Part shown: positions 1 through 64,000 of the stretch, piece after piece
Layout of the letters: each line of letters opens with the position of its first letter
Position numbering within the stretch: the first letter of the stretch is position 1
Assembly (NCBI RefSeq): GCF_900099775.1
Contig: NZ_FMTM01000008.1
Coordinates: forward strand, 186,001-250,000
Direction: 5' to 3'
Length of the DNA stretch: 64,000 nt
Source: Rhizobium mongolense subsp. loessense
GTDB taxonomy: Bacteria; Pseudomonadota; Alphaproteobacteria; Rhizobiales; Rhizobiaceae
Position numbers and translations under genes: made by a program
The notes under the pieces: generated by a model
The model's database searches: none
The model's input: only the letters and a program-made list of their open reading frames with translations
Told to the model about the DNA's origin: nothing

Positions 1-1
1 G

Positions 2-217
2 GCGAATCCCACGGTCGTGTCGCCCATCATGGGCGCCCGCACAGTTGCCCAGGCGGAGGAAAATCTGGGCGCTCTGGACGTGGCGCTGTCGCCGGAGCAG
101 CTCGATCGCCTCAACCGAGTAAGCGGCCCAGATCCGATATTCCCTGCCCGTTTCGTAGATCGCCCATTGGTTCAGCAACTCATCTTCGGCGGAGCTTGCG
201 TGGCTCGCCGCCTCTGA
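2..217 (+). CDS. Aldo/keto reductase, C-terminal fragment (cut by window edge)
   Basis: The frame is open from the first base and ends at a TGA at 215-217. It encodes the last 71 residues of an NADP-dependent aldo/keto reductase. The stretch SPIMGARTVAQAEENLGALD followed by LSPEQLDRLNRVS is the usual end of the barrel, where the conserved G-R/A-R-T...N helix binds the cofactor phosphate. The start lies outside the window, so substrate and length cannot be judged. Confidence 0.8.
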   Translation, partial: ANPTVVSPIMGARTVAQAEENLGALDVALSPEQLDRLNRVSGPDPIFPARFVDRPLVQQLIFGGACVARRL

Positions 218-297
218 ACTCAGACGAAGAAGACCGACATGCATGACGGCGGTTGTCCAGACAGTGCCTTCTCGCCCTTCAGCAACACAAGAAAGCA

Positions 298-638
298 ATG
301 ACACCCATGACCTTTTCTTCACTGACCGATCGCCTCACCGCTGGGGGCCGCAAACTGCTGGTCGCGTCAGCATTCTTGGCCATCATCGGACCGGCGCATG
401 CCGAGACCAGCGCGCCGGACGCCCGCGCCGATTGGGCGTTACGTCGAGGCCCCGCGGTAAACGCGAACGTGCCTATGAAGGGCGCTACGAAGTGGCCGGC
501 ACACATATCGAATATTGGGACGACACCGGCTTCACCGCCGATGGCGACTTCGTCGACGCAAATATCTTGCACCACGGCGGTATGGTTTTGCGCCGACTTA
601 CGGATCATTTCGCAGACCCCTCCATCTCGAAACGATAG
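298..638 (+). pseudogene. Decayed Atu4866-domain exported protein
   Basis: An ATG at 298 opens a frame with a clear signal peptide (LLVASAFLAIIGPAHA, then a likely cleavage before ETSAP). That frame soon loses homology. The family's C-terminal block, ERAYEGRYEVAGTHIEYWDD then TGFTADGDFVDANILHHGGM, sits in another forward frame that ends at 638. Between them a third frame reads GRYVEA, matching the family's GRYDEARG, so at least two frame changes and a deletion of the middle (the usual WVTADGYIRHELLPNG part) are needed. No continuous product can be made. Atu4866-like proteins are small lipocalin-like barrels of unknown role. Confidence 0.7.
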
Positions 639-1048
639 TAGCGCAGCGCAGATCTGGTTTTAGCCGTCGCCCATAGGCGATGCTTCGTCGCAGAAGATGA
701 GTTGTCGTACGCCATCCAAGGAGGTCCCATCGTCCCGCACCCTTTGGTGCGAGGAAACTGATTGAAGACTGAAGAGCGCGGCAGCGCAGGGCGCGAGATT
801 CCTCGCCTCGAAAGCTCGCAAACCGCTGAGCGCACGTTGTCGCTGCCATCCTCGGCAAGGTCATAAAATTAGCCGAACAGAAGCGCTCCCAGCAGATGCC
901 CCTGAGTTGACCACGTCATCGACAAGGACGGGCCTGCGGAGGATGGAGGGCAGACGCTTAAAAGCGCCACCATTCAGGTGTCTGTCAGCTTCGGGTCGCA
1001 ATGAGCGCATGCTGCCTCGCAGGTAGCGTTCCGAGGCAGAGGCATTCG
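639..1048. other. 410-base stretch without a recognisable gene
   Basis: Short open frames exist on both strands, but none has a ribosome-binding site or recognisable sequence. The stretch probably holds the promoter of the phosphatase gene at 1049 and remnants from the decayed gene upstream. Confidence 0.4.
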
Positions 1049-1624
1049 ATGACGGTAAAATACTTCCCACGCTACGGGAAGGCGGCGCTAAGGCTCTTCG
1101 GCCTATTCCTGCTCACCGCAGGCGGTTATTTTCTTTATCTGCAGGCAACGGACAATTTCGCAACGGTCGTTGCCGGCGAAGTCTACCGTTCGTCGCAGCC
1201 GTCCGCCCAATCAATCACAGAGCTTGAAAAACAGTATGGCATCAGAACGATCCTCAACCTCAGGGGTAAAGCCGACAGCTCCAAATGGTACGCCGACGAG
1301 GTTCATCAGGCGAAAGCATTGAACATTGTCCATATCAACTTCAAAATGTCCGCTGGAAGAGAACTGAGCCCGGAACAGGCCAAGGATCTCATCGCCATCA
1401 TGCGGGACGCGCCGAAACCGCTGCTGATCCATTGCCGCGCCGGCGCCGATCGCACCGGGCTTGCCTCCGCTCTCTATCTGGCCGCCGTCGCCGGCAAGGA
1501 CGAAGAGGCTGCCGAGGGGCAGTTATCGCTTCTCTACGGGCACCTGCCCTTCCCGTTCAGCCGCGCTTTCGCGATGGATCGCACGTTCGAGAAAATGGAG
1601 ACCTTCGTTTTTGGCAGATCCTGA
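1049..1624 (+). CDS. Membrane-anchored dual-specificity/tyrosine phosphatase
   Basis: A 191-residue protein. The ATG at 1049 is chosen because the protein then begins with a short basic segment followed by one transmembrane helix (about residues 13-31, LRLFGLFLLTAGGYFLYLQA). The rest resembles small cysteine phosphatases: EVYRSSQPS near residue 44, the general region IRTILNLRG, and the signature loop HCRAGADRTG with catalytic Cys129 and phosphate-binding Arg135. The catalytic domain should face the periplasm if the helix is an uncleaved anchor. The physiological substrate is unknown; relatives act on phosphotyrosine or phosphoinositides. It stands upstream of sthA on the same strand, about 100 bases away, so co-transcription is possible. 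Confidence 0.8.
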   Translation: MTVKYFPRYGKAALRLFGLFLLTAGGYFLYLQATDNFATVVAGEVYRSSQPSAQSITELEKQYGIRTILNLRGKADSSKWYADEVHQAKALNIVHINFKMSAGRELSPEQAKDLIAIMRDAPKPLLIHCRAGADRTGLASALYLAAVAGKDEEAAEGQLSLLYGHLPFPFSRAFAMDRTFEKMETFVFGRS

Positions 1625-1727
1625 CAGTAGCCGTAAAACGATCTGTAAACATTGACCAGCTACCCGTGGATGAGCGACATTTTGCGTTGCAAAATATGAT
1701 TCCAAATTCCAATTCCGGGGCTGAGCC

Positions 1728-3134
1728 ATGTTTCAGTACGATCTTGTTGTTGTGGGCAGCGGTCCGGCGGGGCGCCGAGGTGCCATCCAGGCTGCGAAGC
1801 TCGGCAAGAAGGTCCTGGTCATCGAACAGGGCAAGCGTGTCGGCGGTGTTTCGGTTCATACGGGCACCATCCCTTCCAAGACGCTGCGGGAGACGGCTCT
1901 CAATCTCTCCGGCTGGCGCGAGCGCGGCTTCTACGGCCGTGCCTATCGCGTCAAGGAAGAGATCAGCGCCGAGGATCTGCGCCGCCGCCTCTTGATTACG
2001 CTCGACCACGAGGTAGAAGTGCTCGAGCACCAGTTCGCCCGCAACCGCGTCCAGCATATCCGCGGCAGGGCAAGCTTCGTTGATCCCTCGACGCTGCAGG
2101 TGATCAAGGACGACGGAGAGACCATGCAGGTGAGCTGCGCCAGCATCCTGCTTGCCGTCGGCACCAAGCCTTTCCGCCCGGACTACATCCCCTTCGACGG
2201 CAAGAGCGTAATCGACAGCGACGAACTGCTCGACATCAAGGAACTGCCGCGTTCGATGGTCGTCATCGGCGCAGGCGTCATCGGCATCGAATATGCGACG
2301 ATCTTCAGCGCCCTGGATACCGCCGTGACCCTGCTCGATCCCAAGTCGACAATGCTCGATTTCATTGACAAGGAGATCGTTGAGGATTTCACCTACCAGC
2401 TCCGCGACCGCAACATGAAATTACTGCTCGGCCAGAAGGCGGACAAGGTGGAGCCTCTCGAAAATGGCAAAGTCGCGCTGACGCTCGACAACGGCCGCCA
2501 CCTGACGACAGACATGGTGCTTTTTGCCGCCGGACGCATGGGCGCGACGGACGCGCTCAACCTTGCTGCCGCCGGCCTCGAGGCCGACAGCCGTGGCCGA
2601 CTGAAGGTCAATCCGGAAACCTTCCAGACCTCGGTGCCGAACATCTATGCCGCCGGCGACGTCGTCGGCTTTCCGAGCCTCGCCTCGACTTCGATGGAGC
2701 AGGGCCGCATCGCCGCCCGCGTCGCCATCGGCGCGATCGCCAAGGAGCCTCCGAAATACTTCCCTTACGGCATCTATGCCGTGCCGGAGATTTCGACCTG
2801 CGGCCTTTCGGAAGAAGAGGTCAAGGAGCGCGGCATTCCCTACGAATGCGGCATCGCCCGATTCCGCGAGACCTCGCGCGGTCACATCATGGGCCTCGAA
2901 ACCGGTCTCTTGAAGATGATCTTTTCACTGAAGACCCGCCGCCTGCTCGGCGTTCACATCGTCGGCGAAGGGGCGACCGAACTCGTGCATATCGGCCAGG
3001 CTGTGCTCAATCTCAAGGGCACCGTCGAGTATTTCGTCGAGAATACCTTCAACTATCCGACGCTTGCGGAAGCCTACAAGATCGCCGGTCTCGACGCCTG
3101 GAACCGCATGGGCGACATCAAATCGGAACTCTGA
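1728..3134 (+). CDS. sthA: Soluble pyridine nucleotide transhydrogenase
   Basis: A 468-residue flavoprotein of the disulfide reductase family. It balances NADPH and NADH pools in the cytosol. The N-terminal FAD site reads VVGSGPAGRRGAIQAAKLGKKVLVIE. The region where lipoamide and glutathione reductases have two redox cysteines reads GGVSVHTGTIPSKTLRE, with the first cysteine replaced, as in SthA. The second nucleotide-binding motif is VVIGAGVIGIEYATI near residue 180, the FAD motif NIYAAGDVVG near residue 304, and the dimerisation domain fills the C-terminus (GVHIVGEGATELVHIG). Length agrees with the family (about 465). A bidirectional terminator separates it from the convergent tig gene. Confidence 0.92.
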   Translation: MFQYDLVVVGSGPAGRRGAIQAAKLGKKVLVIEQGKRVGGVSVHTGTIPSKTLRETALNLSGWRERGFYGRAYRVKEEISAEDLRRRLLITLDHEVEVLEHQFARNRVQHIRGRASFVDPSTLQVIKDDGETMQVSCASILLAVGTKPFRPDYIPFDGKSVIDSDELLDIKELPRSMVVIGAGVIGIEYATIFSALDTAVTLLDPKSTMLDFIDKEIVEDFTYQLRDRNMKLLLGQKADKVEPLENGKVALTLDNGRHLTTDMVLFAAGRMGATDALNLAAAGLEADSRGRLKVNPETFQTSVPNIYAAGDVVGFPSLASTSMEQGRIAARVAIGAIAKEPPKYFPYGIYAVPEISTCGLSEEEVKERGIPYECGIARFRETSRGHIMGLETGLLKMIFSLKTRRLLGVHIVGEGATELVHIGQAVLNLKGTVEYFVENTFNYPTLAEAYKIAGLDAWNRMGDIKSEL

Positions 3135-3194
3135 GCCGCCCGCCTCGTTTGGCAAGGCCTGCCCAGCACAGCACTCGCATTGCCGCCCAAAGAA

Positions 3195-3230
3195 AAGGCC
3201 CCGCCGACCACCCGGCAGGGCCTTGAATTT
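3195..3230. terminator. Bidirectional terminator between sthA and tig
   Basis: GC-rich hairpin AAGGCCC...GGGCCTT with T/A-rich tails on both sides, placed between two convergent genes. Confidence 0.7.
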
Positions 3231-3248
3231 TAGACCTTGAAGAGCCGA

Positions 3249-4730
3249 TTACTCGGCGTCGCCTTCGGAGGCCTTCTTCTTCGGAGCGGCCTTCTTTTTT
3301 GGAGCAGCGGCCTCTTCGCCTTCGGAAGCTTCAGCCTTTGCGGATGCTTTCTTCTTCGGCGCGGCCTTCTTGGTTTCCTTCACTGAACCTTCGCCTTCTT
3401 CGTCGGCGAGCAGTTCTTCCTTGGTGACCTTCTTGTCCGTGACCTCGATCTCGGTCAGCAGGTGGTCGATGACCTTTTCCTCAAAGATAGGCGCGCGGAT
3501 CGAAGCGGCGGCGCCCGGCTGGCTGCGGAAGAACTCGAGGATCTGCTTCTCCTGGCCCGGATACTGGCGCAGCTGCTCGTAAATCGCGCGCTGCATTTCG
3601 TCTTCGCTCACTTCGACACCGGCCTTTTCGCCGATTTCGGAGAGGACGAGGCCGAGGCGGACGCGGCGTTCGGCGAGTGTCTTGTATTCTTCCTTGGCCT
3701 TCTCTTCCGTCGTGTCTTCGTCTTCGAACGTCTTGCCGGACTGAGCGAGATCGTTGTTCACCTGGCTCCAGATGCCGTTATATTCGGCTTCAACGAGCGA
3801 CTTCGGGGTCTCGAACTTGTACATCTCGTCGAGCTGGTCGAGGATCTGGCGCTTGACCTTCTGGCGGGTCAGCGAGCCATACTGCGACTCGATCTGGCCG
3901 CGGACGATTTCCTTCAGGCGATCGGCGGATTCCAGGCCGAGCTTCTTTGCCAGCTCGTCATTGATTTCCACGTCAGCCGGAGCAGCAACGTCCTTGACGG
4001 TGACGTCGAAGGTGGCTTCCTTACCGGCAAGGTTCTTTGCCGGATAGTCGGCCGGGAAGGTCACGGTGATGGTCTTCTCATCGCCAGCCTTGACGCCGAC
4101 GAGCTGGTCTTCGAAGCCCGGGATGAAGCGGCCGGAGCCGAGGACGAGTTCAGCACCCTGATCGGTGCCGCCTTCGAAGGCTTCACCGTCGACCTTGCCG
4201 ACGTAATCCATTGTGACGCGGTCGTCATTGGCGGCCTTGCCCTTCTTGGTCTCGTAAGAACGAGCGCTTTCGGCAACCTTGAGAACCTGCTCGTTGACTT
4301 CTTCGTCTGAAATATCAACGACTTCGCGGGTGATCTTGATGCCCTCGACGGACTTCAGTTCAATCGGCGGCAGAACTTCATAGGAGAGCGTGAATTCGAA
4401 GTCCTGCTCAGCGGCGAGGATCTTGTCAGCTTCGTCCTTGTCTTCCGTCATTGCGATTTCCGGCTGCGTGGCGGACTTCTCGCCACGGCTGGAAAGGATC
4501 TGGGTAGGCTGCTCGCGAACGATCTCGTTGACGAGATCGGCCATGATGGACTTGCCGTAGACCTTCTTGAGGTGGGCGACCGGCACCTTTCCCGGACGGA
4601 AACCATTGATGCGCACCTTGTCCTTTACGTCGGCAAGGCGCTCGTTCATCTTGTTTTCCATGTCCTTGGCCGGGATAACGACCTTGATTTCGCGCTTCAG
4701 CCCTTCAGCGAGCGTTTCGATAACCTGCAT
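3249..4730 (-). CDS. tig: Trigger factor, ribosome-associated chaperone and peptidyl-prolyl isomerase
   Basis: A 493-residue protein with the three trigger factor domains in order. The ribosome-binding domain (residues 1 to about 115) carries the signature loop GFRPGKVP. The FKBP-type isomerase domain (about 155-245) includes [19 protein letters not shown] and [17 protein letters not shown]. The long helical C-terminal domain holds nascent chains. It is longer than the E. coli protein (432) because of a Lys/Ala/Glu-rich tail with repeated APKKKA units, common in rhizobia. The gene faces sthA and lies downstream of the disrupted tRNA-Leu gene. Confidence 0.95.
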
Positions 4731-4915
4731 GTCTTCCTACCTTCATTTCGTGGCGGCCGTGCCCAGACGCCGTTCGTTTCGATGAGCACGACGCCGGAAA
4801 AATTGCCGCGCGTGGCTTTTGTCAGATTCCAATGCATCCCACCCAAGGGGGGACGGCGCCATCCTGCCGGGTAATTGGGGCGACCTATCGGGTCTTCCCA
4901 CCTGCAAGCCAGCTT

Positions 4916-4972
4916 TGGTGCGGGTAGAGAGACTTGAACTCCCACGCCTTGCGGCACCAGAACCTAAATCTG
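4916..4972 (-). pseudogene. 3' half of host tRNA-Leu(UAG), split by the prophage
   Basis: Read on the minus strand this is the 3' part of a tRNA-Leu: second side of the anticodon arm, variable arm, T arm with GTTCAAGTC, acceptor strand TACCCGC and an encoded CCA (4918-4916). The first 15 bases are the attachment core. Upstream sequence is phage DNA with no D arm or acceptor strand, so no functional tRNA can be made here. Joined to 47518-47476 it gives an 85-nt tRNA-Leu with anticodon UAG, a perfect 7-bp acceptor stem and a perfect 5-bp anticodon stem. Confidence 0.9.
4958..4972. other. attL core
   Basis: CAGAACCTAAATCTG, identical to attR at 47476-47490. It covers the anticodon loop and both anticodon-stem strands of the host tRNA-Leu. 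Identity ends abruptly on both sides. Confidence 0.9.
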
Positions 4973-5024
4973 AATTTCGATTTATACTTCCGGTGAAAGC
5001 CCAGCCTTTTCAGGCGCTTACGTA

Positions 5025-5087
5025 GTGTCACAATCCCTTTACTACCCAGTGTGCCACCGGAAAATGGCACATTGTGTCATGTGTCAC
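5025..5087. other. Candidate integrase/excisionase arm-type sites at attL
   Basis: GTGTCAC occurs at 5025-5031 and GTGTCAT-GTGTCAC occurs as a tandem pair at 5074-5087, overlapping the integrase stop codon. The same word occurs as an inverted pair near attR (47331-47347). Repeated short words flanking a core are typical of arm-type recombinase binding sites. This role is inferred. Confidence 0.4.
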
Positions 5088-6103
5088 GCTCCGATTTCCG
5101 GCCCCTGATACTCTGACAGCTTCTGGATTGCAAGGCGCTTACGCTCGGCTGACGTATGAGCATAACGCTGGGTGGTTTCGATGCGTTTGTGACCGAGCAA
5201 TTCCTGCGCCGTGCGGATGTCCGTATGAAGCAACAGGTTGGTGGCGAACGTGTGGCGCAGTACGTGTGGCACGTAGTTGCGGTCGTCCGTCATGCCGAGA
5301 TCGGACTGCATCTTCTTCCAGTGATCGCGATAGATGGCAGGCTTCTGCTGGAAGAGTTTTGCATCGGGGTCATTGAGAGGCTTAGCCCTGCGGAGGAGAA
5401 CTTCCTTCGCCCTGGCTGTGAGCGGTACATCTCGGTTCGTCCCGGCCTTCGTGTCATAGGTCCAGAGGTCAGCCAGATCGACATCCCTCTTGGTGATCTT
5501 CAACACTTCGCCCTGTCGGAAGCCTGTATCCAGAGAGATTATGATGTAATCCCTCAGCTCATCCTCGGCCATCTCTTCGCACCATTTGAGCATGGCATCG
5601 ATCTCCCCCTCTTCATAGAACCTGACGCGGGTTTTGCGCTCCTTGATCAGGCCGATTTCGAAGAGCTTTTCGAGCTTGCTCAGCTTGTGCGCTTCCTTCA
5701 CCATCGTGGAGAAGGCAGCGAGCTTGCGATTGATCGTGGCATCAGACCGTTTCCAGCTCGATACCACCCGCTTGATCTTCAACGTGTCCTCGTAGCCGAG
5801 CGTCTTCACGTCCCTCGTCGGGCCGAGAATGTCGACTACGTGCTGTCCGTTGATGAGAGCGGTCTTCTCTCCCTTGGTTCCCTTCCAGCGCGTCTCAGCG
5901 ACGAGATTGAAGAGTTCCTGAAGGGTCATTACGGGTTCGGCGGGCTCCTCAGCCTTCTTGTCGAAGGTACCGGCGAGCATTTCCGCCTTAGTCTTGGCTT
6001 CCCAGATCTCAGCCTCAAGCTTTGTTGGGAAGTCCTTTCTCTCGCGTCGTCCTTTGTATGAGACGGCGGCTTGCCAAGAAGCTCCGCGTGGTTTAACTGG
6101 CAT
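5084..6103 (-). CDS. int: Tyrosine recombinase (phage integrase)
   Basis: A 339-residue site-specific recombinase that would integrate and excise the prophage at the tRNA-Leu anticodon arm. The ATG at 6103 is chosen because AAAGGAGA stands 5-6 bases upstream; a longer frame would run through the phage tRNA gene as antisense. The N-terminal part is an AP2-like/SAM-like arm and core-binding region. The catalytic domain shows the conserved arginine in TGFRQGE, the HxLRH box ([12 protein letters not shown]), the [12 protein letters not shown] box and its nucleophilic tyrosine. It lies about 110 bases from attL and points toward it, the usual position for integrases. Confidence 0.93.
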
Positions 6104-6119
6104 CCATTCTCCTTTCGTT

Positions 6120-6204
6120 GCCCAGTTGGCGGAATTGGTAGACGCACTTGGTTTAGGTCCAAGCGCCGAGAGGTGTGGGGGTTCGAGTCCCTCACTGGGC
6201 ACCA
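6120..6204 (+). tRNA. Phage-encoded tRNA-Leu(UAG)
   Basis: An 85-nt complete tRNA with encoded CCA (6202-6204). Acceptor strands GCCCAGT and ACTGGGC pair over 7 bp. The anticodon stem CTTGG/CCAAG encloses TTTAGGT (anticodon UAG), the variable arm is long as for leucine, and the T arm holds GTTCGAGTC. It has the same anticodon as the host tRNA-Leu that the prophage destroys, but most other positions differ. Only TTTAGGT is shared with the attachment core, so it is a poor integration target. It is packed between the integrase start and the end of the regulator gene (overlap 6192-6204, opposite strand). A weak promoter-like pair, TTGCCA at 6071 and TTAACT at 6093, lies upstream. Confidence 0.95.
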
Positions 6205-6578
6205 TTCACGAACGACCCGTCTACCTTGGTGTCGTCCACGCCCATTAGCTGCGCCATACGGGCAGCCAATAGCTTCCCTGTCGGAGACAGGTAGCAAAGG
6301 GTATTTCTCAGATCGTTCGGGTCTCGCTCTACGCGGACCAGCTTCAACCCCTCAGTGCCTTTACGCACGGCCTTGTCACCGAGGTCGCCAAGAGCGCGAC
6401 TGATCGACGGCTGAGGTATGCCGGTAAGCTTTCGTATGTCGGAGGAGGACATGCCCTCCTTCGCAGCAACCGTTAAGAAGACCTCGAGCGTCTGAACAGA
6501 CATCAAGGCCTTCTCGTCCTGAAGTTTACGAACCTCGTTCATCACCGCGCTCAAGCGCGAAAACAGAGCCTTTGGCAT
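6192..6578 (-). CDS. Winged-helix (MarR-like) regulator, candidate prophage repressor
   Basis: A 128-residue DNA-binding protein. The core reads [24 protein letters not shown], a winged helix-turn-helix, then a basic wing and [16 protein letters not shown], the usual MarR-family ending. The ATG at 6578 has GAGG nine bases upstream; an ATG at 6587 sits too close to the same site. The stop overlaps the phage tRNA-Leu on the other strand. One of the 16 palindromes (6628-6641) lies about 50 bases upstream, compatible with autoregulation. MarR proteins bind short palindromes as dimers, so this is the best visible candidate to read ATYCAC-NN-GTGRAT. That assignment is inference. Confidence 0.65.
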
Positions 6579-6627
6579 ATTCAGCATCCTCTAAATTGCC
6601 CAAATCAGGGGCGATACGGGGAAACCG

Positions 6628-6641
6628 ATACACCGGTGATT
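6628..6641. promoter_or_regulatory. Palindromic operator-like site 1
   Basis: ATACACCGGTGATT, a slightly degenerate copy upstream of the winged-helix regulator gene. Confidence 0.55.
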
Positions 6642-6879
6642 AGGTTTTTGCAACAAACAGCGAAATGTAGCAGCGACCAACCCACATTTCGTGGTTTCCA
6701 TCGTCGCAGCGATAGCTAAAGAAGCGATCCAGAATACGCGAGCCTTCGATCTCGACATATACCTCAAATCGCTTGGTTTTCTTGAATAGACGCACCTGAT
6801 TGTCCTCGCTCGCCGTTCTCGTCCTGTTCACGTTTTCAGGACTGCGTAGGGTATACTCTTCCGACCAGCTCCAGAGCAA
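6640..6879 (-). CDS. Small protein of unknown function
   Basis: A 79-residue frame, not recognised. The C-terminal part (RFEVYVEIEGSRILDRFFSY, then CDDGNHEMWVGRCYISLFVA) looks like a small beta-rich domain. The start is uncertain and no strong ribosome-binding site was seen. Its stop overlaps operator-like site 1. It is in the same direction as the regulator and may share its transcript. Confidence 0.35.
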   Translation of the reverse strand: MLWSWSEEYTLRSPENVNRTRTASEDNQVRLFKKTKRFEVYVEIEGSRILDRFFSYRCDDGNHEMWVGRCYISLFVAKT

Positions 6880-7260
6880 GCGGCAAAACAGCCACAGGTG
6901 GATAGATTGGAAGCTTAAGTTGTCATTTCATCGCGGTTGTGGTGTGCTGCATGATGCTGATTTCACATTAAATTTCGTTAATGGGATAGGATTTCATTCC
7001 TACCTCACACATGCGTTGCGGGTATACCAGCCATGCAATTCCTTGAAATCTGCTCCACCCATACACGGTGATGATACGCGGGCAGTGATTGCCCAAAGCG
7101 AAGTCAAAAGAGGCACTTATTAGGGGTTGTTAATAAAGTGGCGCGAACATCCATATTTATTAAACTTCCCTGTGTATTATTGTGGATAAACCACGACCAT
7201 CAGGGACCGCGTAACGATCCCTTAGGTTTCGGCCTTGACTGGCCTCATCAGGTGGTGGGT
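6880..7260. other. 380-base AT-rich region without a clear gene
   Basis: No supported gene. The stretch has runs rich in A and T (around 6960-6990 and 7130-7180), consistent with a promoter region for the leftward genes. A sequence near 7255-7275 resembles a tRNA T loop, but no acceptor or anticodon stem can be formed around it. Confidence 0.35.
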
Positions 7261-7590
7261 TCAAATTCTCTCATTGTTGCTTGACTGGTTAATGACATCG
7301 TCGAGGACCGCGTAGGCTTTGTCGTTGTCCTCCCAGATCAGATCGCGAGCGCGGGCCATCGGAGCAAGGATGGCGTTCATGATGGCCATGGCGCTGGCCT
7401 GATCGACGAAGTCGCCAATCGCCCTGGCCTCGCCATTGGTCAGGATGCCGTAGATCGTCCAAGTCAGCTTCACTTCCCCGAGCTTGACGAGACGCGCCTT
7501 GTCTTCTTCGAACGCTTCAAGCGTCCGGTAGCTGATGAAAGCCCCGTTCACGTCGATGCAGGGGCGAACTTCGTAGTAGTCAAATTCCAT
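7261..7590 (-). CDS. Phage accessory protein of unknown function
   Basis: A 109-residue soluble protein beginning MEFDYYEVRPCIDVNGAF. The ATG at 7590 is preferred because TGAGG lies about 10 bases upstream and the longer frame has no good site. It has a mixed alpha/beta look with an acidic C-terminal half (LIWEDNDKAYAVLDDVI). No family was recognised. It is part of a leftward group of small genes with 7674-7844 and 7844-8065. Confidence 0.55.
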   Translation of the reverse strand: MEFDYYEVRPCIDVNGAFISYRTLEAFEEDKARLVKLGEVKLTWTIYGILTNGEARAIGDFVDQASAMAIMNAILAPMARARDLIWEDNDKAYAVLDDVINQSSNNERI

Positions 7591-7626
7591 CTTGGTAATC
7601 CTCAGGGCAGCCATCATCAGCCCGCG

Positions 7627-7669
7627 CATGCCAAGCGCAGGGACAGGCCCCAGAGAGGCCCGTTTCGGC
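7627..7669. repeat. Direct repeat copy 1 (about 42 bp)
   Basis: Begins CATGCCAAGC and ends GGCCCGTTTCGGC. It is about 80% identical to 8106-8147. It lies in the leader between the 56-residue gene and the gene starting at 7590. Confidence 0.65.
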
Positions 7670-7673
7670 GGAT

Positions 7674-7844
7674 TTAGGAGGAGTGAACGACGACCGAGGA
7701 GCGCCACCCTGCGAGCAGTCGGGCTGTCGTGATCGCGGCTGAGCGCTTCGTGTAGGTGCCGATTGGCGTGATCCAGCCCGGAATGACTGAAGTCACCGCC
7801 CAGCGACCCTTGGCCACCTTGCGAACGTGATAGGTAGCGGCCAT
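7674..7844 (-). CDS. 56-residue phage protein
   Basis: The start ATG overlaps the stop of the preceding gene (TAATG at 7846-7842), so the two are likely translationally coupled. The product begins MAATYHVRKVAKGRWAVTSV and continues with a Thr/Ala/Arg-rich helix. The pattern of a short strand (YHV), WAV and a C-terminal helix with T.A...AR resembles DUF2188-type small proteins. This is only a resemblance; function is unknown. Confidence 0.5.
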   Translation of the reverse strand: MAATYHVRKVAKGRWAVTSVIPGWITPIGTYTKRSAAITTARLLAGWRSSVVVHSS

Positions 7845-8065
7845 TACGCGCCCTCCCCGTTCAGCTTGGCGACTGCGGCCATGATTTCAGCCTGCGTGTC
7901 GCCAGTGGTGATGACTTTCAGGTCTTTGCGCTTGGCCTCTCCGCTTTCGAGATAGCCAGCGTATTCCGCCCTCACGTCTTCCCGCTCATAAGCGCCAAAC
8001 TCAGGCGACCAGCGCCCGTTAATGCGAATGACCAGCGTGTGATATTTCCTCGGCTTTCGTGCCAT
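7844..8065 (-). CDS. 73-residue phage protein of unknown function
   Basis: A basic small protein starting MARKPRKYHTLVIRINGRWS and ending with a helix (DTQAEIMAAVAKLNGEGA). The ATG at 8065 is preceded by AAGGAAATGAGGG. The fold appears to be a few strands plus a helix, as in the following 56-residue protein, with which it is coupled by an overlapping stop/start. No family was recognised. Confidence 0.55.
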   Translation of the reverse strand: MARKPRKYHTLVIRINGRWSPEFGAYEREDVRAEYAGYLESGEAKRKDLKVITTGDTQAEIMAAVAKLNGEGA

Positions 8066-8105
8066 TCCCTCATTTCCTTCAATCGGCAGCCATCTTCAGG
8101 CGAGC

Positions 8106-8147
8106 CATGCCAAGGCCCGCGACAGGCCCGCTAAGGCCCGTTTCGGC
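8106..8147. repeat. Direct repeat copy 2 (about 42 bp)
   Basis: Begins CATGCCAAGG and ends GGCCCGTTTCGGC. It sits in the gap between the GP88-like gene and the 73-residue gene, as copy 1 sits upstream of the gene at 7590. It may be a shared leader or promoter module. Confidence 0.65.
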
Positions 8148-8152
8148 ATTTA

Positions 8153-8166
8153 ATTCACCGGTGAAT
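8153..8166. promoter_or_regulatory. Palindromic operator-like site 2
   Basis: ATTCACCGGTGAAT, the perfect 14-base palindrome and closest match to the consensus. It lies 4 bases beyond the GP88-like stop codon. Confidence 0.75.
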
Positions 8167-8169
8167 GAA

Positions 8170-8937
8170 TTAGCCCACGACAAAGCCCGAGCGGTCACCC
8201 TTGGCAGCGCCCTTTGCGTAGAGGCCGACAATCACGCCCTTGGGATCAAGGAAACGTAGGTCAGTTTCATCGCCATTGAAGACGGGGCGATTGAGATTGA
8301 AATCTGTAGTAGTCGCCAGACCGGCGCAATCGTAGCTGGCGAGTGTGTCGCGTAGCTCCTTAGTGCGATAGACCACAGCGATGTTAGCGCCCGTCTCATT
8401 CGCTGCTTTCACGACTGCCTCAGCATAGGCCGTGCTAGCGTGGCTGTAGCTCAGGGTGAGCGAGTAGTTGACCGGCAGCGCCCGATAGGCCCGCTTGTAA
8501 ACCTTCGTGTAATCGTAGAATTGCACCTCAGGGAACAACTCGAAGACTGAGCCACGCTTGTCGCCACGGCTTGCGAAGTGCGCGACTTCCCATTGAATGT
8601 CTGAGGTGCCGTTGAGGCGAACCGCTGGCTTGACGCCCTTGCGCTCGCAGTAGGCAACGAAGCGCTCCAGATCGTCGACCAGATCAGCCATGAACTGAGT
8701 ACGGCTGGCCAGATAGCGCTTTGTCTTGTTGATCCGCGCCACCTGCACATTGTTGTAAGCGCCGCGTCCTGCCGTGTTCAGGCAGCCCTTAACGCAGCCC
8801 GCTTGTTCAGCCATTGGGCAGACGTTCGAGCCTGCCAAAGTGAAGGGCGCAAGGTACATGATAGCCGTTTCATACTCGCCATCACCCTTGACCGTTTTCG
8901 CGTTGTTTCCTGAACGGATGAGAGTGCCCTTGAACAT
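8170..8937 (-). CDS. GP88-like phage protein
   Basis: A 255-residue protein resembling the family named after mycobacteriophage gene product 88. The N-terminal section MYLAPFTLAGSNVCPMAEQA, then GCVKGCLNTAGRG, carries the family's conserved Leu-Ala-Pro and three-cysteine region (Cys-x7-Cys-x3-Cys). The rest (VRLNGTSDIQWE, FYDYTKV, NYSLTLSYS) follows the same family pattern. The biochemical role is unknown; the cysteine cluster suggests metal binding. AGGAGA lies 7 bases before the ATG at 8937. Palindromic sites lie directly upstream (8955-8968) and downstream (8153-8166), so this gene is probably under prophage repressor control. Confidence 0.65.
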   Translation of the reverse strand: MFKGTLIRSGNNAKTVKGDGEYETAIMYLAPFTLAGSNVCPMAEQAGCVKGCLNTAGRGAYNNVQVARINKTKRYLASRTQFMADLVDDLERFVAYCERKGVKPAVRLNGTSDIQWEVAHFASRGDKRGSVFELFPEVQFYDYTKVYKRAYRALPVNYSLTLSYSHASTAYAEAVVKAANETGANIAVVYRTKELRDTLASYDCAGLATTTDFNLNRPVFNGDETDLRFLDPKGVIVGLYAKGAAKGDRSGFVVG

Positions 8938-8954
8938 GTGAAATCTCCTTTTCG

Positions 8955-8968
8955 TTTCACCGGTGAAT
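8955..8968. promoter_or_regulatory. Palindromic operator-like site 3
   Basis: TTTCACCGGTGAAT, in the leader of the GP88-like gene just upstream of its ribosome-binding site. Confidence 0.7.
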
Positions 8969-9107
8969 AGGACTAGATGCAGCTATCCCGCTACGCCCAG
9001 TGCTACCCACCAACCCCGAAGGGTCGATGTTAGCCGTTCACGATGTCAAAGAACCCTGAAGCGCCACCCTCAGCCCCGCCCCGTTTCCGGTTTGGTGCAA
9101 TACATAT

Positions 9108-9121
9108 ATTCACCAGTGGAT
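9108..9121. promoter_or_regulatory. Palindromic operator-like site 4
   Basis: ATTCACCAGTGGAT. It is followed at once by TTGATT and, 18 bases on, GTAAAT, a weak rightward promoter candidate for the AbiJ-like gene at 9253. With site 3 it brackets the divergent control region. Confidence 0.65.
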
Positions 9122-9252
9122 TGATTGTAAAGAGGCAGATATTTGTAAATTGGCGATCATCTTCTAAGTCATTGGTTCTGAGTCTATATTTCTATCTTGT
9201 AAGCAAATTTCTGAGTCGTGTGTGGCACGGCCAACGAAACCTTGAGAGTGGA

Positions 9253-10098
9253 ATGGATAACGAACGGCACCTTATTTCATTCGAACAAGCTGAAGGCCTT
9301 GTACCGCTGCCTTCGCAACTCAAGCTGAAGGAAGTAACGCCGATAATAAAGTCTCGGCTTTGGAACGTGGTGCATCAAAAGATAGTCGCCAACACAGGCG
9401 ACTACGCCCTCTTGAAGGGAGTCATTCAACGGGTCGCCCGTGCCTATATTATTGAGCGAACCAGTTACCTTATCGACGAATGGAACAACAAGGCTCCAGA
9501 ACTAACGCAACTCTGGAGGAGGCATTTCCTGCCACAAGCCAGTTATTCTGAGACACTCGGCTTCATCGAATGGTTCTTGCGTCAACTGCAAGACGAATAC
9601 ACTAGCAAATACGTCGAAAATATTCTTGTCCGGGAGCGAGCCGCATATCGATTAGTCTCGAATTCGATCATGCCTATCGCCTCTCCCGAAGAGGGCCAAG
9701 CTATCATACAAGCCGTAGAGAAGGCATCAGCGTTAGGCCTTGATGGCGTTCGCTCCCACCTAACAAAGGCGTCGACACATCTCACGGCTGGAAGTTTCGC
9801 AGACTCCGTCCGGGAGAGCATTCATGCGGTTGAAGCCATTGTATTCAACAAGACCGGCATAACTGGAAGCTTCAGCGCGGCGATCAGAGAGCTTAACAAA
9901 GCAAGCCCTATGCATGACGCATTTAGGGAGGCATTGGTTAAGCTCTACGGCTACACGAGCAACGAGCAGGGAGTTCGCCACTCGCTTTTCGATCAGGGTG
10001 ACGCGAACGTCACTGAGAGAGATGCGCTTTTTATGCTTGGTATATGCGCTTCATTCGTGACGTATCTGCTGAAAGCAGAGGGCGCGCCAAAAGAATAG
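9253..10098 (+). CDS. AbiJ/HEPN-like abortive-infection protein (rightward)
   Basis: A 281-residue protein, one of only two phage protein genes on the plus strand. The ATG at 9253 starts the conserved part: SFEQAEGLVPLPSQLKLKEV, then TPIIKSRLWNVVHQKI, as in AbiJ-type N-terminal domains, where a short basic start is followed by R/SxLWNV. The C-terminal half (FADSVRESIHAVEAIVFNKT, LVKLYGYTSNEQGVRHSLFD, DALFMLGICASFVTYLL) looks like the helical HEPN-type domain that follows in these proteins, with the RH pair as possible RNase residues. Abortive-infection HEPN proteins cut RNA after phage infection. The exact domain name is uncertain. It probably protects the lysogen against other phages. Confidence 0.6.
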   Translation: MDNERHLISFEQAEGLVPLPSQLKLKEVTPIIKSRLWNVVHQKIVANTGDYALLKGVIQRVARAYIIERTSYLIDEWNNKAPELTQLWRRHFLPQASYSETLGFIEWFLRQLQDEYTSKYVENILVRERAAYRLVSNSIMPIASPEEGQAIIQAVEKASALGLDGVRSHLTKASTHLTAGSFADSVRESIHAVEAIVFNKTGITGSFSAAIRELNKASPMHDAFREALVKLYGYTSNEQGVRHSLFDQGDANVTERDALFMLGICASFVTYLLKAEGAPKE

Positions 10099-10112
10099 AC
10101 AGTTATTTGCTG

Positions 10113-10331
10113 TCAGGCTTGAGCGGCTTCGAGCGCTTTGATGACCTTCTCAGGCGCGCCGTGAACTAAAATAGCACCACCCTGAAATCCGTGGTGGTTC
10201 ACCAGCCAAATTGCTGATGTGCCGGGCAAATAATTGTCTACGCACGTGACAAACGCGGGATTGACGTAAACCTTAGCGGAGGACGGCTTTGTCTCGCCGA
10301 TCTCGACTTTATTGAAAGTTACAAAGCCCAT
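10113..10331 (-). CDS. 72-residue FlbD-like small protein
   Basis: The ATG at 10331 has a perfect AGGAGG 8 bases upstream, so the longer reading is rejected. The product reads MGFVTFNKVEIG, VYVNPAFVTCVDNY and PEKVIKALEAA. The layout (VNP, a beta hairpin, then PEKVI helix) resembles small FlbD-like proteins. The role is unknown. Its gene is convergent with the AbiJ-like gene, the two stops lying 14 bases apart. Confidence 0.6.
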   Translation of the reverse strand: MGFVTFNKVEIGETKPSSAKVYVNPAFVTCVDNYLPGTSAIWLVNHHGFQGGAILVHGAPEKVIKALEAAQA

Positions 10332-10645
10332 TGATGCGCCTCCTTTAGACCGCTTTATTGGTACCACGAAAAGGCATTATCACCCCCAAAGAAACGGGAG
10401 CGAGGACATTCTGTCAACCGCTAGTTATCGCCCCATCGGCTGCACATCACTGCTGAATGCAGATCATTCATCTGGTGTGCATGTCAATGAAATCAATGGC
10501 TTAGTCAGCGTGTGTCACGTCGATGTGGCATTGATGCGCCGTTTGTGGCCGATGAAGGGTTGTTTGCGTGGGAAAGAGGGGCAGCGGGGGGAAGCCGGTG
10601 TTCCTTATATCTGATTTGCCCTCTCAGATTTTTGCTGCGAACATT
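10332..10645. other. 314-base region between accessory genes
   Basis: No gene supported. It must contain the promoter of the small leftward gene at 10331, whose leader includes its strong ribosome-binding site. No palindrome of the ATYCAC family was found here. Confidence 0.4.
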
Positions 10646-11647
10646 CTAAAATCTGCTTACGAGCGACTTTATCCAGCCCATACAGGTGTCGATGGCCCAT
10701 TCGTTTTGCGGCAGAGAGAATTGCGGCATTGGCTCACCACCGGGGCCATGTCCGTGGGGATTTCTGACTTTCCGGAAAAAGTCCAGCAGGATGTCCTCTT
10801 CCCACTGCTTCAGGTATCCATTCTTCTTAAGGTTCTGCACAAAACTGGCTGCACCGGGTTCCTTTCCGGATGTCCAACCTTTCTCACCGGAAATGATCTT
10901 TAGGGTGCTCTCAAGCGCCTTTGATGCGTACAGGCTAGGATCACGACCGTTCTTGTCGCTTCTGTCTAAGGCCTCCAACATGTCAACCTCGACGTTTGCC
11001 CATCTCGCATGGTCGATCACCTTCCAGAAAGGCTGCCGTATCTGCTCTTCGACAAGATTGTCGCCCGTAAACTGAAAGTAACCGGCATGATACGCGAGGC
11101 GCATGTCCGCTCTTGCTAGCCTGACGTTCAATTCGTTGACGTTCTCAGAAAACCACTTATTCAACTTGTCGTTCGCATTTTTCGCTCGATCTTCCTGAGA
11201 ACCCGGTAAACTCACGCCGTGCACGGTCTTTGCACGCATGTCTTGAAGGCGCGCCTGTTTGAGTTTCTCGGGGAGCTTCGCGTTCTCTCTCTCGATCTGT
11301 TGTTCACGATAACGGAAAACAAGCTCAATCAGGCTCACACGATCTTTGATGAAGGTGTCCTCATTTTGCAACGCTAGCGGACGAGCCTGCAGAAATCCCT
11401 TGGTCGTTGTGTCTGGGTTGCTATTCGTTCCATCGAAGTCATTCACGCCCAGCTCCATTGCGAGATGCCGGAGGGCAGCCTTAAGGGTATGGTCTCGATT
11501 TTCAAATGGATTGGAGCCGATGTCGAGTGGGAAGAGCTGTTCAGTCAGCAGCCTTGAAGCTTGCACGAAGAGCCGCCGTCGATCATCCGTGAATTCATCC
11601 CAGATGCGAACATCTTTGTATCGGAATGTGAAGATATCTACGAGCAT
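10646..11647 (-). CDS. AbiJ/HEPN-like abortive-infection protein (leftward)
   Basis: A 333-residue protein. The N-terminus reads VDIFTFRYKDVRIWDEFTDD, RRRLFVQASRLLTEQLFP and LAMELGV, a conserved block of a family of Abi-like proteins. The C-terminal 110 residues, EALDRSDKNGRDPSLYASKA then LESTLKIISGEKGW, and FFRKVRNPHGHGPGGEPMP, form a helical domain with an RNPxGHGPG motif, typical of HEPN-type abortive-infection C-termini (R-x4-H RNase-like). Such proteins sense phage infection and block growth of the infected cell. It stands alone on its transcript, between a small gene and a winged-helix gene. The subfamily name is uncertain. Confidence 0.7.
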   Translation of the reverse strand: MLVDIFTFRYKDVRIWDEFTDDRRRLFVQASRLLTEQLFPLDIGSNPFENRDHTLKAALRHLAMELGVNDFDGTNSNPDTTTKGFLQARPLALQNEDTFIKDRVSLIELVFRYREQQIERENAKLPEKLKQARLQDMRAKTVHGVSLPGSQEDRAKNANDKLNKWFSENVNELNVRLARADMRLAYHAGYFQFTGDNLVEEQIRQPFWKVIDHARWANVEVDMLEALDRSDKNGRDPSLYASKALESTLKIISGEKGWTSGKEPGAASFVQNLKKNGYLKQWEEDILLDFFRKVRNPHGHGPGGEPMPQFSLPQNEWAIDTCMGWIKSLVSRF

Positions 11648-11753
11648 TCAAGTCCATCCATCAGTGTCTCGATGAGGTGAAACATAAAGGCTTCCCCGAG
11701 CGCCCGATATACGCACAGTTCAGGATTTGACTTCTGCAGAGAATCGTGGGTAG

Positions 11754-11969
11754 TCACCCCTCAGGCAACCTCTTGGTCACCCTCAGGCAATTGCCCGGAA
11801 GCAGCTCGATGACCTTCTGAGCTTCCAGCGAAAGGAGGACGTTGGTGATCTCGTCCTGGCTGAACCCTTGGGCCACGAGAGGCTCCCCTATGGCGTATAG
11901 ATCAAGGGTTCCCTCAGGCTCAGGTAGGAGCTTCAGTAAGGCTACCTTGGTCTGGTCGTATCTATTCAC
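11754..11969 (-). CDS. 71-residue winged-helix protein
   Basis: It begins at a GTG (11969) in the sequence AGGTGTCAAGTG. The product reads KVALLKLLPEPEGTLDLYAI, GEPLVAQGFSQDEITNVLLS and LEAQKVIELLPGNCLRVTK: three helices and a two-stranded wing, so a small winged-helix DNA-binding protein is likely. It follows the putative membrane nuclease gene directly and shares an imperfect palindromic leader (11970-12003) with that gene (12908-12946). It could be the regulator or antitoxin-like partner of the nuclease; this is inference. Confidence 0.5.
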   Translation of the reverse strand: MNRYDQTKVALLKLLPEPEGTLDLYAIGEPLVAQGFSQDEITNVLLSLEAQKVIELLPGNCLRVTKRLPEG

Positions 11970-12003
11970 TTGACACCTGATAATCGAGCGGCAGCGAGAT
12001 TAT
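11970..12003. repeat. Palindromic leader repeat, copy A
   Basis: Starts TTGACACCTGATAATCGAGC and ends GCGAGATTAT. On the minus-strand RNA it can fold with arms AUAAUC/GAUUAU. It overlaps the stop codon of the upstream gene and ends at the GTG of the winged-helix gene. Confidence 0.6.
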
Positions 12004-12893
12004 AAGCTGGGCTCAACAGCTGTCTCACTATAACGGTAGATCAAGACCTCAACTTGGAATGGGTAGTTAGACGCCAACTTTTTGGCCCGATTGATCAACT
12101 TAAGTTGCTCTGCGTCGCTTGTATCATCCGAGGTAATGAACACCAGTATTAGCTTCATCTTAAAGCTGCGGGGGACGTTCATGTCCTTTTTCAACTCTTT
12201 GACACGATCGTACACCTGACCGACAACTGCGAGCGGATAAGATGCACGCGCTGTATACTTAACTTCCACGACCGTTGTTTCGTTCAGAGCCATGGATACC
12301 GCGTCGAACACCAGATTTGGTCTGTTCGATGGTGACACGTTTGTCGCGAACAACAGTCCTCGTTCCCTTTCCAGTTTGGCGAGAACCCTCTGCTCTGCGT
12401 CCTTTGTGCGCTTCCTTAGGAATCTCGTGCGCTCTTCCGAAAATTTCGAGTATGAAACCTGAGATGAGGTTTTGGGCGGCGAAGGCAGTGGAGTATCGTT
12501 CTCTTGTACTGGAAGGAGCTCCGCCTGATTTGTTTCTTCGACAGGTTCCGCGTCCTCCAGGAAGGAACGTCCCGCTTCATCAAGCCCAGCTTCGGCCACT
12601 TCCTCTTGAGCCTTAATTTCCACCGCTACTGGTGACGCCTTGACCAGAAGGGTGAGCCAGTTCGTCTCGTCTTTGAAGTCAGACGGGGCATACAGCACCG
12701 TGTGGTTCCAGTTCAGTACTGCAAAAAACAGAACAACCAGCAGCGTCGGGAAGGTCATCAAGAACCAAACATAGATGTCCTGAGTTTCCTTACCGAGGAA
12801 AGGCAAGATCGCTGTCCCGCTCACCTCCGCGAAACAGGCGAAGATGGCCACAACGCTTAATGGATTTTTAACGTGGGTCATCTTCTCGAGCAA
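12000..12893 (-). CDS. Membrane-anchored putative PD-(D/E)XK nuclease
   Basis: About 297 residues if started at the TTG at 12893, which has GGGGGAG 5 bases upstream; a GTG at 12914 is the other option. The N-terminus has two transmembrane helices (PLSVVAIFACFAEVSGTAIL and IYVWFLMTFPTLLVVLFFAV). An acidic linker and a charged segment (SEERTRFLRKRTKDAEQRVL) follow. The C-terminal domain holds NLVFDAVSMALNETTVVEVK, which fits the D...ExK signature of restriction-like nucleases. The later text (VVGQVYDRVKELKKDM, KLILVFITSDDTS) fits the same fold. The protein is not recognised. A membrane-tethered nuclease beside Abi-like genes suggests a defence or superinfection-exclusion role, which is inference. 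Confidence 0.5.
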   Translation of the reverse strand: MLEKMTHVKNPLSVVAIFACFAEVSGTAILPFLGKETQDIYVWFLMTFPTLLVVLFFAVLNWNHTVLYAPSDFKDETNWLTLLVKASPVAVEIKAQEEVAEAGLDEAGRSFLEDAEPVEETNQAELLPVQENDTPLPSPPKTSSQVSYSKFSEERTRFLRKRTKDAEQRVLAKLERERGLLFATNVSPSNRPNLVFDAVSMALNETTVVEVKYTARASYPLAVVGQVYDRVKELKKDMNVPRSFKMKLILVFITSDDTSDAEQLKLINRAKKLASNYPFQVEVLIYRYSETAVEPSL

Positions 12894-12907
12894 ATCATCT
12901 CCCCCTA

Positions 12908-12946
12908 TTGACACCTGACAATCGAGCGAAAGCGAGATTTGTCAGG
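12908..12946. repeat. Palindromic leader repeat, copy B
   Basis: Starts TTGACACCTGACAATCGAGC and contains perfect 9-bp arms ACCTGACAA/TTGTCAGGT around a 16-17 base loop. It differs from copy A in the arm sequence, but pairing is kept in both, which suggests selection for structure or for a dimeric binding site. Confidence 0.65.
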
Positions 12947-12956
12947 TGCGCGCGGC

Positions 12957-13049
12957 CTAGCTGTACACATTGATGAGCCCGAAGAGCAATCCCACACCCA
13001 CCACGAGGGCGATCATCCAGCGGTCGCTTTGCTTGAACCAGTTGATCAT
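12957..13049 (-). CDS. 30-residue membrane peptide
   Basis: MINWFKQSDRWM followed by one hydrophobic helix (IALVVGVGLLFGLINVY). The ATG lies 2 bases after the lipoprotein stop, with AAAGG in the lipoprotein's last codons as ribosome-binding site, so the two are coupled. The pairing of a lipoprotein and a tiny membrane peptide near the terminase recalls lysis or exclusion accessories, but the function is unknown. Confidence 0.5.
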   Translation of the reverse strand: MINWFKQSDRWMIALVVGVGLLFGLINVYS

Positions 13050-13051
13050 GG

Positions 13052-13459
13052 TCAGCCTTTCAGCCGAGCTGCGTAGCGTTCGCAGCCGCCGATGTTGCCA
13101 TCCCAGTCCCAATTCTCGATGATCCCGCCTTGGCTCGCGATGAGCCTGAGCTTGCAGGAATAGTCGTAGGACTCCGTGCGGGTGCCCTGAACGGTGCTGT
13201 AGATCGCTTGGCCGTTGACGTAGGTCGTGGCTGTGTTGGTCGTGGGGACCGTGTACGTCCCGCTGCTGCTGGTGTTCCAGACGTATATCTTCTTCCCAGC
13301 GATGTTCTGTTCAGCGTCAGGGTAGCCCAGCTTGGCGAAGGCTGCCTGCACAGGCTGGCCCTTAAGGCTCTGCATGGCTGGCTTAGCGTCTTCCATCGTC
13401 GTGCAGCCAGAGGCCACAGCGAGGGAGATTAGCGCGAGTGTCTTGGTGAGTGTCTTCAT
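13052..13459 (-). CDS. Phage lipoprotein
   Basis: A 135-residue exported lipoprotein. The signal peptide MKTLTKTLALISLAVASGC ends in a lipobox (VASGC) with the modified cysteine at 19. The mature part has GQPVQAAFAKLGYPDAEQNI, a strand-rich Thr/Ser segment, and a second cysteine pair (YSCKLRLIA and GGCERYA). It lies downstream of the large terminase gene and of a phage promoter (13672-13688), so it is probably a late gene. Lipoproteins at this place can act in superinfection exclusion or as Rz1-like lysis factors; neither is shown here. Confidence 0.7.
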   Translation of the reverse strand: MKTLTKTLALISLAVASGCTTMEDAKPAMQSLKGQPVQAAFAKLGYPDAEQNIAGKKIYVWNTSSSGTYTVPTTNTATTYVNGQAIYSTVQGTRTESYDYSCKLRLIASQGGIIENWDWDGNIGGCERYAARLKG

Positions 13460-13671
13460 GATTGCCCCAGAATGAAGCCTGAGAGATACACAACCGGGGA
13501 ATCTGGGGTCAACCCTTATAGGTTACCATTAAGGTTTTCCTTGGGGATGGGAGGAGGTGGATGAAGGTTTCTCCCACCCTCATCCATCATAAAGATCATT
13601 CGGAGAGGGAACTCTTTTTCATCAATCCCCTCTCCTCTCCTTTATTCGTGGTCTTCCCCTTCCGGGTTCTC

Positions 13672-13688
13672 CTTAAGTGGGTGGTAAT
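13672..13688 (-). promoter_or_regulatory. T7-type phage promoter
   Basis: On the minus strand ATTACCACCCACTTAAG, start expected at G13672. It lies just past the large terminase gene and would transcribe a 210-base leader into the lipoprotein and accessory genes. Aligned without gaps to the T7 promoter (AATACGACTCACTATAG) it matches at 12 of 17 positions. Confidence 0.8.
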
Positions 13689-13701
13689 TAAGGGTTGGTC
13701 T

Positions 13702-15390
13702 TCAACCGATGTTCATCCACCTAAGGCTGTCCTGTCCCTGATGTCCGAAGACATGCTCAGCGAAGCTTCTCAGCTCCTTCTCAAGCAGCTCTGCCTTATG
13801 GTCGTCAGCGGCCTTTTCCGTGTCTCGGGCCATGTGCTCAACCCAGTAGGTCACAGCGATGGCGAGAGCATCAAGACGGTCGTCGTTGATCAGGGCACCG
13901 CGATCACGGGTGATGCGGGTGAGCTGGTGGAAGAGCTGGCGATGAGGTTCAGCCTCGAAGTCACGCTTGATGACCCCTGCGTCGACGATCAGGCGGTGCT
14001 GGTTCATGACCGGCTCCAGAACGTCACAGATGCGGCGTTCCTTCTGGGTCGAGTGCTTAACCTCCTCGATGGTCACGGGATGGACACGGGTGAACACCGG
14101 CTTCAGGAGCTGCGTGAACATGCCGTCACCGAAGTTGGCTTCGACGATCACGCGGTTCACGTTGTGCGTCTTACCCAGCATTGCGAGGGACTTGAGGGTC
14201 GCTTCGGAGTAGCCTTCCTTGAAGCCGCCTGAGGCGACCATGAAGAGGTTGCCGTGAAGTATCTTGACGATGGCGTAGGCCGTCTCGTCACCGCCCTTAC
14301 CGGACGGGTCGATAGCCATGACCGCACCGGAGTACTCGGCCATCTCGTTGGCGATCCACATCGGGCGATGCAGACGGTCGCCCTGGAGGCCAACTGTCGG
14401 GAGGTCGGAAATCACCTTATCGGGGTCGTTGCACCAGACCAGCTTGGCGGGAGCCATGCGGGGGTCGAGCGAGGCGACGATCAGGTCGGAGAGCTTCAGC
14501 GGGTACTTGTCTTGGTCGCTGAGCGAGGTGTCGAGCATGAACTGCAGGGCGAAGCCAGAGCGGGCGTAGGACGCCTCACGCTCGATCAGGTCTTGCTCTT
14601 GGAAGCGCTGAGGGTCGACCGGCTGGCGCGGAGCTGCACCGGCCTCGATCATGTCCATGACAAACTTCGAGAGGCGACCGAGGTAGCGCTCGGGGTCGGT
14701 CGGTACACGAGCAGGCCAGATGCGGATTTCATAGCCGCGTTCAGGCAGCCTGTTGTAAAGGCTCATCTCGGTCTGCGGGGTGCCGAGGTAGATGATGCGG
14801 CTCGTGGGGAGCGGCTTCAGAATAGCGTCGAACTCCTTCACACGCTCCGAGAGCTGGTCGCGCTGGAGCTGGGTCATGGAGTTGTTCGGAACCTCGACGT
14901 CATCCGCGATGATGATGTCAGCACGGGAACCAGCGAGCTGGCCGGTGATGCCTACGGACTTGACGGAGGGTGAGTGAGAGTTACGGGCTGGGCCGACATC
15001 GAAGGCCACCATCGAATCACGCTGCCCGGGTCGGGCGCGGAGGTGGGCAAAGATCGGCATCTCAGCGATCAGCCTCTTGGTGAAGCTGGAGAATTGGTCG
15101 GAGCGGTCCTTCGAGGCCGAGACCACGAGGATGTTGAGCTGCGGGTTGCAGTAGAGAAGCCAGACGACGAAGGCCGAGGTGACGTAGGACTTGCCCACGC
15201 CTCGGAAGGCTTCGATCACGCAGCGCTTGGGACCGTGCTGCAGATACCCTGCGATGTCGTATTGGACGGCTGTCGGGACTGGGAGGTTGAGGTGCTTCCA
15301 CACCACGAAGAGGAAGTTTCGAAAGTCCTTCTTCAGGGGGTCGATAGCGGGACTTAGATGGGTGCCTGACTTCAGGCTATCGGCTGTCAT
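13702..15390 (-). CDS. Terminase large subunit (T7 gp19-like)
   Basis: A 562-residue DNA-packaging motor. The ATPase domain shows CVIEAFRGVGKSYVTSAFVV (Walker A), ADIIIADDVEVPNNS (Walker B, tandem acids) and IIYLGTPQTEMSLYN (coupling motif). The nuclease domain follows with AVMAIDPSGKGGDETAYAI and NRVIVEANFGDGMF and ends DDRLDALAIAVTYWVEHMA. Length and order match the T7 family. The ATG at 15390 sits three bases from operator-like site 5, whose GGTGGAT half doubles as a possible ribosome-binding site. Confidence 0.95.
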   Translation of the reverse strand: MTADSLKSGTHLSPAIDPLKKDFRNFLFVVWKHLNLPVPTAVQYDIAGYLQHGPKRCVIEAFRGVGKSYVTSAFVVWLLYCNPQLNILVVSASKDRSDQFSSFTKRLIAEMPIFAHLRARPGQRDSMVAFDVGPARNSHSPSVKSVGITGQLAGSRADIIIADDVEVPNNSMTQLQRDQLSERVKEFDAILKPLPTSRIIYLGTPQTEMSLYNRLPERGYEIRIWPARVPTDPERYLGRLSKFVMDMIEAGAAPRQPVDPQRFQEQDLIEREASYARSGFALQFMLDTSLSDQDKYPLKLSDLIVASLDPRMAPAKLVWCNDPDKVISDLPTVGLQGDRLHRPMWIANEMAEYSGAVMAIDPSGKGGDETAYAIVKILHGNLFMVASGGFKEGYSEATLKSLAMLGKTHNVNRVIVEANFGDGMFTQLLKPVFTRVHPVTIEEVKHSTQKERRICDVLEPVMNQHRLIVDAGVIKRDFEAEPHRQLFHQLTRITRDRGALINDDRLDALAIAVTYWVEHMARDTEKAADDHKAELLEKELRSFAEHVFGHQGQDSLRWMNIG

Positions 15391-15392
15391 TA

Positions 15393-15406
15393 ATCCACCT
15401 GTGGAT
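15393..15406. promoter_or_regulatory. Palindromic operator-like site 5
   Basis: ATCCACCTGTGGAT. It abuts the terminase start codon. On the mRNA strand its right half is AGGTGGAT, a plausible Shine-Dalgarno, so binding could affect more than transcription. Confidence 0.7.
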
Positions 15407-15515
15407 ACAACAGGCCACAGGGACTCACAGACGCGCCTCAGCGCTTCCGGCTAGGGTAGTAGCCAGAAGGTCACTGAAGCACGTCCTGAGTCAGACCTGC
15501 GGGGCTGTGAGGGGT

Positions 15516-15737
15516 TTAGTTGTAGGAGGGACGGTCGTCGTCGCCCGTGAACGGGAGATCGTCGGCAAGGCTCTTCAGAGGGCTGCCTTCCTTGGGTACT
15601 GCGTCGATGTTGTTGTCCTTGAGGAACTGGCGGGCAACGTTCAGCTCGGCTGCCGTCACCTCACCGCTACGGACTTTATCGAGCAGCTTCTGCGCCATCT
15701 CCTCGTGGAGCTGGGCGAGGATTTTGTTCAGGTCCAT
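15516..15737 (-). CDS. Terminase small subunit (T7 gp18-like)
   Basis: A 73-residue acidic helical protein. MAQKLLDKVRSGEVTAAELN followed by VARQFLKDNNIDAVPKEGSP is the usual pattern of T7-like DNA maturase A. The position just ahead of the large subunit fits. Its start overlaps the preceding stop (TAATG). A 125-base gap without a gene separates it from the large subunit. Confidence 0.8.
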   Translation of the reverse strand: MDLNKILAQLHEEMAQKLLDKVRSGEVTAAELNVARQFLKDNNIDAVPKEGSPLKSLADDLPFTGDDDRPSYN

Positions 15738-15985
15738 TATTTGTAGCTCAGATAGGCGCTGATCGCGGCCACGATGAGGGCCAGGATCGCGGTGATGTTG
15801 GTGATGAAGGATTGGTTGGTCGATGCCTTGGCCTTGAGGGAGGCGATATCCACCTCCCCCGCCGACATCCGCCCCTCTAGCGTGTCGATGCGCTGGGATT
15901 GCGCGGACGCGAGACTGATGAGCGTGTCCACCTTGCCCTCGACCCTGCCAATCAACAGCAGGGCCTCGGTGTTCATGTGTTCCAT
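15737..15985 (-). CDS. Small coiled-coil membrane protein, holin candidate
   Basis: 82 residues: an N-terminal amphipathic coiled coil (LIGRVEGKVDTLISLASAQS QRIDTLEGRM) and one C-terminal transmembrane helix (FITNITAILALIVAAISAYL). This layout is found in hemolysin XhlA-like and class II/III holin-like proteins. Its position between tail fibre and terminase genes matches T7 gp17.5 (holin). The start overlaps the preceding stop in a TAATG. No lysis activity is shown by the sequence alone. Confidence 0.6.
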   Translation of the reverse strand: MEHMNTEALLLIGRVEGKVDTLISLASAQSQRIDTLEGRMSAGEVDIASLKAKASTNQSFITNITAILALIVAAISAYLSYK

Positions 15986-16410
15986 TATAGCCCCGCTGCC
16001 CAGACCCAGAGGGCGTCTAGCTGCTCCGGGGGGATTGCGAGAGCCTCAGCGAGGTCGAGCACTGCGATATGAAGGCGCTCGAAGGTGGTCGCCTCCGTCA
16101 GCTCGATCTTCATCATTTCCTTGTCCATATCGGACAGGGCGAGGCTGTCGACGGTGGCTGTAACGCTGGCCTTAGTGATACCGATGCTAGCCGCTGCGAG
16201 CCAGAACTGCCGGGAGGTCAACTTCGGCATCCGTTCACGAAGCTCTTCCAGAGGTACTGCAGCAAACGCCTTCAGGCCGAAGTCCCACTTCAGGTGGGCG
16301 TACTCAGGTCCGGTTGAAACTTCGATACCGCCGTCAGGCACCGAGCCGATGTAGGAACCAAGATAGTTACCTGCACCATCGACGTAGAAACGTTGAGTGT
16401 TGTCGGTCAT
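15985..16410 (-). CDS. Tail-fibre-associated protein
   Basis: A 141-residue protein directly after the tail fibre gene; the ATG follows the fibre stop by one base. The C-terminal half (LTSRQFWLAAASIGITKASV, EATTFERLHIAVLDLAEALA, IPPEQLDALW) resembles the helical module common at the ends of phage tail fibre and fibre assembly proteins (DUF4376-like). It probably assists folding or is a fibre accessory. The N-terminus has a beta-rich segment (RFYVDGAGNYLGSYIGSV). Confidence 0.6.
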   Translation of the reverse strand: MTDNTQRFYVDGAGNYLGSYIGSVPDGGIEVSTGPEYAHLKWDFGLKAFAAVPLEELRERMPKLTSRQFWLAAASIGITKASVTATVDSLALSDMDKEMMKIELTEATTFERLHIAVLDLAEALAIPPEQLDALWVWAAGL

Positions 16411-16411
16411 G

Positions 16412-17965
16412 TTAGCTTGCCTTGAGAATGAGCTTGGAATCGGCTGCGGAAGGTCTCGATGACGAGCCAGCACCGGTATTCCTATCCGGGATAAGGGCCA
16501 TTACATTGACCGCTCCCATGCGGCAGTAGATATTCGTCGCGTCAGCCCAGAGAGCAACGCCGTAGCCAGCTTCTGATCCACTATGGTCGATGCTACCGCC
16601 AAGCAGCATTTCTTGGCCGTTGCTCCAATTCATGTAGGACGTAGTCGGCGTCCAGTATGCGGCAATCTGGGTCGGCTTATAGCCAAGACCGTGAGCAACC
16701 GTCAGGAGACCTCCGAAGGTGACAGCCAACTGTCCGCTGGTGAACATGCGTGCCACTTCGCGGTAGTTCGTACCATCGTGGGAGAACACGATGCCGCCAT
16801 CATTTGGCAGGCATAGCAGGTCGCCGCTTAGGTCGTTAGCAATACGGAAGCCTGCTGCGTCTCCGCTACCGTCCCGGTGCTGTATGTAACCCTGCCGAAC
16901 AGTGGCTTTCCAGAACGACAAATAGGGGTCAGAAGTCGTGTCTGAGGTAATAATCCTCAACGCTTCTCCACCGCCTGTAATCGTCGCCATTCCAGTGATT
17001 TGCGGGGAGGCGCTGTCTGCTTTGGCGTTCAAAGCTGTCTGCTGCGCGGTCGAAACTGGAAACGCCGAAGGTGCCAGTCCATCGACCGTATCGGCGTCGA
17101 GACCAGAACCCGCACCGTCAACCGTCTTGATCTTCGCCAGCACATCGGCGGCAGTGTAAGCCGACGAGTTCAGCTTCGTGCCGAGAGATGTATCGATCTC
17201 CGTCTTCGTGTAGTAGCTCGACGGGTCGAACAGAGCAGCGTCCTGAGCCGACTGAGCGGCAGCATCAGCGGAAGCCGCAGCGGCGTTCTTCGAGGCCAGA
17301 GCATCGGCAGCGCTTGCCGCAGCTTCGGAAGCCTTGGTCGTGGCCGTGTTCTTGGACGTGTTCGCAGCCGTCGCAGAAGCGGCAGCTTCGGAAGCCTTGG
17401 TGGTCGCGGTGTTTGCTTGGGTCGTCGCCGTCGATGCCGAACCGGCTGAAGCGGTCGCGGAATTTGCCGAGGCGCTTGCCGAGGAAGCTGCATCGCTGGC
17501 CTTCTGGGTGGCCTGCACGAGCTGGGAAGTCATCGCCGTTTCGGCCCACCGCTTGTTCACTGCGTCCTGCGGCTGCGTCGGATCGAGAAGGTTGGCAATG
17601 CGGCGCTGCAAAGCAGAGAACGAACCATCCTCCGTCACACCGAGAGAAGCCTCACCGAGGTCAAACGCTTCCTGCGCGAGGTAGAAGACCTGCAAGGTGG
17701 CGAGATCGAGATCGCTTTCGACGAGCGTCGAGCCGTCCACGAAGTCGACCATCACGGTGTCACGAGGGGTAACTCGGCGTCTGTCAACGATTGCGCCAGC
17801 AGCCGGGGCTGTGGCCGTCTGGATAGAAGTTTCCGACAGCCAGGTGTAGGAGACAGCAACGCCATTCACCTTCACCTGAACGTGGGTCTTAGAGAGGTAG
17901 GGAAAAGGTACCGTAAAGACGCGGGTAGTCCCATCCCCGAGGGATTGCGCATAGGCAAGAGCCAT
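16412..17965 (-). CDS. Tail fibre protein (T7 gp17-like N-terminus)
   Basis: A 517-residue fibre. The ATG at 17965 starts the conserved N-terminal virion-attachment domain (SLGDGTTRVFTVPFPYLSKT HVQVKVNG). A long Ala/Ser/Thr heptad region (about 165-265) should form a trimeric coiled-coil shaft. The C-terminal region (GLGYKPTQIAAYWTPTTSYM) has the look of a receptor-binding tip. Host range is probably set by the C-terminus. A terminator and palindromic site 6 lie upstream, so its expression may differ from that of the internal virion genes. Confidence 0.85.
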   Translation of the reverse strand: MALAYAQSLGDGTTRVFTVPFPYLSKTHVQVKVNGVAVSYTWLSETSIQTATAPAAGAIVDRRRVTPRDTVMVDFVDGSTLVESDLDLATLQVFYLAQEAFDLGEASLGVTEDGSFSALQRRIANLLDPTQPQDAVNKRWAETAMTSQLVQATQKASDAASSASASANSATASAGSASTATTQANTATTKASEAAASATAANTSKNTATTKASEAAASAADALASKNAAAASADAAAQSAQDAALFDPSSYYTKTEIDTSLGTKLNSSAYTAADVLAKIKTVDGAGSGLDADTVDGLAPSAFPVSTAQQTALNAKADSASPQITGMATITGGGEALRIITSDTTSDPYLSFWKATVRQGYIQHRDGSGDAAGFRIANDLSGDLLCLPNDGGIVFSHDGTNYREVARMFTSGQLAVTFGGLLTVAHGLGYKPTQIAAYWTPTTSYMNWSNGQEMLLGGSIDHSGSEAGYGVALWADATNIYCRMGAVNVMALIPDRNTGAGSSSRPSAADSKLILKAS

Positions 17966-17987
17966 GTGTGTGTCTTTCTTGGAAATG

Positions 17988-18016
17988 AAAAAGGCCCCCG
18001 AGTTTCCCCGAGGGCC
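17988..18016 (-). terminator. Terminator ahead of the tail fibre gene
   Basis: Minus-strand hairpin GGCCCTCGGG-GAAA-CTCGGGGGCC (10 bp with two wobbles and a GNRA-type loop) followed by TTTTT. It lies just after the stop of the gp16-like gene. Confidence 0.75.
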
Positions 18017-18020
18017 AGCC

Positions 18021-18034
18021 ATTCACTGGTGGAT
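18021..18034. promoter_or_regulatory. Palindromic operator-like site 6
   Basis: ATTCACTGGTGGAT, placed between the gp16-like stop codon (18039) and the terminator hairpin. Confidence 0.7.
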
Positions 18035-18038
18035 TGTT

Positions 18039-21000
18039 TTAGTCGCGAAGCTCGCGCCGAGGCAGGCCTGAGCCAGCCCAGTTAAGGAACTGGACAGCGC
18101 CCATCATGCGCGAGAACGGCAGGACGCGAGTGAGGTTCTGCCAATCGGTCTGAGAGTAGTCGTCCCCGAAGGCAGCAGAGGTGACACCGGCAACGCCAGC
18201 AAAGCCGGTCGAGATCAGGTCACCAGTCGGGTTGCCGAGAGCGCCCTGCATGGTCGTCTTCAGGCCCGAGGAGCGGGTGTCGAAGATCGGCTCATCTCCG
18301 AAGAACTGCCAGCCGATGTCAGCCGCCATTGGGATCAAGGCGCTTTCCGACGAGCGGGAGAAGCCAGCCAAGGCCAGCTTGGACCACGACAGACGTTCCT
18401 TTAGTTGGTCCTCGCGGTCCTCCCTGCCAAGCAGGTTGAGGTGTATCTGACCGGCATAGACCAGCGAACCGAGGAAGCTCGATGCCAGCATGCCGAAGAT
18501 CGCGGGACCGTCACGCAGGTTCAAGCCCTGCAACAGCGCCTTGGTGTGAGCAGCCATCGCGAAGGTGCGGAACTGCATGACCATCTGGCCCAGCGGGTGA
18601 GCCATCCAGCGGTGCATCTGACCGGGGTCGTTCTCAAGGATCATCGTCCGGTTCAGCCGGAACATCGCATCCTCGAAGAGCGAGAGGGTGTTACCGTCCC
18701 AGTTCTTGATGCCGAGGCTCTGAAGCTTCGAGGGAGACTTCACACCGCCCTTGAAGGTGGCGTGCGTCCTAATTGCTTCGAAGATCTTATCAGCATCGTC
18801 CTTGCCAAGCCCGAGGGCACGAAGACGCTCTGCATCGATCTTATCCCCGAACATCGCCATCTTGGTGAACTTCACGGCAGCCGCACGGGCCGACCACTTC
18901 TGGAACACACGGTTGATCGGGGCCATGCCCGAGCCCATCGAGACGAAGCGGTTCATCGCGTGGAGCTTCGGGTTCACCGCACCGGCCACTCGCTGGGTCA
19001 TCGAATCGGTCCCGCTGGTGATCGGAACGCCCATCTCGTCCATGTCGAGGTAGTGCGCGGTGCGCTCGTAGTCGGTACCGAAGGCACCCAGCGCGTCCAG
19101 CTCCTCAGCCACCTCATCGGTCATCTTACCCGAGCGGGCCATGTCGATCAGATGGCGGAAGGAAGGTACCGCCTGAAATGTCGTTTTGATGCCAACCTGA
19201 GAGACTTGACGACCGAACTCAGGCACCTGCGAGAAACCCACCTGCCCCATCAGGCGCAGGAAGTTGAAGTCCCTCAGCATGCGCAAGAACGTCGCCCCAT
19301 CAGAGCCACGGTCGATGCCAGCCAGCGGTGTGCCGGTAATGGCCGAGTACAGGAAGTCGAGGTTCTTCTCATCGAGCGTGTTGTTCGCGCCGCTCGCCTC
19401 GCCCACGGACTTGATCTGGTTCTTCAGCTTCGTCCAGTCGTTCGCATTCCTGATGCCGTCTACCAGCAGGTCGCCGGTCACGGGGTCACGGACTTGGATG
19501 CGGGCCATGGCGATCTGGCCGCTCATGTTCCGCGAGTAGAGCTGGAAGGCCGTGTGCGGGTCTTTGACATAGAAGTCTGCGATGCTGAGCTTCTGTCGAC
19601 CGCCATGCTTGTCCCAGACATCCGCGAAGTGGTTCTCATCGAGCATGATGCGGGCCTTCATGCGGGCTGCTCCGCTGGCCTCGTCTTCCTTCTTCGTATT
19701 GCGCGATGCCCACGCCTTCACGTTGGCGATCTGGTCGTCGTCGAGGTAATGCTTCAGCTCCACCTCAAGGTCATCGAGATCGAAGCCGATACTGCCACTG
19801 CCGAACATCTCCTCACCAGAGCTGAGCTTCTGCATACGGTCGAGGACCGCGTAGCCCATGCGCTTGGCGATGGCAGGGTCGATGTCAGGCTGACGCTTCA
19901 GGATGGCGTCACGGAACAGGTCCGTCAGACCACCCTTCTCGTCCATGCTGTAGCCGATCTGCCTGATCAGCTTGGTTGCCTTGGCGAGATGAGGATAGCG
20001 CGGGAAGTAGTTCTCCACGCCGATCTCGGTCCGCGTTAGACCCAGCTCTTGGGCTTCCTTCCAGAAGGATTTCATTTCCGACTGGAACGCCCCGGCAGCC
20101 TGCTTCACCTCAGCGGGAAACTGAGCGCGGACAGACAGGTTCTCCTCGCGGATGTAATCGGTGATCTGCTCGTTGAACCGCAGCTTGGCGTCTTGGCTCT
20201 TGAAGCCGTTGATGCCGTTTGCCTTGCGGTACTTCTTCCAGGCATCGTCGTAGCCCCGATACCAGTTGATCTGGGCCACGCGCAGTCGGCGCTGCATGCG
20301 CTCGGTCGCGGCGATCTGGGTCACCACCCCGCTGCCCCTCTTGGCACGGACACCGTCCTCACCGAGGTAGCGAGCAACAGCCTGCGCCATCGGGTTCTTC
20401 GAGTTCATAAGCTGGCCGACCGTGTCCATGCGCCAGTTCAGGAAGCGGCCCTTGGGGTCGAGACGCTTGAAGTCGTCGATCAGGTTGGACGTATCGCTGC
20501 GAGTGAAGTTATCACCCATCACAGCGGCAGCACCAACCGAGCCGGGATTAGCGGTCGGAGTAGCCGCCTCAGTCCGCATCTGCTCCCCGAGCTTCGCGAT
20601 TTGCTTGGCCTCTTCTGTGAACATTGGGTTGCGCCGGAAGGCTCCCATCACACCGCCCATAACGAGGCCGGTACCGATGCTGTATTTCAGCTCATCGAAG
20701 GACACATCGCGGGTCGGGTCTACAGCCGTGAGGGGGATGTCAGTGGCGAGGTTACCGGCCACGCCTTCAGCAGCAGCAAGGCCGACCATGCCCACGCGAC
20801 CGAGACGAGCGGCCACAGCAGCCGGGGCACCGAGGCCACCTGTCACTGCACCGATCGCAGCCGTAGCGGCGATAGCACCGGGGTCAGTCAAGGCAGCCCC
20901 GAAGGAGATGATCGTGCCGGCCGTGCCCAGCGAGGCGATCTTGCGATTGTCTTCAAGCTGGGTCAGCAGCCGGTCGCGAATGGCCGCAGCGTGTTCGTCA

Positions 21001-21815
21001 GAGACAGCGTCCTCGAACTCGTCGAGGTACTCGTCGGGTATGCTCTGGCCGAACGCTTCGAGCTTCTCCTTGGTCAGCTTGTAGTCCGGTTCAGGGTCGT
21101 AATGACCGAGCGCACGGAAGGGCGTCAGGATGGACCACTCGTTCTTCACGGCTGTCGCGATTGCATCGCCGTAAGACGGCTGAGCGGCCTGACGGTCCTT
21201 CTCCTGCTGGACCTCTTCGGCCCGCGTGACGTTCATCGTAGGCACCACGTCGGAGGTGCTGATGCGGCCCTGATCGTGAACCGAGAAGTCGCCGGGGTTC
21301 TGGGAGTTGCCCATCGATCCCGGCATGACGAGGCCAGCGGGGCCGTTACCGACAACCGTGTCACCCATCTTCTTTGCCCAGAGACCGGCGAACTCGGAAG
21401 CGAGCATGCCCGTCTGGCCACCGTTCCCGACAACCGCAGCGCGACCGACGAGGTTCACTGCCATGGCGTTCGGGTTGGCCAAGAGGTTCAGCGCCCCACC
21501 GGCACCCTGCTGGTGCGCGAGGTATAGTTCGCACTTCGACAGGTCACGCCCGAGCTTCTTCTTGAGGAAGTTCTGGTTGTCCCGCGTGAAACGCATGAAG
21601 GCGTCAGCACTGGCATAGGCATCGAACTTCGACGCGCCATTGCCGTACTTGCCCCATGTGCTGTCGATGAATTGATAAAGACCCCCTGCGGAGGAGGTCT
21701 TATTCTGTGCGTGAGGATTGAGGCCGCTCTCGATCTGGGCAGTTCGGAGGGCATAGTCTTGGTCGACGCCATAGCGGTTCGCGGCATCAATGATGATTGA
21801 CCTGATGTCGGCCAT
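18039..21815 (-). CDS. Internal virion protein D with transglycosylase domain (T7 gp16-like)
   Basis: A 1258-residue core protein ejected into the host with the DNA. The N-terminal 140 residues are a lytic transglycosylase domain: YALRTAQIESGLNPHAQNKT with the catalytic Glu29, then SAGGLYQFIDSTWGKYG. It would open peptidoglycan during infection. A hydrophobic segment (about residues 305-360, GTIISFGAALTDPGAIAATA) may enter the membrane, as in T7 gp16 channel formation. The rest is a long helical tail. Length is close to T7 gp16 (1318). Confidence 0.9.
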   Translation of the reverse strand: MADIRSIIIDAANRYGVDQDYALRTAQIESGLNPHAQNKTSSAGGLYQFIDSTWGKYGNGASKFDAYASADAFMRFTRDNQNFLKKKLGRDLSKCELYLAHQQGAGGALNLLANPNAMAVNLVGRAAVVGNGGQTGMLASEFAGLWAKKMGDTVVGNGPAGLVMPGSMGNSQNPGDFSVHDQGRISTSDVVPTMNVTRAEEVQQEKDRQAAQPSYGDAIATAVKNEWSILTPFRALGHYDPEPDYKLTKEKLEAFGQSIPDEYLDEFEDAVSDEHAAAIRDRLLTQLEDNRKIASLGTAGTIISFGAALTDPGAIAATAAIGAVTGGLGAPAAVAARLGRVGMVGLAAAEGVAGNLATDIPLTAVDPTRDVSFDELKYSIGTGLVMGGVMGAFRRNPMFTEEAKQIAKLGEQMRTEAATPTANPGSVGAAAVMGDNFTRSDTSNLIDDFKRLDPKGRFLNWRMDTVGQLMNSKNPMAQAVARYLGEDGVRAKRGSGVVTQIAATERMQRRLRVAQINWYRGYDDAWKKYRKANGINGFKSQDAKLRFNEQITDYIREENLSVRAQFPAEVKQAAGAFQSEMKSFWKEAQELGLTRTEIGVENYFPRYPHLAKATKLIRQIGYSMDEKGGLTDLFRDAILKRQPDIDPAIAKRMGYAVLDRMQKLSSGEEMFGSGSIGFDLDDLEVELKHYLDDDQIANVKAWASRNTKKEDEASGAARMKARIMLDENHFADVWDKHGGRQKLSIADFYVKDPHTAFQLYSRNMSGQIAMARIQVRDPVTGDLLVDGIRNANDWTKLKNQIKSVGEASGANNTLDEKNLDFLYSAITGTPLAGIDRGSDGATFLRMLRDFNFLRLMGQVGFSQVPEFGRQVSQVGIKTTFQAVPSFRHLIDMARSGKMTDEVAEELDALGAFGTDYERTAHYLDMDEMGVPITSGTDSMTQRVAGAVNPKLHAMNRFVSMGSGMAPINRVFQKWSARAAAVKFTKMAMFGDKIDAERLRALGLGKDDADKIFEAIRTHATFKGGVKSPSKLQSLGIKNWDGNTLSLFEDAMFRLNRTMILENDPGQMHRWMAHPLGQMVMQFRTFAMAAHTKALLQGLNLRDGPAIFGMLASSFLGSLVYAGQIHLNLLGREDREDQLKERLSWSKLALAGFSRSSESALIPMAADIGWQFFGDEPIFDTRSSGLKTTMQGALGNPTGDLISTGFAGVAGVTSAAFGDDYSQTDWQNLTRVLPFSRMMGAVQFLNWAGSGLPRRELRD

Positions 21816-21824
21816 GAGGGTTCC

Positions 21825-23849
21825 TTAGCGTGCGTTCTGCTTCGTCGTCACCTCGTCGATCTTCTGATCGCGATTGCGCTTACGCAGGTCGTTCAGGGTA
21901 TTGAGTGAGAAATAGATGTCGTTAGACTCCGGGGCCGCAGGCATGCGGTCGGATTTGCGGACGATGTAGTAGCCACCCGTGCCATTGCTCTGGCCGATGG
22001 TCAGGTCGTCGATGTCGTAGTTCAGATCGCCCTTGTGCTTCTCGACAAACTCCGAGAGGTACTGGTTAACCAGCGGCTCGAAGTCGCCCGGGAGGCGCTT
22101 GTCGTTCTTGATGTACGAGCCAGCGACGTTGATGTGGTTCTTCTGGAACGTTTCCTTCGCCTGCTCGATGGCCTCGTCGTTGTCCTTACCAAGCAGCGCA
22201 TACTGCTTAGCGAGACGGATGACCTCGCTCCTGACGTAGTTCTGGTTACCGGCTGTCTGCTTTCCGAACACCCATTCGCCCCAAGTCGTCGAGCTGGAGA
22301 CTGCGGAGTTCACCGCGCTGTCGATGCTCTCGTACTTGAGCTTCAGGCCCTCATCCATCTGGTTCGGGTCTTGCGTCACCGCATGGGCGATGCGCAGGGC
22401 ACCCTCAGGCGTACCTGCGTTACCCGCCTCTTCCGCCAGTCGGGCAGCCTCGAAGAACTCCAGAGCGTCCTTGTTAAGGAACTTCGCGAGATACTGAGGG
22501 CTGTCCTTGTAGAGGTCTTGGTAGGTGTCGTAAGCGTCCTTGGCAGACGGGGGGATTTCGCCGGTAGCAGCGTTCAGGCTGATCTGTCCTGGGGCACCGT
22601 TCATGGCCTTGAACCAGACGGGATGCTCCAGACCAGAGCCGACGAATTTCTCCTTCTCCAGACGGCGAGCGAGCAGCGGGCGCTTCTCGGGGTCTTTCTC
22701 CCGATAGGCAGCTTCCTCCGATGCCTTGGTGATCAGCCGGTTGGCGACCTCCTTCTTCTGGCTGTCGGCGCTGACCGTCTTCAGCTCACCGTTCTTGTCA
22801 CGGACCTGTGCATCGCCAATGCCCAAGATCGCACCGGCCTCGGCAGCCTTCACGCCTTCGCTGTAGAGGTTCTCCTCATCAGCAGCGGCATCGGCAGCCA
22901 TGCGGTCCTTCATCTGGTCAGCGTCGATGCGAGCGAACAGCTTGGTGGCCGTATCGCCCACCTTAGCGTCCGTCATCAGGCTTCCCTTGTAAGGGCCGTC
23001 TGAGCGCTGGTGCTGGAGGATGGACTTGGCCAGATCGTAATCGCCACGGGTGGCAGCCTGATCGGCAAGCTGAAGCATCATCTCCTGCTGCTTTTGGAAC
23101 GGGATGCGGAGCAGCTCTTGGTTCTTGGTGAACTCTCCGAACATGCCTGCCGCAACATCGACCGGGGCCATACCCTCAGCACGGTTGAAGGTGGACTTAG
23201 CCGACCACCTCTCGAACACGTCACCTTGGCGAGTGTCCTGCACGAACTGGGCGCGGTCGTCGACCGACTGGTTGCGGAGCTTCTCGGTGAAGGCAGCGAT
23301 CTGCTTCGAGTAAGCCCCCATGAGAACCTTGTCGTCCCCGAACTCAGCCAGATCGTCCTTGATACGATCCCGCACGAAGGCGTCAACATCACCAGTCTGG
23401 CGGTCGAAGTCAGTCTGATAAGCCGACATGAGCTGCAGCGAGCGGTCGTAGGCCAGACGCTCACCGGCAAGCTCTCGACCAGCGAGGCTCGTCAGACCGG
23501 GGACAGCGCCCTCCTTGATTGCCTTGCGGACCTCGTCGGGGGACTTCTGCAGGAACGCCTGTCTCACTGCGGTGACATCGTCGTCTTGACGCTCCTGCCC
23601 CTGCACGTTCAGGAAGTTGTTGATGCTCGGCTGGATGGAAGCCAGAGACTTCGCCAAGCTCTCCCAGCCATTCGACCCAATCGGGGCCTGCTCGGGGCGG
23701 GCATAGGTATCAACCGGGGAAGCGCTCGGGGACAGTCCCTGCACCCTGATGTTGTCAGCGGAGGGTGTGCGAACGCGGCCACGGTTCTGGCCACCACCGG
23801 AGCGGCGGCGCTCTTCGTCAATGGGCCTCAGCCCCGGCAAACGTGCCAT
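21825..23849 (-). CDS. Internal virion protein C (T7 gp15-like)
   Basis: A 674-residue helical protein between the gp14- and gp16-like genes, as in T7 (gp15, 747 residues). The N-terminus is disordered and basic (MARLPGLRPIDEERRRSGGG); long Asp/Gln/Lys-rich helices follow (FTEKLRNQSVDDRAQFVQDT). It should form part of the internal core and the ejection tube through the periplasm. The stop lies 10 bases before the gp16-like start. Confidence 0.85.
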   Translation of the reverse strand: MARLPGLRPIDEERRRSGGGQNRGRVRTPSADNIRVQGLSPSASPVDTYARPEQAPIGSNGWESLAKSLASIQPSINNFLNVQGQERQDDDVTAVRQAFLQKSPDEVRKAIKEGAVPGLTSLAGRELAGERLAYDRSLQLMSAYQTDFDRQTGDVDAFVRDRIKDDLAEFGDDKVLMGAYSKQIAAFTEKLRNQSVDDRAQFVQDTRQGDVFERWSAKSTFNRAEGMAPVDVAAGMFGEFTKNQELLRIPFQKQQEMMLQLADQAATRGDYDLAKSILQHQRSDGPYKGSLMTDAKVGDTATKLFARIDADQMKDRMAADAAADEENLYSEGVKAAEAGAILGIGDAQVRDKNGELKTVSADSQKKEVANRLITKASEEAAYREKDPEKRPLLARRLEKEKFVGSGLEHPVWFKAMNGAPGQISLNAATGEIPPSAKDAYDTYQDLYKDSPQYLAKFLNKDALEFFEAARLAEEAGNAGTPEGALRIAHAVTQDPNQMDEGLKLKYESIDSAVNSAVSSSTTWGEWVFGKQTAGNQNYVRSEVIRLAKQYALLGKDNDEAIEQAKETFQKNHINVAGSYIKNDKRLPGDFEPLVNQYLSEFVEKHKGDLNYDIDDLTIGQSNGTGGYYIVRKSDRMPAAPESNDIYFSLNTLNDLRKRNRDQKIDEVTTKQNAR

Positions 23850-24388
23850 TAAACTCTCCCTGTCGTCCTCTGACGGACCTTGTAGTCGTTGTAGGAATCG
23901 AGACCGGCACCAGCGATCCTGAGACCCGCGTCGAAGAAGGACGGCTTTGCTGCCCGCTGGACCGAGTTGATGCGGTCCTCAGCGTTTGAGCGAATGCCCT
24001 TCATTTCGTTGTTGAGCTGGTTCAGCGTCCATTCGGTATTCTGATCGACGCGGTCGTTAGCGGTCGCAGCGCGGCCATCGAACTCAGCCAGGAGGGCGTC
24101 GACCGAGAGACCTGATACACCAGCCTCACCGGCTGCTGCCGTGGCCGTAGCCTTGGCTTCACGGGCATCACGAAGGTTGTCGGCTTTCTCAGCGCCAGCC
24201 TTCTCTTGCTCCTGCAGCATGCGCTGCTGGGTCTGGAACATCTGGTCGCGGGCGTTCTGGTTGGCGCGGGCTGCGTTCTCGCGGTACATGCGGTTCTGCT
24301 CATTGGCAGCTTGAACCTGCCCCTGATAGCTGAAGGCCTGCTGAGCTGCGCCGATTGCGAACCCGATCATCGAAAGGGGATCACACAT
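23849..24388 (-). CDS. Internal virion protein B (T7 gp14-like)
   Basis: A 179-residue protein with the typical N-terminus MCDPLSMIGFAIGAAQQAFS, a short hydrophobic stretch, then a long helical Gln/Asn/Ala-rich region (ENAARANQNARDQMFQTQQR). In T7 gp14 forms the outer-membrane channel of the ejection tube. It overlaps the preceding gene by 8 bases. Confidence 0.85.
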   Translation of the reverse strand: MCDPLSMIGFAIGAAQQAFSYQGQVQAANEQNRMYRENAARANQNARDQMFQTQQRMLQEQEKAGAEKADNLRDAREAKATATAAAGEAGVSGLSVDALLAEFDGRAATANDRVDQNTEWTLNQLNNEMKGIRSNAEDRINSVQRAAKPSFFDAGLRIAGAGLDSYNDYKVRQRTTGRV

Positions 24389-24845
24389 TGCGTATCCTCA
24401 CAAATTCGTAGAAGGGCAGGTTTCCCGGCCCCGGTGCGTTGACGGTTCTCAGAAACTTGAAGCCGAGCCAGCGGAGCCACATGAGGTGGACCGTATTGCG
24501 CTGATCGACGTAGTTCGTGAGGACCGGAAATTCTTGGTGGAAGGTTTCAATCCACTGCTTGGAGCGGCGGAGAAACCGTGTCTTGTTTGATTTGATCTCG
24601 TCACTTCCGAGGAGCCAGATGTATCCCACGTCACTGTCCGGTGACGGGCAGACGCCAAACATGGCCACTGCCTTATCGTCATCGTTCACAATGCTGATGC
24701 ACTCCTTCGAGAGAGTGATGCCGTCCCTGAGAGACTGCTCAGCACCGGCAGCGCCAGCAGCTTGCAGTTCCCTCAGGTCAGCCTCTCGAAGTCTTGGAGC
24801 GAGATACGTCACGTCCTCAGGAAGCGAGCGACGTGTTTCCAGCAT
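24381..24845 (-). CDS. gp13-like internal virion protein A (acetyltransferase-like fold)
   Basis: A 154-residue protein in the position of T7 gp13. The sequence ISIVNDDDKAVAMFGVCPSP, GYIWLLGSDEI, VLTNYVDQRNTVHLMWLRWL and GFKFLRTV follows the acetyltransferase-like fold of the DUF2833 family found in T7-like phages, with N..H..WL in the last helix. Enzyme activity is not implied. The ATG at 24845 overlaps the tail tube gene's stop (TGATG). Confidence 0.75.
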   Translation of the reverse strand: MLETRRSLPEDVTYLAPRLREADLRELQAAGAAGAEQSLRDGITLSKECISIVNDDDKAVAMFGVCPSPDSDVGYIWLLGSDEIKSNKTRFLRRSKQWIETFHQEFPVLTNYVDQRNTVHLMWLRWLGFKFLRTVNAPGPGNLPFYEFVRIRNV

Positions 24846-27211
24846 CACAGCCTCTTGGAGCGAATAACGTAAAGGGCCTCCCACTCAGCGCTCAGGAACG
24901 CACAAGGGAGGAAGGTGTCGTTGATGATGTCGACCGTAACGAGATCGTTCTTGGCCATGAGCGGGAACGAGAAGCGGCCCCTGTCGACGGCGACCTGACC
25001 GAGGACGTTCTTGGCCGAGCCAATCACGCGGCCTGAGAAGACGTAGCGGTAGGTGTCTCGCCGGAAGGGCGTCACCTCCACACGGAAGTAACCGCTGGTG
25101 TCGTAGGTCAGGTTCGCCTTGCGGAGCTGGATGCGCCCCTCGCCTACGGTCATCTGACCACCGCCAACCGCTTCTTCCTTGATGACAAACGTCGAGAAGC
25201 GATAGCGCATCACGTAGTTTCGACCGAGGAAGAACTTCTCCACCTTCCCTGCGACCACCATCGTGTTGCCGCTGGGGGTGTACGGGATGATCTGCCCGGG
25301 CTTCTTGAGCGGGTCACCATCACGGGACACGATAACGAACTCTTCACCAGCCTGCATGGTGTACGGAGGAGTGATCGTCGTCTGGTTCGTGGTCGCGTTG
25401 TAGCTGACCGTGCAGCTCGCCTCAGTGACCTTGCGGTCGAGGTGAAGGCCGAAGTCGAAGCCTGTGTCCTTGGTGCCGGGGTTGACCGGCATGCTCTCGA
25501 TGAACACGCCATCAGCACGGCGGATGATCAGGTAAAGATTGCTCTCGACGAACTCGACCGAGAGGAGCGTATCACTCGCCGGGAACGTCCACCGGTACCA
25601 TGCGGACTGCAGCTTTTCCTGCTCATTCCAATAGTACTTGTAGATGTAGACGGTGTTGCGCTCGGTCTCCGACAGAAGGGCGATGGTGTCTTCGGAGGAA
25701 GAGGCAGCCATCTTCGAGATGTCCTTCGGCACATAGGCCGGGACGTGCGAGGTCACATCGTTCGCATCGTTCGTCTTCGTATCACCGTCGACGTAATACT
25801 CCCGCAGACCTGAGAACTCCCCACGATTGAACGTGAAGTAGATGTTCCGGCCAGCGCCAACAGGGCGGGCCTTGAGCGAGCATTCGAACTCGGTCGTCTG
25901 GTTGATCGAGATCGTCTCCGGTGTCAGCAGCTCGGTGGCCCCGAGGCTGAACTGCGTCTGCTCCGAGAAGAGCAGCAGCGTTTCATTGAACGGGATTGCG
26001 TGCTGCAGGATGGAGACCTTGATGTGCGACACAGCGGCATCGATCGGGTCGGTATCGAGAACCTGAGTGGCTGACGAACGGAAGAAATTGAAGAAGTCGC
26101 TGGAGCGAGAGAAGACCACGTTCTCATCAGCGATAAAGCCCAGTCGGTTGCGGTGGAAGAAGATGTCATTCAGCTTCTTGCCGACGAACGAGGGCATCGG
26201 GCTGCTGTCGAGGTCTCCGACCTTCCGGTCCTCCCACGTCACCTGCTTGAAGGTGAACGTGCCGTTAGCTTCACGGACCAGTGCATGGGCCATCGTCGAG
26301 GCCTTGAGGCGAATTGCTTCACCACCCTTGACGCTCTCGACCCAGACACCTGATTGGGTACCGCTTTCGGTCTTGAACTGGACGTAGTAGTTGTCGAACG
26401 AGGATGACTGATCACCCGCAATCTCGACACGGAAACCGTCGAAGCCCTTCGCAGGCAGGTCGGAGAACCGCTGGACGGAACCCTTAACGAGCTTCATCGC
26501 TTGGTCGCCCTGGCTGTCCGTTACGCCAACCGTGAAGTCAGCGCCATCGGCCTTCCTGACCCAGATGCTCGACCCGTTGCGGGTGAACGTGAAGCCCGAG
26601 ATCGCCGCGCTGATTGCGGTTATCAGGTTCTGGGCAATGGCATCAGTCTGGACATCCGAGATGTGCGAGGCAGTCGAGCCGTCAGGCGTGGTCACTGAAG
26701 CCGTCACGCCATTCAGCGTGATCGAGTATTTCGTGCCGTAGGAGCCTTGCTTGACCCAGATAATGGCCTCAGGCTGCCGAGCTGCTGCAAGAGTGGTGTC
26801 CTGCGCAACCGTGATCGTGCGGTTGATGATGAACGTAAAGTCGGCAATCGTGACTGCCTTGAAGGAAGATCGCGGGTCTGTCGCAGCGAGGTATGCGGTG
26901 CCATTCGGAAAGGCTACCGTCTTCTCGGTTCCAAGCTTCAGGTCATAGACCTTCAGCGCTCCGTTACCGACGATGATCTCATACTGCTCCGTCCGGTCGC
27001 GATTGATGGTGTGCGTGAACAGCTCGCCTGCGGGGGCGTTGGTAATCTTCGCTCGGTGGGTTGTACCGGGGCGCTTGCGGAGGCCCTCGACAACTGAGCT
27101 GTGGGCGTTCTCCTGAAGCTCGCACTGGCTGGCCAGACGGAGTGCGTAAGGCTGTTGCGAGACCCCGTTAATCAGGTTCGGGATGGTCGTGGAGATGAGA
27201 GCCCCTGCCAT
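24845..27211 (-). CDS. Tail tubular protein B, nozzle (T7 gp12-like)
   Basis: A 788-residue beta-rich structural protein. The N-terminus MAGALISTTIPNLINGVSQQ followed by LRLASQCELQENAHSSVVEG LRKRPGT is the typical start of T7-like nozzle proteins. Six copies should form the tail nozzle to which fibres attach. Length agrees with T7 gp12 (794). Confidence 0.93.
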   Translation of the reverse strand: MAGALISTTIPNLINGVSQQPYALRLASQCELQENAHSSVVEGLRKRPGTTHRAKITNAPAGELFTHTINRDRTEQYEIIVGNGALKVYDLKLGTEKTVAFPNGTAYLAATDPRSSFKAVTIADFTFIINRTITVAQDTTLAAARQPEAIIWVKQGSYGTKYSITLNGVTASVTTPDGSTASHISDVQTDAIAQNLITAISAAISGFTFTRNGSSIWVRKADGADFTVGVTDSQGDQAMKLVKGSVQRFSDLPAKGFDGFRVEIAGDQSSSFDNYYVQFKTESGTQSGVWVESVKGGEAIRLKASTMAHALVREANGTFTFKQVTWEDRKVGDLDSSPMPSFVGKKLNDIFFHRNRLGFIADENVVFSRSSDFFNFFRSSATQVLDTDPIDAAVSHIKVSILQHAIPFNETLLLFSEQTQFSLGATELLTPETISINQTTEFECSLKARPVGAGRNIYFTFNRGEFSGLREYYVDGDTKTNDANDVTSHVPAYVPKDISKMAASSSEDTIALLSETERNTVYIYKYYWNEQEKLQSAWYRWTFPASDTLLSVEFVESNLYLIIRRADGVFIESMPVNPGTKDTGFDFGLHLDRKVTEASCTVSYNATTNQTTITPPYTMQAGEEFVIVSRDGDPLKKPGQIIPYTPSGNTMVVAGKVEKFFLGRNYVMRYRFSTFVIKEEAVGGGQMTVGEGRIQLRKANLTYDTSGYFRVEVTPFRRDTYRYVFSGRVIGSAKNVLGQVAVDRGRFSFPLMAKNDLVTVDIINDTFLPCAFLSAEWEALYVIRSKRL

Positions 27212-27822
27212 TAGCTGAGGCCTCCCGGGGGAGTACGGTCCATCACGCGGCGAACGGAGGGGTTATCGCTGAAGACGTTCAGATCGAGCGTCTCAGCTTC
27301 CGTCGATTGCAGGTTCGCCCATGCCTTCAGCTCGTCTCTGGAATTGAACTGCCAGATGACTTCCGAGCCGACCATGCGCTCCTGAAACTGGCGGGCGGCT
27401 CGCATCACGATGTACGAGCGGGCAGCCTCAGGGAGCTGATCGAAAGGCAGGAGAAGGACGATCTCGACGTAGACCGTGCGGCCCACGCTGAAGGTATGGT
27501 TCTTGCGGTCGTAGAGGCGGTTGCCTCGCTGGACCAGATCGATGCTCGCGTCAGGCCCCGAAGTGTCCACCTTGAGGGTGTTCGGAGGCAGCAGAAGCTC
27601 ACCTTCAGGGAAGCTTGCGGCAATCGGGTAGTCGATTTCAGTATTCCAGTGCCAGCCAACGAGCTGAACGTCTCGGCTGGACTGAATGAGGATTTGGCGG
27701 GCGACAACTGCGTCGACAACACCAGTGTCTTCAACCGTGTTAACGGGGCTTTCACCGATGACGGACAGCATGAGGTTGATCGCCTCCAGCTCCGTCGTCG
27801 GAGTGAGGATCAAGACTGACAT
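27211..27822 (-). CDS. Tail tubular protein A, gatekeeper (T7 gp11-like)
   Basis: A protein of about 204 residues. The ATG at about 27822 has GAGAGG upstream. LEAINLMLSVIGESPVNTVE opens the family, and AARQFQERMVGSEVIWQF is the helical bundle. It links the portal to the nozzle and closes the DNA channel. Its stop overlaps the nozzle gene's start. Confidence 0.9.
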   Translation of the reverse strand: MSVLILTPTTELEAINLMLSVIGESPVNTVEDTGVVDAVVARQILIQSSRDVQLVGWHWNTEIDYPIAASFPEGELLLPPNTLKVDTSGPDASIDLVQRGNRLYDRKNHTFSVGRTVYVEIVLLLPFDQLPEAARSYIVMRAARQFQERMVGSEVIWQFNSRDELKAWANLQSTEAETLDLNVFSDNPSVRRVMDRTPPGGLS

Positions 27823-27844
27823 TCGGCCTCTCAGGGGAAGGATG

Positions 27845-27877
27845 AAAAAAAGGGGAGACCCCCGAAGGAGCCTCCCC
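27845..27877 (-). terminator. Terminator after the major capsid gene (T-phi equivalent)
   Basis: Minus-strand hairpin with 11-bp arms (GGGGAGGCTCC, GGGGTCTCCCC), a TTCG loop and seven T's. It occupies the same place as the T-phi terminator of T7, which sets the excess of capsid mRNA over tail mRNA. Confidence 0.85.
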
Positions 27878-27881
27878 ATAA

Positions 27882-27895
27882 ATTCACGAGTGGAT
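27882..27895. promoter_or_regulatory. Palindromic operator-like site 7
   Basis: ATTCACGAGTGGAT, between the capsid stop codon (27899) and the terminator hairpin. It has the same stop-site-hairpin order as site 6. Confidence 0.7.
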
Positions 27896-27898
27896 ATA

Positions 27899-28876
27899 TT
27901 AGGCCGCAGCGTTGCGGACTTCGACAGCGGCCTGCGGGCGCAGGATGCCGTGACCGACCGCGTACTTAGCGACCATCAGGTGACCCTGACGGCGGATGTC
28001 GTAGGCCGACTCCATGCCCATATCGAGCAGCTTGACGGTACCGACTGCAGACTTGTGCATGACAAGCGCAGAGGTGTTCGAGAAGTTGCCGCGATACTTC
28101 AGGCCCGAGCCAGCTTCGACGCCGGTTGCAGCCGACAGGTCCGTCTTCGGCAGGTGGTTCGTCTTGACGATCTGGATGCCTGCGACCTTGAGGATGTTGC
28201 CCTCAGCGTAGGAACCCATGCCACCCCAATCCTTGTTCAGGTTGTTGGTTGCCTTGACGAGGTTGTAGTACTGGGCGGGACGCACGAAGGCGACACGCTC
28301 TTCTTCCGGCACGTCCTTCTCGTCGAGCTTCTGGGCTGCGATGAAGAGGGCAGCAGCGAGGTGATCGCCATTGGTGTCGAAGTTCGGCGTGGCCGGGAGG
28401 CCAGCTTCACCCGTCAGGATGACCGAACCACCCGGCTCACCGTCGACCACGTTCGTGGCGCGAGCTGCGAGGACGCCGACCTGGAGCAGGTGCTTGTCCA
28501 TCGTCTTGGCGAGGAAGCGGCCCATTTCGGTCGAGTAGATCGAGCGCAGGTCGTAGTGGGTCTTGGCCTCGTCGATGTTGGCGATGAAGCCGTGCGAGAT
28601 GAGCAGGTCGTCGATGGTGATGATCGTTTCAGCGGACTTCAGGTTCAGGCCGGTGATCTCGGTACCCGGGACGTGGTACTCACCGCCGACCTTACCGGTT
28701 GCCGGGAACTGGGCCGACTTGCCGGAATCGATTGTGCGCGTCATCGTATGTTCGAGGGCGACGTTGGTTTCCTCGAAGGCGGTGAGAACTTCACCTGCGA
28801 ACTTCATGAGGAAGAGTGCATCCACATCACCAGAGCCGTTGATCTGACCGATGCGGGTAACGTTGGCGTTTGCCAT
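27899..28876 (-). CDS. Major capsid protein (T7 gp10A-like)
   Basis: A 325-residue HK97-fold shell protein. It contains FLMKFAGEVLTAFEETNVAL EHTMTRTIDSGKSAQFPATG, which covers the N-arm and E-loop of T7-like capsids, and ends with AAVEVRNAAA. The A-domain text DRDVPEEERVAFVRPAQYYN is also typical (here EKDVPEEERVAFVRPAQ). AGGAAA precedes the ATG. No sign of the T7 gp10B frameshift extension was seen, since the stop is followed closely by the terminator. Confidence 0.93.
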   Translation of the reverse strand: MANANVTRIGQINGSGDVDALFLMKFAGEVLTAFEETNVALEHTMTRTIDSGKSAQFPATGKVGGEYHVPGTEITGLNLKSAETIITIDDLLISHGFIANIDEAKTHYDLRSIYSTEMGRFLAKTMDKHLLQVGVLAARATNVVDGEPGGSVILTGEAGLPATPNFDTNGDHLAAALFIAAQKLDEKDVPEEERVAFVRPAQYYNLVKATNNLNKDWGGMGSYAEGNILKVAGIQIVKTNHLPKTDLSAATGVEAGSGLKYRGNFSNTSALVMHKSAVGTVKLLDMGMESAYDIRRQGHLMVAKYAVGHGILRPQAAVEVRNAAA

Positions 28877-29222
28877 GAATAGTATTTCCTGTGAAGAGTT
28901 GGAAGTTGATCAGGCTTCCCGAACGTCTTCACTCGACACGACAAAGTTGTCCCGACGCATCGGGGCTAAGTTTGCAGAGTGGTGTTCTGGGGATTACCTT
29001 TGACAGCCGCGTATAAGGCACGCAGCACTGTCGAACTTCTTTCACAGGCAGTATTTCAGCACTTTATAATGCTGACGCCATGTACACTCTTCAGCGTTTA
29101 TGGAACGGAACGCTGTAGATGAGTCAGTCAGACTCGACGCGATGATTGCTACTCGGGACTGGCACAACAACCACAGAGCGCATATATTCTCACTTTATGA
29201 TCGTGCATCGTAAGAGGGATCA
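28877..29222. other. 346-base divergent intergenic region
   Basis: Separates the leftward capsid gene from the rightward acetyltransferase gene. It holds no T7-type promoter and no palindromic site. An AT-rich CATATATTC at about 29179 could be part of a host-type promoter for the acetyltransferase. The capsid gene is probably transcribed from far upstream. Confidence 0.4.
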
Positions 29223-29678
29223 ATGCAGGCACGAAAAGCAACCCCACGAGATCTACGGACCGTCTTCAGCGGTCTCGCACAACGTTGCGTCGATGAGACT
29301 CATGCTGCGGGGTACACTGCTGATGAGGCCAAAAACACTTTCCGATCGCTGCGCAAACAGGATGCTGTTTGGGCGATAGATCACAACAACGACACTGTTG
29401 GGATTATCGGGTTTTCACCCGACGAGGCTTCCGGTCACCCCATCATCGGAACGTACTTCTATGGAACCGAGGCCTTTTTCGATCCAAAGACTCCTTCTGT
29501 AAGATTTGGAAGGACCTTCATGCGTGAAATGCAAGTAAGTTTTGGTAACCTCCCGATGGTCTCCATGTGCTACGGCACTCATCCAGAAATCGAGCGCTGG
29601 TACCGTCTGATGGGATACCGATTTGCCGAGCAGTTCGGGGTCCAACGTAACTTTGTGTTGGACCCCAAGATGGATTGA
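29223..29678 (+). CDS. GNAT-family acetyltransferase, prophage-borne extra gene
   Basis: A 151-residue protein. MQARKATPRDLRTVFSGLAQ RCVDETHAAGY is the GNAT N-terminal helix region; VGIIGFSPDEASGHPIIGTY is the beta4-beta5 region, and IERWYRLMGYRFAEQFG the last helix and strand. GAGGG stands 6 bases before the ATG. The gene lies against the direction of all structural genes around it, between the capsid and scaffold genes, which suggests late acquisition (a moron). The substrate is unknown. A 10-bp inverted repeat lies in its last codons. Confidence 0.7.
   Translation: MQARKATPRDLRTVFSGLAQRCVDETHAAGYTADEAKNTFRSLRKQDAVWAIDHNNDTVGIIGFSPDEASGHPIIGTYFYGTEAFFDPKTPSVRFGRTFMREMQVSFGNLPMVSMCYGTHPEIERWYRLMGYRFAEQFGVQRNFVLDPKMD
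29637..29666. repeat. Perfect 10-bp inverted repeat at the end of the acetyltransferase gene
   Basis: GGGGTCCAAC...GTTGGACCCC with a 10-base loop. It encodes part of the C-terminus, so it could be an intragenic terminator or RNA processing hairpin; no T-run follows. Confidence 0.6.
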
Positions 29679-29682
29679 CCGC

Positions 29683-29901
29683 CTAGTAAAGACCCGGAGA
29701 GGTCGGAGCTGCCGGGAAGCCCTTCCGCTTGACGGACAGGACAGAGGCGAGGCTTTCAAGGACGGACAGCACCTTGGCTGCGACAGCGTCGTCCTTCGGG
29801 GTCGGGGTCAGGCGCACGATAGCGACGAGGGCAGCCTGCATCGCAAACAGCACTGCGAAGATGTCGTCGAGGTGCGCCCAGAGGAGCAGAAGAATGTTCA
29901 T
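29683..29901 (-). CDS. 72-residue membrane protein (holin-like)
   Basis: It starts MNILLLLWAHLDDIFAVLFA MQAALVAIVRLTPTPKDD, one N-terminal transmembrane helix and then the TPTPKDD sequence seen in several small phage holin-like proteins. The tail is a short helix plus a Gly/Pro-rich end. AAGGAAAT lies upstream of the ATG. It lies 10 bases after the scaffold gene. Two holin candidates are therefore present (see 15737-15985). Confidence 0.6.
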   Translation of the reverse strand: MNILLLLWAHLDDIFAVLFAMQAALVAIVRLTPTPKDDAVAAKVLSVLESLASVLSVKRKGFPAAPTSPGLY

Positions 29902-29910
29902 CAGATTTCC

Positions 29911-30687
29911 TTAGAACAGGGAGGACTTGGACAGCTTGCGCTCGACATCAGCGCGGTACGCTGGGTCTTTCTTGTAGCGAGGGTCGCGCATAGCTGCGGT
30001 GAGTTCTGCGGTCGACCGGAACACCTCGGCGGAGTTGCCACCTGTCTCGCCATTGAGGAGCTGCGGCTCAGCGCCATTCTCCTTCTCAAAGCGAGCCCTG
30101 AGGCCCTGAACAGCCATCTTGGCTGCCGTGAGGTTGCCGCTGTCGACCTGATCATTGTAGGCTTCGAGTTCAGCCTGCGTGAGGTTCGTTGCAGCCCATT
30201 CGGACATCTGCGTGTAGGTGTCTTCACCGCCCACGGCGAGGAGAACCTCGGCACGGTAAAGCTGGGCCTTGGCTTCCTGACCTTCGATGAAGCTGTCGAC
30301 CACTTCGCGGGTCAGACCTTTCTCAGCGAGCTTGGTATAGCTCTCATCAGACAGGGCACCGGACGTGGCGAACTCATCGCTGAGAGCGTCGAAGTCGAGG
30401 CCAACGCCTGCGACCACGTCACGGGCTTCTTCGAGGGGCGCGTCGCCAGCCTTCGGGGCCGGTGCTTCGGAAGCGCCACCGGCGAGCTTGCGCTCCAGTT
30501 CGGCGTAGGAAGCTGCGAGGTCTTCCGGCTTGGCGAACTTCTCGGGCAGCCAGGACGGGCGCTCATCGGCGGGCGGGGTAGCCTGTTCCTTGCCACTCTG
30601 GGACTGGAACTTTTCGACCATCAGGGCGTCATGCTCTTCCGAGCCGGGGACGACGATCTGGTTCTGTTCGGTTACTTCGTTTTCCAT
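29911..30687 (-). CDS. Capsid assembly scaffolding protein (T7 gp9-like)
   Basis: A 258-residue acidic helical protein. The text RPSWLPEKFAKPEDLAASYA ELERKLAG is the family hallmark, and the basic C-terminus (DPRYKKDPAYRADVERKL SKSSLF) binds capsid protein. It is needed for prohead assembly and absent from the mature particle. Position between portal-side and capsid genes fits T7. Confidence 0.93.
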   Translation of the reverse strand: MENEVTEQNQIVVPGSEEHDALMVEKFQSQSGKEQATPPADERPSWLPEKFAKPEDLAASYAELERKLAGGASEAPAPKAGDAPLEEARDVVAGVGLDFDALSDEFATSGALSDESYTKLAEKGLTREVVDSFIEGQEAKAQLYRAEVLLAVGGEDTYTQMSEWAATNLTQAELEAYNDQVDSGNLTAAKMAVQGLRARFEKENGAEPQLLNGETGGNSAEVFRSTAELTAAMRDPRYKKDPAYRADVERKLSKSSLF

Positions 30688-30699
30688 TGTTCCTGCTTG

Positions 30700-31179
30700 T
30701 TATCGAGACGGGGCGTTGCGGCGACGAGCGATGCCGAGCGAGATCGCGGAACCCTTACGGGCGAACCACTGCTGCTCTTCAGGCTTCGGTCCCTGCGTTT
30801 CAGGCTTTGCCACGGTGCCCCGAGGCGGGGTCTGCGGCTTCTGGACAGTGTTTCCGTTCGCGTTGGCGCGGGACGGTACCTTGGCGACAGGCGCGTTCTC
30901 CTGCCGAGCTGCGGCGTTGGAGATTGCCGAGCCAGCACGTGCGATGCCAACCGCTGCTGCGGGGCGAGGATAGTCCTGCTTCGGCTTCGGGGCCGAGGAG
31001 GCTGCGGCGGCGGGCTTGTTCGGTCCCTGCTTCTCCGGTCGAGGAGTTGGTGTCGGGACGGCCTTCTTGGTCTTGGCCATCTCGTCTTTGGTCTTGGTGT
31101 GGTAGGATTTGCCTCCGAACTTGAAGGTCGTCTTACCGGCTGCGCGGGCAGCCTTGAATGCATCACCGAATGACGGCAT
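30700..31179 (-). CDS. Virion-associated basic Pro/Ala-rich protein
   Basis: 159 residues from the ATG at 31179 (AAGGACC upstream). The N-terminus MPSFGDAFKAARAAGKTTFK FGGKSYHTKTKDEM is a short motif seen at the start of small proteins in T7-like structural operons. The remainder is low-complexity Pro/Ala/Lys. It may be a minor virion or assembly protein; no enzymatic motif is visible. Confidence 0.6.
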   Translation of the reverse strand: MPSFGDAFKAARAAGKTTFKFGGKSYHTKTKDEMAKTKKAVPTPTPRPEKQGPNKPAAAASSAPKPKQDYPRPAAAVGIARAGSAISNAAARQENAPVAKVPSRANANGNTVQKPQTPPRGTVAKPETQGPKPEEQQWFARKGSAISLGIARRRNAPSR

Positions 31180-31189
31180 CTGGTGGTCC

Positions 31190-31315
31190 TTAGTAGTCGA
31201 GGGAGACGATGCCACCTTCATGCTCAGTCCGCTTCGGTTCACCCTTGCGGGCTCCCTCAGGGGCGACCTTCTCGGCCACCTCAGGCTGAGGCTTGGGCTG
31301 GGGCTTGCGAGCCAT
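31190..31315 (-). CDS. 41-residue charged protein overlapping the portal gene
   Basis: It starts at an ATG (31315) with AGAGGTG upstream and overlaps the end of the portal gene by 35 bases in another frame. MARKPQPKPQPEVAEKVAPE then GARKGEPKRTEHEGG. Ribosome-binding site and gene packing support it; function unknown. Confidence 0.5.
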   Translation of the reverse strand: MARKPQPKPQPEVAEKVAPEGARKGEPKRTEHEGGIVSLDY

Positions 31316-32828
31316 CTTGCACCTCTGGTTTGAGTTGATCTCTGAGGATGTCCATCCCCTTCGGGCCGAGCCGTTCGATGAGCTGCTGCATCATCGCGGT
31401 CTGCTGGTCCTGCTGGAGCTGTTCAGGCGTCTTGACGAGGCCGTCCATGTCGAGGCCGAGGGCGGTACCAACGCGCATCAGGAAGTCAGCCTTGCTGATC
31501 TCAGGCGGAAGAGCGGCGATGTTCGACGCTGTCTGCGCGAAGATGCTCAGCTTGTTCATGTCATGGCCACGACCCAGCGCTTCGAGGCCGGTCGTAATGG
31601 TTGGCTTGACGATGCCCTTAGGCAGGGCCGGAATCTTCTTCTGGCGCTCCATGCGGAACATGATGACGCGCACGAGCGGGAGCTGAAACTCCTGCGACAG
31701 GATTGAGTAGACACCACCGAGGGCATCTTCCAGCTCACCGGCCATGTACCGGATTTCTTCAGCCGTCACGCGCTCCCCTGCCCGCTGGATGGCGGTATTC
31801 AGGAGGAAGGCAAACGACAGGCGCTGCTGGATGGTCTCAATCGTCTTGAAGGCGATCTGGAAGTCGGCATACTTTTCGAGCTGAAGGACACTAACGTCCT
31901 CGGCATTACCGGAGCGAACTGCGCCAGACGGTGCCTTGGCGATATCCGTCATGCGGGTGGTGCCGTTCGGGTTCACGAGGAACAGAACCTTAGCAGCCGC
32001 AGCGGAGCCTTCGACGATGGCCTGCTGGAGCGTTTCGAGGGACAACAGATCGCCGTAGTATTCCTCGACGTAGCCGCGACCGTAGTCTTCGCAGTCGATC
32101 TTGGTGAAGCGGAGCGGTATCCACGGGCACTTGTCCAGCGGATAGGAGCCATGCGACCCCGGCACAGACATGCCCTTGATCTCTTGGCGAATGGTCCACT
32201 TGTCGGCCTGACGGACGATGTGGGTGTAAAGCTCGATAGTCTTTTCGTTCGACTTCGACTTCTGCTTCACGGCTCCCTTCATTGAGGCGGGAACCATGTC
32301 AGGTGAAATATCTTCTCGGGTGACGATCTCGATCACGTTACCCATCGGGTCACGCTTGACCACGTAACGGTCGAGACGGAAGACCCGCATGCCTCCCGTC
32401 TGGGGGAGGTAGATTAGGACGTTACCAGCAACGAGGAGCTGCTTCAGCGCTTCGAAGGCAGACACACGGATGGCCGTGGTCTCGATCTCCGTCATCAAGG
32501 CCCGCTCGATCTTGTTCAGACCCTTCTCGACCTCGGCTCTCATGCCCTTTCGCTGCGTCAGATTTTCGAGCGTGAAATCGTCGATCATCAAACGGAAGAA
32601 GGGAGAGTTCGGAGGGAGAAGGGCCAGCAGGAGCTTGGAGGCCAGGTTATTGACGCCTCGCGCACCGATGCCCTGAAACGGGGTCGGCAGCGTCGAGGTC
32701 TCGGAGTGCCCAGAGGGTGGGAGAAGCGATGGGATGGTCAGCTTAGCGGAAGTGCGGGCTCGTTCGAGGACGGCCGATCTGGCTTGGCTGAGCTGCTGAT
32801 AACGACCGGAAGCTGTTTGTCCGGTCAT
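31281..32828 (-). CDS. Portal protein, head-tail connector (T7 gp8-like)
   Basis: A 515-residue protein with family blocks RARTSAKLTIPSLLPPSG, FQGIGARGVNNLASKLLLAL LPPNSPFFRL, and AGERVTAEEIRYMAGELEDA LGGVYSIL. Twelve copies form the vertex through which DNA passes. T7 gp8 has 536 residues. The C-terminal Gln-rich tail (EQLQQDQQTAMMQQLIERLG) is usual. AGGTTCC precedes the ATG. Confidence 0.95.
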   Translation of the reverse strand: MTGQTASGRYQQLSQARSAVLERARTSAKLTIPSLLPPSGHSETSTLPTPFQGIGARGVNNLASKLLLALLPPNSPFFRLMIDDFTLENLTQRKGMRAEVEKGLNKIERALMTEIETTAIRVSAFEALKQLLVAGNVLIYLPQTGGMRVFRLDRYVVKRDPMGNVIEIVTREDISPDMVPASMKGAVKQKSKSNEKTIELYTHIVRQADKWTIRQEIKGMSVPGSHGSYPLDKCPWIPLRFTKIDCEDYGRGYVEEYYGDLLSLETLQQAIVEGSAAAAKVLFLVNPNGTTRMTDIAKAPSGAVRSGNAEDVSVLQLEKYADFQIAFKTIETIQQRLSFAFLLNTAIQRAGERVTAEEIRYMAGELEDALGGVYSILSQEFQLPLVRVIMFRMERQKKIPALPKGIVKPTITTGLEALGRGHDMNKLSIFAQTASNIAALPPEISKADFLMRVGTALGLDMDGLVKTPEQLQQDQQTAMMQQLIERLGPKGMDILRDQLKPEVQDGSQAPAQASA

Positions 32829-32837
32829 TCTGGAACC

Positions 32838-33065
32838 TTATGCCTGAGGGACGTTGATCCCGGTTGCGCCACCACCGGTACCGGCATCCAGCGGGATGCG
32901 GAGACCAGAGCGGCCCCTGCGCTTAGCCTTGATGGCTACACTTTCGGGGGAAGCTTCTTCGGGCGTCTTCGGACCAGCCTGATTGACGGTGGCCGCAGGC
33001 TGAGCGGGCGGAGGTGTCTGTGCGACAGCCTCGACCTTCTGGGTCTTGACTTTCGGTGGGCACAT
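32838..33065 (-). CDS. 75-residue virion assembly protein (T7 gp7.3-like)
   Basis: A small protein upstream of the portal. MCPPKVKTQKVEAVAQTPPP, low complexity, then RGRSGLRIPLDAGTGGGATG INVPQA. The C-terminal RSGLRIPL..G..GGATGINVP pattern recurs in small proteins beside the portal gene of T7-like phages, some of which bind the tail. The role is inferred from position. Confidence 0.6.
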   Translation of the reverse strand: MCPPKVKTQKVEAVAQTPPPAQPAATVNQAGPKTPEEASPESVAIKAKRRGRSGLRIPLDAGTGGGATGINVPQA

Positions 33066-33271
33066 TACTTGAGAACCTGTTCGTTGATCACCGTCTCATT
33101 CTGACGGTCATATTGTTCGAGGAGGAACCTCACGACAGCTCTCTCACCACCCTTCCATCTGATCTCTTCAAAGGAGGTTTTTAATGAGGGTGTCCTCTCA
33201 GGGAACCTCTTATCAAGAGCCTCGATGAGGTCTTTGGGGATGTGGGGGAAGCGCTCTTCGGCTTGGGCCAT
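33065..33271 (-). CDS. 68-residue phage protein of unknown function
   Basis: MAQAEERFPHIPKDLIEALD KRFPERTPSL..., ending EQYDRQNETVINEQVLK. The ATG at 33271 has AAGGATAA upstream and lies only 10 bases past the predicted start of the phage promoter 33281-33297. Short acidic proteins of this form precede the portal gene in many T7-like genomes. Confidence 0.6.
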   Translation of the reverse strand: MAQAEERFPHIPKDLIEALDKRFPERTPSLKTSFEEIRWKGGERAVVRFLLEQYDRQNETVINEQVLK

Positions 33272-33280
33272 CGAGTTATC

Positions 33281-33297
33281 CTTAAGTGGGGGGTAAT
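33281..33297 (-). promoter_or_regulatory. T7-type phage promoter for the structural operon
   Basis: ATTACCCCCCACTTAAG, one base off the consensus. Transcription should start at G33281 and drive portal, scaffold and capsid genes. Confidence 0.8.
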
Positions 33298-33321
33298 TGA
33301 AAATGGCCCTCGGGGCGGCTT

Positions 33322-33477
33322 TCACCCCAAGGATTTGATTGCTTCGACCAGCTCGTCTCGACGGCTGAAGTCGAGGTAGATCGTCGCCGTCCTCGTCTGC
33401 AGCACGAGGAGGTTCCCCTTTCGGGAAACCTTCAGGTTGCTTGGGAGGTTTTCGTTCGTGTGGTCCTGAAGGCTCAC
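33322..33477 (-). CDS. 51-residue phage protein
   Basis: It starts at a GTG that overlaps the previous stop (GTGA). MSLQDHTNENLPSNLKVSRK GNLLVLQT..., ending YLDFSRRDELVEAIKSLG: strands followed by a helix. The overlap with its neighbour is the main evidence that it is translated. No family recognised. Confidence 0.5.
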   Translation of the reverse strand: MSLQDHTNENLPSNLKVSRKGNLLVLQTRTATIYLDFSRRDELVEAIKSLG

Positions 33478-33914
33478 GGCGTTACCGGAGCTGCGGGAAC
33501 AGCCGGAACAACAGGAGCGACCGGGGCCGCTGGTGCCGGCACTGCGGCAGGAGCCGCTGGGGCTGGCTTCTCGTCTTCACCGAACAGCCACTGAGCGATG
33601 ACGTTGCCCGCAATCGAGCCGAACAGGCTGCTCATGAAGCCGCCGCCGCTGGACTGGTTGATGGTCGTCGAGGAGTAGCTCGGGCTGCTGTAAACCGGCG
33701 CAGGACGATAGGTCGTCGAAGGTCGGCTATAGCTGGTCGAGGGGCGGCTGTACGTGGTCGACGGGCGCGAGAACGAGCGCGACGAGAACGAGGAGGAGCG
33801 GAAGCTGCTGCCACCACGGAAGCCGCCGAACGAGGAGCGAGCCTCAGCGATAGCCGGGGCCAGCGCGAGGACGGCAGCGAGAGCGAGGGTCAGGAGACCG
33901 GAGAGGAGTTTCAT
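33474..33914 (-). CDS. Exported Ser/Tyr- and Ala/Pro-rich phage protein
   Basis: 146 residues from the ATG at 33914. A signal peptide (MKLLSGLLTLALAAVLALAPAIAEA) precedes a Gly/Ser/Phe-rich start (SSFGGFRGGSSFRSSSFSSR), three SRPST(T/S)Y repeats, a small hydrophobic patch (GGFMSSLFGSIAGNVIAQWL) and an Ala/Pro/Val tail. Export and low complexity suggest an envelope-associated role during late infection, perhaps lysis. Palindromic site 8 overlaps its leader. Confidence 0.6.
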   Translation of the reverse strand: MKLLSGLLTLALAAVLALAPAIAEARSSFGGFRGGSSFRSSSFSSRSFSRPSTTYSRPSTSYSRPSTTYRPAPVYSSPSYSSTTINQSSGGGFMSSLFGSIAGNVIAQWLFGEDEKPAPAAPAAVPAPAAPVAPVVPAVPAAPVTP

Positions 33915-33917
33915 ATC

Positions 33918-33931
33918 ATTCACCCGTGAAT
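33918..33931. promoter_or_regulatory. Palindromic operator-like site 8
   Basis: ATTCACCCGTGAAT, four bases upstream of the start codon of the exported protein gene, covering its ribosome-binding region. Confidence 0.7.
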
Positions 33932-33939
33932 GTTTGACG

Positions 33940-34506
33940 TTAAATAGACTGCGCGAGGAGAAGCGTCTTGCTGTAAAGCTCGCGAAGCGTTCCGTTGTTG
34001 AAGATGATGTGGTGGAAGAGGTGGCCCGAGAGCTTGCCCTCATACGCACCACCGGCCTCTCGTGAAGGGTCAGAGCGAACGACCTGCACCAGCGTCCCGC
34101 CAAGGGATGCCACGAGGTCGTACTCGTTGGGGAAGCGGAGATCGTCGACCACCACGTTGATCCCCTTCTCGCGCAGCCCCTCGATCTTGGCGGCTGCCAC
34201 CTTGGTCCAGAGGTCTTGGTCGATGGCCTCCCTGCCCCAGTCGGTGCCGAGGGTCTGCATGATCTGGCGAGGTGTGACCGTCTTGAAGCCCGGGATCACC
34301 GTCTCCTTCAGGTCACCCTCGATCATGCGCTCGACAGTCTCGGAGTCGAACCCCATCGAGCCGAGAAGGCCACGGGCCATATTCTTCAGAGGGCCAGCGA
34401 ACTTCACCGAGGAGTAGCCATGAGCCATCAGGCCGTTGGCCACCTCGGACTTACCGCTACCAGCGGCATCGCTGTAGAGGGCAATCAGTTTGCCTTTGGT
34501 TGCCAC
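33940..34506 (-). CDS. Deoxynucleoside monophosphate kinase
   Basis: A 188-residue P-loop kinase. The P-loop is YSDAAGSGKSEVANGL (residues 11-26). FAGPLKNMARGLLGSMGFD, TPRQIMQTLGTDWGREAIDQ and GINVVVDDLRFPNEYDLVAS are typical of phage dNMP kinases such as T4 gp1. It would phosphorylate dNMPs from degraded host DNA to feed phage replication. It overlaps the exonuclease gene by about 20 bases. Confidence 0.85.
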   Translation of the reverse strand: MATKGKLIALYSDAAGSGKSEVANGLMAHGYSSVKFAGPLKNMARGLLGSMGFDSETVERMIEGDLKETVIPGFKTVTPRQIMQTLGTDWGREAIDQDLWTKVAAAKIEGLREKGINVVVDDLRFPNEYDLVASLGGTLVQVVRSDPSREAGGAYEGKLSGHLFHHIIFNNGTLRELYSKTLLLAQSI

Positions 34507-35249
34507 AGGATTGGCTCCTTCTTCTTGAAGTCATAGTCGGAGGCCCTGAGGATGCGGGCCACGCGGGCTTGAACGAGGGCTTCGTCTTCGGTGAGACCGG
34601 CCTTCTCGTAGACATGGACGACCATCTGCCACGGGGTCAGACCAGCCTTCGCGAGGCACTCCTGAGAGAGCATCGCGTCAGCCTTCTTCGGGCCGATGCC
34701 AGGGCAGCCTGAATAGCCGTCAGTCGTGTCACCGGTCAGTGTCTGGTAGAGATGCCAGTAGTCGGCCTCAGCCTCGCTGATCTCCATGATTTCACCGGTG
34801 GATACATTCCGGCAAAACAAGCCCGGGATAGTCTTCATGTCCTTGTCAATGGACACGATGATGCGCTCGTCGCTGCCCCTCACGGTCGCGAGGATGCCCA
34901 TGCAGTCATCACCTTCGAGGCCCGGGCGGAAATACGCGCCCAGCTCGTCGATCATCCACTGCTTGATGTTCTTCAACACCAGCGGCTTCTTCACGTTCGC
35001 TCGGTTGCCCTTGTACGTGGACAGTACCGACTTGCGGAAGTTGCCCTCGCTGTCGGTCAGGCAGAGCTTGCACTGATCGCCGTCGAGGGAGGACATGATG
35101 TGATCGATCATGTCGTTGATCTTGGTCTTCACATCATTCTCGTCGACATGCCACGTCCAGTAGCCGTCACCCCAGTGGGTGGCGACCTCGCAGGATGAGG
35201 CTGCCTCGTAAGCAACCACGTCCGCGTCGATGAGGAGCGTCCTAGTCAT
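34485..35249 (-). CDS. 5'-3' exonuclease (T7 gp6-like)
   Basis: 254 residues from the ATG at 35249. It belongs to the FEN/5'-3' exonuclease superfamily: MTRTLLIDADVVAYEAASS (first acid), YKGNRANVKKPLVLKNIKQW (arch region), GDDCMGILAT and IVSIDKDMKTIPG (metal ligands), then GDTTDGYSGCPGIGPKKADA, the DNA-binding helix-hairpin-helix. It removes RNA primers and degrades host DNA. Palindromic site 9 lies inside the gene. Confidence 0.9.
   Translation of the reverse strand: MTRTLLIDADVVAYEAASSCEVATHWGDGYWTWHVDENDVKTKINDMIDHIMSSLDGDQCKLCLTDSEGNFRKSVLSTYKGNRANVKKPLVLKNIKQWMIDELGAYFRPGLEGDDCMGILATVRGSDERIIVSIDKDMKTIPGLFCRNVSTGEIMEISEAEADYWHLYQTLTGDTTDGYSGCPGIGPKKADAMLSQECLAKAGLTPWQMVVHVYEKAGLTEDEALVQARVARILRASDYDFKKKEPILWQPKAN
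34790..34803. promoter_or_regulatory. Palindromic operator-like site 9 (inside the exonuclease gene)
   Basis: TTTCACCGGTGGAT followed by ACATT. It encodes Val-Ser-Thr-Gly-Glu without disturbing the frame. Confidence 0.6.
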
Positions 35250-35433
35250 GGACAATAACGCCCTCCTCTGCCTGCTTCGCCGTCCAGTTGACGTGACCGA
35301 CATAGCGGTACTCGTCAGGGTAAAGCTCGCGGTATGCGTCTTCGACAACGTGATGCGGAGGACGTTCGTCCCAAATGATCGGGACCAGATCGTCGCCGCT
35401 TTCGGTGCGGCCAAAAGTGACCCAACGTTTCAT
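35242..35433 (-). CDS. 63-residue phage protein
   Basis: MKRWVTFGRTESGDDLVPII WDERPPHH..., an acidic small protein with an AGGAGAA ribosome-binding site. It overlaps the exonuclease start by 8 bases. The pattern of strand, proline turn and helix (VVEDAYRELYPDEYRYVGHV) is similar to small hypothetical proteins in this gene block of T7-like phages. Function unknown. Confidence 0.6.
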   Translation of the reverse strand: MKRWVTFGRTESGDDLVPIIWDERPPHHVVEDAYRELYPDEYRYVGHVNWTAKQAEEGVIVHD

Positions 35434-35442
35434 GATGTTCTC

Positions 35443-35523
35443 CTAGATGAACAGGTCGACGATGTTGACGACGATTGCCACGATGAGGATGGCCGACATG
35501 ATTTTGGCGGTTCGCTCAGTCAT
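35443..35523 (-). CDS. 26-residue membrane peptide
   Basis: MTERTAKIMSAILIVAIVVN IVDLFI, one transmembrane helix. The start overlaps the previous gene's end by 8 bases. Function unknown. Confidence 0.45.
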   Translation of the reverse strand: MTERTAKIMSAILIVAIVVNIVDLFI

Positions 35524-35722
35524 GGTTCAGTCCCGTCAGCGCGTAGTAGTGAGAGAGGCCGACCGGCGTGATCATCCACTTGCGGGAGTACAGGCCAGCC
35601 GCCATGCGGGTCGTGATGAAGCCGTCACTGGCTGCCATGGCAATCAGATCGGCGTTCTCGCGGGCGAAGTTTGATTTGGTCTTGAAGGGGCTCTCCAAGG
35701 CCTGCTTGAGGATATCAATCAT
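35516..35722 (-). CDS. 68-residue winged-helix-like protein
   Basis: MIDILKQALESPFKTKSNFA RENADLIAMAASDGFITTRM, then YSRKWMITPVGLSHYYALTG. The helical start followed by WMITPVGL is a winged-helix wing pattern. It may be a small DNA-binding protein. It overlaps both neighbours by 8 bases. Confidence 0.5.
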   Translation of the reverse strand: MIDILKQALESPFKTKSNFARENADLIAMAASDGFITTRMAAGLYSRKWMITPVGLSHYYALTGLNHD

Positions 35723-35852
35723 CGGTCTTCACCTCGGGGACGAAGACGCAGGCGATCTCGGGGTCGCTGTACGAGTGGCTCTTGATTTTATAAATCCACC
35801 CTCCCGGCACCTTCAGCCGAGAGGTCGTGTCGTTGACGGTTTCCCAACGCAT
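35715..35852 (-). CDS. 45-residue phage protein
   Basis: MRWETVNDTTSRLKVPGGWI YKIKSHSYSD..., beta-rich. The ATG overlaps the DNA polymerase stop (TAATG), so it is coupled to it. Function unknown. Confidence 0.5.
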   Translation of the reverse strand: MRWETVNDTTSRLKVPGGWIYKIKSHSYSDPEIACVFVPEVKTDD

Positions 35853-37777
35853 TAATGGGTTTCCTTCCAGTTGTTGCCGATCTTGAACTCGCCATCGATC
35901 GGACAACCGAAGGCGAAGTAGGTGCCCGCGTCACGCATCCCTTGAACGACGATCTTCCCGATCTCATCCGCCAGTTCAGGGCGGCACTCGGTCTGGATTT
36001 CATCGTGGACGTGAGCCACGAAGGCATAGTCTCTACCGAAGACATATCCACGGGTGGATAGTTCTTGGTATGCGAAGATCATCGCGACCTTCGAGATCAG
36101 CGCCCCGGCAGACTGCAGGAGCGTGTTGAGGGCCGCGTGAGCTGAGCGGACGTGGAGCTTACGACCGTCGAGGCCGATAAGGACGCCACCAGAGGAAGCC
36201 TTGAACCACCACTGCTTGGCGCTGTCCTGTCGCCACATATACTCGTAGGCAGGGTTGACATTGAGCGGTCGGGCCTTCGGGACGAACCCGAGAACCTTCA
36301 GCTCGACGACCTCGCGAAGACGGCGCAGTGCCGGGGTCTTCTGGAGGAACTGCCGCTTGAGCTTCTTGCCGATGCGCTTCTGCTCCTCAGGGGATGCATC
36401 AGGCGCTACGATGCTACCGATCTTCTGGTCACCTGCCCCGTAGAGGAAGGCGTAGATGAAGGTCTTGGCATCGTTACGGGTCGGCAGACCGGCAGCGTTC
36501 TGGTTTACGGTGTGGATGTCCCCTTCGAGGACAATGCGTCCATACTCGCCCCCGTCGAAGAGGGCCATGAAGTGGGCAAGGCACCGCAGCTCAAGGCCAG
36601 ATAGGTCGGCACCCACAAGAACCCAGCGGGACGTAGTCGTGAACAACGCTCGGCACTCAGCGCCGAAAGGACTTCCAACGCGAGGGACTTGCGCGACGTT
36701 AGGATTACTGTGCGTGCACCTTCCGGTGACCGCTCCGTTGGTGTTGACGGAACCATGGATGCGTCCTTTCTTGACCAGCTTCAGCCACGCCTGATCGCCC
36801 TCGGCCAACTGACCGATGCGTTTCTCGACGAGGAAATGTTCGGCCAGCACCTTCGCCTGAGCGTAGGGCAATGCCTGGAGGATCGTTTCGTCGATCTTCG
36901 GCTGACCGGAAGGAGTGAACTCCTGCGGCACCCAACCCATGGCCTGCAAGCGATCTGCGATCATCTGCCGGGAGGACGGGTTGAACTCGACCATCCACTT
37001 CTTCGTGAAAGGTTCGCCCTTCACGTAGCCGCGCTGGCGATTGTTCACCTTCGGGATGAACACCTCGGTCTTCTCGACCGGAGGGAACGCTACCTGCAGC
37101 TCACCGGCAATTTCCAGCCGCCGCTTGACGAGCTGGTTATAGAGCTTGATCGCCTCGCCCTCGTTGAAGGCGAAGCCGTGGCGCTCCTGCATGGCGATGA
37201 TCTTGCAGAACTCATGCTCGATCCAGAGGGACTTCTCAGTCGGCTCTTTCTTTTGGATGCGGGCGTACAACTCCGCAGTGACTTCAACGTCCTGCTCGCA
37301 GTAAGTCTGCATTTCAGGGGACCAGTAGTGCCAGTCGGTGGTCTCACCGAACTCCCCCTTCAGAACGCCGAGGCGGTAGCCCCAAGCCTTCAGGGAGTGG
37401 GAACCGACCAGCTTGCCGGGGTAGCCCTTTCGTACCTGCTTCAGATCGTGGTCAGCGATGTCGGACCAGATGAAGCGGGAGCAGACCAAGGTATCCGTGA
37501 TCTTGCCTTTCGGCTGAAACCACGGGTAGACCTTCTGCAATGCCGGGATGTCGAACTTGATGATGTTGTGACCGATGATCTCATCGGCGTACATCAAGGC
37601 ATGTAACGCCTCCTCGACCGTCCAGTCCGTGCTGATCGTTGGATCAGGAGAGCTGTACGGGTGCGGGGTGGCGGAGAACGTGAACCCAATGTCGGGGTCT
37701 CGCAGGACCAATGAGTGAACCCTTGTCAGGGTATCGAGCAGCCCATCGGTCTCGCAATCGAATAGATAACGAGCCAT
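35852..37777 (-). CDS. DNA polymerase (T7 gp5-like, family A)
   Basis: A 641-residue replicative polymerase. The 3'-5' exonuclease domain begins YLFDCETDGLLDTLTRVHSL (Asp7, Glu9), with IIGHNIIKFDIPAL and YCEQDVEVTAELY as the further acidic motifs. The polymerase domain shows VGADLSGLELRCLAHFM (motif A), RNDAKTFIYAFLYGAGDQKI (motif B) and FVAHVHDEIQTE (motif C). T7 gp5 has 704 residues and uses host thioredoxin as clamp. An operator-like palindrome lies in the gene at 36046. Confidence 0.95.
   Translation of the reverse strand: MARYLFDCETDGLLDTLTRVHSLVLRDPDIGFTFSATPHPYSSPDPTISTDWTVEEALHALMYADEIIGHNIIKFDIPALQKVYPWFQPKGKITDTLVCSRFIWSDIADHDLKQVRKGYPGKLVGSHSLKAWGYRLGVLKGEFGETTDWHYWSPEMQTYCEQDVEVTAELYARIQKKEPTEKSLWIEHEFCKIIAMQERHGFAFNEGEAIKLYNQLVKRRLEIAGELQVAFPPVEKTEVFIPKVNNRQRGYVKGEPFTKKWMVEFNPSSRQMIADRLQAMGWVPQEFTPSGQPKIDETILQALPYAQAKVLAEHFLVEKRIGQLAEGDQAWLKLVKKGRIHGSVNTNGAVTGRCTHSNPNVAQVPRVGSPFGAECRALFTTTSRWVLVGADLSGLELRCLAHFMALFDGGEYGRIVLEGDIHTVNQNAAGLPTRNDAKTFIYAFLYGAGDQKIGSIVAPDASPEEQKRIGKKLKRQFLQKTPALRRLREVVELKVLGFVPKARPLNVNPAYEYMWRQDSAKQWWFKASSGGVLIGLDGRKLHVRSAHAALNTLLQSAGALISKVAMIFAYQELSTRGYVFGRDYAFVAHVHDEIQTECRPELADEIGKIVVQGMRDAGTYFAFGCPIDGEFKIGNNWKETH
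36046..36059. promoter_or_regulatory. Palindromic operator-like site 10 (inside the polymerase gene)
   Basis: ATCCACGGGTGGAT. It encodes Leu-Ser-Thr-Arg-Gly-Tyr in the C-terminal third of the polymerase. Confidence 0.6.
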
Positions 37778-37803
37778 AGTCGTCCTCTCGCTGGAGTGAC
37801 AAA

Positions 37804-37817
37804 TTCACGGGTGGATT
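37804..37817. promoter_or_regulatory. Palindromic operator-like site 11
   Basis: ATTCACGGGTGGAT in the 47-base gap between primase-helicase and DNA polymerase genes. Confidence 0.7.
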
Positions 37818-37824
37818 GATAGAC

Positions 37825-39453
37825 TCAAAAGGGGGCCGTCTCGTCCTTGAAGTCCGAGCCGATCTCATCGCCAAAGTCCATGCTGGTTTCGTAGAGCATA
37901 CCGCTCTCGCGCTCATAGCCGAGGTAGATCACCTCGCCTGTGGCTTGGCCTGTGTAGCGATCCTTCAGCACCCGGAAGGTTGTCACCGAACGGAGACGTT
38001 CATCCTCATGCTGCTGGTCACGTTCGAGGCCGAACATGTAGTGGCACCAGAAGCCGATGGCTCGGCTGCCCTTGAAGTGCCTGATCATGACGCGACCACC
38101 CTCTTCGTGAGGCTTGCCCTCAGGGGTGGCGAGGTGCGACACGAGGTGGATGATGATGCCCAGCTCCTTGGCCAGCGCGGCCATCTCGGCCATGATCTGT
38201 TCAAGGGCTTTGCGCTCGTCATCCTCAGCAGCAGCAAGGGCCGTGAGGTGGTCGATGTAGAAGACCTTCACGTCCTCGCTGTGGGCAAGGTAGCGGATGG
38301 TCTCGCGGATGACGCTCCACTCGGTCGCGCCGAAGCTGTCGTAGAAGAACAGCATATCTTGATCGAGCTTATCGAGAGCTTCGTCCAATTCGGCATCGGT
38401 CCAGCCATCGTCTGGAATATGAAACCGACGCTTGGCGGACTTGCCTGCCAATCGCTTGGCCGTCTCGGTTGGCATCTGTTCGAGGAAGAACACGCCAACC
38501 TTTTGTCCCAGCTCGGTGACATCGAAGGTGATCTGCTGGGTGAGGAAGTCGGTCTTGCCGATACCGGTGCCCGCGCCGAAGGCGTAGACTTCCCCGAAGC
38601 GGCGACCGTAGGTGAGCTTGGTCAGGCGCTCACAGAACCAGCGAAGGCCCATCTCGATAGGCTTGCGGGCCGCGTCCTTGATGTCCTTGAAGGACACCAC
38701 CCCATCGGGGCGGTAGGTCTGGGCTTGCCAGATGGCAGTGATGATCTCATCCCCCTTCCCTGCCATGAGCAGAGCGTTGGGGTCTTTGTCCGGTAGACGG
38801 GCGATCTTACACTTGCCGGGAGGGAAAAGAGCAGCACACGCGGCTGCGGCTTCTCGCCCTGGCTCGTCCATGTCGAACATGAGGATGACTTCCTCGAAGG
38901 TAGTGAGCCATTCGAGGGCTGCGGAGAGTGCCTTCTTCGCAGACTGAGCGCCATTCTGGATGGACACCACGGGCCACTTGTTGCCTTGTACCTGGCTGAC
39001 CGACATCGCGTCGATCTCGCCTTCGGTGATGACGACCTTGCGGCCTCCACCACTCCACAGGTTCTGGCCAAAGAGCAGCGCGGGCTTCATGTTGCCGGTG
39101 ACCGTGAAGGTCTTATCGGCAAAGCGAATCTTCTGCGCCGTGAGGTTTCCCTCTTCATCGTAGTAAGGGGCAATGTGGACGAGCTGGTCGTTGTAGTGCC
39201 CGATCTGGTAGCCGAACTTGCGGCACGTTTCTTCGGTGATGCCGCGCTTCGAAAGGGCACGGTACTCCCCGCCCGAGATGAGTTCTCGCGACATCTTTGA
39301 TTTCCTTGAATGTTGAGGGTCGGAGCCATCTCCCGGCTCGTAATAGTCACAACCAAAGCAGTGGCCGTGGCCGTCTGAGTAGCGGCCAAGGTTGTCCCTT
39401 GAGCCGCACGCGGGGCATGGCTCCTTACGAACGAAGGAGCTTTCTGATTGCAT
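37825..39453 (-). CDS. Primase-helicase (T7 gp4-like)
   Basis: A 542-residue bifunctional protein. A Cys4 zinc finger (Cys13, 16, 32, 35 in CPACGSRDNLGRYSDGHGHC FGC) reads primase sites. The TOPRIM core shows VVITEGEIDAMSVSQ and LMFDMDEPGREAAAACA. The RecA-like helicase domain has FGAGTGIGKTDFLTQQI (Walker A), VKVFYIDHLTALAA (Walker B) and HLVSHLATPEGKPHEEGGRV (H4 and DNA loop). Length is close to T7 gp4A (566). The start overlaps a tiny upstream gene (TGATG). Confidence 0.95.
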   Translation of the reverse strand: MQSESSFVRKEPCPACGSRDNLGRYSDGHGHCFGCDYYEPGDGSDPQHSRKSKMSRELISGGEYRALSKRGITEETCRKFGYQIGHYNDQLVHIAPYYDEEGNLTAQKIRFADKTFTVTGNMKPALLFGQNLWSGGGRKVVITEGEIDAMSVSQVQGNKWPVVSIQNGAQSAKKALSAALEWLTTFEEVILMFDMDEPGREAAAACAALFPPGKCKIARLPDKDPNALLMAGKGDEIITAIWQAQTYRPDGVVSFKDIKDAARKPIEMGLRWFCERLTKLTYGRRFGEVYAFGAGTGIGKTDFLTQQITFDVTELGQKVGVFFLEQMPTETAKRLAGKSAKRRFHIPDDGWTDAELDEALDKLDQDMLFFYDSFGATEWSVIRETIRYLAHSEDVKVFYIDHLTALAAAEDDERKALEQIMAEMAALAKELGIIIHLVSHLATPEGKPHEEGGRVMIRHFKGSRAIGFWCHYMFGLERDQQHEDERLRSVTTFRVLKDRYTGQATGEVIYLGYERESGMLYETSMDFGDEIGSDFKDETAPF

Positions 39454-39530
39454 CAGCGTTCACGGACACCGGCAACAGTGAGGAGACCGTTGGCCACGCG
39501 AATGACCACGGCATAGAATGCCTGTTTCAT
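39453..39530 (-). CDS. 25-residue peptide
   Basis: MKQAFYAVVIRVANGLLTVA GVRER. GGAAACC lies upstream, and its stop overlaps the primase-helicase start. Probably a translated spacer gene; function unknown. Confidence 0.4.
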   Translation of the reverse strand: MKQAFYAVVIRVANGLLTVAGVRER

Positions 39531-39538
39531 GGGGTTTC

Positions 39539-39601
39539 CTATCGGTTGAAGATGAGGTGGATGATCAGGAAGCCGATCACAAAGCCGATGAGGAAGCCCA
39601 T
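39539..39601 (-). CDS. 20-residue membrane peptide
   Basis: MGFLIGFVIGFLIIHLIFNR, wholly hydrophobic with a basic end. The ATG overlaps the stop of the preceding gene (TAATG). It is one of three very short membrane peptides in the prophage. Confidence 0.4.
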   Translation of the reverse strand: MGFLIGFVIGFLIIHLIFNR

Positions 39602-39768
39602 TACGCTTCCACCTCGACGTAGACCGGCTTCACGCCGTAGCGGTTCGAGCCTTCGGGAATGCCCCTGCCCGCTTCACGCTCAGTGGTCCAAACCTTGAAG
39701 CGGCGGGTGCCGCTCTTCGGTTCGTTCAGGGCGAAGTCCCATGCGATGTAGCCGAGGAACTTCTTCAT
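39601..39768 (-). CDS. 55-residue phage protein
   Basis: MKKFLGYIAWDFALNEPKSG, TRRFKVWTTEREAGRGIPEG, then SNRYGVKPVYVEVEA. It overlaps the preceding gene by 4 bases (ATGA). Beta-rich, unrecognised. Confidence 0.5.
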   Translation of the reverse strand: MKKFLGYIAWDFALNEPKSGTRRFKVWTTEREAGRGIPEGSNRYGVKPVYVEVEA

Positions 39769-40634
39769 GCTGCTACCCGACCGACGTTGCGGAGCGAGTA
39801 CTCGGAGTAGACCTTGCCGTTGATGTCAGTCTTGATGACCGACTTCACCTTGTGACCAGCCTGCTTGATTTCGAGGATGCGTGCGGCGAGGCGTTCAGCG
39901 CCAAACAATGCACGGGCCTTGAGCGGGGTGATCGATTGACCGGACAGCATGTACTTGACCAGACGGTCGCACTGGCTGCCTGACTTGAAGGTGATCGTCT
40001 TGACCTTCGGGGTCGCTGCCTTGACAGCTTCGACGGGGTCGATCTTGACCAGCGTGAGGTCGTGGGTCGGGATGTACTGGGTCCACGAGACGCCGTGGGA
40101 CGTGGCTTGCACGTCAACGCAATCCTCGTGAACAGCCATCACGGTACCCTGCAGACCGGCGAAGTCAGGGGTGTACCAGAAGTCTTCGTCCGAGCGCTTG
40201 TCGAGAGCGCAGATCAGGACCGTGTCGCCAACGTTGAAGGGGTTGACCAGTTCCAAGCTATCGGCCTTGGTCCAGCGGCAGAAGTCTGCCTTACCGTGGC
40301 CAGCGCAGTCATGCACGAGGCCCGTGCGGTTCTCGAACTCGACGGCCAGCGAGGTGCCGTTCGGGTGGATGAAGCGGATGCGCCCGTTGCCGTACTGCGG
40401 GTTGTCTTTGTGGCGAACGTGTGAACCTACCGGAAGCTTGAGCGTAGGCGCGACGACTTCAGGAAGGAACTCATACCAGTGTTCGTAGCCGGGGCGGGTC
40501 GTCCACGGGGTTTTGCGGCCCTCGAATTGGATTTCGATATGGCCGAGCGCATTGCGCATCGACGTGACGATACCAACACCAAAGCGGGGGCTGTGATTGT
40601 GGCGCACGCGGGCACCGAGCTTGAAAGTGTTCAT
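39765..40634 (-). CDS. Multi-SH3-like-repeat phage protein
   Basis: 289 residues from the ATG at 40634 (GAGAGAT upstream). It holds at least three short beta-barrel-like repeats, each with a V/L-G-x-x-V-x-H/I start and G-x-G or G-T-V turn: KLGARVRHNHSPRFGVGIVT, LPVGSHVRHKDNPQYGNGRI, and NVGDTVLICALDKRS...GLQGTVMAV. The pattern recalls KOW/SH3-type modules also seen in the protein at 42574-43368. The C-terminal 80 residues (RLVKYMLSGQSITPLKARAL FGAERLAARI) look like a separate winged-helix domain. Role unknown; DNA or RNA binding is possible. Confidence 0.55.
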   Translation of the reverse strand: MNTFKLGARVRHNHSPRFGVGIVTSMRNALGHIEIQFEGRKTPWTTRPGYEHWYEFLPEVVAPTLKLPVGSHVRHKDNPQYGNGRIRFIHPNGTSLAVEFENRTGLVHDCAGHGKADFCRWTKADSLELVNPFNVGDTVLICALDKRSDEDFWYTPDFAGLQGTVMAVHEDCVDVQATSHGVSWTQYIPTHDLTLVKIDPVEAVKAATPKVKTITFKSGSQCDRLVKYMLSGQSITPLKARALFGAERLAARILEIKQAGHKVKSVIKTDINGKVYSEYSLRNVGRVAA

Positions 40635-40666
40635 GTGATCTCTCAGATGTTGAGGTCGTAAAAACG

Positions 40667-40697
40667 AAAAAACCCCCACGGCGGGAAACCGTGAGGG
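40667..40697 (-). terminator. Terminator close behind a phage promoter
   Basis: Minus-strand hairpin CCCTCACGG...CCGTGGGGG (9 bp) with a 7-base loop and TTTTTT. It begins 16 bases after the expected start of the promoter at 40713-40729. Confidence 0.85.
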
Positions 40698-40712
40698 TCA
40701 GTGGAGGTCATG

Positions 40713-40729
40713 CTTAAGTGGGTGGTAAT
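40713..40729 (-). promoter_or_regulatory. T7-type phage promoter
   Basis: ATTACCACCCACTTAAG directly after the amidase stop (40731). Because of the terminator at 40667-40697 most transcripts from it should stop after about 48 bases. Confidence 0.8.
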
Positions 40730-40730
40730 C

Positions 40731-41366
40731 TCAGTCCGGCAGGCGGATGAGCTGGCCAACCTTGAGCTGGGTCGGGTCAACGAAAGGGTTGGCCTTCTGC
40801 AGCTCGGCAGCCGTGTAGCCAAAGCGTTTGGCGAGGCTGAAGAGTGTCGGGTTTGCTGCGGTGACTTCGATGCAGCGGATGATGAGGCCGTCGTTATCGA
40901 GCTTGATCGGCTCTGCGGTCTCGGTGAAGACGCCCGTGTCCTTGATCCACTTGCGGGTATCGAACGAGGGGCAGTCCTTCTTCACGCCGGGGAAATCCCG
41001 GTGTCCCTGAACGGTGACGTTCGGGTACTTCTGCTTCAGCTCGTGCAGCTTAAGAGCGAGGGCAGCGAACTGGGCCGGGGTGAAGTTGTTCTCGGGCTTC
41101 AGGTTTGCGTCGACACCGCCTACGAGGCAGATGCCGATAGAATTGGAATTGTGGTTCTCTACGTGAGCGCCGACCACATTCTCAGGCCGACCGATCTCGA
41201 CCTTGCCATCACGGCGGATGACGAAGTGGTAGCCGATGTCGATCCAACCCTTCTCGCGATGCCACTGGCGGATTTCCTTCGCGCCGATGTCCATCTTGGG
41301 CTGTGTTGCTGAGCAGTGGACGACGAGGTAGGCCGTCGATTTACGGACGGTGAACATGCTACTCAT
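40731..41366 (-). CDS. N-acetylmuramoyl-L-alanine amidase, T7 lysozyme-like, with C-terminal LysM domain
   Basis: A 211-residue endolysin. Zn ligands fall at the same numbers as in T7 lysozyme: His17 (LVVHCSATQ) and His122 (VQGHRDFPG), with Cys132; catalytic Tyr46 (GYHFVI) and Lys130 are also present. Residues about 160-208 are a LysM peptidoglycan-binding module (TLFSLAKRFGYTAAELQKAN PFVDPTQLKVGQLIRLP), which T7 lysozyme (151 residues) lacks. The T7 protein also inhibits its RNA polymerase; whether this one does is unknown. Its start overlaps the endonuclease gene. Confidence 0.92.
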   Translation of the reverse strand: MSSMFTVRKSTAYLVVHCSATQPKMDIGAKEIRQWHREKGWIDIGYHFVIRRDGKVEIGRPENVVGAHVENHNSNSIGICLVGGVDANLKPENNFTPAQFAALALKLHELKQKYPNVTVQGHRDFPGVKKDCPSFDTRKWIKDTGVFTETAEPIKLDNDGLIIRCIEVTAANPTLFSLAKRFGYTAAELQKANPFVDPTQLKVGQLIRLPD

Positions 41367-41769
41367 CGATCCATTCCTGGGGGATGAACTTCGCCGCGAA
41401 CTTGAAGCCGTGCTTCAGGCACCAATCGGCGTAAGTTGTCTGGGATGTCTTGGAGATGCGGGCTTTGGGGTTCGAGAAGACGAACCGGATGTCGAGTTCA
41501 GGGTGCTGCGACTTGATGAGGATGTGCTTCTGCCGATCCTCTGTGACGAAGCGACCCTTGGTCTCGATGAAGATACCGTTCGGTAGCTGGAAGTCCGGTG
41601 TGTACTTGGCCTTCCGTTCTGGCTTGATGTACGGGATGATGACCTGCTCGTAGCGGGGGTCGATGCCCTGCGCCTTGAGCTGGTCGCCTACCTTGTCTTC
41701 AAGTCCAGATCGGAAGCCCTCTCGTATGCCCACCGCTCGCAGCCCAGAGGCTGATGTGCGATAGGTCAT
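41359..41769 (-). CDS. Endonuclease I, Holliday junction resolvase (T7 gp3-like)
   Basis: 136 residues from the ATG at 41769 (AAGGATCAC upstream). The active-site set of T7 endonuclease I is present: Glu24 (SGLEDKV), Asp59 (YTPDFQL), Glu69 and Lys71 (GIFIETKGRF). It cuts branched DNA and helps break down the host chromosome. The later conserved region ADWCLKHGFKFA is also kept. T7 gp3 has 149 residues. Confidence 0.93.
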   Translation of the reverse strand: MTYRTSASGLRAVGIREGFRSGLEDKVGDQLKAQGIDPRYEQVIIPYIKPERKAKYTPDFQLPNGIFIETKGRFVTEDRQKHILIKSQHPELDIRFVFSNPKARISKTSQTTYADWCLKHGFKFAAKFIPQEWIDE

Positions 41770-41776
41770 GTGATCC

Positions 41777-42487
41777 TTAGAACGGGATGTCGTCGTCGAT
41801 TGTCTTCGACGAGGTGTCGGAACGGCTCTCGTCACCGAAGTCGCCCGAGCTTTCCTCGACGGTCGGCTCTTCGTGTTCGTAGCCATCTTCAGCGCCGAAG
41901 CCGTAGCTCGATGCCGTGCGCTGGCCACCGGAGACGAGTTCGATCACCTGCACAGCCTTCAGCTTCAGCTTCAGGCCAGCAGCGCCGGTGCCCGGGATGA
42001 AGTACGGCTGGCATTCGAACGAGACCTTGGCCTCAGTGCCCGACCAGATTTCCGGTACCTTGACCATCGGCTTGCCCTTGGCGTCGAAGATCGCGGGCTT
42101 GGCCGACCACCTCGTCTTATCCTTGCGCTCGCCGCTCGCCGCCATCGCGAACTTGAACTCGATGTAGCCGGTCGGCTGCTCGGTTTCCTGATCGTAAAGG
42201 GTGGTGAAAAGGTCGTTCTCGGTGACCTTGCCGAGCTTCTTGCGGGTCTCGACCTTCAGTTCCTTGAATTTCAGCGCGGCCTCGTCCATCGCTTCCCGGT
42301 AGATCGGGGTCAGCTTGGCGATAAAGGCCTTGGTCTCCGGTGCGTCTGCTTCGAGCACCAGCTTGGTCGAGTACTCACCGTTCGGCTTCGGGTATTCCTT
42401 CGTGCCGTAGTCGACCTTGTCGATCTTCGGGAACTTGAGGGGACCACGAGGGGAGATGAACGATGGGTTCTTCTTGCGTTCTGCCAT
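41777..42487 (-). CDS. Single-stranded DNA-binding protein (T7 gp2.5-like)
   Basis: A 236-residue OB-fold protein. The core runs from SPRGPLKFPKIDKVDYGTKE through SAKPAIFDAKGKPMVKVPEI WSGTEAKVSFECQPYFIPGT. The C-terminal tail is strongly acidic and ends DDDIPF, the terminal aromatic tip that contacts polymerase and helicase in T7. It coats single strands at the fork and promotes annealing. Confidence 0.9.
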   Translation of the reverse strand: MAERKKNPSFISPRGPLKFPKIDKVDYGTKEYPKPNGEYSTKLVLEADAPETKAFIAKLTPIYREAMDEAALKFKELKVETRKKLGKVTENDLFTTLYDQETEQPTGYIEFKFAMAASGERKDKTRWSAKPAIFDAKGKPMVKVPEIWSGTEAKVSFECQPYFIPGTGAAGLKLKLKAVQVIELVSGGQRTASSYGFGAEDGYEHEEPTVEESSGDFGDESRSDTSSKTIDDDIPF

Positions 42488-42551
42488 GTGAAAAGTCCTG
42501 CTAGGAGAATTGGAAAAGCCCCCTCACCGGCAAGGCGAAGGGCCGAGAAAC

Positions 42552-42565
42552 ATCCACGGGTGGAT
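42552..42565. promoter_or_regulatory. Palindromic operator-like site 12
   Basis: ATCCACGGGTGGAT, in the leader of the SSB gene, just beyond the stop of the gene at 42574. Confidence 0.7.
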
Positions 42566-42573
42566 GAAATTGG

Positions 42574-43368
42574 CTAAAGCTTGGTCGTCTTGACCGGAGG
42601 GATGACCGGCTTCTCGCGGCTGGCTTCGAAGACTGCGCGGAAGACGTGGTAGGTACCACCGACATCCTTGGCCAGACGCTCGGCCTCAGCCTTGGCCGCG
42701 AAGTCCGTGACGTGGAGCTTCGGCTTGCTGCCGGGGACGTAGTTGGCACCTTCGAGGGCGACCACGATGAAGCGACCGGTGTCGATCTTGGCCGGGGCTG
42801 GTTCGGGGGCCTCCGTTGCCGGTTCGAAGTATTTCGGCATACGCCAGCCCGCCATGCCGTCAACCTTCAGCTCCGTGAGGCTGGCATTCAGCTCAGTCAC
42901 GGTGAAGACTTGACCCTTATAGATGCCCTGAAGGCGACGAATGCGGTCACCAACCTTGAAGCCGCCAACAGTCGGGGCCGGTCCTGCCACGAGGTAGTCC
43001 GAGTGAACCTTGATCAGGTTGTCGAACGGACCACCGGAGAAGTTGACCATGTACCATTCATTGGCCAGGACTTCCTTGATCGAGCCCTTGCGGCCTTCCA
43101 TGCCACGCACACCGTAGCCGACGATGGACTTGTAGGTGACCTTGTCGCCAACCTTGAACTTGGACGGCTTGGCGACTTCGAGCGGGTAGGTTTCGTTGAG
43201 TAGATCGCGGAGCTTCTTGGCTTCGTCTGCCGAGATCGTCAGGTTCCGGTCGGAAGTGATGAGGTTGACGTACTTGTCAGCATCGAACGTCGCGAGCTTG
43301 ATCTCGCCCGTCGTGTTGCAGTTGGACGCGGTCGGAGCTACGCGAATGGCGGTGTTGAAGTTCTTCAT
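42574..43368 (-). CDS. Phage early protein with KOW/SH3-like repeats
   Basis: 264 residues. The N-terminal 60 residues contain a small helical segment (TISADEAKKLRDLLNETY). Two related beta modules follow: SKFKVGDKVTYKSIVGYG and GGFKVGDRIRRLQGIYKGQV FTVTEL. They match the repeats of the 39765-40634 protein in style. The C-terminal region (RFIVVALEGANYVPGSKPKL and EAERLAKDVGGTYHVFRAVF) resembles a small DUF2188-like fold. Role unknown; it is expressed early, between polymerase and SSB genes. Confidence 0.55.
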   Translation of the reverse strand: MKNFNTAIRVAPTASNCNTTGEIKLATFDADKYVNLITSDRNLTISADEAKKLRDLLNETYPLEVAKPSKFKVGDKVTYKSIVGYGVRGMEGRKGSIKEVLANEWYMVNFSGGPFDNLIKVHSDYLVAGPAPTVGGFKVGDRIRRLQGIYKGQVFTVTELNASLTELKVDGMAGWRMPKYFEPATEAPEPAPAKIDTGRFIVVALEGANYVPGSKPKLHVTDFAAKAEAERLAKDVGGTYHVFRAVFEASREKPVIPPVKTTKL

Positions 43369-43400
43369 GGTGATTTCTCTCAGATGTCGAGGGCTGATAA

Positions 43401-43601
43401 TCAGCGGGTTGCGCGAACGAAATGGGTCAGGCCCATCAGTTCGTCTTCGAAGTCGGTCTCGACCCCGTCCCTGCGGACGTAATAGTCGGAGACCTCGCCA
43501 TAAGGGTTGTGCTTGTGGCAGGACGTCAGGGTCTTGAAGGCGCGTGGGAGAACCATCTGCTTGAGGCTTACGCGGCCTATGAGGCAGTGAGGGTCAGGCA
43601 T
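43401..43601 (-). CDS. 66-residue early phage protein
   Basis: The ATG at 43601 overlaps the previous stop (TGATG). PDPHCLIGRVSLKQMVLPRA ..., with SCHKHNPYGEVSDYYVRRDG. Basic, Cys/His-containing; too little to assign. T7 early proteins of this size often bind host enzymes. Confidence 0.5.
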   Translation of the reverse strand: MPDPHCLIGRVSLKQMVLPRAFKTLTSCHKHNPYGEVSDYYVRRDGVETDFEDELMGLTHFVRATR

Positions 43602-44275
43602 CACATCTTCCCCTGCGGGCAGTTGCGTTCGGCCTGCCGTGCCAGCGTTGGCAGCGGATGTTCAGGCAGATCGTGGTTGATGGAGTTACCGAGCTGGATG
43701 TACGGCGTGTCGGAGATCGATACCTTGATGAAGGCCCGCTTCCCGCTTTCGACGTTGAGCGACACCCGATGGATGTTCGTCTGGTCGAGGCGGTAGAGGT
43801 GGTTCACCTTGGCGTGCGTCTTGCGACTGCATGACGACGAACGCGGACTTTCAGCAACGTGGTCGAACATCCAGAGTGACCGCGCATGATCTGCAGGCAG
43901 CGAGAAGGTATCGTCAGAGATGAAGAACTCGGTCGGGTTCCGGTCGGCCCAGATGTAGTTCAAGTCGTCCGTCAGGAAGCCATCCGAGTGCCAGCCAGGG
44001 CGATTGCCGGGGGCATCTGGCGTGACATGCGTGATCTTCACGGAAAGGTAGACGTAACTGTTAGTCCAGACCGTATCGGTGAAGAGGATAACGTCTTCCT
44101 GCACCGCCTCGATCAGAGACCGGTACTTCTCAAGCTGCTTCGGCAGCGTCGGTTCGAACCACCCCGGCATCTTGATCGGAAGGTACAGCCAGAACATCAT
44201 TTCCGAGGTGTCGAGATCGTGGCAGCCCAAGTCATTCGGAGCTGCCCCGTAAATGGAGGGTGTCAATTTCGTCAT
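43601..44275 (-). CDS. Putative 2-oxoglutarate/Fe(II)-dependent dioxygenase
   Basis: 224 residues from the ATG at 44275, chosen because GAGGTG lies upstream. The sequence RPGWHSDGFLTDDLNYIWAD carries an HxD pair (His-Ser-Asp) that could bind iron; NIHRVSLNVESGKRAFIKVS supplies a distal His and an Arg-x-F-I-K-V-S strand of the kind that holds 2-oxoglutarate. The spacing of about 75 residues fits a double-stranded beta-helix dioxygenase. The substrate is unknown; base or protein modification are options. Assignment rests on motif pattern only. Confidence 0.5.
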   Translation of the reverse strand: MTKLTPSIYGAAPNDLGCHDLDTSEMMFWLYLPIKMPGWFEPTLPKQLEKYRSLIEAVQEDVILFTDTVWTNSYVYLSVKITHVTPDAPGNRPGWHSDGFLTDDLNYIWADRNPTEFFISDDTFSLPADHARSLWMFDHVAESPRSSSCSRKTHAKVNHLYRLDQTNIHRVSLNVESGKRAFIKVSISDTPYIQLGNSINHDLPEHPLPTLARQAERNCPQGKM

Positions 44276-44285
44276 CACGCTCACC

Positions 44286-44447
44286 TCAGAGCGCGAGCTT
44301 AAAGTGGAAGCGACGGAGAGCGGCTACGTCATAGCCATCTTCGCGAAGTTCCTGAGCGTGGTGGAAGGAGATGTCGCGGCCCTGATTCCAGAGTGCGATG
44401 GCGCGACCGAGCGCGCTCTGAGCCTTGTTGGCGTCGGAGTTGTTCAT
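44286..44447 (-). CDS. 53-residue early phage protein
   Basis: MNNSDANKAQSALGRAIALW, NQGRDISFHHAQELREDGYD, VAALRRFHFKLAL, mostly helical. It is the first gene downstream of the tandem phage promoters at 44477-44549. Function unknown. Confidence 0.55.
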   Translation of the reverse strand: MNNSDANKAQSALGRAIALWNQGRDISFHHAQELREDGYDVAALRRFHFKLAL

Positions 44448-44476
44448 GATATGAGACCTGCTGTTTGAGCTATTTG

Positions 44477-44493
44477 CTTAAGGGGGTGGTAAT
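44477..44493 (-). promoter_or_regulatory. T7-type phage promoter
   Basis: ATTACCACCCCCTTAAG, one mismatch to the consensus (C for A). Expected start G44477, 30 bases ahead of the 53-residue gene. Confidence 0.75.
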
Positions 44494-44532
44494 CGGCGGG
44501 ACCGGTGCGTTCAGGGTCGCGCCGAGGATTTG

Positions 44533-44549
44533 CTTAAGTGGGTGGTAAT
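44533..44549 (-). promoter_or_regulatory. T7-type phage promoter
   Basis: ATTACCACCCACTTAAG, 56 bases upstream of the next copy. The tandem pair would switch on the early-to-middle genes after the polymerase is made. Confidence 0.85.
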
Positions 44550-44580
44550 CCCCTCAAAGGGATCATCGCTGGCGTATTTA

Positions 44581-44594
44581 ATTCACTGGTGCAT
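44581..44594. promoter_or_regulatory. Palindromic operator-like site 13
   Basis: ATTCACTGGTGCAT, between the RNA polymerase stop codon (44599) and the tandem promoters. Confidence 0.65.
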
Positions 44595-44598
44595 ACAT

Positions 44599-47175
44599 TT
44601 AGGCAAAGAAGAACGGGCTCTCCAGCACCTGCTGAAGGTCCAAGTTACCCTTGGCCGGGAGGTCTGGAAGTTGCTCCCCGATCTGGGCTTCCAGTTCCTC
44701 CTTGAATCTCCCTAATACATCCACCTGTGAATACATTTGGACAAACTCCTCCCTCAGATACCGTGCGAGGGCCCAAGCATTGCCCGCGTGGGTGCCGTAG
44801 CTGTCGTGGATCATAGAGAAGGAGGTGATCCCTTCCCGCTTACTGCGCCCGATGGTCTTCATCAGGTGCGAGGCGTCGAGCGAGTGAACCCAGTTCGGGC
44901 TGATGCCAGATGCCTGACGTCGGCTGTCGATCTTGCCCACACCGTGCTGGTACGTGAGGCGAATACGCTGCGAATTGAACGTGGTATCCACCCGCTTCGT
45001 ATTCGGCACACGATAGGCTTGCTGCACGAGGAAACCAACCGGCGTGGTCCAGTTGATCGGCAGGCCTTCCTTCGACGCGGCCTGAGAGGCAGCCTGAAGC
45101 CAGTCCATAGCCTCGCGAGCCTTGACCACGACCTCACCCACGGAGTCCCAGATCAGACCGCCCATGTACTGGGCTGCCTTGTAGCCGTAGTCGGTGGGCT
45201 TGCCATCGTCGCCCTGGCTGATGAAGGGGTAGCTCTCGGGCGAACCTGAACGCCAGTCCTTGATGGTGTCCTCGTCGACCTGCGACACGAAGCCGAAGCG
45301 GCGGGCACCGTAGGCCAGCGTCATGACCGGACGCTTGGTGACCTTGCGTCCCATCTTCGGCAGCCATCCACCAGCCATGTCAGCGACCGAGCATACCACT
45401 CTCTCATACTCCTCACCGCTGTCGGTCTTGCCCTTGAGGGTGACCATCTCGGCGCTGTTGAGATCGCGAGCGAGCTGTTCGCAAACGATATCGCAGACCC
45501 GCTGGTAGATGTCCTGCGGCTCATCCGCTGGGATGAGATTGACGGCTGCGCCACCAACTTCGTCCAGCAGCATGGCCGAGAAGTTCTGCAGGCCATTGCA
45601 GGTGCCATCCATTTGGACCGGGAGGCTGGACAGGTATCCATAGCCTTCGCGGCGAAGCGCTGCCCACTCGAAGCAGAACGCAAGGAACTGCCACTTCTTC
45701 TCGCCCTTGTCCGCATCCATCCAGAAGCGGTTGTCGTAGGGGTTCTCAGCCGAGGCGAGAATTTCCTTCTCGTGTTCGTAAACCCACTGGATGCGGTCCT
45801 CAAGATTGACCTTATCGTAGCCCCAGCACCCTGCCCCGTGGATTGCCAGCCAACCAGCGTCCTCCTCATCGTTGATCGGGACGGCATTGGCGAAGGTGAG
45901 AAGACCACGCTGCAGATCGTTGCCCTGAGGGGTCAGATACAGCGGCAGAGGGTAGGCTCGGCCACGCCAATCGAGGGTGTGAGGATAGAAGAACGCCTCC
46001 TCATCCTTGAACTTCTCGGCCACGCCCAGCGTCCGCAGGAAGGTAGCCCGACGCCCTTGGATGGCAGCGTTCTCCTTGTGGATGCGGTGCGTATCGGCCT
46101 TCCACGCCTTGAACTCTTCGAGTTGCTCCTCGGTCATGTCCTCGACCGCCATCTTGTCCTTGCCTTCTGGCAGCCAGTGAGGACGCAGGGGGAGCGGCAG
46201 CTTGTCAGCCTGAGGCAGACCAGCAACGCCAGAGCCAGTCTCGTAGAGCGTCCGCATCACGTCCAGCACCTCGACATTAATCGCCCAGGCTGTGTCCTGA
46301 AGTGCGTTGATCGCCTCGTAGACCTCCGAGAGATCGCGGTTGTTCAGCTCTTCGAGATACTGAACGTTGTGGGTCTTCACCAGACGCAGACGACGGAAGG
46401 CCGTGTAGTAGCCGCCGTCGAAAGGCGATGTCCACGGCTTCGGCTGGACGATGGTAGGCATGAAGATCGGGAACAGGTGTTCGAGCCTGCTGTTCTCGGT
46501 TTCCATCCACTGCAGCGTGGCCTCATTGGCAACGAGCAGTTCGAGGGTACCGAAGCGGGATGACTGAACGACCTGCTTCTCGACCAGACCGGTAGCCTGA
46601 ATGAACAGGTCGACCAGCTTCAGACCGACGAGGATGCGGTCTTTCTCAGACCATTCCTCCAGCTCGACGCCGAGCAGACGTGCGGGGTAGAGCAGATGAG
46701 ACCAGCGACGACGGTCGAGCGTCTCGGAATTGGCCTTCTTGAGGAACTTCTTGTGAGCCTTCGGCATCTCCTCTTCGAATTTGCGGGAGTTGAACTCGTT
46801 CTCCAACATCGAGCCGATGGCGAGTGAAGTCTTCGTGAGGTTCGACTTGCGGGTTACCTCGTCTAGGATCACGCGGGCGGTGATGTTGGCGACCGTGTCG
46901 ACATCGAGCTTGTCGATGAAGGCCACTGCCGTGTGACGGCGACCGGCTGCACCGCTCTTCGCTTCAGTCAGAAACTCGTTGATAGCTGCTACCACCTTCT
47001 CGTGGGCTTCAGTCACCAATCGGTTCACCGACATGGTTCCGGTCATCTGGCCCTTCTCAGCCGCCTTCTCGACGTTCTTCCTGAACCTTTGGATACCGGA
47101 GGTTCTCATCTCCTGTTCCAGTTCAAGCTGACGTTCAAAGAGCGGGTTATCAAGGATGGTCTGTTCGATGGTCAT
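44599..47175 (-). CDS. Single-subunit phage RNA polymerase (T7 gp1-like)
   Basis: An 858-residue DNA-directed RNA polymerase (T7: 883). Family blocks include YPHTLDWRGRAYPLPLYLTP QGNDLQRGLL, LPVQMDGTCNGLQNFSAMLL (motif A with the metal-binding Asp), RKVTKRPVMTLAYGARRFGF (motif B with the O-helix Lys/Tyr) and SFSMIHDSYGTHAGNAWALA (motif C, HDS). The C-terminus ends in PFFFA, the foot that contacts substrate (FAFA in T7). It should read the seven promoters listed here. Two copies lie upstream of the gene itself, so positive feedback is likely. Confidence 0.96.
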   Translation of the reverse strand: MTIEQTILDNPLFERQLELEQEMRTSGIQRFRKNVEKAAEKGQMTGTMSVNRLVTEAHEKVVAAINEFLTEAKSGAAGRRHTAVAFIDKLDVDTVANITARVILDEVTRKSNLTKTSLAIGSMLENEFNSRKFEEEMPKAHKKFLKKANSETLDRRRWSHLLYPARLLGVELEEWSEKDRILVGLKLVDLFIQATGLVEKQVVQSSRFGTLELLVANEATLQWMETENSRLEHLFPIFMPTIVQPKPWTSPFDGGYYTAFRRLRLVKTHNVQYLEELNNRDLSEVYEAINALQDTAWAINVEVLDVMRTLYETGSGVAGLPQADKLPLPLRPHWLPEGKDKMAVEDMTEEQLEEFKAWKADTHRIHKENAAIQGRRATFLRTLGVAEKFKDEEAFFYPHTLDWRGRAYPLPLYLTPQGNDLQRGLLTFANAVPINDEEDAGWLAIHGAGCWGYDKVNLEDRIQWVYEHEKEILASAENPYDNRFWMDADKGEKKWQFLAFCFEWAALRREGYGYLSSLPVQMDGTCNGLQNFSAMLLDEVGGAAVNLIPADEPQDIYQRVCDIVCEQLARDLNSAEMVTLKGKTDSGEEYERVVCSVADMAGGWLPKMGRKVTKRPVMTLAYGARRFGFVSQVDEDTIKDWRSGSPESYPFISQGDDGKPTDYGYKAAQYMGGLIWDSVGEVVVKAREAMDWLQAASQAASKEGLPINWTTPVGFLVQQAYRVPNTKRVDTTFNSQRIRLTYQHGVGKIDSRRQASGISPNWVHSLDASHLMKTIGRSKREGITSFSMIHDSYGTHAGNAWALARYLREEFVQMYSQVDVLGRFKEELEAQIGEQLPDLPAKGNLDLQQVLESPFFFA
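44719..44732. promoter_or_regulatory. Palindromic operator-like site 14 (inside the RNA polymerase gene)
   Basis: ATCCACCTGTGAAT, flanked by ATAC on both sides. It lies in the last tenth of the RNA polymerase gene. Confidence 0.6.
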
Positions 47176-47249
47176 TCTACGGTCCTCGTCTTTGCGTGGG
47201 CCAAAGGCTCCCTTCCAGTCCCCTTCAAGGGCCGGTTCTCGGGGCTTTG

Positions 47250-47266
47250 CTTAAGTGGGTGGTAAT
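47250..47266 (-). promoter_or_regulatory. T7-type phage promoter upstream of the RNA polymerase gene
   Basis: ATTACCACCCACTTAAG, about 75 bases ahead of the polymerase start codon. Confidence 0.85.
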
Positions 47267-47302
47267 CGCCGGGGCGGGCTTTGAGAGGCCGCGTTGCGGC
47301 TC

Positions 47303-47319
47303 CCTAAGTGGGTGGTAAT
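47303..47319 (-). promoter_or_regulatory. T7-type phage promoter upstream of the RNA polymerase gene
   Basis: ATTACCACCCACTTAGG, one mismatch near the start site. Tandem with the copy 53 bases downstream. Confidence 0.75.
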
Positions 47320-47330
47320 CTCCGACAAAA

Positions 47331-47347
47331 TGACACACGATGTGTCA
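47331..47347. other. Candidate arm-type sites near attR
   Basis: TGACACA-CGA-TGTGTCA, a perfect 7-bp inverted pair of the GTGTCA word found beside attL. Confidence 0.4.
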
Positions 47348-47373
47348 CGCACCAGCCAGTAAACACTCATTGT

Positions 47374-47387
47374 ATTCACTGGTGAAT
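47374..47387. promoter_or_regulatory. Palindromic operator-like site 15 (polymerase control region)
   Basis: ATTCACTGGTGAAT. On the minus strand it ends at a TACAAT (47374-47369) that could be the -10 box of a host-type early promoter for the polymerase gene, so a bound repressor would block it. No good -35 box was found. Confidence 0.65.
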
Positions 47388-47400
47388 GCTTAAATGGAAA

Positions 47401-47428
47401 AGAAAAGCCCCAAGCATATGGGGCCTTT
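47401..47428. terminator. Terminator between attR and the phage early region
   Basis: Hairpin GGCCCC...GGGGC; on the minus strand it is followed by TTTTCTTTT. It should stop transcripts entering from the host tRNA promoter. Operator-like sites stand on both sides. Confidence 0.7.
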
Positions 47429-47449
47429 CAACTTCATGTCAGGGATTGT

Positions 47450-47463
47450 ATTCACCGGTGATA
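47450..47463. promoter_or_regulatory. Palindromic operator-like site 16
   Basis: ATTCACCGGTGATA, 12 bases inside attR. Confidence 0.6.
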
Positions 47464-47475
47464 GGGACCATCACA

Positions 47476-47518
<43 letters not shown>

Positions 47519-47574
47519 GTTCGCAAAACCGCAATGCATTTGCCTGCACATGAGGCCTTCCGGAGCGCGGCGTC

Positions 47575-47603
47575 TCTATATCACCCGATTTGGTGGAGGC
47601 AAA
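47575..47603 (-). promoter_or_regulatory. Candidate promoter of the interrupted tRNA-Leu gene
   Basis: Minus strand TTTGCC, 17-base spacer, TATAGA, about 50 bases ahead of the tRNA 5' end. Confidence 0.4.
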
Positions 47604-47672
47604 GGAAAAATGAAGGCCAAATGACAGGGATTTTTTGGGCTGCAGGGCCCCTCTCCTGGCATTTCGCCAAAG

Positions 47673-48263
47673 TCAGTAAAGAGGCTCCTCATAGGCGGGC
47701 TTGCCGTCTACGAGCAAGCTGCGGATCTGAGCCGTGCCATCGCTTGAAACGCGCGCAGCAATCGAAACGCTGCCATCCTGCCGGGCTTCCTCCAGCGGCT
47801 TGCCTTGGCCTTCCGGCACGTAATAGCGTTCGATCCCGTATTCGGCGCGGATCGTGTCGGCCGTGCGCACACCGTAGCTGTAAAATGGACGGCTCTTGAG
47901 CACGGCGCTTTCCGCTGCCTCGGGGAGCGGCTGGAACGACGATTCGGCGATTGCCCAAAATCCGTCCGGCTGCTTTTTCAAGCGGACCCAGAGCGTCTGC
48001 TCGCCCGGTGCGGCGGGCAGTTCGCCGACCACCGTTTGTGCCGGAACCGACGAGATCTCGTAATTCAACACGACGTAGTCGCCACGCAGGAAATCACGTG
48101 GATCGACAGGTGTCGTCTTCAGCAGGACTTCCGTACCGCTGCGCAGGATCGCCGCGCGGCTTTCGATTATGTATCCAAGAACGATGGTCTGGAGGGCGGC
48201 AGCAATGACCGCCGCAATCAGGTAACCCCTGCCCGATTGACGTTTTGAAGACAGCGCATTCAT
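47673..48263 (-). CDS. GDYXXLXY-domain membrane protein
   Basis: A 196-residue protein with one N-terminal transmembrane helix (LIAAVIAAALQTIVLGYIIE) and a periplasmic domain bearing RDFLRGDYVVLNYEIS, the GDYxxLxY signature. VRLKKQPDGFWAIAESSF and EYGIERYYVPEGQGKPLEEA are also family-typical. It overlaps the upstream DUF2157 gene by 4 bases, the usual pair. Function unknown; membrane stress sensing has been suggested by context only. Confidence 0.85.
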   Translation of the reverse strand: MNALSSKRQSGRGYLIAAVIAAALQTIVLGYIIESRAAILRSGTEVLLKTTPVDPRDFLRGDYVVLNYEISSVPAQTVVGELPAAPGEQTLWVRLKKQPDGFWAIAESSFQPLPEAAESAVLKSRPFYSYGVRTADTIRAEYGIERYYVPEGQGKPLEEARQDGSVSIAARVSSDGTAQIRSLLVDGKPAYEEPLY

Positions 48264-49363
48264 TCCGTCACCTCCGTCGACCTTGCACCGAAACGTCTCT
48301 CGAGGCGGATCACCGCCCAGGCGACGATCGCCACCAGCAGACCGGACAGGAGAAACAGGCCCGACGTCCCGAGGATCGAACCGACTGTGACGGAAGCAAG
48401 GTAGAAAACCTCGGCGGCAAAGGTGGCGTAGGCAAGATACCGCACGGCGCCGTTGTCTCGGCCCTGCAGTGCGATGGCAAGCACGGCAATTGCGAGCGTT
48501 GCCATGCCGACCACGACAAGCGGCCAGCTTTCATCGTACTCTATGTTGAGCAACAGCAATCCGACTACCGCCACCAGGAATGCGTAAAAGGCCGGCGCAG
48601 CACCCGCAGTCCTTATGAATGCAAAGCCACGCAGCGGCGGCAGGCTGACGGCCACGAACGCGGCCATGCCGCAAAGCACGAAGGCGAACGCCACCTGGAT
48701 ATCTTCATGCAAGGTGTAGAGCCATGCAAGCCAGCCCACAGCAAGCAGATAGGCAAGATGCCGTGCACGATCGGCACCGGTAAAGCGCACCAGCGCGACA
48801 ATGACCACGGCCATGACGGGCGGCGCCCAGGGATCGAAGCCCACCCAACGGGCGCCGTAGTCCGTCAGATAAACAGCGAATGAGGCCCAGGACAGAAAGC
48901 CGGCTACGGCAGTCACGGTACCTGAGCGGAAGAGCGCGGCAGACACGGCCGCGACCGCGAACCATAGATACATGACAGTCTGCTCGTCACCCGACAGATG
49001 ATACATCTGGCCGATGAGGGAGATCGCGCCGCCGAAGCTCAGGGCACCGATGACGAGCAGGCCGCTGGCAACCGCCGAAGCCCCTCGGGCAAACAGTAGT
49101 GCCGCGCCGAGATAAACAGCCCAGATCAGGGCGAGGATGGTGCCGACGCGGACCAGCCGCGGGATCGCCTCCCAGTTGGAGGCAATGAGCAGCAGGACTG
49201 CCGCTGCAAGCAACACCGCGGCAAGCACCATCAGCACATTGCCGAGACTGAAATTTGCAGGCCGGCTGTCATATTCGACAAGCAGCAATTCCGCCATCGC
49301 CTCGGGCAGCAGACCCTTTTCCACCCAGAGCGACAGATCCCGCTCCAACCGTCCCCGATACAT
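48260..49363 (-). CDS. DUF2157 polytopic membrane protein
   Basis: 367 residues from the ATG at 49363, which has GGAGG upstream. A short soluble N-terminal helical domain (LERDLSLWVEKGLLPEAMAE) precedes about ten transmembrane helices starting LGNVLMVLAAVLLAAAVLLL. RLVRVGTILALIWAVYLGAA and GQMYHLSGDEQTVMYLW are typical of DUF2157 proteins. It forms an operon with the GDYXXLXY gene. Biochemical function is not known. Confidence 0.85.
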   Translation of the reverse strand: MYRGRLERDLSLWVEKGLLPEAMAELLLVEYDSRPANFSLGNVLMVLAAVLLAAAVLLLIASNWEAIPRLVRVGTILALIWAVYLGAALLFARGASAVASGLLVIGALSFGGAISLIGQMYHLSGDEQTVMYLWFAVAAVSAALFRSGTVTAVAGFLSWASFAVYLTDYGARWVGFDPWAPPVMAVVIVALVRFTGADRARHLAYLLAVGWLAWLYTLHEDIQVAFAFVLCGMAAFVAVSLPPLRGFAFIRTAGAAPAFYAFLVAVVGLLLLNIEYDESWPLVVVGMATLAIAVLAIALQGRDNGAVRYLAYATFAAEVFYLASVTVGSILGTSGLFLLSGLLVAIVAWAVIRLERRFGARSTEVTE

Positions 49364-49659
49364 CCCTGCCTCCGTGCCGATTCCAGCGGCTTTCCCCGTC
49401 AATGTTATAGATGGAGCGGCGTCTTTCGCAATCTCCCGGACCTATGCCCTTGAAGATACTTCACTGTGCGAACTTGGCACGGGATTAACCGGGCATTAAG
49501 AGCCGCGAACTAGTATAGAGTCGTTGCGGATAAGGCATGCATGAAACGCATGGCCACCATGAAAATATTGCACTGCAAAATAATCATTAGTCATACTATA
49601 TTGACGATCAAGAAGCGCGGGCATGGCAGCCCGACCCGGTTTACCGGATGCCTGCGGAT

Positions 49660-49792
49660 ATGATGTTCGCAACGAAATTCGGAGCAGCGCACTCCTCCTC
49701 CCAGCGCCCTCCGATAGACTGGCAACACTCCTCCTCCCAGTTGTCAGTCACCAACATGACGCCCACCGGATCCTCCCCCGGTGGGCGTTTTG
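49660..49792 (+). ncRNA. Alpha-r14-like (NfeR1-type) small regulatory RNA
   Basis: Three stem-loops each present a CCTCC (anti-Shine-Dalgarno) loop. Hairpin 1: GCGC/GCGC at 49687-49707 with ACTCCTCCTCCCA in the loop. Hairpin 2: 9-bp ACTGGCAAC/GTTGTCAGT at 49718-49748 with the same loop. Hairpin 3: terminator GCCCACCGG/CCGGTGGGC at 49761-49786 with TCCTCC in the loop and a GTTTT tail. This matches the alpha-r14 family of rhizobial trans-acting RNAs, which pair with ribosome-binding sites. The 5' end is estimated. Confidence 0.75.
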
Positions 49793-50228
49793 GTTTGCGA
49801 GGCATAAAACGATTAGCCTCCCGGTTTGCAAGGATTTCGCCGACAGGCTCGCCAACTCGTGAAACGCCCGGCTCCGACGGTCCGGAAAGCGCGCCGGGCT
49901 CTTGCCAACAGCAAATCTCCGTCGAAGGGCGGATGATACTGGTCTTTAATTTGAGGGCGGCCAATATCGGCAGCGATGCCGGCCTGCCGGCGATTTGAGC
50001 AATCGACTTTTAAGCGATGCCCACCAAAAAACATTCTGCCTATTCGTTGACCAGAAAACGGCTAGATCGCGCAGTTTCCCGCGATAGACTTGCGCCGGAT
50101 GCATAGGTGGAATGAAATCTTGTCTCTGTTAGATCTTCGCGGCGCAACATATATTCTGGTCATCAAACGCAAGCCAGCGCTGATGGGCAGCAGCTGGCAG
50201 ATGGCAAGCCCTCGGAAAGGGGATTAAA
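49793..50228. other. 436-base intergenic region
   Basis: No gene supported. It contains the leader of the DUF1127 gene with AAGGGGATTAAAATG at its end. Confidence 0.4.
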
Positions 50229-50375
50229 ATGAACTTCACACGCTCTTTCAACAACTGGCGCAAGTACCGTCAGACAGTTACTGAACTCGGCCGCATGACC
50301 AACCGCGAATTGCACGACCTCGGCATCGACCGTTCGGACATCCATCGCGTTGCTCGCGAGGCTTCTGGCCGCTAA
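50229..50375 (+). CDS. DUF1127 micro-protein
   Basis: 48 residues: MNFTRSFNNWRKYRQTVTEL GRMTNRELHDLGIDRSDIHR VAREASGR. The pattern W..YR.T..EL..L..REL.DLGI.R.DI..VAR is the DUF1127 (YjiS-like) family, common in alphaproteobacteria. Small arginine-rich members bind RNA and affect phosphate and carbon use in Agrobacterium. A terminator follows at 50418. Confidence 0.9.
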   Translation: MNFTRSFNNWRKYRQTVTELGRMTNRELHDLGIDRSDIHRVAREASGR

Positions 50376-50417
50376 TTCAGGCGATCAGCGTCCTCCCAAG
50401 CTGATCTCCTCCTTCAA

Positions 50418-50455
50418 AACGCCCGGTGCCTTCGGCAGCGGGCGTTTTCTTTTGT
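50418..50455 (+). terminator. Terminator of the first DUF1127 gene
   Basis: AACGCCCG...CGGGCGTT hairpin followed by TTCTTTTG. Confidence 0.75.
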
Positions 50456-50671
50456 TCAATTTACGCTGTCGCAATAGTTGCAGCGAAAACGACCTCTCTT
50501 TTACCGCTCAAAAAATGGCTTCTGCGTATTTATCGTGCACCACATTGCACAAACGCATAGCAGATGCCTTTTCTTTGCACTGCACAATATGACCGGGAAC
50601 CACTATATGAATGTCAACCGCAGAGACGGCGATGGCGCCGCCCGCGAGGCAACGTTCTAAGGAAGATGACA

Positions 50672-50815
50672 ATGAACCCGATCCGCATTGCTAAGAGCTG
50701 GATTAGCTACCGCCGCACGCTCAACGAGCTGGGCAGCCTTTCGAACCAGACGCTCTCCGACATCGGCATCAGCCGCTACGAGATCCGCAACATCGCATCC
50801 CGCTCGTTCCGCTGA
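50672..50815 (+). CDS. DUF1127 micro-protein, second copy
   Basis: 47 residues: MNPIRIAKSWISYRRTLNEL GSLSNQTLSDIGISRYEIRN IASRSFR. It is about 35% identical to the copy 440 bases upstream, with its own leader (AAGGAAG) and terminator, so the two are separate transcription units. Confidence 0.9.
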   Translation: MNPIRIAKSWISYRRTLNELGSLSNQTLSDIGISRYEIRNIASRSFR

Positions 50816-50837
50816 TCGCGGCAGCGTGATACACCAA

Positions 50838-50866
50838 AAACGGCGCCGCTTTGGCGCCGTTTTCGT
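50838..50866 (+). terminator. Terminator of the second DUF1127 gene
   Basis: AACGGCGCC-GCTTT-GGCGCCGTT followed by TTCGTTT. Confidence 0.8.
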
Positions 50867-50973
50867 TTCTGGGCCCTGTCGGCCCCAGGCACTGCGTGCC
50901 AGCAAAACGAGCAGCCTCGATCTCTCCTTTGGTGGAACGTTCGTAGGCGCCTGATGGGAAATTTCCCGATCGG

Positions 50974-51939
50974 CTAACTCTCCCACCACCTAAGCACCCG
51001 CATAGCCCGGAGGGTCACCCATCGCGAGGGCTTGCCCTGCCCGTCGTCGACCTCGAACCACACCCGCCCCGTCAGGCTCCAGTCGAGGGGCCAGGTGCCG
51101 TTCTCCAGACGTCTGGAACGGACGTGGCCGATAGCCTCGCCAAGTCGCGGGTCGGGATCGGCGCCGGTCAACATCGCAGAACAGCGGAAATAGTCGAGCG
51201 CACGCAAGACGTCGTAGCGCCAACGGTTCGGATGCAGGAAACGCAAAAACTGCTCGTCGGCCGGCTCTCCCGTGCCGAGACGGCGGAAGAGGTTGCGCTC
51301 CAGGAGATACTCCTCGCCAGACCTACGAGCCTCTTGAGATTTACGCGTACCCCCCGTGGCTCTCTCGTATTCCAGGAGCCCTTCCAGCACATTGATCGTG
51401 CTGGCGAATGACGAGCGGACCGAGCCGTTAAGCCTCTCACAGTTCCAGCCGCCGTCAGCGAGACGCTCGCCTACCAGCCTGTCGACAATGGACGAGACGT
51501 CAACCCCAAAATATGCACCATCGGCAACGGTCCGGCCGTTGATGCACTCCTCTACTTCGCCCTCCCAGTAAGGCTGGCCGCCCTCATCCCAACGTGCGTT
51601 AACGCCGATCAATTCGACAGTTCGTTTGGCCCGATCCGACGAGGGATTGAGACCAAATTCCCGGAGCTGCGACAACGAAAACGTCGTGGCCGTCCACGGC
51701 TGACCGTGCTCCTTCCACTCGCAAGGATCAAAATCGGCTGGGACGAAGGAGCCGCCCGCCCATTGCCCGTCCTCGTCCTGGTAGGAAAGAAGTCTGGCGC
51801 CCCAGCCCTCGGTCTCCACCTTCGCCCGCTCCGCCGCCCACTCCGGTTCCGGGGCGTCGCTCAGGTCGCGCATCACCTGCCATCGGATCGATGGGTCGGA
51901 GCGGAGAAGCCAGTCGATCACCAAGCCAGAGTCAGTCAT
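50974..51939 (-). CDS. Alpha/alpha-toroid protein (prenyltransferase/squalene-cyclase-like)
   Basis: A 321-residue soluble protein. Repeats with the terpenoid-cyclase toroid pattern are visible: LSYQDEDGQWAGGSF, RLVGERLADGGWNCERLNGS and RRLENGTWPLDWSL, each a Q/D-x-DGxW turn. No catalytic DxDD of squalene-hopene cyclase is seen, so it is probably a non-cyclase member. It lies downstream of the polysaccharide genes on the same strand, about 125 bases away, and may or may not belong with them. Confidence 0.65.
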   Translation of the reverse strand: MTDSGLVIDWLLRSDPSIRWQVMRDLSDAPEPEWAAERAKVETEGWGARLLSYQDEDGQWAGGSFVPADFDPCEWKEHGQPWTATTFSLSQLREFGLNPSSDRAKRTVELIGVNARWDEGGQPYWEGEVEECINGRTVADGAYFGVDVSSIVDRLVGERLADGGWNCERLNGSVRSSFASTINVLEGLLEYERATGGTRKSQEARRSGEEYLLERNLFRRLGTGEPADEQFLRFLHPNRWRYDVLRALDYFRCSAMLTGADPDPRLGEAIGHVRSRRLENGTWPLDWSLTGRVWFEVDDGQGKPSRWVTLRAMRVLRWWES

Positions 51940-52064
51940 GTCGGACGTGCCTATCGGCAGATCGGGTCGATAGCTCGCTTATAATCCACTTCTCCTTGCC
52001 TGCGCCAGCCCGATGCAGTCGCGAGAAACCGGGCTGGCCATCCACAGCTCTTGGTCGACCACGC

Positions 52065-53030
52065 CTAGTTCGTCTCGTCGCCCTTGATGACCCTCCAGTT
52101 GGGACGGCCGAGATTGAAGGGCCAGGCATGGACGTCGCGGTCGTTGAAATAGACGACTTCTTCCAGTTCCGGAAAATCGCTGTGCTTCAACGTCACGGTG
52201 TCGATCCACGGCCGCATGTAGGCGTCTTTCCCTTCATAGCCCAGTTCGGCTACCCAGATGGGCTTGCCGTATCCCGAGACTCGGCGGTAGCCGTCCGTCA
52301 GCGCCTGGCGGAAGTCACGCGGACCGCCATAGGCGAGTGTGTCGTAGGGCTCCAGGCCGAAGACGGAGAGGCCGACGAGATCGACATAATCATCACCCGG
52401 ATAGTAGGCATCGAGGCCGTCAAGCCCCTTCGGCGACCACATTACTTCCACCCCAGGTGCCTCGGCACGCACGATATCCATCATCCGCCGGTATGCGGTG
52501 ACATAGTCGCGCGGGTTCCAGCCAGCCCACGAGAACCGGCTGTTCTGATCTTCCATTTCCTGCCCCCAGCGGACGATGACCGGGCTCTTGAGCTTTGTGA
52601 TCATCCGGGCGATCGCGCGCATGTTGACGTCGTAATCGCCGCGCAGGACCTTCCGGCGCAGCTCATCGGAGGTCAGTCGCCAGTCGACATCCCATGACCA
52701 GGGCTCGACGGAAATCAGCAGGTTGCGTCCCCTCGCCTGCGCATAGGCGTCTGCCGTCTTCAGCGTTTCGAGATCGACGTCTTCCCACGGCAGGAACAGG
52801 TGCTCGGTCGCGACACCCTGCTGCGACGTGAAATCGCCGTGCGGGTCATAGGCGCCGAACTTGATGCCGTCAGCATGCAGAACTGGGCGCTTGTCAACGA
52901 TTGACTGGCTCAAGGGTGCTGGAACTCCAGCTGCGTCCTGCGCCAGGCTCGGCGTTGCGGGGTTAGCTGCGACCGACAGCAGCAGCGCGATCGCGGTGGC
53001 CGAGACTATTCTTCCCCTTAGCTTCGTCAT
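52065..53030 (-). CDS. Exported glycoside hydrolase (GH26-like), polysaccharide operon
   Basis: 321 residues with a signal peptide (IVSATAIALLLSVAANPATP SLAQD). The domain is a (beta/alpha)8 hydrolase: IVRWGQEMEDQNSRFSWAGW NPRDYVTAYRRM resembles the acid/base strand of GH26 (here Glu in GQEME), and KPIWVAELGYEG supplies the nucleophile candidate. It probably trims or releases the polysaccharide made by the operon. In S. meliloti the corresponding gene of the arabinose-polysaccharide cluster is, as I recall it, apsE. Confidence 0.7.
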   Translation of the reverse strand: MTKLRGRIVSATAIALLLSVAANPATPSLAQDAAGVPAPLSQSIVDKRPVLHADGIKFGAYDPHGDFTSQQGVATEHLFLPWEDVDLETLKTADAYAQARGRNLLISVEPWSWDVDWRLTSDELRRKVLRGDYDVNMRAIARMITKLKSPVIVRWGQEMEDQNSRFSWAGWNPRDYVTAYRRMMDIVRAEAPGVEVMWSPKGLDGLDAYYPGDDYVDLVGLSVFGLEPYDTLAYGGPRDFRQALTDGYRRVSGYGKPIWVAELGYEGKDAYMRPWIDTVTLKHSDFPELEEVVYFNDRDVHAWPFNLGRPNWRVIKGDETN

Positions 53031-53042
53031 GGCTTTCTCCTC

Positions 53043-53549
53043 TTACCTCCGAGCCATCAGCTTCTGCCTGTAGGCATCCGCATTGGCGCTGACGGTGTCC
53101 GCCGGCACGAGCTTCAGGTATTCATCGCCGGCGCGCGCTGAGGCGTGGCGGAAGATGTACCAATTGCCGTCGGGCTGGCGCTTCTGATAAATCACCCTGC
53201 CAATCTTGCGGTGACCGAAGCAGGTGCTGACGCGGGCCGGACCTTGTTCGTTCGTCCAGGTGGCACGCATGCACATCTGCCCGAGATCGTCGACAGCCCA
53301 CCGGCCCTCGGCCACCCATTGCTTGCCGCCATCATTCGTCCAGGCGACGAAGCGGCGGCCTTCGTCCATGAAGCGGCCGCCACCGGCGCCCCAGGTCCAG
53401 GTCTTGTCGCGATAGAGCTGGTAGAGTTCGTAGGCGCTGAGCGGCATCGGCGCTTTCTTCGCTTCGGCTCCCGCTGCCGCCCCCGGCAAGCAAAGTACCA
53501 GGCTGAGGACGGCAGCCGCCGCGCCATATGTTCTTGTTCCTATTCTCAT
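53043..53549 (-). CDS. DUF995 exported protein, polysaccharide operon
   Basis: 168 residues from the ATG at 53549 with GGAGGGT upstream. Signal peptide (YGAAAAVLSLVLCLPGAAAG AEA), then LYQLYRDKTWTWGAGGGRFM DEGRRFVAW and GRWAVDDLGQMCMRATWTNE with CFGHRK. This is a small lipocalin-like barrel family found near rhizobial polysaccharide genes. It corresponds in position to apsH1 of S. meliloti (recalled synteny). Confidence 0.75.
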   Translation of the reverse strand: MRIGTRTYGAAAAVLSLVLCLPGAAAGAEAKKAPMPLSAYELYQLYRDKTWTWGAGGGRFMDEGRRFVAWTNDGGKQWVAEGRWAVDDLGQMCMRATWTNEQGPARVSTCFGHRKIGRVIYQKRQPDGNWYIFRHASARAGDEYLKLVPADTVSANADAYRQKLMARR

Positions 53550-53595
53550 TGCACCCTCCTTCAACCGCAGCGCACCCGCCGACATGGCTTTGACT

Positions 53596-55485
53596 CTACG
53601 CGCTCGGCTCCACTCTCTTTGATCCTGCGGCAGCCTGCTGCCGGAACCCATTCCACTTGAAGCGGAATTTGACGATCCGCGTCTTGCCGCCGCCGAGACC
53701 GGCGCCTGCGACTGCGAATTTAGCTTCCGTGAAACTGACGACGCCCTGGCCATGCAACAGCGCTTCGAGACTGCTCAGGCCGTGCAGCCGGATTTCGCCG
53801 GTGCTGGCGACCAGAAGCGTCAGCGCGCTGGCCGCCACGAGCCTAAGACCGCGTGAGCGGGGCATAAGCGGCAACCCGTTCTCGCGTGCGTGGCGCGCAA
53901 CGATCAGCATGGCCAGCGCGGCATAGATCACGGCGTTGATGCCGGCGAAGATATAAAAGCCGCGGGCAGCGCCTTCGGCAGGCGCCAGCACCATCGCGGC
54001 AAGGGAAATACCCGCCAGCAGCACATAGGGAAGCAGAACGACCGGCGGCAGCGCCCTTTGCGCCTGCGTGCCCTTCGGCGTGATGCGGAAATCGACAAAG
54101 GAGCCGGAGACGTGATCGCGCAGCGCAGCCAGGCTTCCGGCAAGCGACCACGGCCAGCGTAGGAGAACGAAGGCAATGCCTTCCCAGCCGAAAAGCTTGG
54201 CGTCATATGGGCGGAAAGTTGCACTGCGCCTCCAGAAGAGCGCAAGCGCAATCAGCACCAGAGACAGCGGCGAGAAATGCAGCAGGAAGTCCGGATAGGT
54301 GACGCCGACGAAGACGTGACCTGTCAGCAAGGCCAGGACCGGTAGGGCGAACATTAGCAGCATGAACGCCGAAAACAGCGGATACCAGACCTGCGAAAAC
54401 AGGAACTGGAACTTCAGCTTCAGCGGCAGCTTCGGTACGTAGATGCGCGAGTATTGCATCAGGATCGTCACCAGGCTCCGCGACCACTGGAATTCCTGGA
54501 CGACGAGATCGGCAAACGTCGCCGGACCGTCGCCATGGGCGATCGCATCGAGCGCATGCACGCCGCGCCAGCCGCCGGCGTTCATCATCAGCGTCGTCGA
54601 GTGATCTTCGGCGAGTTCCGGTCCGAGGCCGCCGATCTGACGCAACGCTGCGGTGCGCACGGCATAATGTGAGCCGATGCAGAGCGGCGCCCAGCCACCG
54701 TTGTAACCAGCCTGAAGCGAACCATGGAGGCTTGCCTCGGCATAGAGCCTGCCTCTTGCGGCCCAACTGCCGGCGGCATTCGCATCGCAGATGCTGGGAG
54801 CCGAGACATAGCCGACGCGCGGATCGGCGAAGGGCTTCATGACCTCCTGCAGATAAGTCGGCTCCGGTACGTGGTCGGCATCGAACTGCGCCACGAAATC
54901 ATAGCGGTCATAACCGTAGCGATCGTAAAAATAAGCAAGGTTGCCTTCCTTGCAGCGTGTCCGGCGCGGCCACTCAGTCCGGTGATAGGCGGCAACGCCC
55001 TTGCGCGTCGAAATGAAGATGCCATGCCGGGCGCACCAGCGCTTCGTCTCCTCCGTCGGATCCTCGTCGGCGAGCCAGATGTCGAACTCGACGCCCTTCT
55101 GATCCAGCATGGCGAGCAATGTCTTGCGCACCACCTCGAAGGGCTCGGACGGCGCCTTGGTGACCACCATTGCGATGCGGCCCGGGGGAACGGCTGCCGA
55201 AGGCTTAATCCGCTTCGCATTGACGAAGATGAAGATGAAATAGGCCGGGATCAGCGTGAGCCAGGCAACGGTCGCCGTCGTCATGATGAATGCAGGCGTT
55301 GAGATCACATGCGAGGGCTGCAGCCACCATGTCCAGAAATAGGCAAGCGCGGCGAGCCAGCAGGCGACGCCGAACCAGTAGGCGGCGCGGCTCCATCCTG
55401 CAAAGATGGGCTCGAGCGCGTCCTGTCTAGCAGCACGGGTCGCCGTCGCCCTTCTCTGTCTGGTCACGAATGGCGCGACGTTCAT
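53596..55485 (-). CDS. Cellulose-synthase-like family 2 glycosyltransferase
   Basis: A 629-residue processive membrane transferase. Two N-terminal helices (AAYWFGVACWLAALAYFWTW) precede the catalytic domain: DIWLADEDPTEETKRWC, FVAQFDADHVPEPTYLQEVM (DxD), LGPELAEDHSTTLMM (ED base) and VVQEFQWSRSLVTILMQY, where the usual QxxRW reads QxxQW. Five or more C-terminal helices form the export channel. It would polymerise a sugar supplied by the two upstream enzymes. The counterpart in S. meliloti is recalled as apsS. Confidence 0.85.
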   Translation of the reverse strand: MNVAPFVTRQRRATATRAARQDALEPIFAGWSRAAYWFGVACWLAALAYFWTWWLQPSHVISTPAFIMTTATVAWLTLIPAYFIFIFVNAKRIKPSAAVPPGRIAMVVTKAPSEPFEVVRKTLLAMLDQKGVEFDIWLADEDPTEETKRWCARHGIFISTRKGVAAYHRTEWPRRTRCKEGNLAYFYDRYGYDRYDFVAQFDADHVPEPTYLQEVMKPFADPRVGYVSAPSICDANAAGSWAARGRLYAEASLHGSLQAGYNGGWAPLCIGSHYAVRTAALRQIGGLGPELAEDHSTTLMMNAGGWRGVHALDAIAHGDGPATFADLVVQEFQWSRSLVTILMQYSRIYVPKLPLKLKFQFLFSQVWYPLFSAFMLLMFALPVLALLTGHVFVGVTYPDFLLHFSPLSLVLIALALFWRRSATFRPYDAKLFGWEGIAFVLLRWPWSLAGSLAALRDHVSGSFVDFRITPKGTQAQRALPPVVLLPYVLLAGISLAAMVLAPAEGAARGFYIFAGINAVIYAALAMLIVARHARENGLPLMPRSRGLRLVAASALTLLVASTGEIRLHGLSSLEALLHGQGVVSFTEAKFAVAGAGLGGGKTRIVKFRFKWNGFRQQAAAGSKRVEPSA

Positions 55486-56465
55486 GCGCGTACCTCCAGA
55501 CCGAAGGTCGGGCTTGCCGTGCGGATGATCGTGTCGATATCGGAGAACTGCGGCGTGAAGCCGAGAACCGCCCGCGCCCGTGCGGTATCGGCAAAAAGCA
55601 CCGGCGGGTCGCCGGCGCGGCGGATATCGTAGCGAACCGGAACCTCGTGTCCGGTGATGCGATGGATGGCGCTCAGTATCTCGCCGACGGAGGTGCCATG
55701 GCCGGAACCGAGATTGACTCGCAGCGTTTCGCCGCCGCTTGCAAGGTAGTCAACGGCGGCAAGGTGGGCTTGCGCGAGATCGCTGACATGGATGTAATCG
55801 CGAACACAGGTGCCATCCTCGGTATCGTAGTCGTTGCCGAATACCTCCAGGCATGGCAGACGGTGTGCAGCCGCAAGCAACGCGCGCGGGATGAGATGAG
55901 TTTCAGGTTCATGACGCTCGGCAAGATCGCCCTGCGGATCGGCGCCGGCGGCATTGAAATAACGCAGCGACACGAAACGAAGGCCATAGGCGGCTGCATA
56001 ATCCTCCAGCGCCATTTCGAAGATCAGTTTCGTCCGTCCGTAGGGATTGACCGGCAGCTGAACCGTCTCCTCGCGGATCGGCAACGCCGCAGGAATGCCA
56101 TAGGTCGCGCAGCTGCTCGAAAAGACGATGCGATCGACTTGCTCGTCAAGGCATGCTTCCAATAGCGCAAGGCTGCCGGCAACATTGTTGCGATAGTACT
56201 TGCGCGGATCTGCGACGGACTCACCGACATACGCATTCGCCGCGCAATGGATGACGCATACCGGCTCGAACCGGCCGAGCGCCTTTTTCAGGGAGCCGAC
56301 ATCGGCGATGTCGGCATCGATCAACGGACCCCAGCGAACGGCATCCTGATGGCCGGTCGACAAATTGTCATATGCGACCGGCGTGAACCCCGCGCCGGCC
56401 AGCGCCTTGCAGATGTGGCTGCCGATGAAGCCGGCACCACCAGTGACGATGATGTAGGGAGACAT
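55482..56465 (-). CDS. uxe: UDP-sugar 4-epimerase (GalE-type, probable UDP-xylose 4-epimerase)
   Basis: A 327-residue short-chain dehydrogenase. IIVTGGAGFIGSHICKALAG binds NAD, the active site includes SSSCATYG and YGRTK, and LRYFNAAGADPQGDLAERH plus RDYIHVSDLAQAHLAAV are GalE-type. Because it is coupled with a UDP-xylose synthase gene (4-base overlap with the transferase, 1 base from the synthase), it probably makes UDP-arabinose, and can also act on UDP-galactose/glucose. The name follows S. meliloti synteny. Confidence 0.75.
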   Translation of the reverse strand: MSPYIIVTGGAGFIGSHICKALAGAGFTPVAYDNLSTGHQDAVRWGPLIDADIADVGSLKKALGRFEPVCVIHCAANAYVGESVADPRKYYRNNVAGSLALLEACLDEQVDRIVFSSSCATYGIPAALPIREETVQLPVNPYGRTKLIFEMALEDYAAAYGLRFVSLRYFNAAGADPQGDLAERHEPETHLIPRALLAAAHRLPCLEVFGNDYDTEDGTCVRDYIHVSDLAQAHLAAVDYLASGGETLRVNLGSGHGTSVGEILSAIHRITGHEVPVRYDIRRAGDPPVLFADTARARAVLGFTPQFSDIDTIIRTASPTFGLEVRA

Positions 56466-56466
56466 C

Positions 56467-57486
56467 TCATACGGCCTCCGCTACCTTTGCCGCGGAAAGA
56501 CGTGCCTCGAAATATTCGATCGTCTTTCCAAGGCCGATTTCCAGCGAGACACGCGGCTGCCAGCCGAGTTTTGCCTGGGCCCGAGAGATATCCGGCCGCC
56601 GCTGTTTCGGGTCATCTGTGACCCGAGGCAGATGAACGATGCGCGAGCGCGAGTTCGTCATCTCGCGGATCATCTCGGCGAGCTGGCGCACCGGGATTTC
56701 GGCCGGATTGCCCAGATTGATCGGCCCGGTGCATTTCTTCCCGGCGTTCGAGAAACGAAGGAACCCTTCGATCAGATCGTCGACATAGCAGAAGGAACGG
56801 GTCTGCGAGCCATCGCCGTAAATGGTGATGTTCTTATTCTGCAGCGCCTGGACGATGAAATTTGAGACCACGCGACCGTCATCCGGACGCATGCGCGGTC
56901 CGTAGGTGTTGAATATCCGCCCGACCCGGATATCGACGCCGTAGGCTCGATGGTAGTCGAAGAACAGCGTCTCGGCACTGCGCTTGCCTTCGTCATAGCA
57001 CGCACGCGGACCGACCGGGTTGACGTTGCCGCAATAGCTCTCCCGCTGCGGGCTGTGCTCCGGATCGCCGTAGACCTCGGAGGTCGAGGACTGCACGATC
57101 GTCGCGCCGTTCCGTCGTGCGAGATCGAGCGCATTGACGGCGCCGAGCACATTGGTAAGCAGAGTTCCAACCGGATCGCGCTGATAATCGGGCGGAGATG
57201 CCGGAGACGCGAAATTGAAAATCAGCGCCGCATCCACGTCAAACGGACTGCGAACATCGTGCTCGATGATCCGAAAACGTGAAAATGGCCGGAGATGGTG
57301 GACGTTGGATCGGCGGCCGGTCGAGAAATTATCCAGACAGATGACTTCGTGGCCGCCCTTGAGAAGCCGCTCGCAAAGATGGGAGCCGAGGAATCCCGCG
57401 CCTCCGTTGACGAGCACTTTCTTTGGTGTCCGGCCCGATAGGTTATCATAACCGGAACATATTTCGTTGGGAACGAAACTACGCAT
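56467..57486 (-). CDS. uxs1: UDP-glucuronate decarboxylase (UDP-xylose synthase)
   Basis: A 339-residue extended short-chain dehydrogenase. [20 protein letters not shown] is the NAD site; [46 protein letters not shown] and [18 protein letters not shown] (YxxxK) are diagnostic of UXS. It converts UDP-glucuronate to UDP-xylose. It is the first gene of the leftward operon. A long inverted repeat lies in its promoter region (57572-57637). Confidence 0.85.
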
Positions 57487-57855
57487 TACAAACCCCTTCC
57501 CAATGGGACCAAGAACACTGATCCCTGTATTTAGTAGATCTCCTTCAGTCTCCAGAATTACTCCGAAGCAACATAGATAGATACTTGAACTATCTGAGTA
57601 GCGTTTATTCTAATTTACCAATTCAAGTCTATCTATGGTTGATGATATTAGGCTTTTATATTCCGTCAATATGAAAACCGTGGGCTATGTCGAATTGATT
57701 ACTCTTGTAATACAGTTGATGTAAGCCTGTTTAATCCTGCTTAACCATGTTGGATTTGATAACAGAATCGACAATGCAAGCTTCGCTCAACCAATACGTT
57801 CTAGACATGGGAGGGGAAGACAGGCAAAAGGCTGCCTTGCTGAGGGGAAAGAGCG
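57487..57855. promoter_or_regulatory. Divergent control region with a long inverted repeat
   Basis: An AT-rich 369-base gap. Arms CATAGATAGATACTTGAA (57572-57589) and TTCAAGTCTATCTATG (57622-57637) are reverse complements apart from a 2-base insertion. It is a candidate binding site for the regulator of the polysaccharide operon, which in S. meliloti is the c-di-GMP-dependent AraC-like CuxR; no cuxR-like gene is in the window. Confidence 0.5.
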
Positions 57856-58185
57856 ATGCGGAACTTCGATTTCACCGGAATACGGGCGTCGGACACCGTC
57901 CGCAGGACTGCGCTGGCTTTTGGGCTGATGCTCATCGCCGCAGGACCGATCTCATGCGCAGCCGTCGATGACGACCTGGCACTTGCCTCCAATGCAAAGC
58001 CGGCAAAAACCGTGGTTACCAAAGTGCCGCGCAGCACCAAGGTCTACAGCTATGCGGTGGCAAGCAACAGAGCGGCAGTGCCAGTGAGCGCGGGGTCCAA
58101 GGTTTATCATGGCTCCGCGCCATGGATCTGCACGCCGAGCGGGTTCGGCCAGAAGTCACGCTGCTTCGCGCGACCGGCCACCTGA
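57856..58185 (+). CDS. Small exported protein of unknown function
   Basis: 109 residues, starting MRNFDFTGIRASDTVRRTAL AFGLMLIAAGPISCAAVDDD. A signal peptide is clear; PISCA could be a weak lipobox. The mature part is basic and Ser/Val-rich with a Cys pair near the end (WICTPSG, SRCFARPAT). It has AGGGGAAAG upstream. Not recognised. Confidence 0.6.
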   Translation: MRNFDFTGIRASDTVRRTALAFGLMLIAAGPISCAAVDDDLALASNAKPAKTVVTKVPRSTKVYSYAVASNRAAVPVSAGSKVYHGSAPWICTPSGFGQKSRCFARPAT

Positions 58186-58198
58186 TGACCCTGAGGGT

Positions 58199-58966
58199 CT
58201 AGTTTCGCCACCTGCCCGATGCGTTGCCGGCTTCATTGTTGAAGAAGCGTGAAGCGGCCTCAGTGCGGTTGCGGACATTCATCTTCTTGTAGATGTTGCG
58301 TACGTGAACCTTCACGGTGTTTTCGGAAAGGTGAAGCTCATCGGCGATGATCTTGTTCTGCGTACCCTTGCAGATCAGGTCCAGGATCTGGACTTCGCGG
58401 GTGGTGAGCGCGGAAAGATCGCCTTGGCGAAGCCTCAAATTGCCGCCACTGGCTGCAGCAACTGACTTCGTGTCGTAAAGCGATTTCTCCGGCTGCGCGG
58501 CCGTGAGCCGGTTAAGCAGCGCCGATGGAAAATGCTCGCCGCCCTTCATCAGAAGGTCGACCGCCGCCATGAACACGTCGAGGCGGAGATTGAGCGGCAG
58601 CACGCCATCAATGACCCGCGCTTCAACCAGCCGGTTTATATAGGGCTCCAGCATGTCGATCGCCTCGACCACCAGACCGATCGACGTCGACGGGTGGTTT
58701 TCCCGCACGACCTGAAGCGCCTCGTTCAACTCGGGGCCGGCGATATGGTAGAAGAGCACGAGCTTGGCATCGTTTGCGTCGTTTTCCAGCATCGCCTTTG
58801 AATAGCCCTTGCTGACCACTTCGCAGCCTGCGAATTTCTTCGCCAAAGCCTCCGCTAGGCATTCGGAGAACAAATCCGCATTTGCAATGACCAGTATTGT
58901 ATCTCCGGCCGGGCCGAACTTTCGGCTTTGGTCGGCATCCCCCGTCTTCGACGCCGTCATGAACAT
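58199..58966 (-). CDS. LuxR-type transcriptional regulator
   Basis: 255 residues; GGAGG precedes the ATG at 58966. The N-terminal domain (TILVIANADLFSECLAEALA) is receiver-like but lacks the usual phospho-acceptor set, and reads AKLVLFYHIAG where the Asp would stand. The C-terminal HTH is clear: SALTTREVQILDLICKGTQN, KIIADELHLSENTVKVHVRN, IYKKMNVRNRTEAASRFF. Regulators of this build (VpsT/CsgD style) control biofilm matrix genes. It lies between the polysaccharide operon and the type I secretion locus, so either may be its target. Confidence 0.8.
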   Translation of the reverse strand: MFMTASKTGDADQSRKFGPAGDTILVIANADLFSECLAEALAKKFAGCEVVSKGYSKAMLENDANDAKLVLFYHIAGPELNEALQVVRENHPSTSIGLVVEAIDMLEPYINRLVEARVIDGVLPLNLRLDVFMAAVDLLMKGGEHFPSALLNRLTAAQPEKSLYDTKSVAAASGGNLRLRQGDLSALTTREVQILDLICKGTQNKIIADELHLSENTVKVHVRNIYKKMNVRNRTEAASRFFNNEAGNASGRWRN

Positions 58967-59833
58967 TTACGCCTCCCCATAGCGTTACACGTTACAGATG
59001 CTTTGGGCGATACTGTGAAAACACCCAAAGAGGTGTGCCCTAAAAATTTCGGTCTTAGTTAGTTAGCCATTTCTTAATTATGGTAATATGAACAGATACG
59101 AAAATAAATGGCCCAAATGGGTTAGTTTTTGCAGATTTAAAGTGATATTTCCTATTGTTCCGGTTGTATCGGCGTAAGTACAGCTAACTTCTGGGCTATA
59201 TGTTCCAATATTTTTGTCTCGAAATGGTATTTGTGTCCCAATATAAAAGACCGACTATTTTTGGTATTTTACTGTCGCGGCCGTGAACTAAGAATTTACT
59301 TATAAAAACGTTCTGGCCGCGGATCCAGCAAGCTGAACCTTCGGAACACGAGGCCCGCGGCCTGGCGGCATCAGTTTGCGCAGACGCGACTAGATGCCCG
59401 AGTACCTCGCTAGTCTGTTTTCCATGATTATCTCCGGCTTTTTCCAGTAATTCCTGATTCGCTAGCCCGAATTGGTATCTATCAACATAATATTTTCTCG
59501 GCCACAGTCGCACCGTTGCCAAGTGGCGACATGGGAGGCGTCGGAATATCACCTAGTGCCTGCGGTATCGCGGCGCCTTAGCTGGGGTAACTCAAAGAAA
59601 TAAGTGCGTGAAGTCTGCAATCTTACAATTGCGGATCAGTTACCTGCGCCTTTGTACTGAGTAACGCGCAGTTCAATGAGGGTTTGGTCTACAAACCGGA
59701 ACATCAAATGCAGGTGACAAGGTAGTGCTTACATCTGCCGATCTGTAACAGTATCGGAGCAAGCGCGAGCAAAATCCCGTTGAGATGAAAGGGATTTCGA
59801 AAGCTGCTCCGAATTTTTTTGGAGAAATGCGAA
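58967..59833. other. 867-base intergenic region ahead of the secretion locus
   Basis: AT-rich in its first 350 bases. Short open frames on the minus strand lack ribosome-binding sites and homology. It probably contains the promoters of the regulator and of the secretion genes. A small RNA is possible, but no terminator-like hairpin was found. Confidence 0.4.
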
Positions 59834-60817
59834 ATGAGCTACAATTATCCGAATGGCGGCGACGAAACGAATGTCGGCGCGCTTGCCGACGGCTTCGCCA
59901 ATACTGCAATCAACGATACTGACGTAGAGGACGGCTCCACCGGCTATGTCGGCGGTGTGGCAAACGGCGACAACCGCAACAACAGCGACAGCAGCGTCGA
60001 CGTCGACGTGGACTCCAAGATCGATGTCGATGCCAACAACGGCGACAACCGCGACAACTCATACGACTGGAGCTACGACAGCAAGTCGTACAGCGATAAC
60101 GACAACATCACCAACACCAAGACGACCACTATCACCGATACGGACGTCAAGACCGACTATGACTGGAGCTACGACAGCAAGTCGTACAGCGACAACGACA
60201 CCTTCACCAGCACCAAGACGGACACTGACATCAAGACCATAACCGATACCGATATCAAGACGATCACCGATACTGACACCGATATCAAGACGATCACCGA
60301 CACCAACAGCCACAATACGACGACAACCGACAGCTTCAACAAGACGGACACAGACTTCGCCGTTCTTGAAGACGTCAAGGATTTCGACAACCTCGGGATC
60401 GCCGGCGGCAACCTCAATATCGGTGACAACTTCTCGTTCACGCTTGATGTCGACAACATCCTCAACGGCTCGCTCGGTGCTGGCGGCAACGGCTTCAGCG
60501 CTGTCCAGGCAAATCATCTTGCCGACCAGGACAGTGCCTGGAACATCAAGATGGATAACGAAGGGGCCCGCAACCATCTCGAAGCGGACGGCGGCAAGGC
60601 CTTCGGCTCGGAAGGCATCGACATCGGCGGTGCCGGCTGGGCAGGCGGCGCAGGTGACGATATCACCGGTACGAGCACGGCCGATGCTTCGGCGATCATT
60701 GCCAATTCCGGCTTCCATCTGGAAGTCGTTCAGGGCGCCAACCTGCTCTCCAACACCTTCGACAGCAGCGTCGTAGGCGGCAACCTGGCGGGGGACGACG
60801 CCGACTCTGGAGCCTAA
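59834..60817 (+). CDS. Repetitive acidic exported protein, type I secretion locus
   Basis: 327 residues from the ATG at 59834 (GGAGA 9 bases upstream). No signal peptide. Residues about 40-180 are low-complexity Asp/Thr/Ser/Asn: the unit YDWSYDSKSYSDND occurs twice, and TDTDIKTI-type units at least four times. The C-terminal 140 residues are Gly/Asn/Ala-rich. Such composition with no Sec signal beside an ABC exporter suggests a type I secreted surface or matrix protein. No calcium-binding GGxGxD repeats were seen. Confidence 0.65.
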   Translation: MSYNYPNGGDETNVGALADGFANTAINDTDVEDGSTGYVGGVANGDNRNNSDSSVDVDVDSKIDVDANNGDNRDNSYDWSYDSKSYSDNDNITNTKTTTITDTDVKTDYDWSYDSKSYSDNDTFTSTKTDTDIKTITDTDIKTITDTDTDIKTITDTNSHNTTTTDSFNKTDTDFAVLEDVKDFDNLGIAGGNLNIGDNFSFTLDVDNILNGSLGAGGNGFSAVQANHLADQDSAWNIKMDNEGARNHLEADGGKAFGSEGIDIGGAGWAGGAGDDITGTSTADASAIIANSGFHLEVVQGANLLSNTFDSSVVGGNLAGDDADSGA

Positions 60818-60840
60818 CCTCCGACCACTGCGGAAACAAA

Positions 60841-60865
60841 CTGCACCGGCATTCCGCCGGTGCAG
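60841..60865. terminator. Hairpin between the two exported-protein genes
   Basis: Perfect 10-bp stem CTGCACCGGC/GCCGGTGCAG with a 5-base loop; only TTT follows, so partial termination is likely. Confidence 0.5.
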
Positions 60866-60960
60866 TTTGGCGGTTTGAGAAGCGGCTGAGAAGAATAGCT
60901 CGTCATCGATGAGTTTGCTGCCTTTCAGGCCGGACACCGTGTTGAACGGGAGGGGCTGTC

Positions 60961-62982
60961 ATGCATGCAGAGAAGATTTCGGAAATCGTTGCCCATTTCA
61001 TCGGCTTATTCGGCGCTGCAACCGACGAAGCGCGGATGCGAAGCAATTACCTGGACGGCGCCCGTCCGCGCGAAGCCGATCCTTCGCTGTCAGAGGACGA
61101 GGCTTCCAGCCCGGCCTTTGCTTCGAACCTTCAGCTGAAAGATTACGATCCGGGCGTCAATTACCGCTCCGTCAGCTATGATATTAACTACGGAGATCCG
61201 CACGACTTCGGCGGAGTATTCGAAGAGACCCTGAAGAAGCTGGCCGAGATTGCATCGCGCGATCTCAGCGCTCCACACTTCGGCGCCAATGTCTACCTTC
61301 CCGGCGAGGAGGAAGAAGAACTCGAAGTCTTCCAGGGACCAGGGTCGGTCATCAGCCATGTGGCCCAGGCGAATATGTTGATCGACGACGACCACCTGAA
61401 TATGACCGGCGATCAGCCGGAGCTGCGCGACACGAGCTTCGTCACACACCGCCTCATGGAATTCAGCGAGAAAGCGGACGCCTCTACGCCCTTCTCTTCC
61501 TATGACCGCGTCGATACGCAGGAGGGCCTGCGGGCGATCGCAGACGATATCCACGAGTATATCCAGGCGGCGCGCGAGAGCGGCGCCACGACGATGGAAA
61601 GCGGGGAACCGCAGATCTTCGTGCTCCCAGACAACCAGATCGACGGCATTAGTACTTATACTTATGTGAACGGTCAGCTCGTCGAAGAAGCGCCTTCGAT
61701 CGACGTCTTCATGCCCGACCGCGGCATCGCAACGCCGCCCGCAGAGCCTGAGAAAAGCGACGTACCCGTGGAACAGGACGGCGGCAGCGGCAACAGCCTC
61801 GATGTGGCCGCAGGCGCCAATGTGCTTGCAAACGTGGTGGAAATCACCGAGACGACGATCATATCGCCGGTTACCGCTGTGATGGGCAACTACCATCAGA
61901 TCGATGCGATTTCGCAGTTTTACGTCTACAGCGACCGCGACGAGATCGCTTCCGTGTTCAATCATGACGACAGCGCGATGACCGTTGCGAACAACATCGC
62001 GATTTTCGAGCGCAGCACTTACGACGATGGAAAGCCGGACACCGCAGAACAGGCGGCTGAGACGATCTTTCCCACCGCATGGCGCGTCAGCGTGATCGAA
62101 GGCGATGTTTCCTTCGTGAACTGGATCGAGCAGTATCACTTCATCAGCGACAACGACACGATGACTGTGACGACGACCGGCTCGGAGGCAACCGTGCTGA
62201 CGGGCGGCAATGCCGCCGTCAACCTTGCCTCCTTCCTCGGGATCGGCATGCAGTACGACCTGATCATCGTCGGCGGCGACATTCTCGACATGAATGTCAT
62301 TTCGCAGATTGCCCTGCTCTATGACAACGACTGGGTGCGCACCGAGGACGGGGCTCCGGGTGCCACCGTGCAATCCGGCAACAATCTGATCTGGAACCTC
62401 GCATCCATCCACAACGTCGGCGCAAACGACCGTTTCGAAGCGATGCCCGACTATGTGGTGCAGACGCAAAAGGCAATCGAGGACCGCGATGCGGCGATGC
62501 CGTCGGGGCTATCGCATGACGGCAATTTCGAAGGTTATATCGGCCTTAACGTCCTCTACATCACCGGCAATCTCTACGATGTGAACATCATCAAGCAGGT
62601 GAGCATCCTTGGTGATTCCGACGACGTGACACAGGCCGTATCGAACATTCTCGAGCACAACCAGGGCGCCGATATAAAGATCGACACGGGCAGCAATGCC
62701 GTCGTCAACATCGCCCAGATTACCGATTACGACAGCTTTGGCCAGACGACCTACCTTGCCGGCCAGCTCTATTCGGATGCCATCCTGATCCAGGGCGGCC
62801 TGGTGGAGCACGACACATCGCAGCCACGGCCGAACAGCGATCATCTCGTCAATGAAGTCATCGCATTCCTCGGGGAAGACGAGCCGCTTGGCGGATCCGA
62901 GGACGCGGTCATCAACGCAGGTCATGACCTTTCATGGACGCTGGCGCAACCGGCCGACGTAATGCAAACCGTCGTCGCCTAA
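60961..62982 (+). CDS. Large type I-secreted-like repeat protein
   Basis: A 673-residue acidic protein (GAGGGGCTGTC precedes the ATG). Residues about 1-270 are a unique region with acidic clusters (PGEEEEELEVF). From about 275 on, 60-80 residue repeats recur with the pattern (A/S)GxNxxxNxAxI followed by Tyr/Asp-rich strands: AAGANVLANVVEI, TGGNAAVNLASFL, QSGNNLIWNLASI, DTGSNAVVNIAQI, NAGHDLSWTLAQP. This suggests a beta-solenoid-like export product. It is followed 22 bases on by the exporter gene, so it is a probable cargo. Confidence 0.7.
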   Translation: MHAEKISEIVAHFIGLFGAATDEARMRSNYLDGARPREADPSLSEDEASSPAFASNLQLKDYDPGVNYRSVSYDINYGDPHDFGGVFEETLKKLAEIASRDLSAPHFGANVYLPGEEEEELEVFQGPGSVISHVAQANMLIDDDHLNMTGDQPELRDTSFVTHRLMEFSEKADASTPFSSYDRVDTQEGLRAIADDIHEYIQAARESGATTMESGEPQIFVLPDNQIDGISTYTYVNGQLVEEAPSIDVFMPDRGIATPPAEPEKSDVPVEQDGGSGNSLDVAAGANVLANVVEITETTIISPVTAVMGNYHQIDAISQFYVYSDRDEIASVFNHDDSAMTVANNIAIFERSTYDDGKPDTAEQAAETIFPTAWRVSVIEGDVSFVNWIEQYHFISDNDTMTVTTTGSEATVLTGGNAAVNLASFLGIGMQYDLIIVGGDILDMNVISQIALLYDNDWVRTEDGAPGATVQSGNNLIWNLASIHNVGANDRFEAMPDYVVQTQKAIEDRDAAMPSGLSHDGNFEGYIGLNVLYITGNLYDVNIIKQVSILGDSDDVTQAVSNILEHNQGADIKIDTGSNAVVNIAQITDYDSFGQTTYLAGQLYSDAILIQGGLVEHDTSQPRPNSDHLVNEVIAFLGEDEPLGGSEDAVINAGHDLSWTLAQPADVMQTVVA

Positions 62983-63004
62983 CCGAGCCAGAGGGAGACG
63001 TTAC

Positions 63005-64000
63005 GTGAACCATATTTCAAAACAGACGCTTGCCGCCGACCGCTCGCTCAGATTTGGCAGTACCGGCCGCGTCGACGAAACGGTGACGGGCGCCTGCATG
63101 TCGGCGATCGACGAAGCCGTTGCGAGCCTGCGGAAGCTCACGGAGAACCGCACGGCGCCGGCGCAGTCCGTTTCGACCGCCGAGCCGAAGGCCGAAAAAG
63201 CCCCTGAGCCGATCGAAAATCCAGCCGAGGAGACGGCCCCGCTGATCCCGCTAAGCTCGCGAGCCGTCTCAGGTCCTGAGCGCTCGGCGGAACAGGCGAA
63301 GGCCGGGGAAACCGTTGCCAAGACAACGCCTGACACGCCGATCGTGCCGCTCGAGACGCCAGGTGATCAGAGCGAGGCAAAGGCCAATCCCGCAATTCCT
63401 TTCGCCAAGACGATCGACGGCAATCGCGGGCCAATCAGGGAGAACGAGCGCCGCCAGCGCAACGACGGCGGCAACAACGGCAAGACCCCCGATTTTGGCG
63501 GTGGCGGCGGTGGCGGCGGTGGCGGCGCCAGCTTCCACAAGCGCAGCGAACCGGTGAACTTTGCCGTCAGCCTCGCAAGGGGTATCGCAGCTGTCCGGCG
63601 CAACATGGTCATCGTCATGGCCTTCACGATCGCCATCAATGTATTGCTTCTTGCGATCCCTCTCTATCTCTTTCAGATTTCCGACCGCGTGCTGACGAGC
63701 CGTTCGATCGATACACTGGTGATGCTCACGGTTGCCGTTCTAGGCGCCGTCATCCTGCAGGCCTTCATGGATTCGATCCGGCGCTTCATTCTGATGCGCA
63801 CGGCGGTCGAGCTCGAAGTGCAACTCGGGGCGCCGATCCTGAGTGCCGCCGCTCGCGCATCGCTGCATGGCAACGGCAGGGACTACCAGACGTTGCAGGA
63901 TCTGCAGCAACTACGGTCCTTCCTGACCTCGGGCACGCTCATCGCCTTTCTCGATGCACCGCTGATGCCGCTCTTCGTCGTCGTTGTCTATATGGTGCAT
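63005..64000 (+). CDS. Type I secretion ABC transporter (PrtD-like), 5' part
   Basis: Starts at a GTG with GAGGGAGAC upstream and is still open at the window end (332 codons visible). The first 190 residues are a long soluble Pro/Glu-rich extension with a glycine run. The transmembrane domain begins VRRNMVIVMAFTIAINVLLL AIPLYLFQISDRVLTSRSID TL, the conserved entry of PrtD/HlyB-type exporters, and continues GRDYQTLQDLQQLRSFLTSG TLIAFLDAPLMPLFVVVVY. The ATPase domain lies beyond the window. The unusual N-terminal extension is longer than in typical PrtD. Confidence 0.85.
   Translation, partial: MNHISKQTLAADRSLRFGSTGRVDETVTGACMSAIDEAVASLRKLTENRTAPAQSVSTAEPKAEKAPEPIENPAEETAPLIPLSSRAVSGPERSAEQAKAGETVAKTTPDTPIVPLETPGDQSEAKANPAIPFAKTIDGNRGPIRENERRQRNDGGNNGKTPDFGGGGGGGGGGASFHKRSEPVNFAVSLARGIAAVRRNMVIVMAFTIAINVLLLAIPLYLFQISDRVLTSRSIDTLVMLTVAVLGAVILQAFMDSIRRFILMRTAVELEVQLGAPILSAAARASLHGNGRDYQTLQDLQQLRSFLTSGTLIAFLDAPLMPLFVVVVYMVH

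Follow-up and report, generated by a model that had tools for sequence, protein, structure and literature searches.

A two-helix membrane protein with a predicted PD-(D/E)XK nuclease domain among the cargo genes of a T7-like Rhizobium prophage

According to the accessible part of its description (PMC13190303), the membrane-anchored protein SNIPE (PD-lambda-1) cuts phage DNA during injection. The studied protein combines one helix with DUF4041 and a GIY-YIG nuclease, of which the nuclease is the most conserved part and the N-terminus is variable. For the Paadamvirus/vTRX32-1 phages, the accessible part of PMC8631192 places its named cargo in another hot spot, which follows the RNA polymerase, and mentions no defence gene for the slot behind the terminase. 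The 64,000-nucleotide stretch of Rhizobium mongolense subsp. loessense DNA analysed here (the window) contains a T7-like Rhizobium prophage of this kin. Specifically, it shares with the published group, as far as that text describes it, the att sequence, the tRNA-Leu, the terminase region and a low-G+C variable region after the terminase, but it has defence-type genes in the slot behind the terminase.

Prophage landmarks and cargo slots

The frame of the prophage is set by the following features.

4961..4972, minus strand: prophage end, att 12-mer, an exact copy of CAGATTTAGGTT from PMC8631192
8170..8937, minus strand: GP88 gene (Pfam PF17338, E=2.9e-48), landmark bounding the accessory stretch on the left (window coordinates)
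13052..13459, minus strand: small gene, lipoprotein-like by eye (PHROG 3716)
13702..15390, minus strand: terminase large subunit of T7 type (NCBIfam termin_lrg_T7, E=8.8e-211), landmark
47479..47490, minus strand: other prophage end, second copy of the same att 12-mer

Exact copies of CAGATTTAGGTT number two in the window against none expected. The small gene at 13052..13459 is present in four of the five relatives tested, vTRX32-1 being the one without it. Beyond the terminase lies an accessory stretch of low G+C (50.5-52.1% in its four block genes vs 59.6% across 13702-44000) with two cargo slots: slot (a) holds the membrane protein, a winged-helix gene and a leftward AbiJ-NTD4 gene, and slot (b) a rightward AbiJ-NTD4/PADLOC PDC-S32 gene.

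9253..10098, plus strand: AbiJ-NTD4/PADLOC PDC-S32 gene (Pfam AbiJ_NTD4, E=3.1e-12; PADLOC PDC-S32, E=1.3e-54)
10113..10367, minus strand: 84-aa gene of unknown function, called from its open reading frame only
10369..10645, no strand: stretch kept in relatives, separating the two slots (comparison with relatives)
10646..11647, minus strand: AbiJ-NTD4 gene with an R-x4-H motif (AbiJ_NTD4, E=7.5e-9, 36.7 bits vs a cut-off of 34)
11754..11969, minus strand: probable winged-helix protein, 71 aa, of a family scattered in related bacteria (homologues, AlphaFold model, weak structure matches)
11970..12001, minus strand: damaged second hairpin copy before the winged-helix gene (32-nt repeat, 91% identical)
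12000..12893, minus strand: two-helix membrane protein with a predicted PD-(D/E)XK domain, 297 aa (PHROG 26238, E=4.5e-34; AlphaFold, PDB matches, motif counts)
12912..12948, minus strand: hairpin ahead of the membrane gene, conserved as a 12-pair stem in five phages

A preliminary description of this DNA had listed two AbiJ-like genes, a small gene and a membrane protein, all of which were found, and had placed them in an accessory block of a temperate phage, an assignment that is supported. Its view of a single defence block holds for the accessory character of the genes and fails for their unity, since comparison with relatives resolves two separate insertions. The membrane gene occurs in four of six compared Paadamvirus-type elements (the window prophage, an R. 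anhuiense prophage, RHEph21 and L062), and tblastn finds it in neither RHEph01 nor vTRX32-1, which carry in the same place a different protein, membrane-bound-looking by eye, and a transposase-like gene, respectively. This comparison marks the membrane gene as prophage-borne cargo at a swap site behind the terminase. With two cargo slots now mapped in temperate Rhizobium T7-like phages, swap experiments become straightforward. The regulator, GP88 and polymerase genes have candidate operators TTCACCGGTGAA nearby, whereas the interval 9120-18022 has none, so the accessory block would not need to be silenced in the lysogen. Promoter-like (6 vs 3.5 in shuffles, sd 2.1) and terminator-like sites (6 vs 5.0, sd 2.3) in 8900-13700 are near shuffle level, and therefore no promoter or terminator is claimed.

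Both AbiJ-type genes match AbiJ_NTD4, a group treated in the accessible part of the HEPN superfamily paper (PMC3710099), above cut-off; they face right and left as described, and give no mutual BLAST match. The rightward open reading frame spans 9043-10098, its homologue-conserved part beginning just after the ATG at 9253. PADLOC, put forward earlier as a check, returned PDC-S32 for this gene over nearly the whole model (positions 5-280 of 285), and RHEph01 has an intact homologue, 62% identical, in the matching place; no mention of PDC-S32 was found in the literature searched. HEPN domains follow the motif rule R-x4-6-H. The leftward gene indeed contains the reported RNPHGHGPG, and a 43%-identical homologue, which reads RNPLGHGPG, keeps the R, N and second H of RNPHGH. 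The two AbiJ-type genes are read as defence-type cargo separate from the membrane protein.

The small gene at 11754..11969 also exists as described, and its winged-helix identity is probable. Its product gives no family above cut-off in the libraries scanned, the top Pfam line being HTH_MCM7, a winged helix (E 0.08). The best of five single-sequence AlphaFold models reaches pLDDT 78.6 (the others 49 to 72) and matches mostly winged-helix proteins, weakly (best E 0.011, none <=0.001); model and matches point towards three helices with a two-strand wing. The preliminary description had suggested that this gene and the membrane nuclease may form one anti-phage or superinfection-exclusion unit. 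The two adjoin on the same strand and copies of the 32-nt element precede both, but the pairing is very improbable: outside this phage, tblastn detects no winged-helix gene at the 121 other loci of the membrane gene (some of them duplicates) and no membrane gene at 18 winged-helix homologue loci (about 1.5 kb each side), and relatives carry the membrane gene without its neighbour. Immediately downstream of the winged-helix gene comes the leftward AbiJ gene, and the one AbiJ homologue found elsewhere (L145) likewise follows a small gene, HTH-like by eye; given these two cases (n=2), it is probably a regulator of the leftward AbiJ-type gene.

In the hairpin at 12912..12948, one stem pair is open in three of six rows and two pairs are changed on both sides; 93.1% of cells are paired vs 17-38% when the stem is slid, and the fold has -19.5 kcal/mol (z -6.05). 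The copy at 11970..12001 folds weakly (z -0.31). The core pattern occurs twice in the window against none expected and in five stretches of viral contigs, including L148, two of the five being the window phage and the L061 contig. Matches in L146 and L149, near-identical genes of an unrelated phage with the match inside the open reading frame, were set aside. A reading of the 32-nt repeat as a much-used phage promoter was also dropped, as the window has only two copies.

Fold and family of the membrane protein

The longest form of the membrane gene reaches 12914, but this would overrun the conserved hairpin, so translation more likely begins from a TTG at 12893, which is also the end given in the preliminary description. 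The AlphaFold model of the 297-residue protein (pLDDT 83.8) predicts helices at 11-32 and 35-62, followed at 148-291 by an alpha-beta-beta-beta-alpha-beta-alpha-beta order, with block-mean pLDDT >90 from 151 to 290. Its best PDB structure match is AF1548 (Z 8.6, rmsd 3.2, 115 aligned), which supports the earlier expectation of a PD-(D/E)XK fold; the HerA-DUF complex (Z 8.0), LmuA, Can2, EndoMS, McrC and FokI are also among the 50 matches listed, most of which are PD-(D/E)XK proteins, with RNA polymerase Rpb5 subunits among the rest. Foldseek against the PDB gave no match at E<=0.001, and a PDB sequence search with a 6-row profile no relative (best E 0.13). D197 and E210-V-K212, the nuclease signature noted earlier, form a D...(D/E)-x-K pattern within the modelled fold; the model thus has both the core topology and the residues of a PD-(D/E)XK protein. 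No Pfam, NCBIfam or PADLOC model scores above cut-off, and the sole library match, PHROG 26238, is labelled "unknown function".

This PHROG, matched by the window protein and all nine scanned relatives of its two-helix (2TM) domain, mixes fused, other and 2TM-only forms. The family is labelled hypothetical or unknown in 7/7 annotated records opened, and no paper on it was recognised in the literature search, although for a nameless family absence in print is weakly tested. Genome contigs scanned with the single protein gave no relative, and with the alignment 53 loci; a sequence motif for the family failed on 7/120 loci. The protein is widely conserved, alone or beside other modules. Alignment A2 covers 51 of 55 distinct long proteins, the window's included; outside it are RHEph21 (L002; D, E and K present by eye), the divergent L109 (D and E without K by eye), and two proteins with an unrelated C-terminus, L079 and L099. 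In A2, D is kept in 49/51 rows, E in 47/51, K in 36/51 and helix E167 in 41/51, and F196, D197 and E210 are nearly invariant. All of D, E and K align in 36/51 rows; the other 15 comprise six K-to-R changes only and nine with further losses, phages F116 and H66 among the latter.

Mean identity is 0.608 (61%) in the two-helix domain vs 0.198 (20%) in the nuclease domain, and 18 residues in and around the helices are invariant, including E23, Q38, W43, P49 and D72. Short forms end without a nuclease domain. The nuclease profile was made from A2, so its 53 positives are largely circular, and its 10 negatives are the informative part. An 89-residue partner gene is coupled to 29/30 short forms vs 0/71 long-form loci (63 distinct proteins), the short forms counted being 30 of 32 after exclusion of L084 and L043, cut by contig ends. 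The same 2TM domain carries other C-termini in 10/95 distinct proteins. Because a fused C-terminal domain in some members gives way to a coupled partner gene in others, the two-helix domain may well serve a single function with exchangeable modules.

Genomic neighbours were reduced from 178 candidates to 110 (set A3) and 57 (set A6) by excluding eight from duplicates L021 and L037, two very long genes and one L070 open reading frame; the simple gene caller adds false open reading frames. Chromosomal long forms have no recurrent neighbour, each Pfam/PHROG family appearing in <=2 of 110. PADLOC matches among the long-form neighbours, taken from the first 25 of 117 lines listed, include PDC-S42, AriA, Old, AbiLi and a methyltransferase; as these tallies have no control set, no enrichment is claimed. 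Among the 57 viral neighbours, which include those of an H66 copy and of L062, a window-like element, terminase (up to four members a family) and portal (two) families recur. PADLOC gave no real match for a short form, a partner, five other C-terminal types or three slot proteins; two marginal matches of a 176-aa L062 protein were taken as chance (best E 0.024).

Possible functions of the membrane protein

The membrane protein is tentatively read as a prophage exclusion protein, a predicted nuclease acting at the inner membrane on incoming DNA. The fold, helices, motif, family and cargo position on which this reading builds are predicted or read from sequence. If made in the lysogen, the protein would protect it from other phages: its conserved helices would dock at the host membrane site where DNA enters, the tethered nuclease would cut the emerging DNA or its domain would block it, and tethering would spare the host chromosome. 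Observations that sit uneasily with exclusion are the 15/51 rows without intact D/E/K, the conservation of the 2TM part rather than the nuclease (the reverse of SNIPE), the short forms without a nuclease domain, the absence of a Foldseek match in the PDB at E<=0.001, and some phage copies in packaging/structural regions, as expected of late lytic genes.

It is possible, if rather less probable, that the activity resides in the two-helix domain, which would block DNA entry or form a pore at a membrane target that is conserved; whatever accompanies it, C-terminal domain or 89-residue partner, would then sense or restrain it, and the nuclease fold would mainly bind nucleic acid. The higher identity of the helices, their invariant residues and the exchange of what follows them point this way, and the nine rows with catalytic losses beyond K-to-R make helix action a serious rival. 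Against it, D and E persist despite 0.198 identity, a pattern that suggests most members are under selection for catalysis. An unlikely further alternative is a nuclease of lytic-cycle host takeover that degrades host DNA or makes nucleotides and is kept on the membrane close to where replication or packaging takes place. The gene does lie downstream of the terminase on the same strand, the F116 and H66 copies sit between portal and virion genes, and terminase and portal families recur near viral long forms; yet some close relatives lack the gene and chromosomal copies have no recurrent neighbour. To our knowledge, moreover, takeover nucleases are usually untethered.

A broader form of the exclusion reading is a doubtful extension: one conserved two-helix docking domain, found in phages and chromosomes of several phyla, could address one DNA-entry site and carry interchangeable cytoplasmic modules, be it a PD-(D/E)XK nuclease, TPR-like or other domains, or the translationally coupled 89-residue partner. 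Docking of the two-helix domain at such a site, if it occurs and the site is conserved, would lead to a host factor on which many phages rely.

Comparison with SNIPE

For a family scattered over phages and bacteria, the results provide an architecture, a fold and a mechanism open to testing. Like SNIPE, as the accessible part of PMC13190303 presents it, the window protein would be a widespread, single-gene, inner-membrane-anchored nuclease with a cytoplasmic catalytic domain, its two predicted helices supplying the N-terminal membrane anchor. In contrast to the one helix and GIY-YIG nuclease of SNIPE, it has two helices, which are its most conserved part, and a PD-(D/E)XK domain; neither DUF4041 nor GIY-YIG gives a Pfam match at E<=1, and the modelled fold differs from the latter. 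If the modular reading is true, the family would stand next to SNIPE as another class of defence at the DNA-entry site, built independently of it. Taken together, the best reading by analogy is of a membrane protein that is SNIPE-like in logic, with different domains.

A T7-like prophage with two cargo slots

An exact 12-base attachment sequence occurs in two copies within the window, at 4961-4972 and 47479-47490, which mark the prophage ends; for temperate Rhizobium T7-like phages, this motif is reported to lie in a tRNA-Leu (PMC8631192). The window encodes an integrase, a T7-type RNA polymerase (PHROG 414) and a T7-type terminase, and the closest public phages across 8001-16000 are vTRX32-1, RHEph01 and RHEph21, all three filed under Paadamvirus.

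Features of the prophage and its accessory block
6120-6204, tRNA-Leu
8154-8165 and 8956-8967, exact copies of the palindrome TTCACCGGTGAA
6629, 9109, 47375 and 47451, near copies of TTCACCGGTGAA
9253-10098 (+), rightward AbiJ gene (PADLOC PDC-S32)
10646-11647 (-), leftward AbiJ gene
11754-11969 (-), probable winged-helix gene, 71 aa
12000-12893 (-), membrane gene, 297 aa

The palindrome TTCACCGGTGAA is matched 14 times at up to two mismatches, against 2.33 expected. Both exact and several near copies lie beside the MarR-like regulator and GP88, or upstream of the polymerase gene, and these are candidate operators for lysogeny. Eight of the 14 matches are located elsewhere, between 18022 and 44731; among six stretches of relatives, only one (L008) matches the palindrome with no more than a single mismatch. 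The early region also contains an imperfect 45-nt direct repeat (78%; 7606-7650 and 8085-8129), possibly a duplicated regulatory or gene-start element.

From 9001 to 13000, G+C content falls to 50.0-52.1% per counting interval, compared with 59.6% across 13702-44000; an 'early' region of low G+C, situated behind maturase B, is reported for the related phages (PMC8631192). Relative to its relatives, the prophage carries two extra pieces here: one of about 1.35 kb from the membrane gene to 10645, holding the winged-helix and leftward AbiJ genes, and another of about 0.9 kb, located between 9142 and 10328, with the rightward AbiJ gene. Because these pieces match places occupied by other genes in relatives, we regard them as two cargo slots. 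In L062, a related locus, these two places encode a 176-residue protein without convincing match and a 199-residue protein for which a single short stretch matches PHROG 19745, a group of unknown function (E 3.4e-5). In RHEph01 (L157), the second slot holds an intact PDC-S32 homologue (112-939 of that locus, 62% identity over 276 residues), so AbiJ-type cargo recurs in one slot; the existing annotation splits and partly misses this gene, recording a short fragment plus an ORF on the other strand. The stretch between the slots, 10369-10645, is conserved at the DNA level (66-71% to relatives) and could be an early promoter region.

The winged-helix gene has no family match above cut-off, and a single-sequence model of its product resembles a winged helix. 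Within the bacterial family, 13 of 297 genomes carry homologues, its own included, in scattered places. The preliminary description had tentatively paired this gene with the membrane nuclease, a pairing that is not supported: tblastn found the gene in none of 121 other membrane-gene loci. Across 199 genomes, the leftward AbiJ gene has a single homologue outside its own genome, and the phage collection contains none; that lone homologue is also preceded by a small gene that looks HTH-like by eye. For these two reasons, the winged-helix gene more likely belongs with the leftward AbiJ gene.

The membrane gene and the hairpin at its site

The order terminase, lipoprotein-like gene (PHROG 3716), membrane gene is shared by the window, RHEph21, an R. 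anhuiense prophage and L062. RHEph01 has the lipoprotein-like gene followed by a different protein of 291 residues, which by eye resembles a membrane protein; in vTRX32-1, tblastn did not find the lipoprotein-like gene, and the place is taken by a gene of 180 residues that matches a transposase (PHROG 1191, E 9.2e-6). The membrane gene, found by tblastn in neither of these two phages, is thus carried by four of six distinct elements with other genes at its place in the remainder, which argues that it is cargo too. A more distant locus, L063, also carries it.

A hairpin lies at this place in five phages (the window, RHEph21, the R. anhuiense prophage, L062 and vTRX32-1), and a pattern search found none in RHEph01. 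In its alignment, a small sample in which three of six rows have one pair open, two pairs are changed at both positions, and paired cells make up 93.1%, versus 17-38% in slid controls. Shuffles reached the count of both-side-changed pairs in 49 of 500 cases, the covariation score in 11 of 500 and the number of further pair types in 500 of 500. A damaged second copy precedes the winged-helix gene in the window. The hairpin may be a processing or regulatory site that doubles as a module boundary. The membrane gene likely starts at the TTG at 12893, with a purine-rich stretch ahead of it and outside the hairpin.

A conserved membrane domain with differing C-termini

In the AlphaFold2 model of the membrane protein (51 rows; pLDDT 83.8, pTM 0.68), two helices (11-32 and 35-62) are joined by a linker of low confidence to an alpha-beta domain that is modelled confidently. 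The short inter-helix loop and positive N-terminal residues, read by rule of thumb, weakly suggest that both ends are probably cytoplasmic. Foldseek returned no PDB match at E ≤ 0.001, with nucleases plentiful in the list, and three matches within 0.001 among viral models, the top one named restriction endonuclease. VIA-align placed AF1548 at Z 8.6 and, at Z 6 to 8, where scores may reflect a common arrangement, many nucleases, including LmuA, Can2, EndoMS, McrC and FokI; RNA polymerase Rpb5 subunits appear among its matches too. Taken together, the run of nuclease matches and the aligned motif lead us to accept a PD-(D/E)XK nuclease fold.

Across the 51 rows, the motif aspartate is kept in 49, the glutamate in 47, the lysine in 36 and the helix glutamate in 41; D, E and K are all present in 36, six differ by K to R alone and nine have lost more. 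In the homologues of phages H66 and F116, which lie between portal and virion genes, the aspartate is substituted and the lysine has no aligned counterpart, perhaps pointing to binding without cutting.

Homologues are spread thinly but widely. A tblastn search of 50,697 phage records gave six matches (four phages, two in duplicate), alignment scans gave 53 loci in genome contigs and 61 in viral contigs, and record titles name Pseudomonadota, Bacteroidota, Verrucomicrobiota, Planctomycetota and others. Among 398 genomes sampled broadly from the window's phylum, six match at E ≤ 1e-10, the window's own counted. The 95 distinct proteins divide into 53 with a nuclease-type C-terminus, a largely circular assignment as the nuclease profile was built from the 51-row family alignment, 32 short forms with the two helices only (two cut by contig ends) and ten with other C-termini, the informative negatives; one of these (L041) has weak TPR matches, all below the Pfam cut-off. 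For the two-helix domain, no scanned protein gave a Pfam or NCBIfam match that passed the cut-off.

Of the 30 complete short forms, 29 are directly followed by a gene for a partner of about 89 residues (gaps -37 to +6 bases); in the remaining one (L117) it lies 1.9 kb further on. No partner gene is present at any of the 71 long-form loci, which represent 63 distinct proteins, each >130 residues. The EKP1 partner matches PHROG 26297. The DNA of one short form is matched in 38 of 5,426 E. coli genomes. In an E. coli prophage, a short form and its partner, the latter confirmed by tblastn, lie between lysis genes and terminase, both annotated as hypothetical.

Example of a short form
12000-12571 (L121 coordinates), short two-helix gene overlapping the partner gene

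No other observation hints as strongly as this alternation between long and partnered short forms that the C-terminal domain and the partner serve one membrane domain in equivalent ways.

Proposed exclusion at the membrane and the comparison with SNIPE

SNIPE, a nuclease anchored in the membrane, cuts phage DNA as it is injected, and removal of the anchor makes the protein toxic (PMC13190303). Conservation is reversed between the two systems: in SNIPE the nuclease is reported to be the most conserved part, whereas in the present family it is the anchor, with a mean pairwise identity of 0.608 in the helix part and 0.198 in the nuclease part among relatives gathered via helix-domain peptide patterns, which bias toward finding that domain. 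A plain anchor would not explain this pattern, which suggests that the helices bind a specific partner or are themselves active. Since F116, H66 and some other members have lost catalytic residues, cutting cannot be the sole function in the family.

On this basis, we tentatively favor exclusion at the membrane site, in which the nuclease domain would cut or block, as a possible reading. That the protein acts mainly through its helices is somewhat less likely, with both the conservation of the anchor over the nuclease and the lost catalytic residues speaking for it, and a role in the lytic cycle is still less probable. For membrane-site exclusion, SNIPE is the closest demonstrated mechanism that we found: the window protein shares its logic of a membrane-anchored nuclease, yet has neither the DUF4041 nor the GIY-YIG domain of which SNIPE is built.
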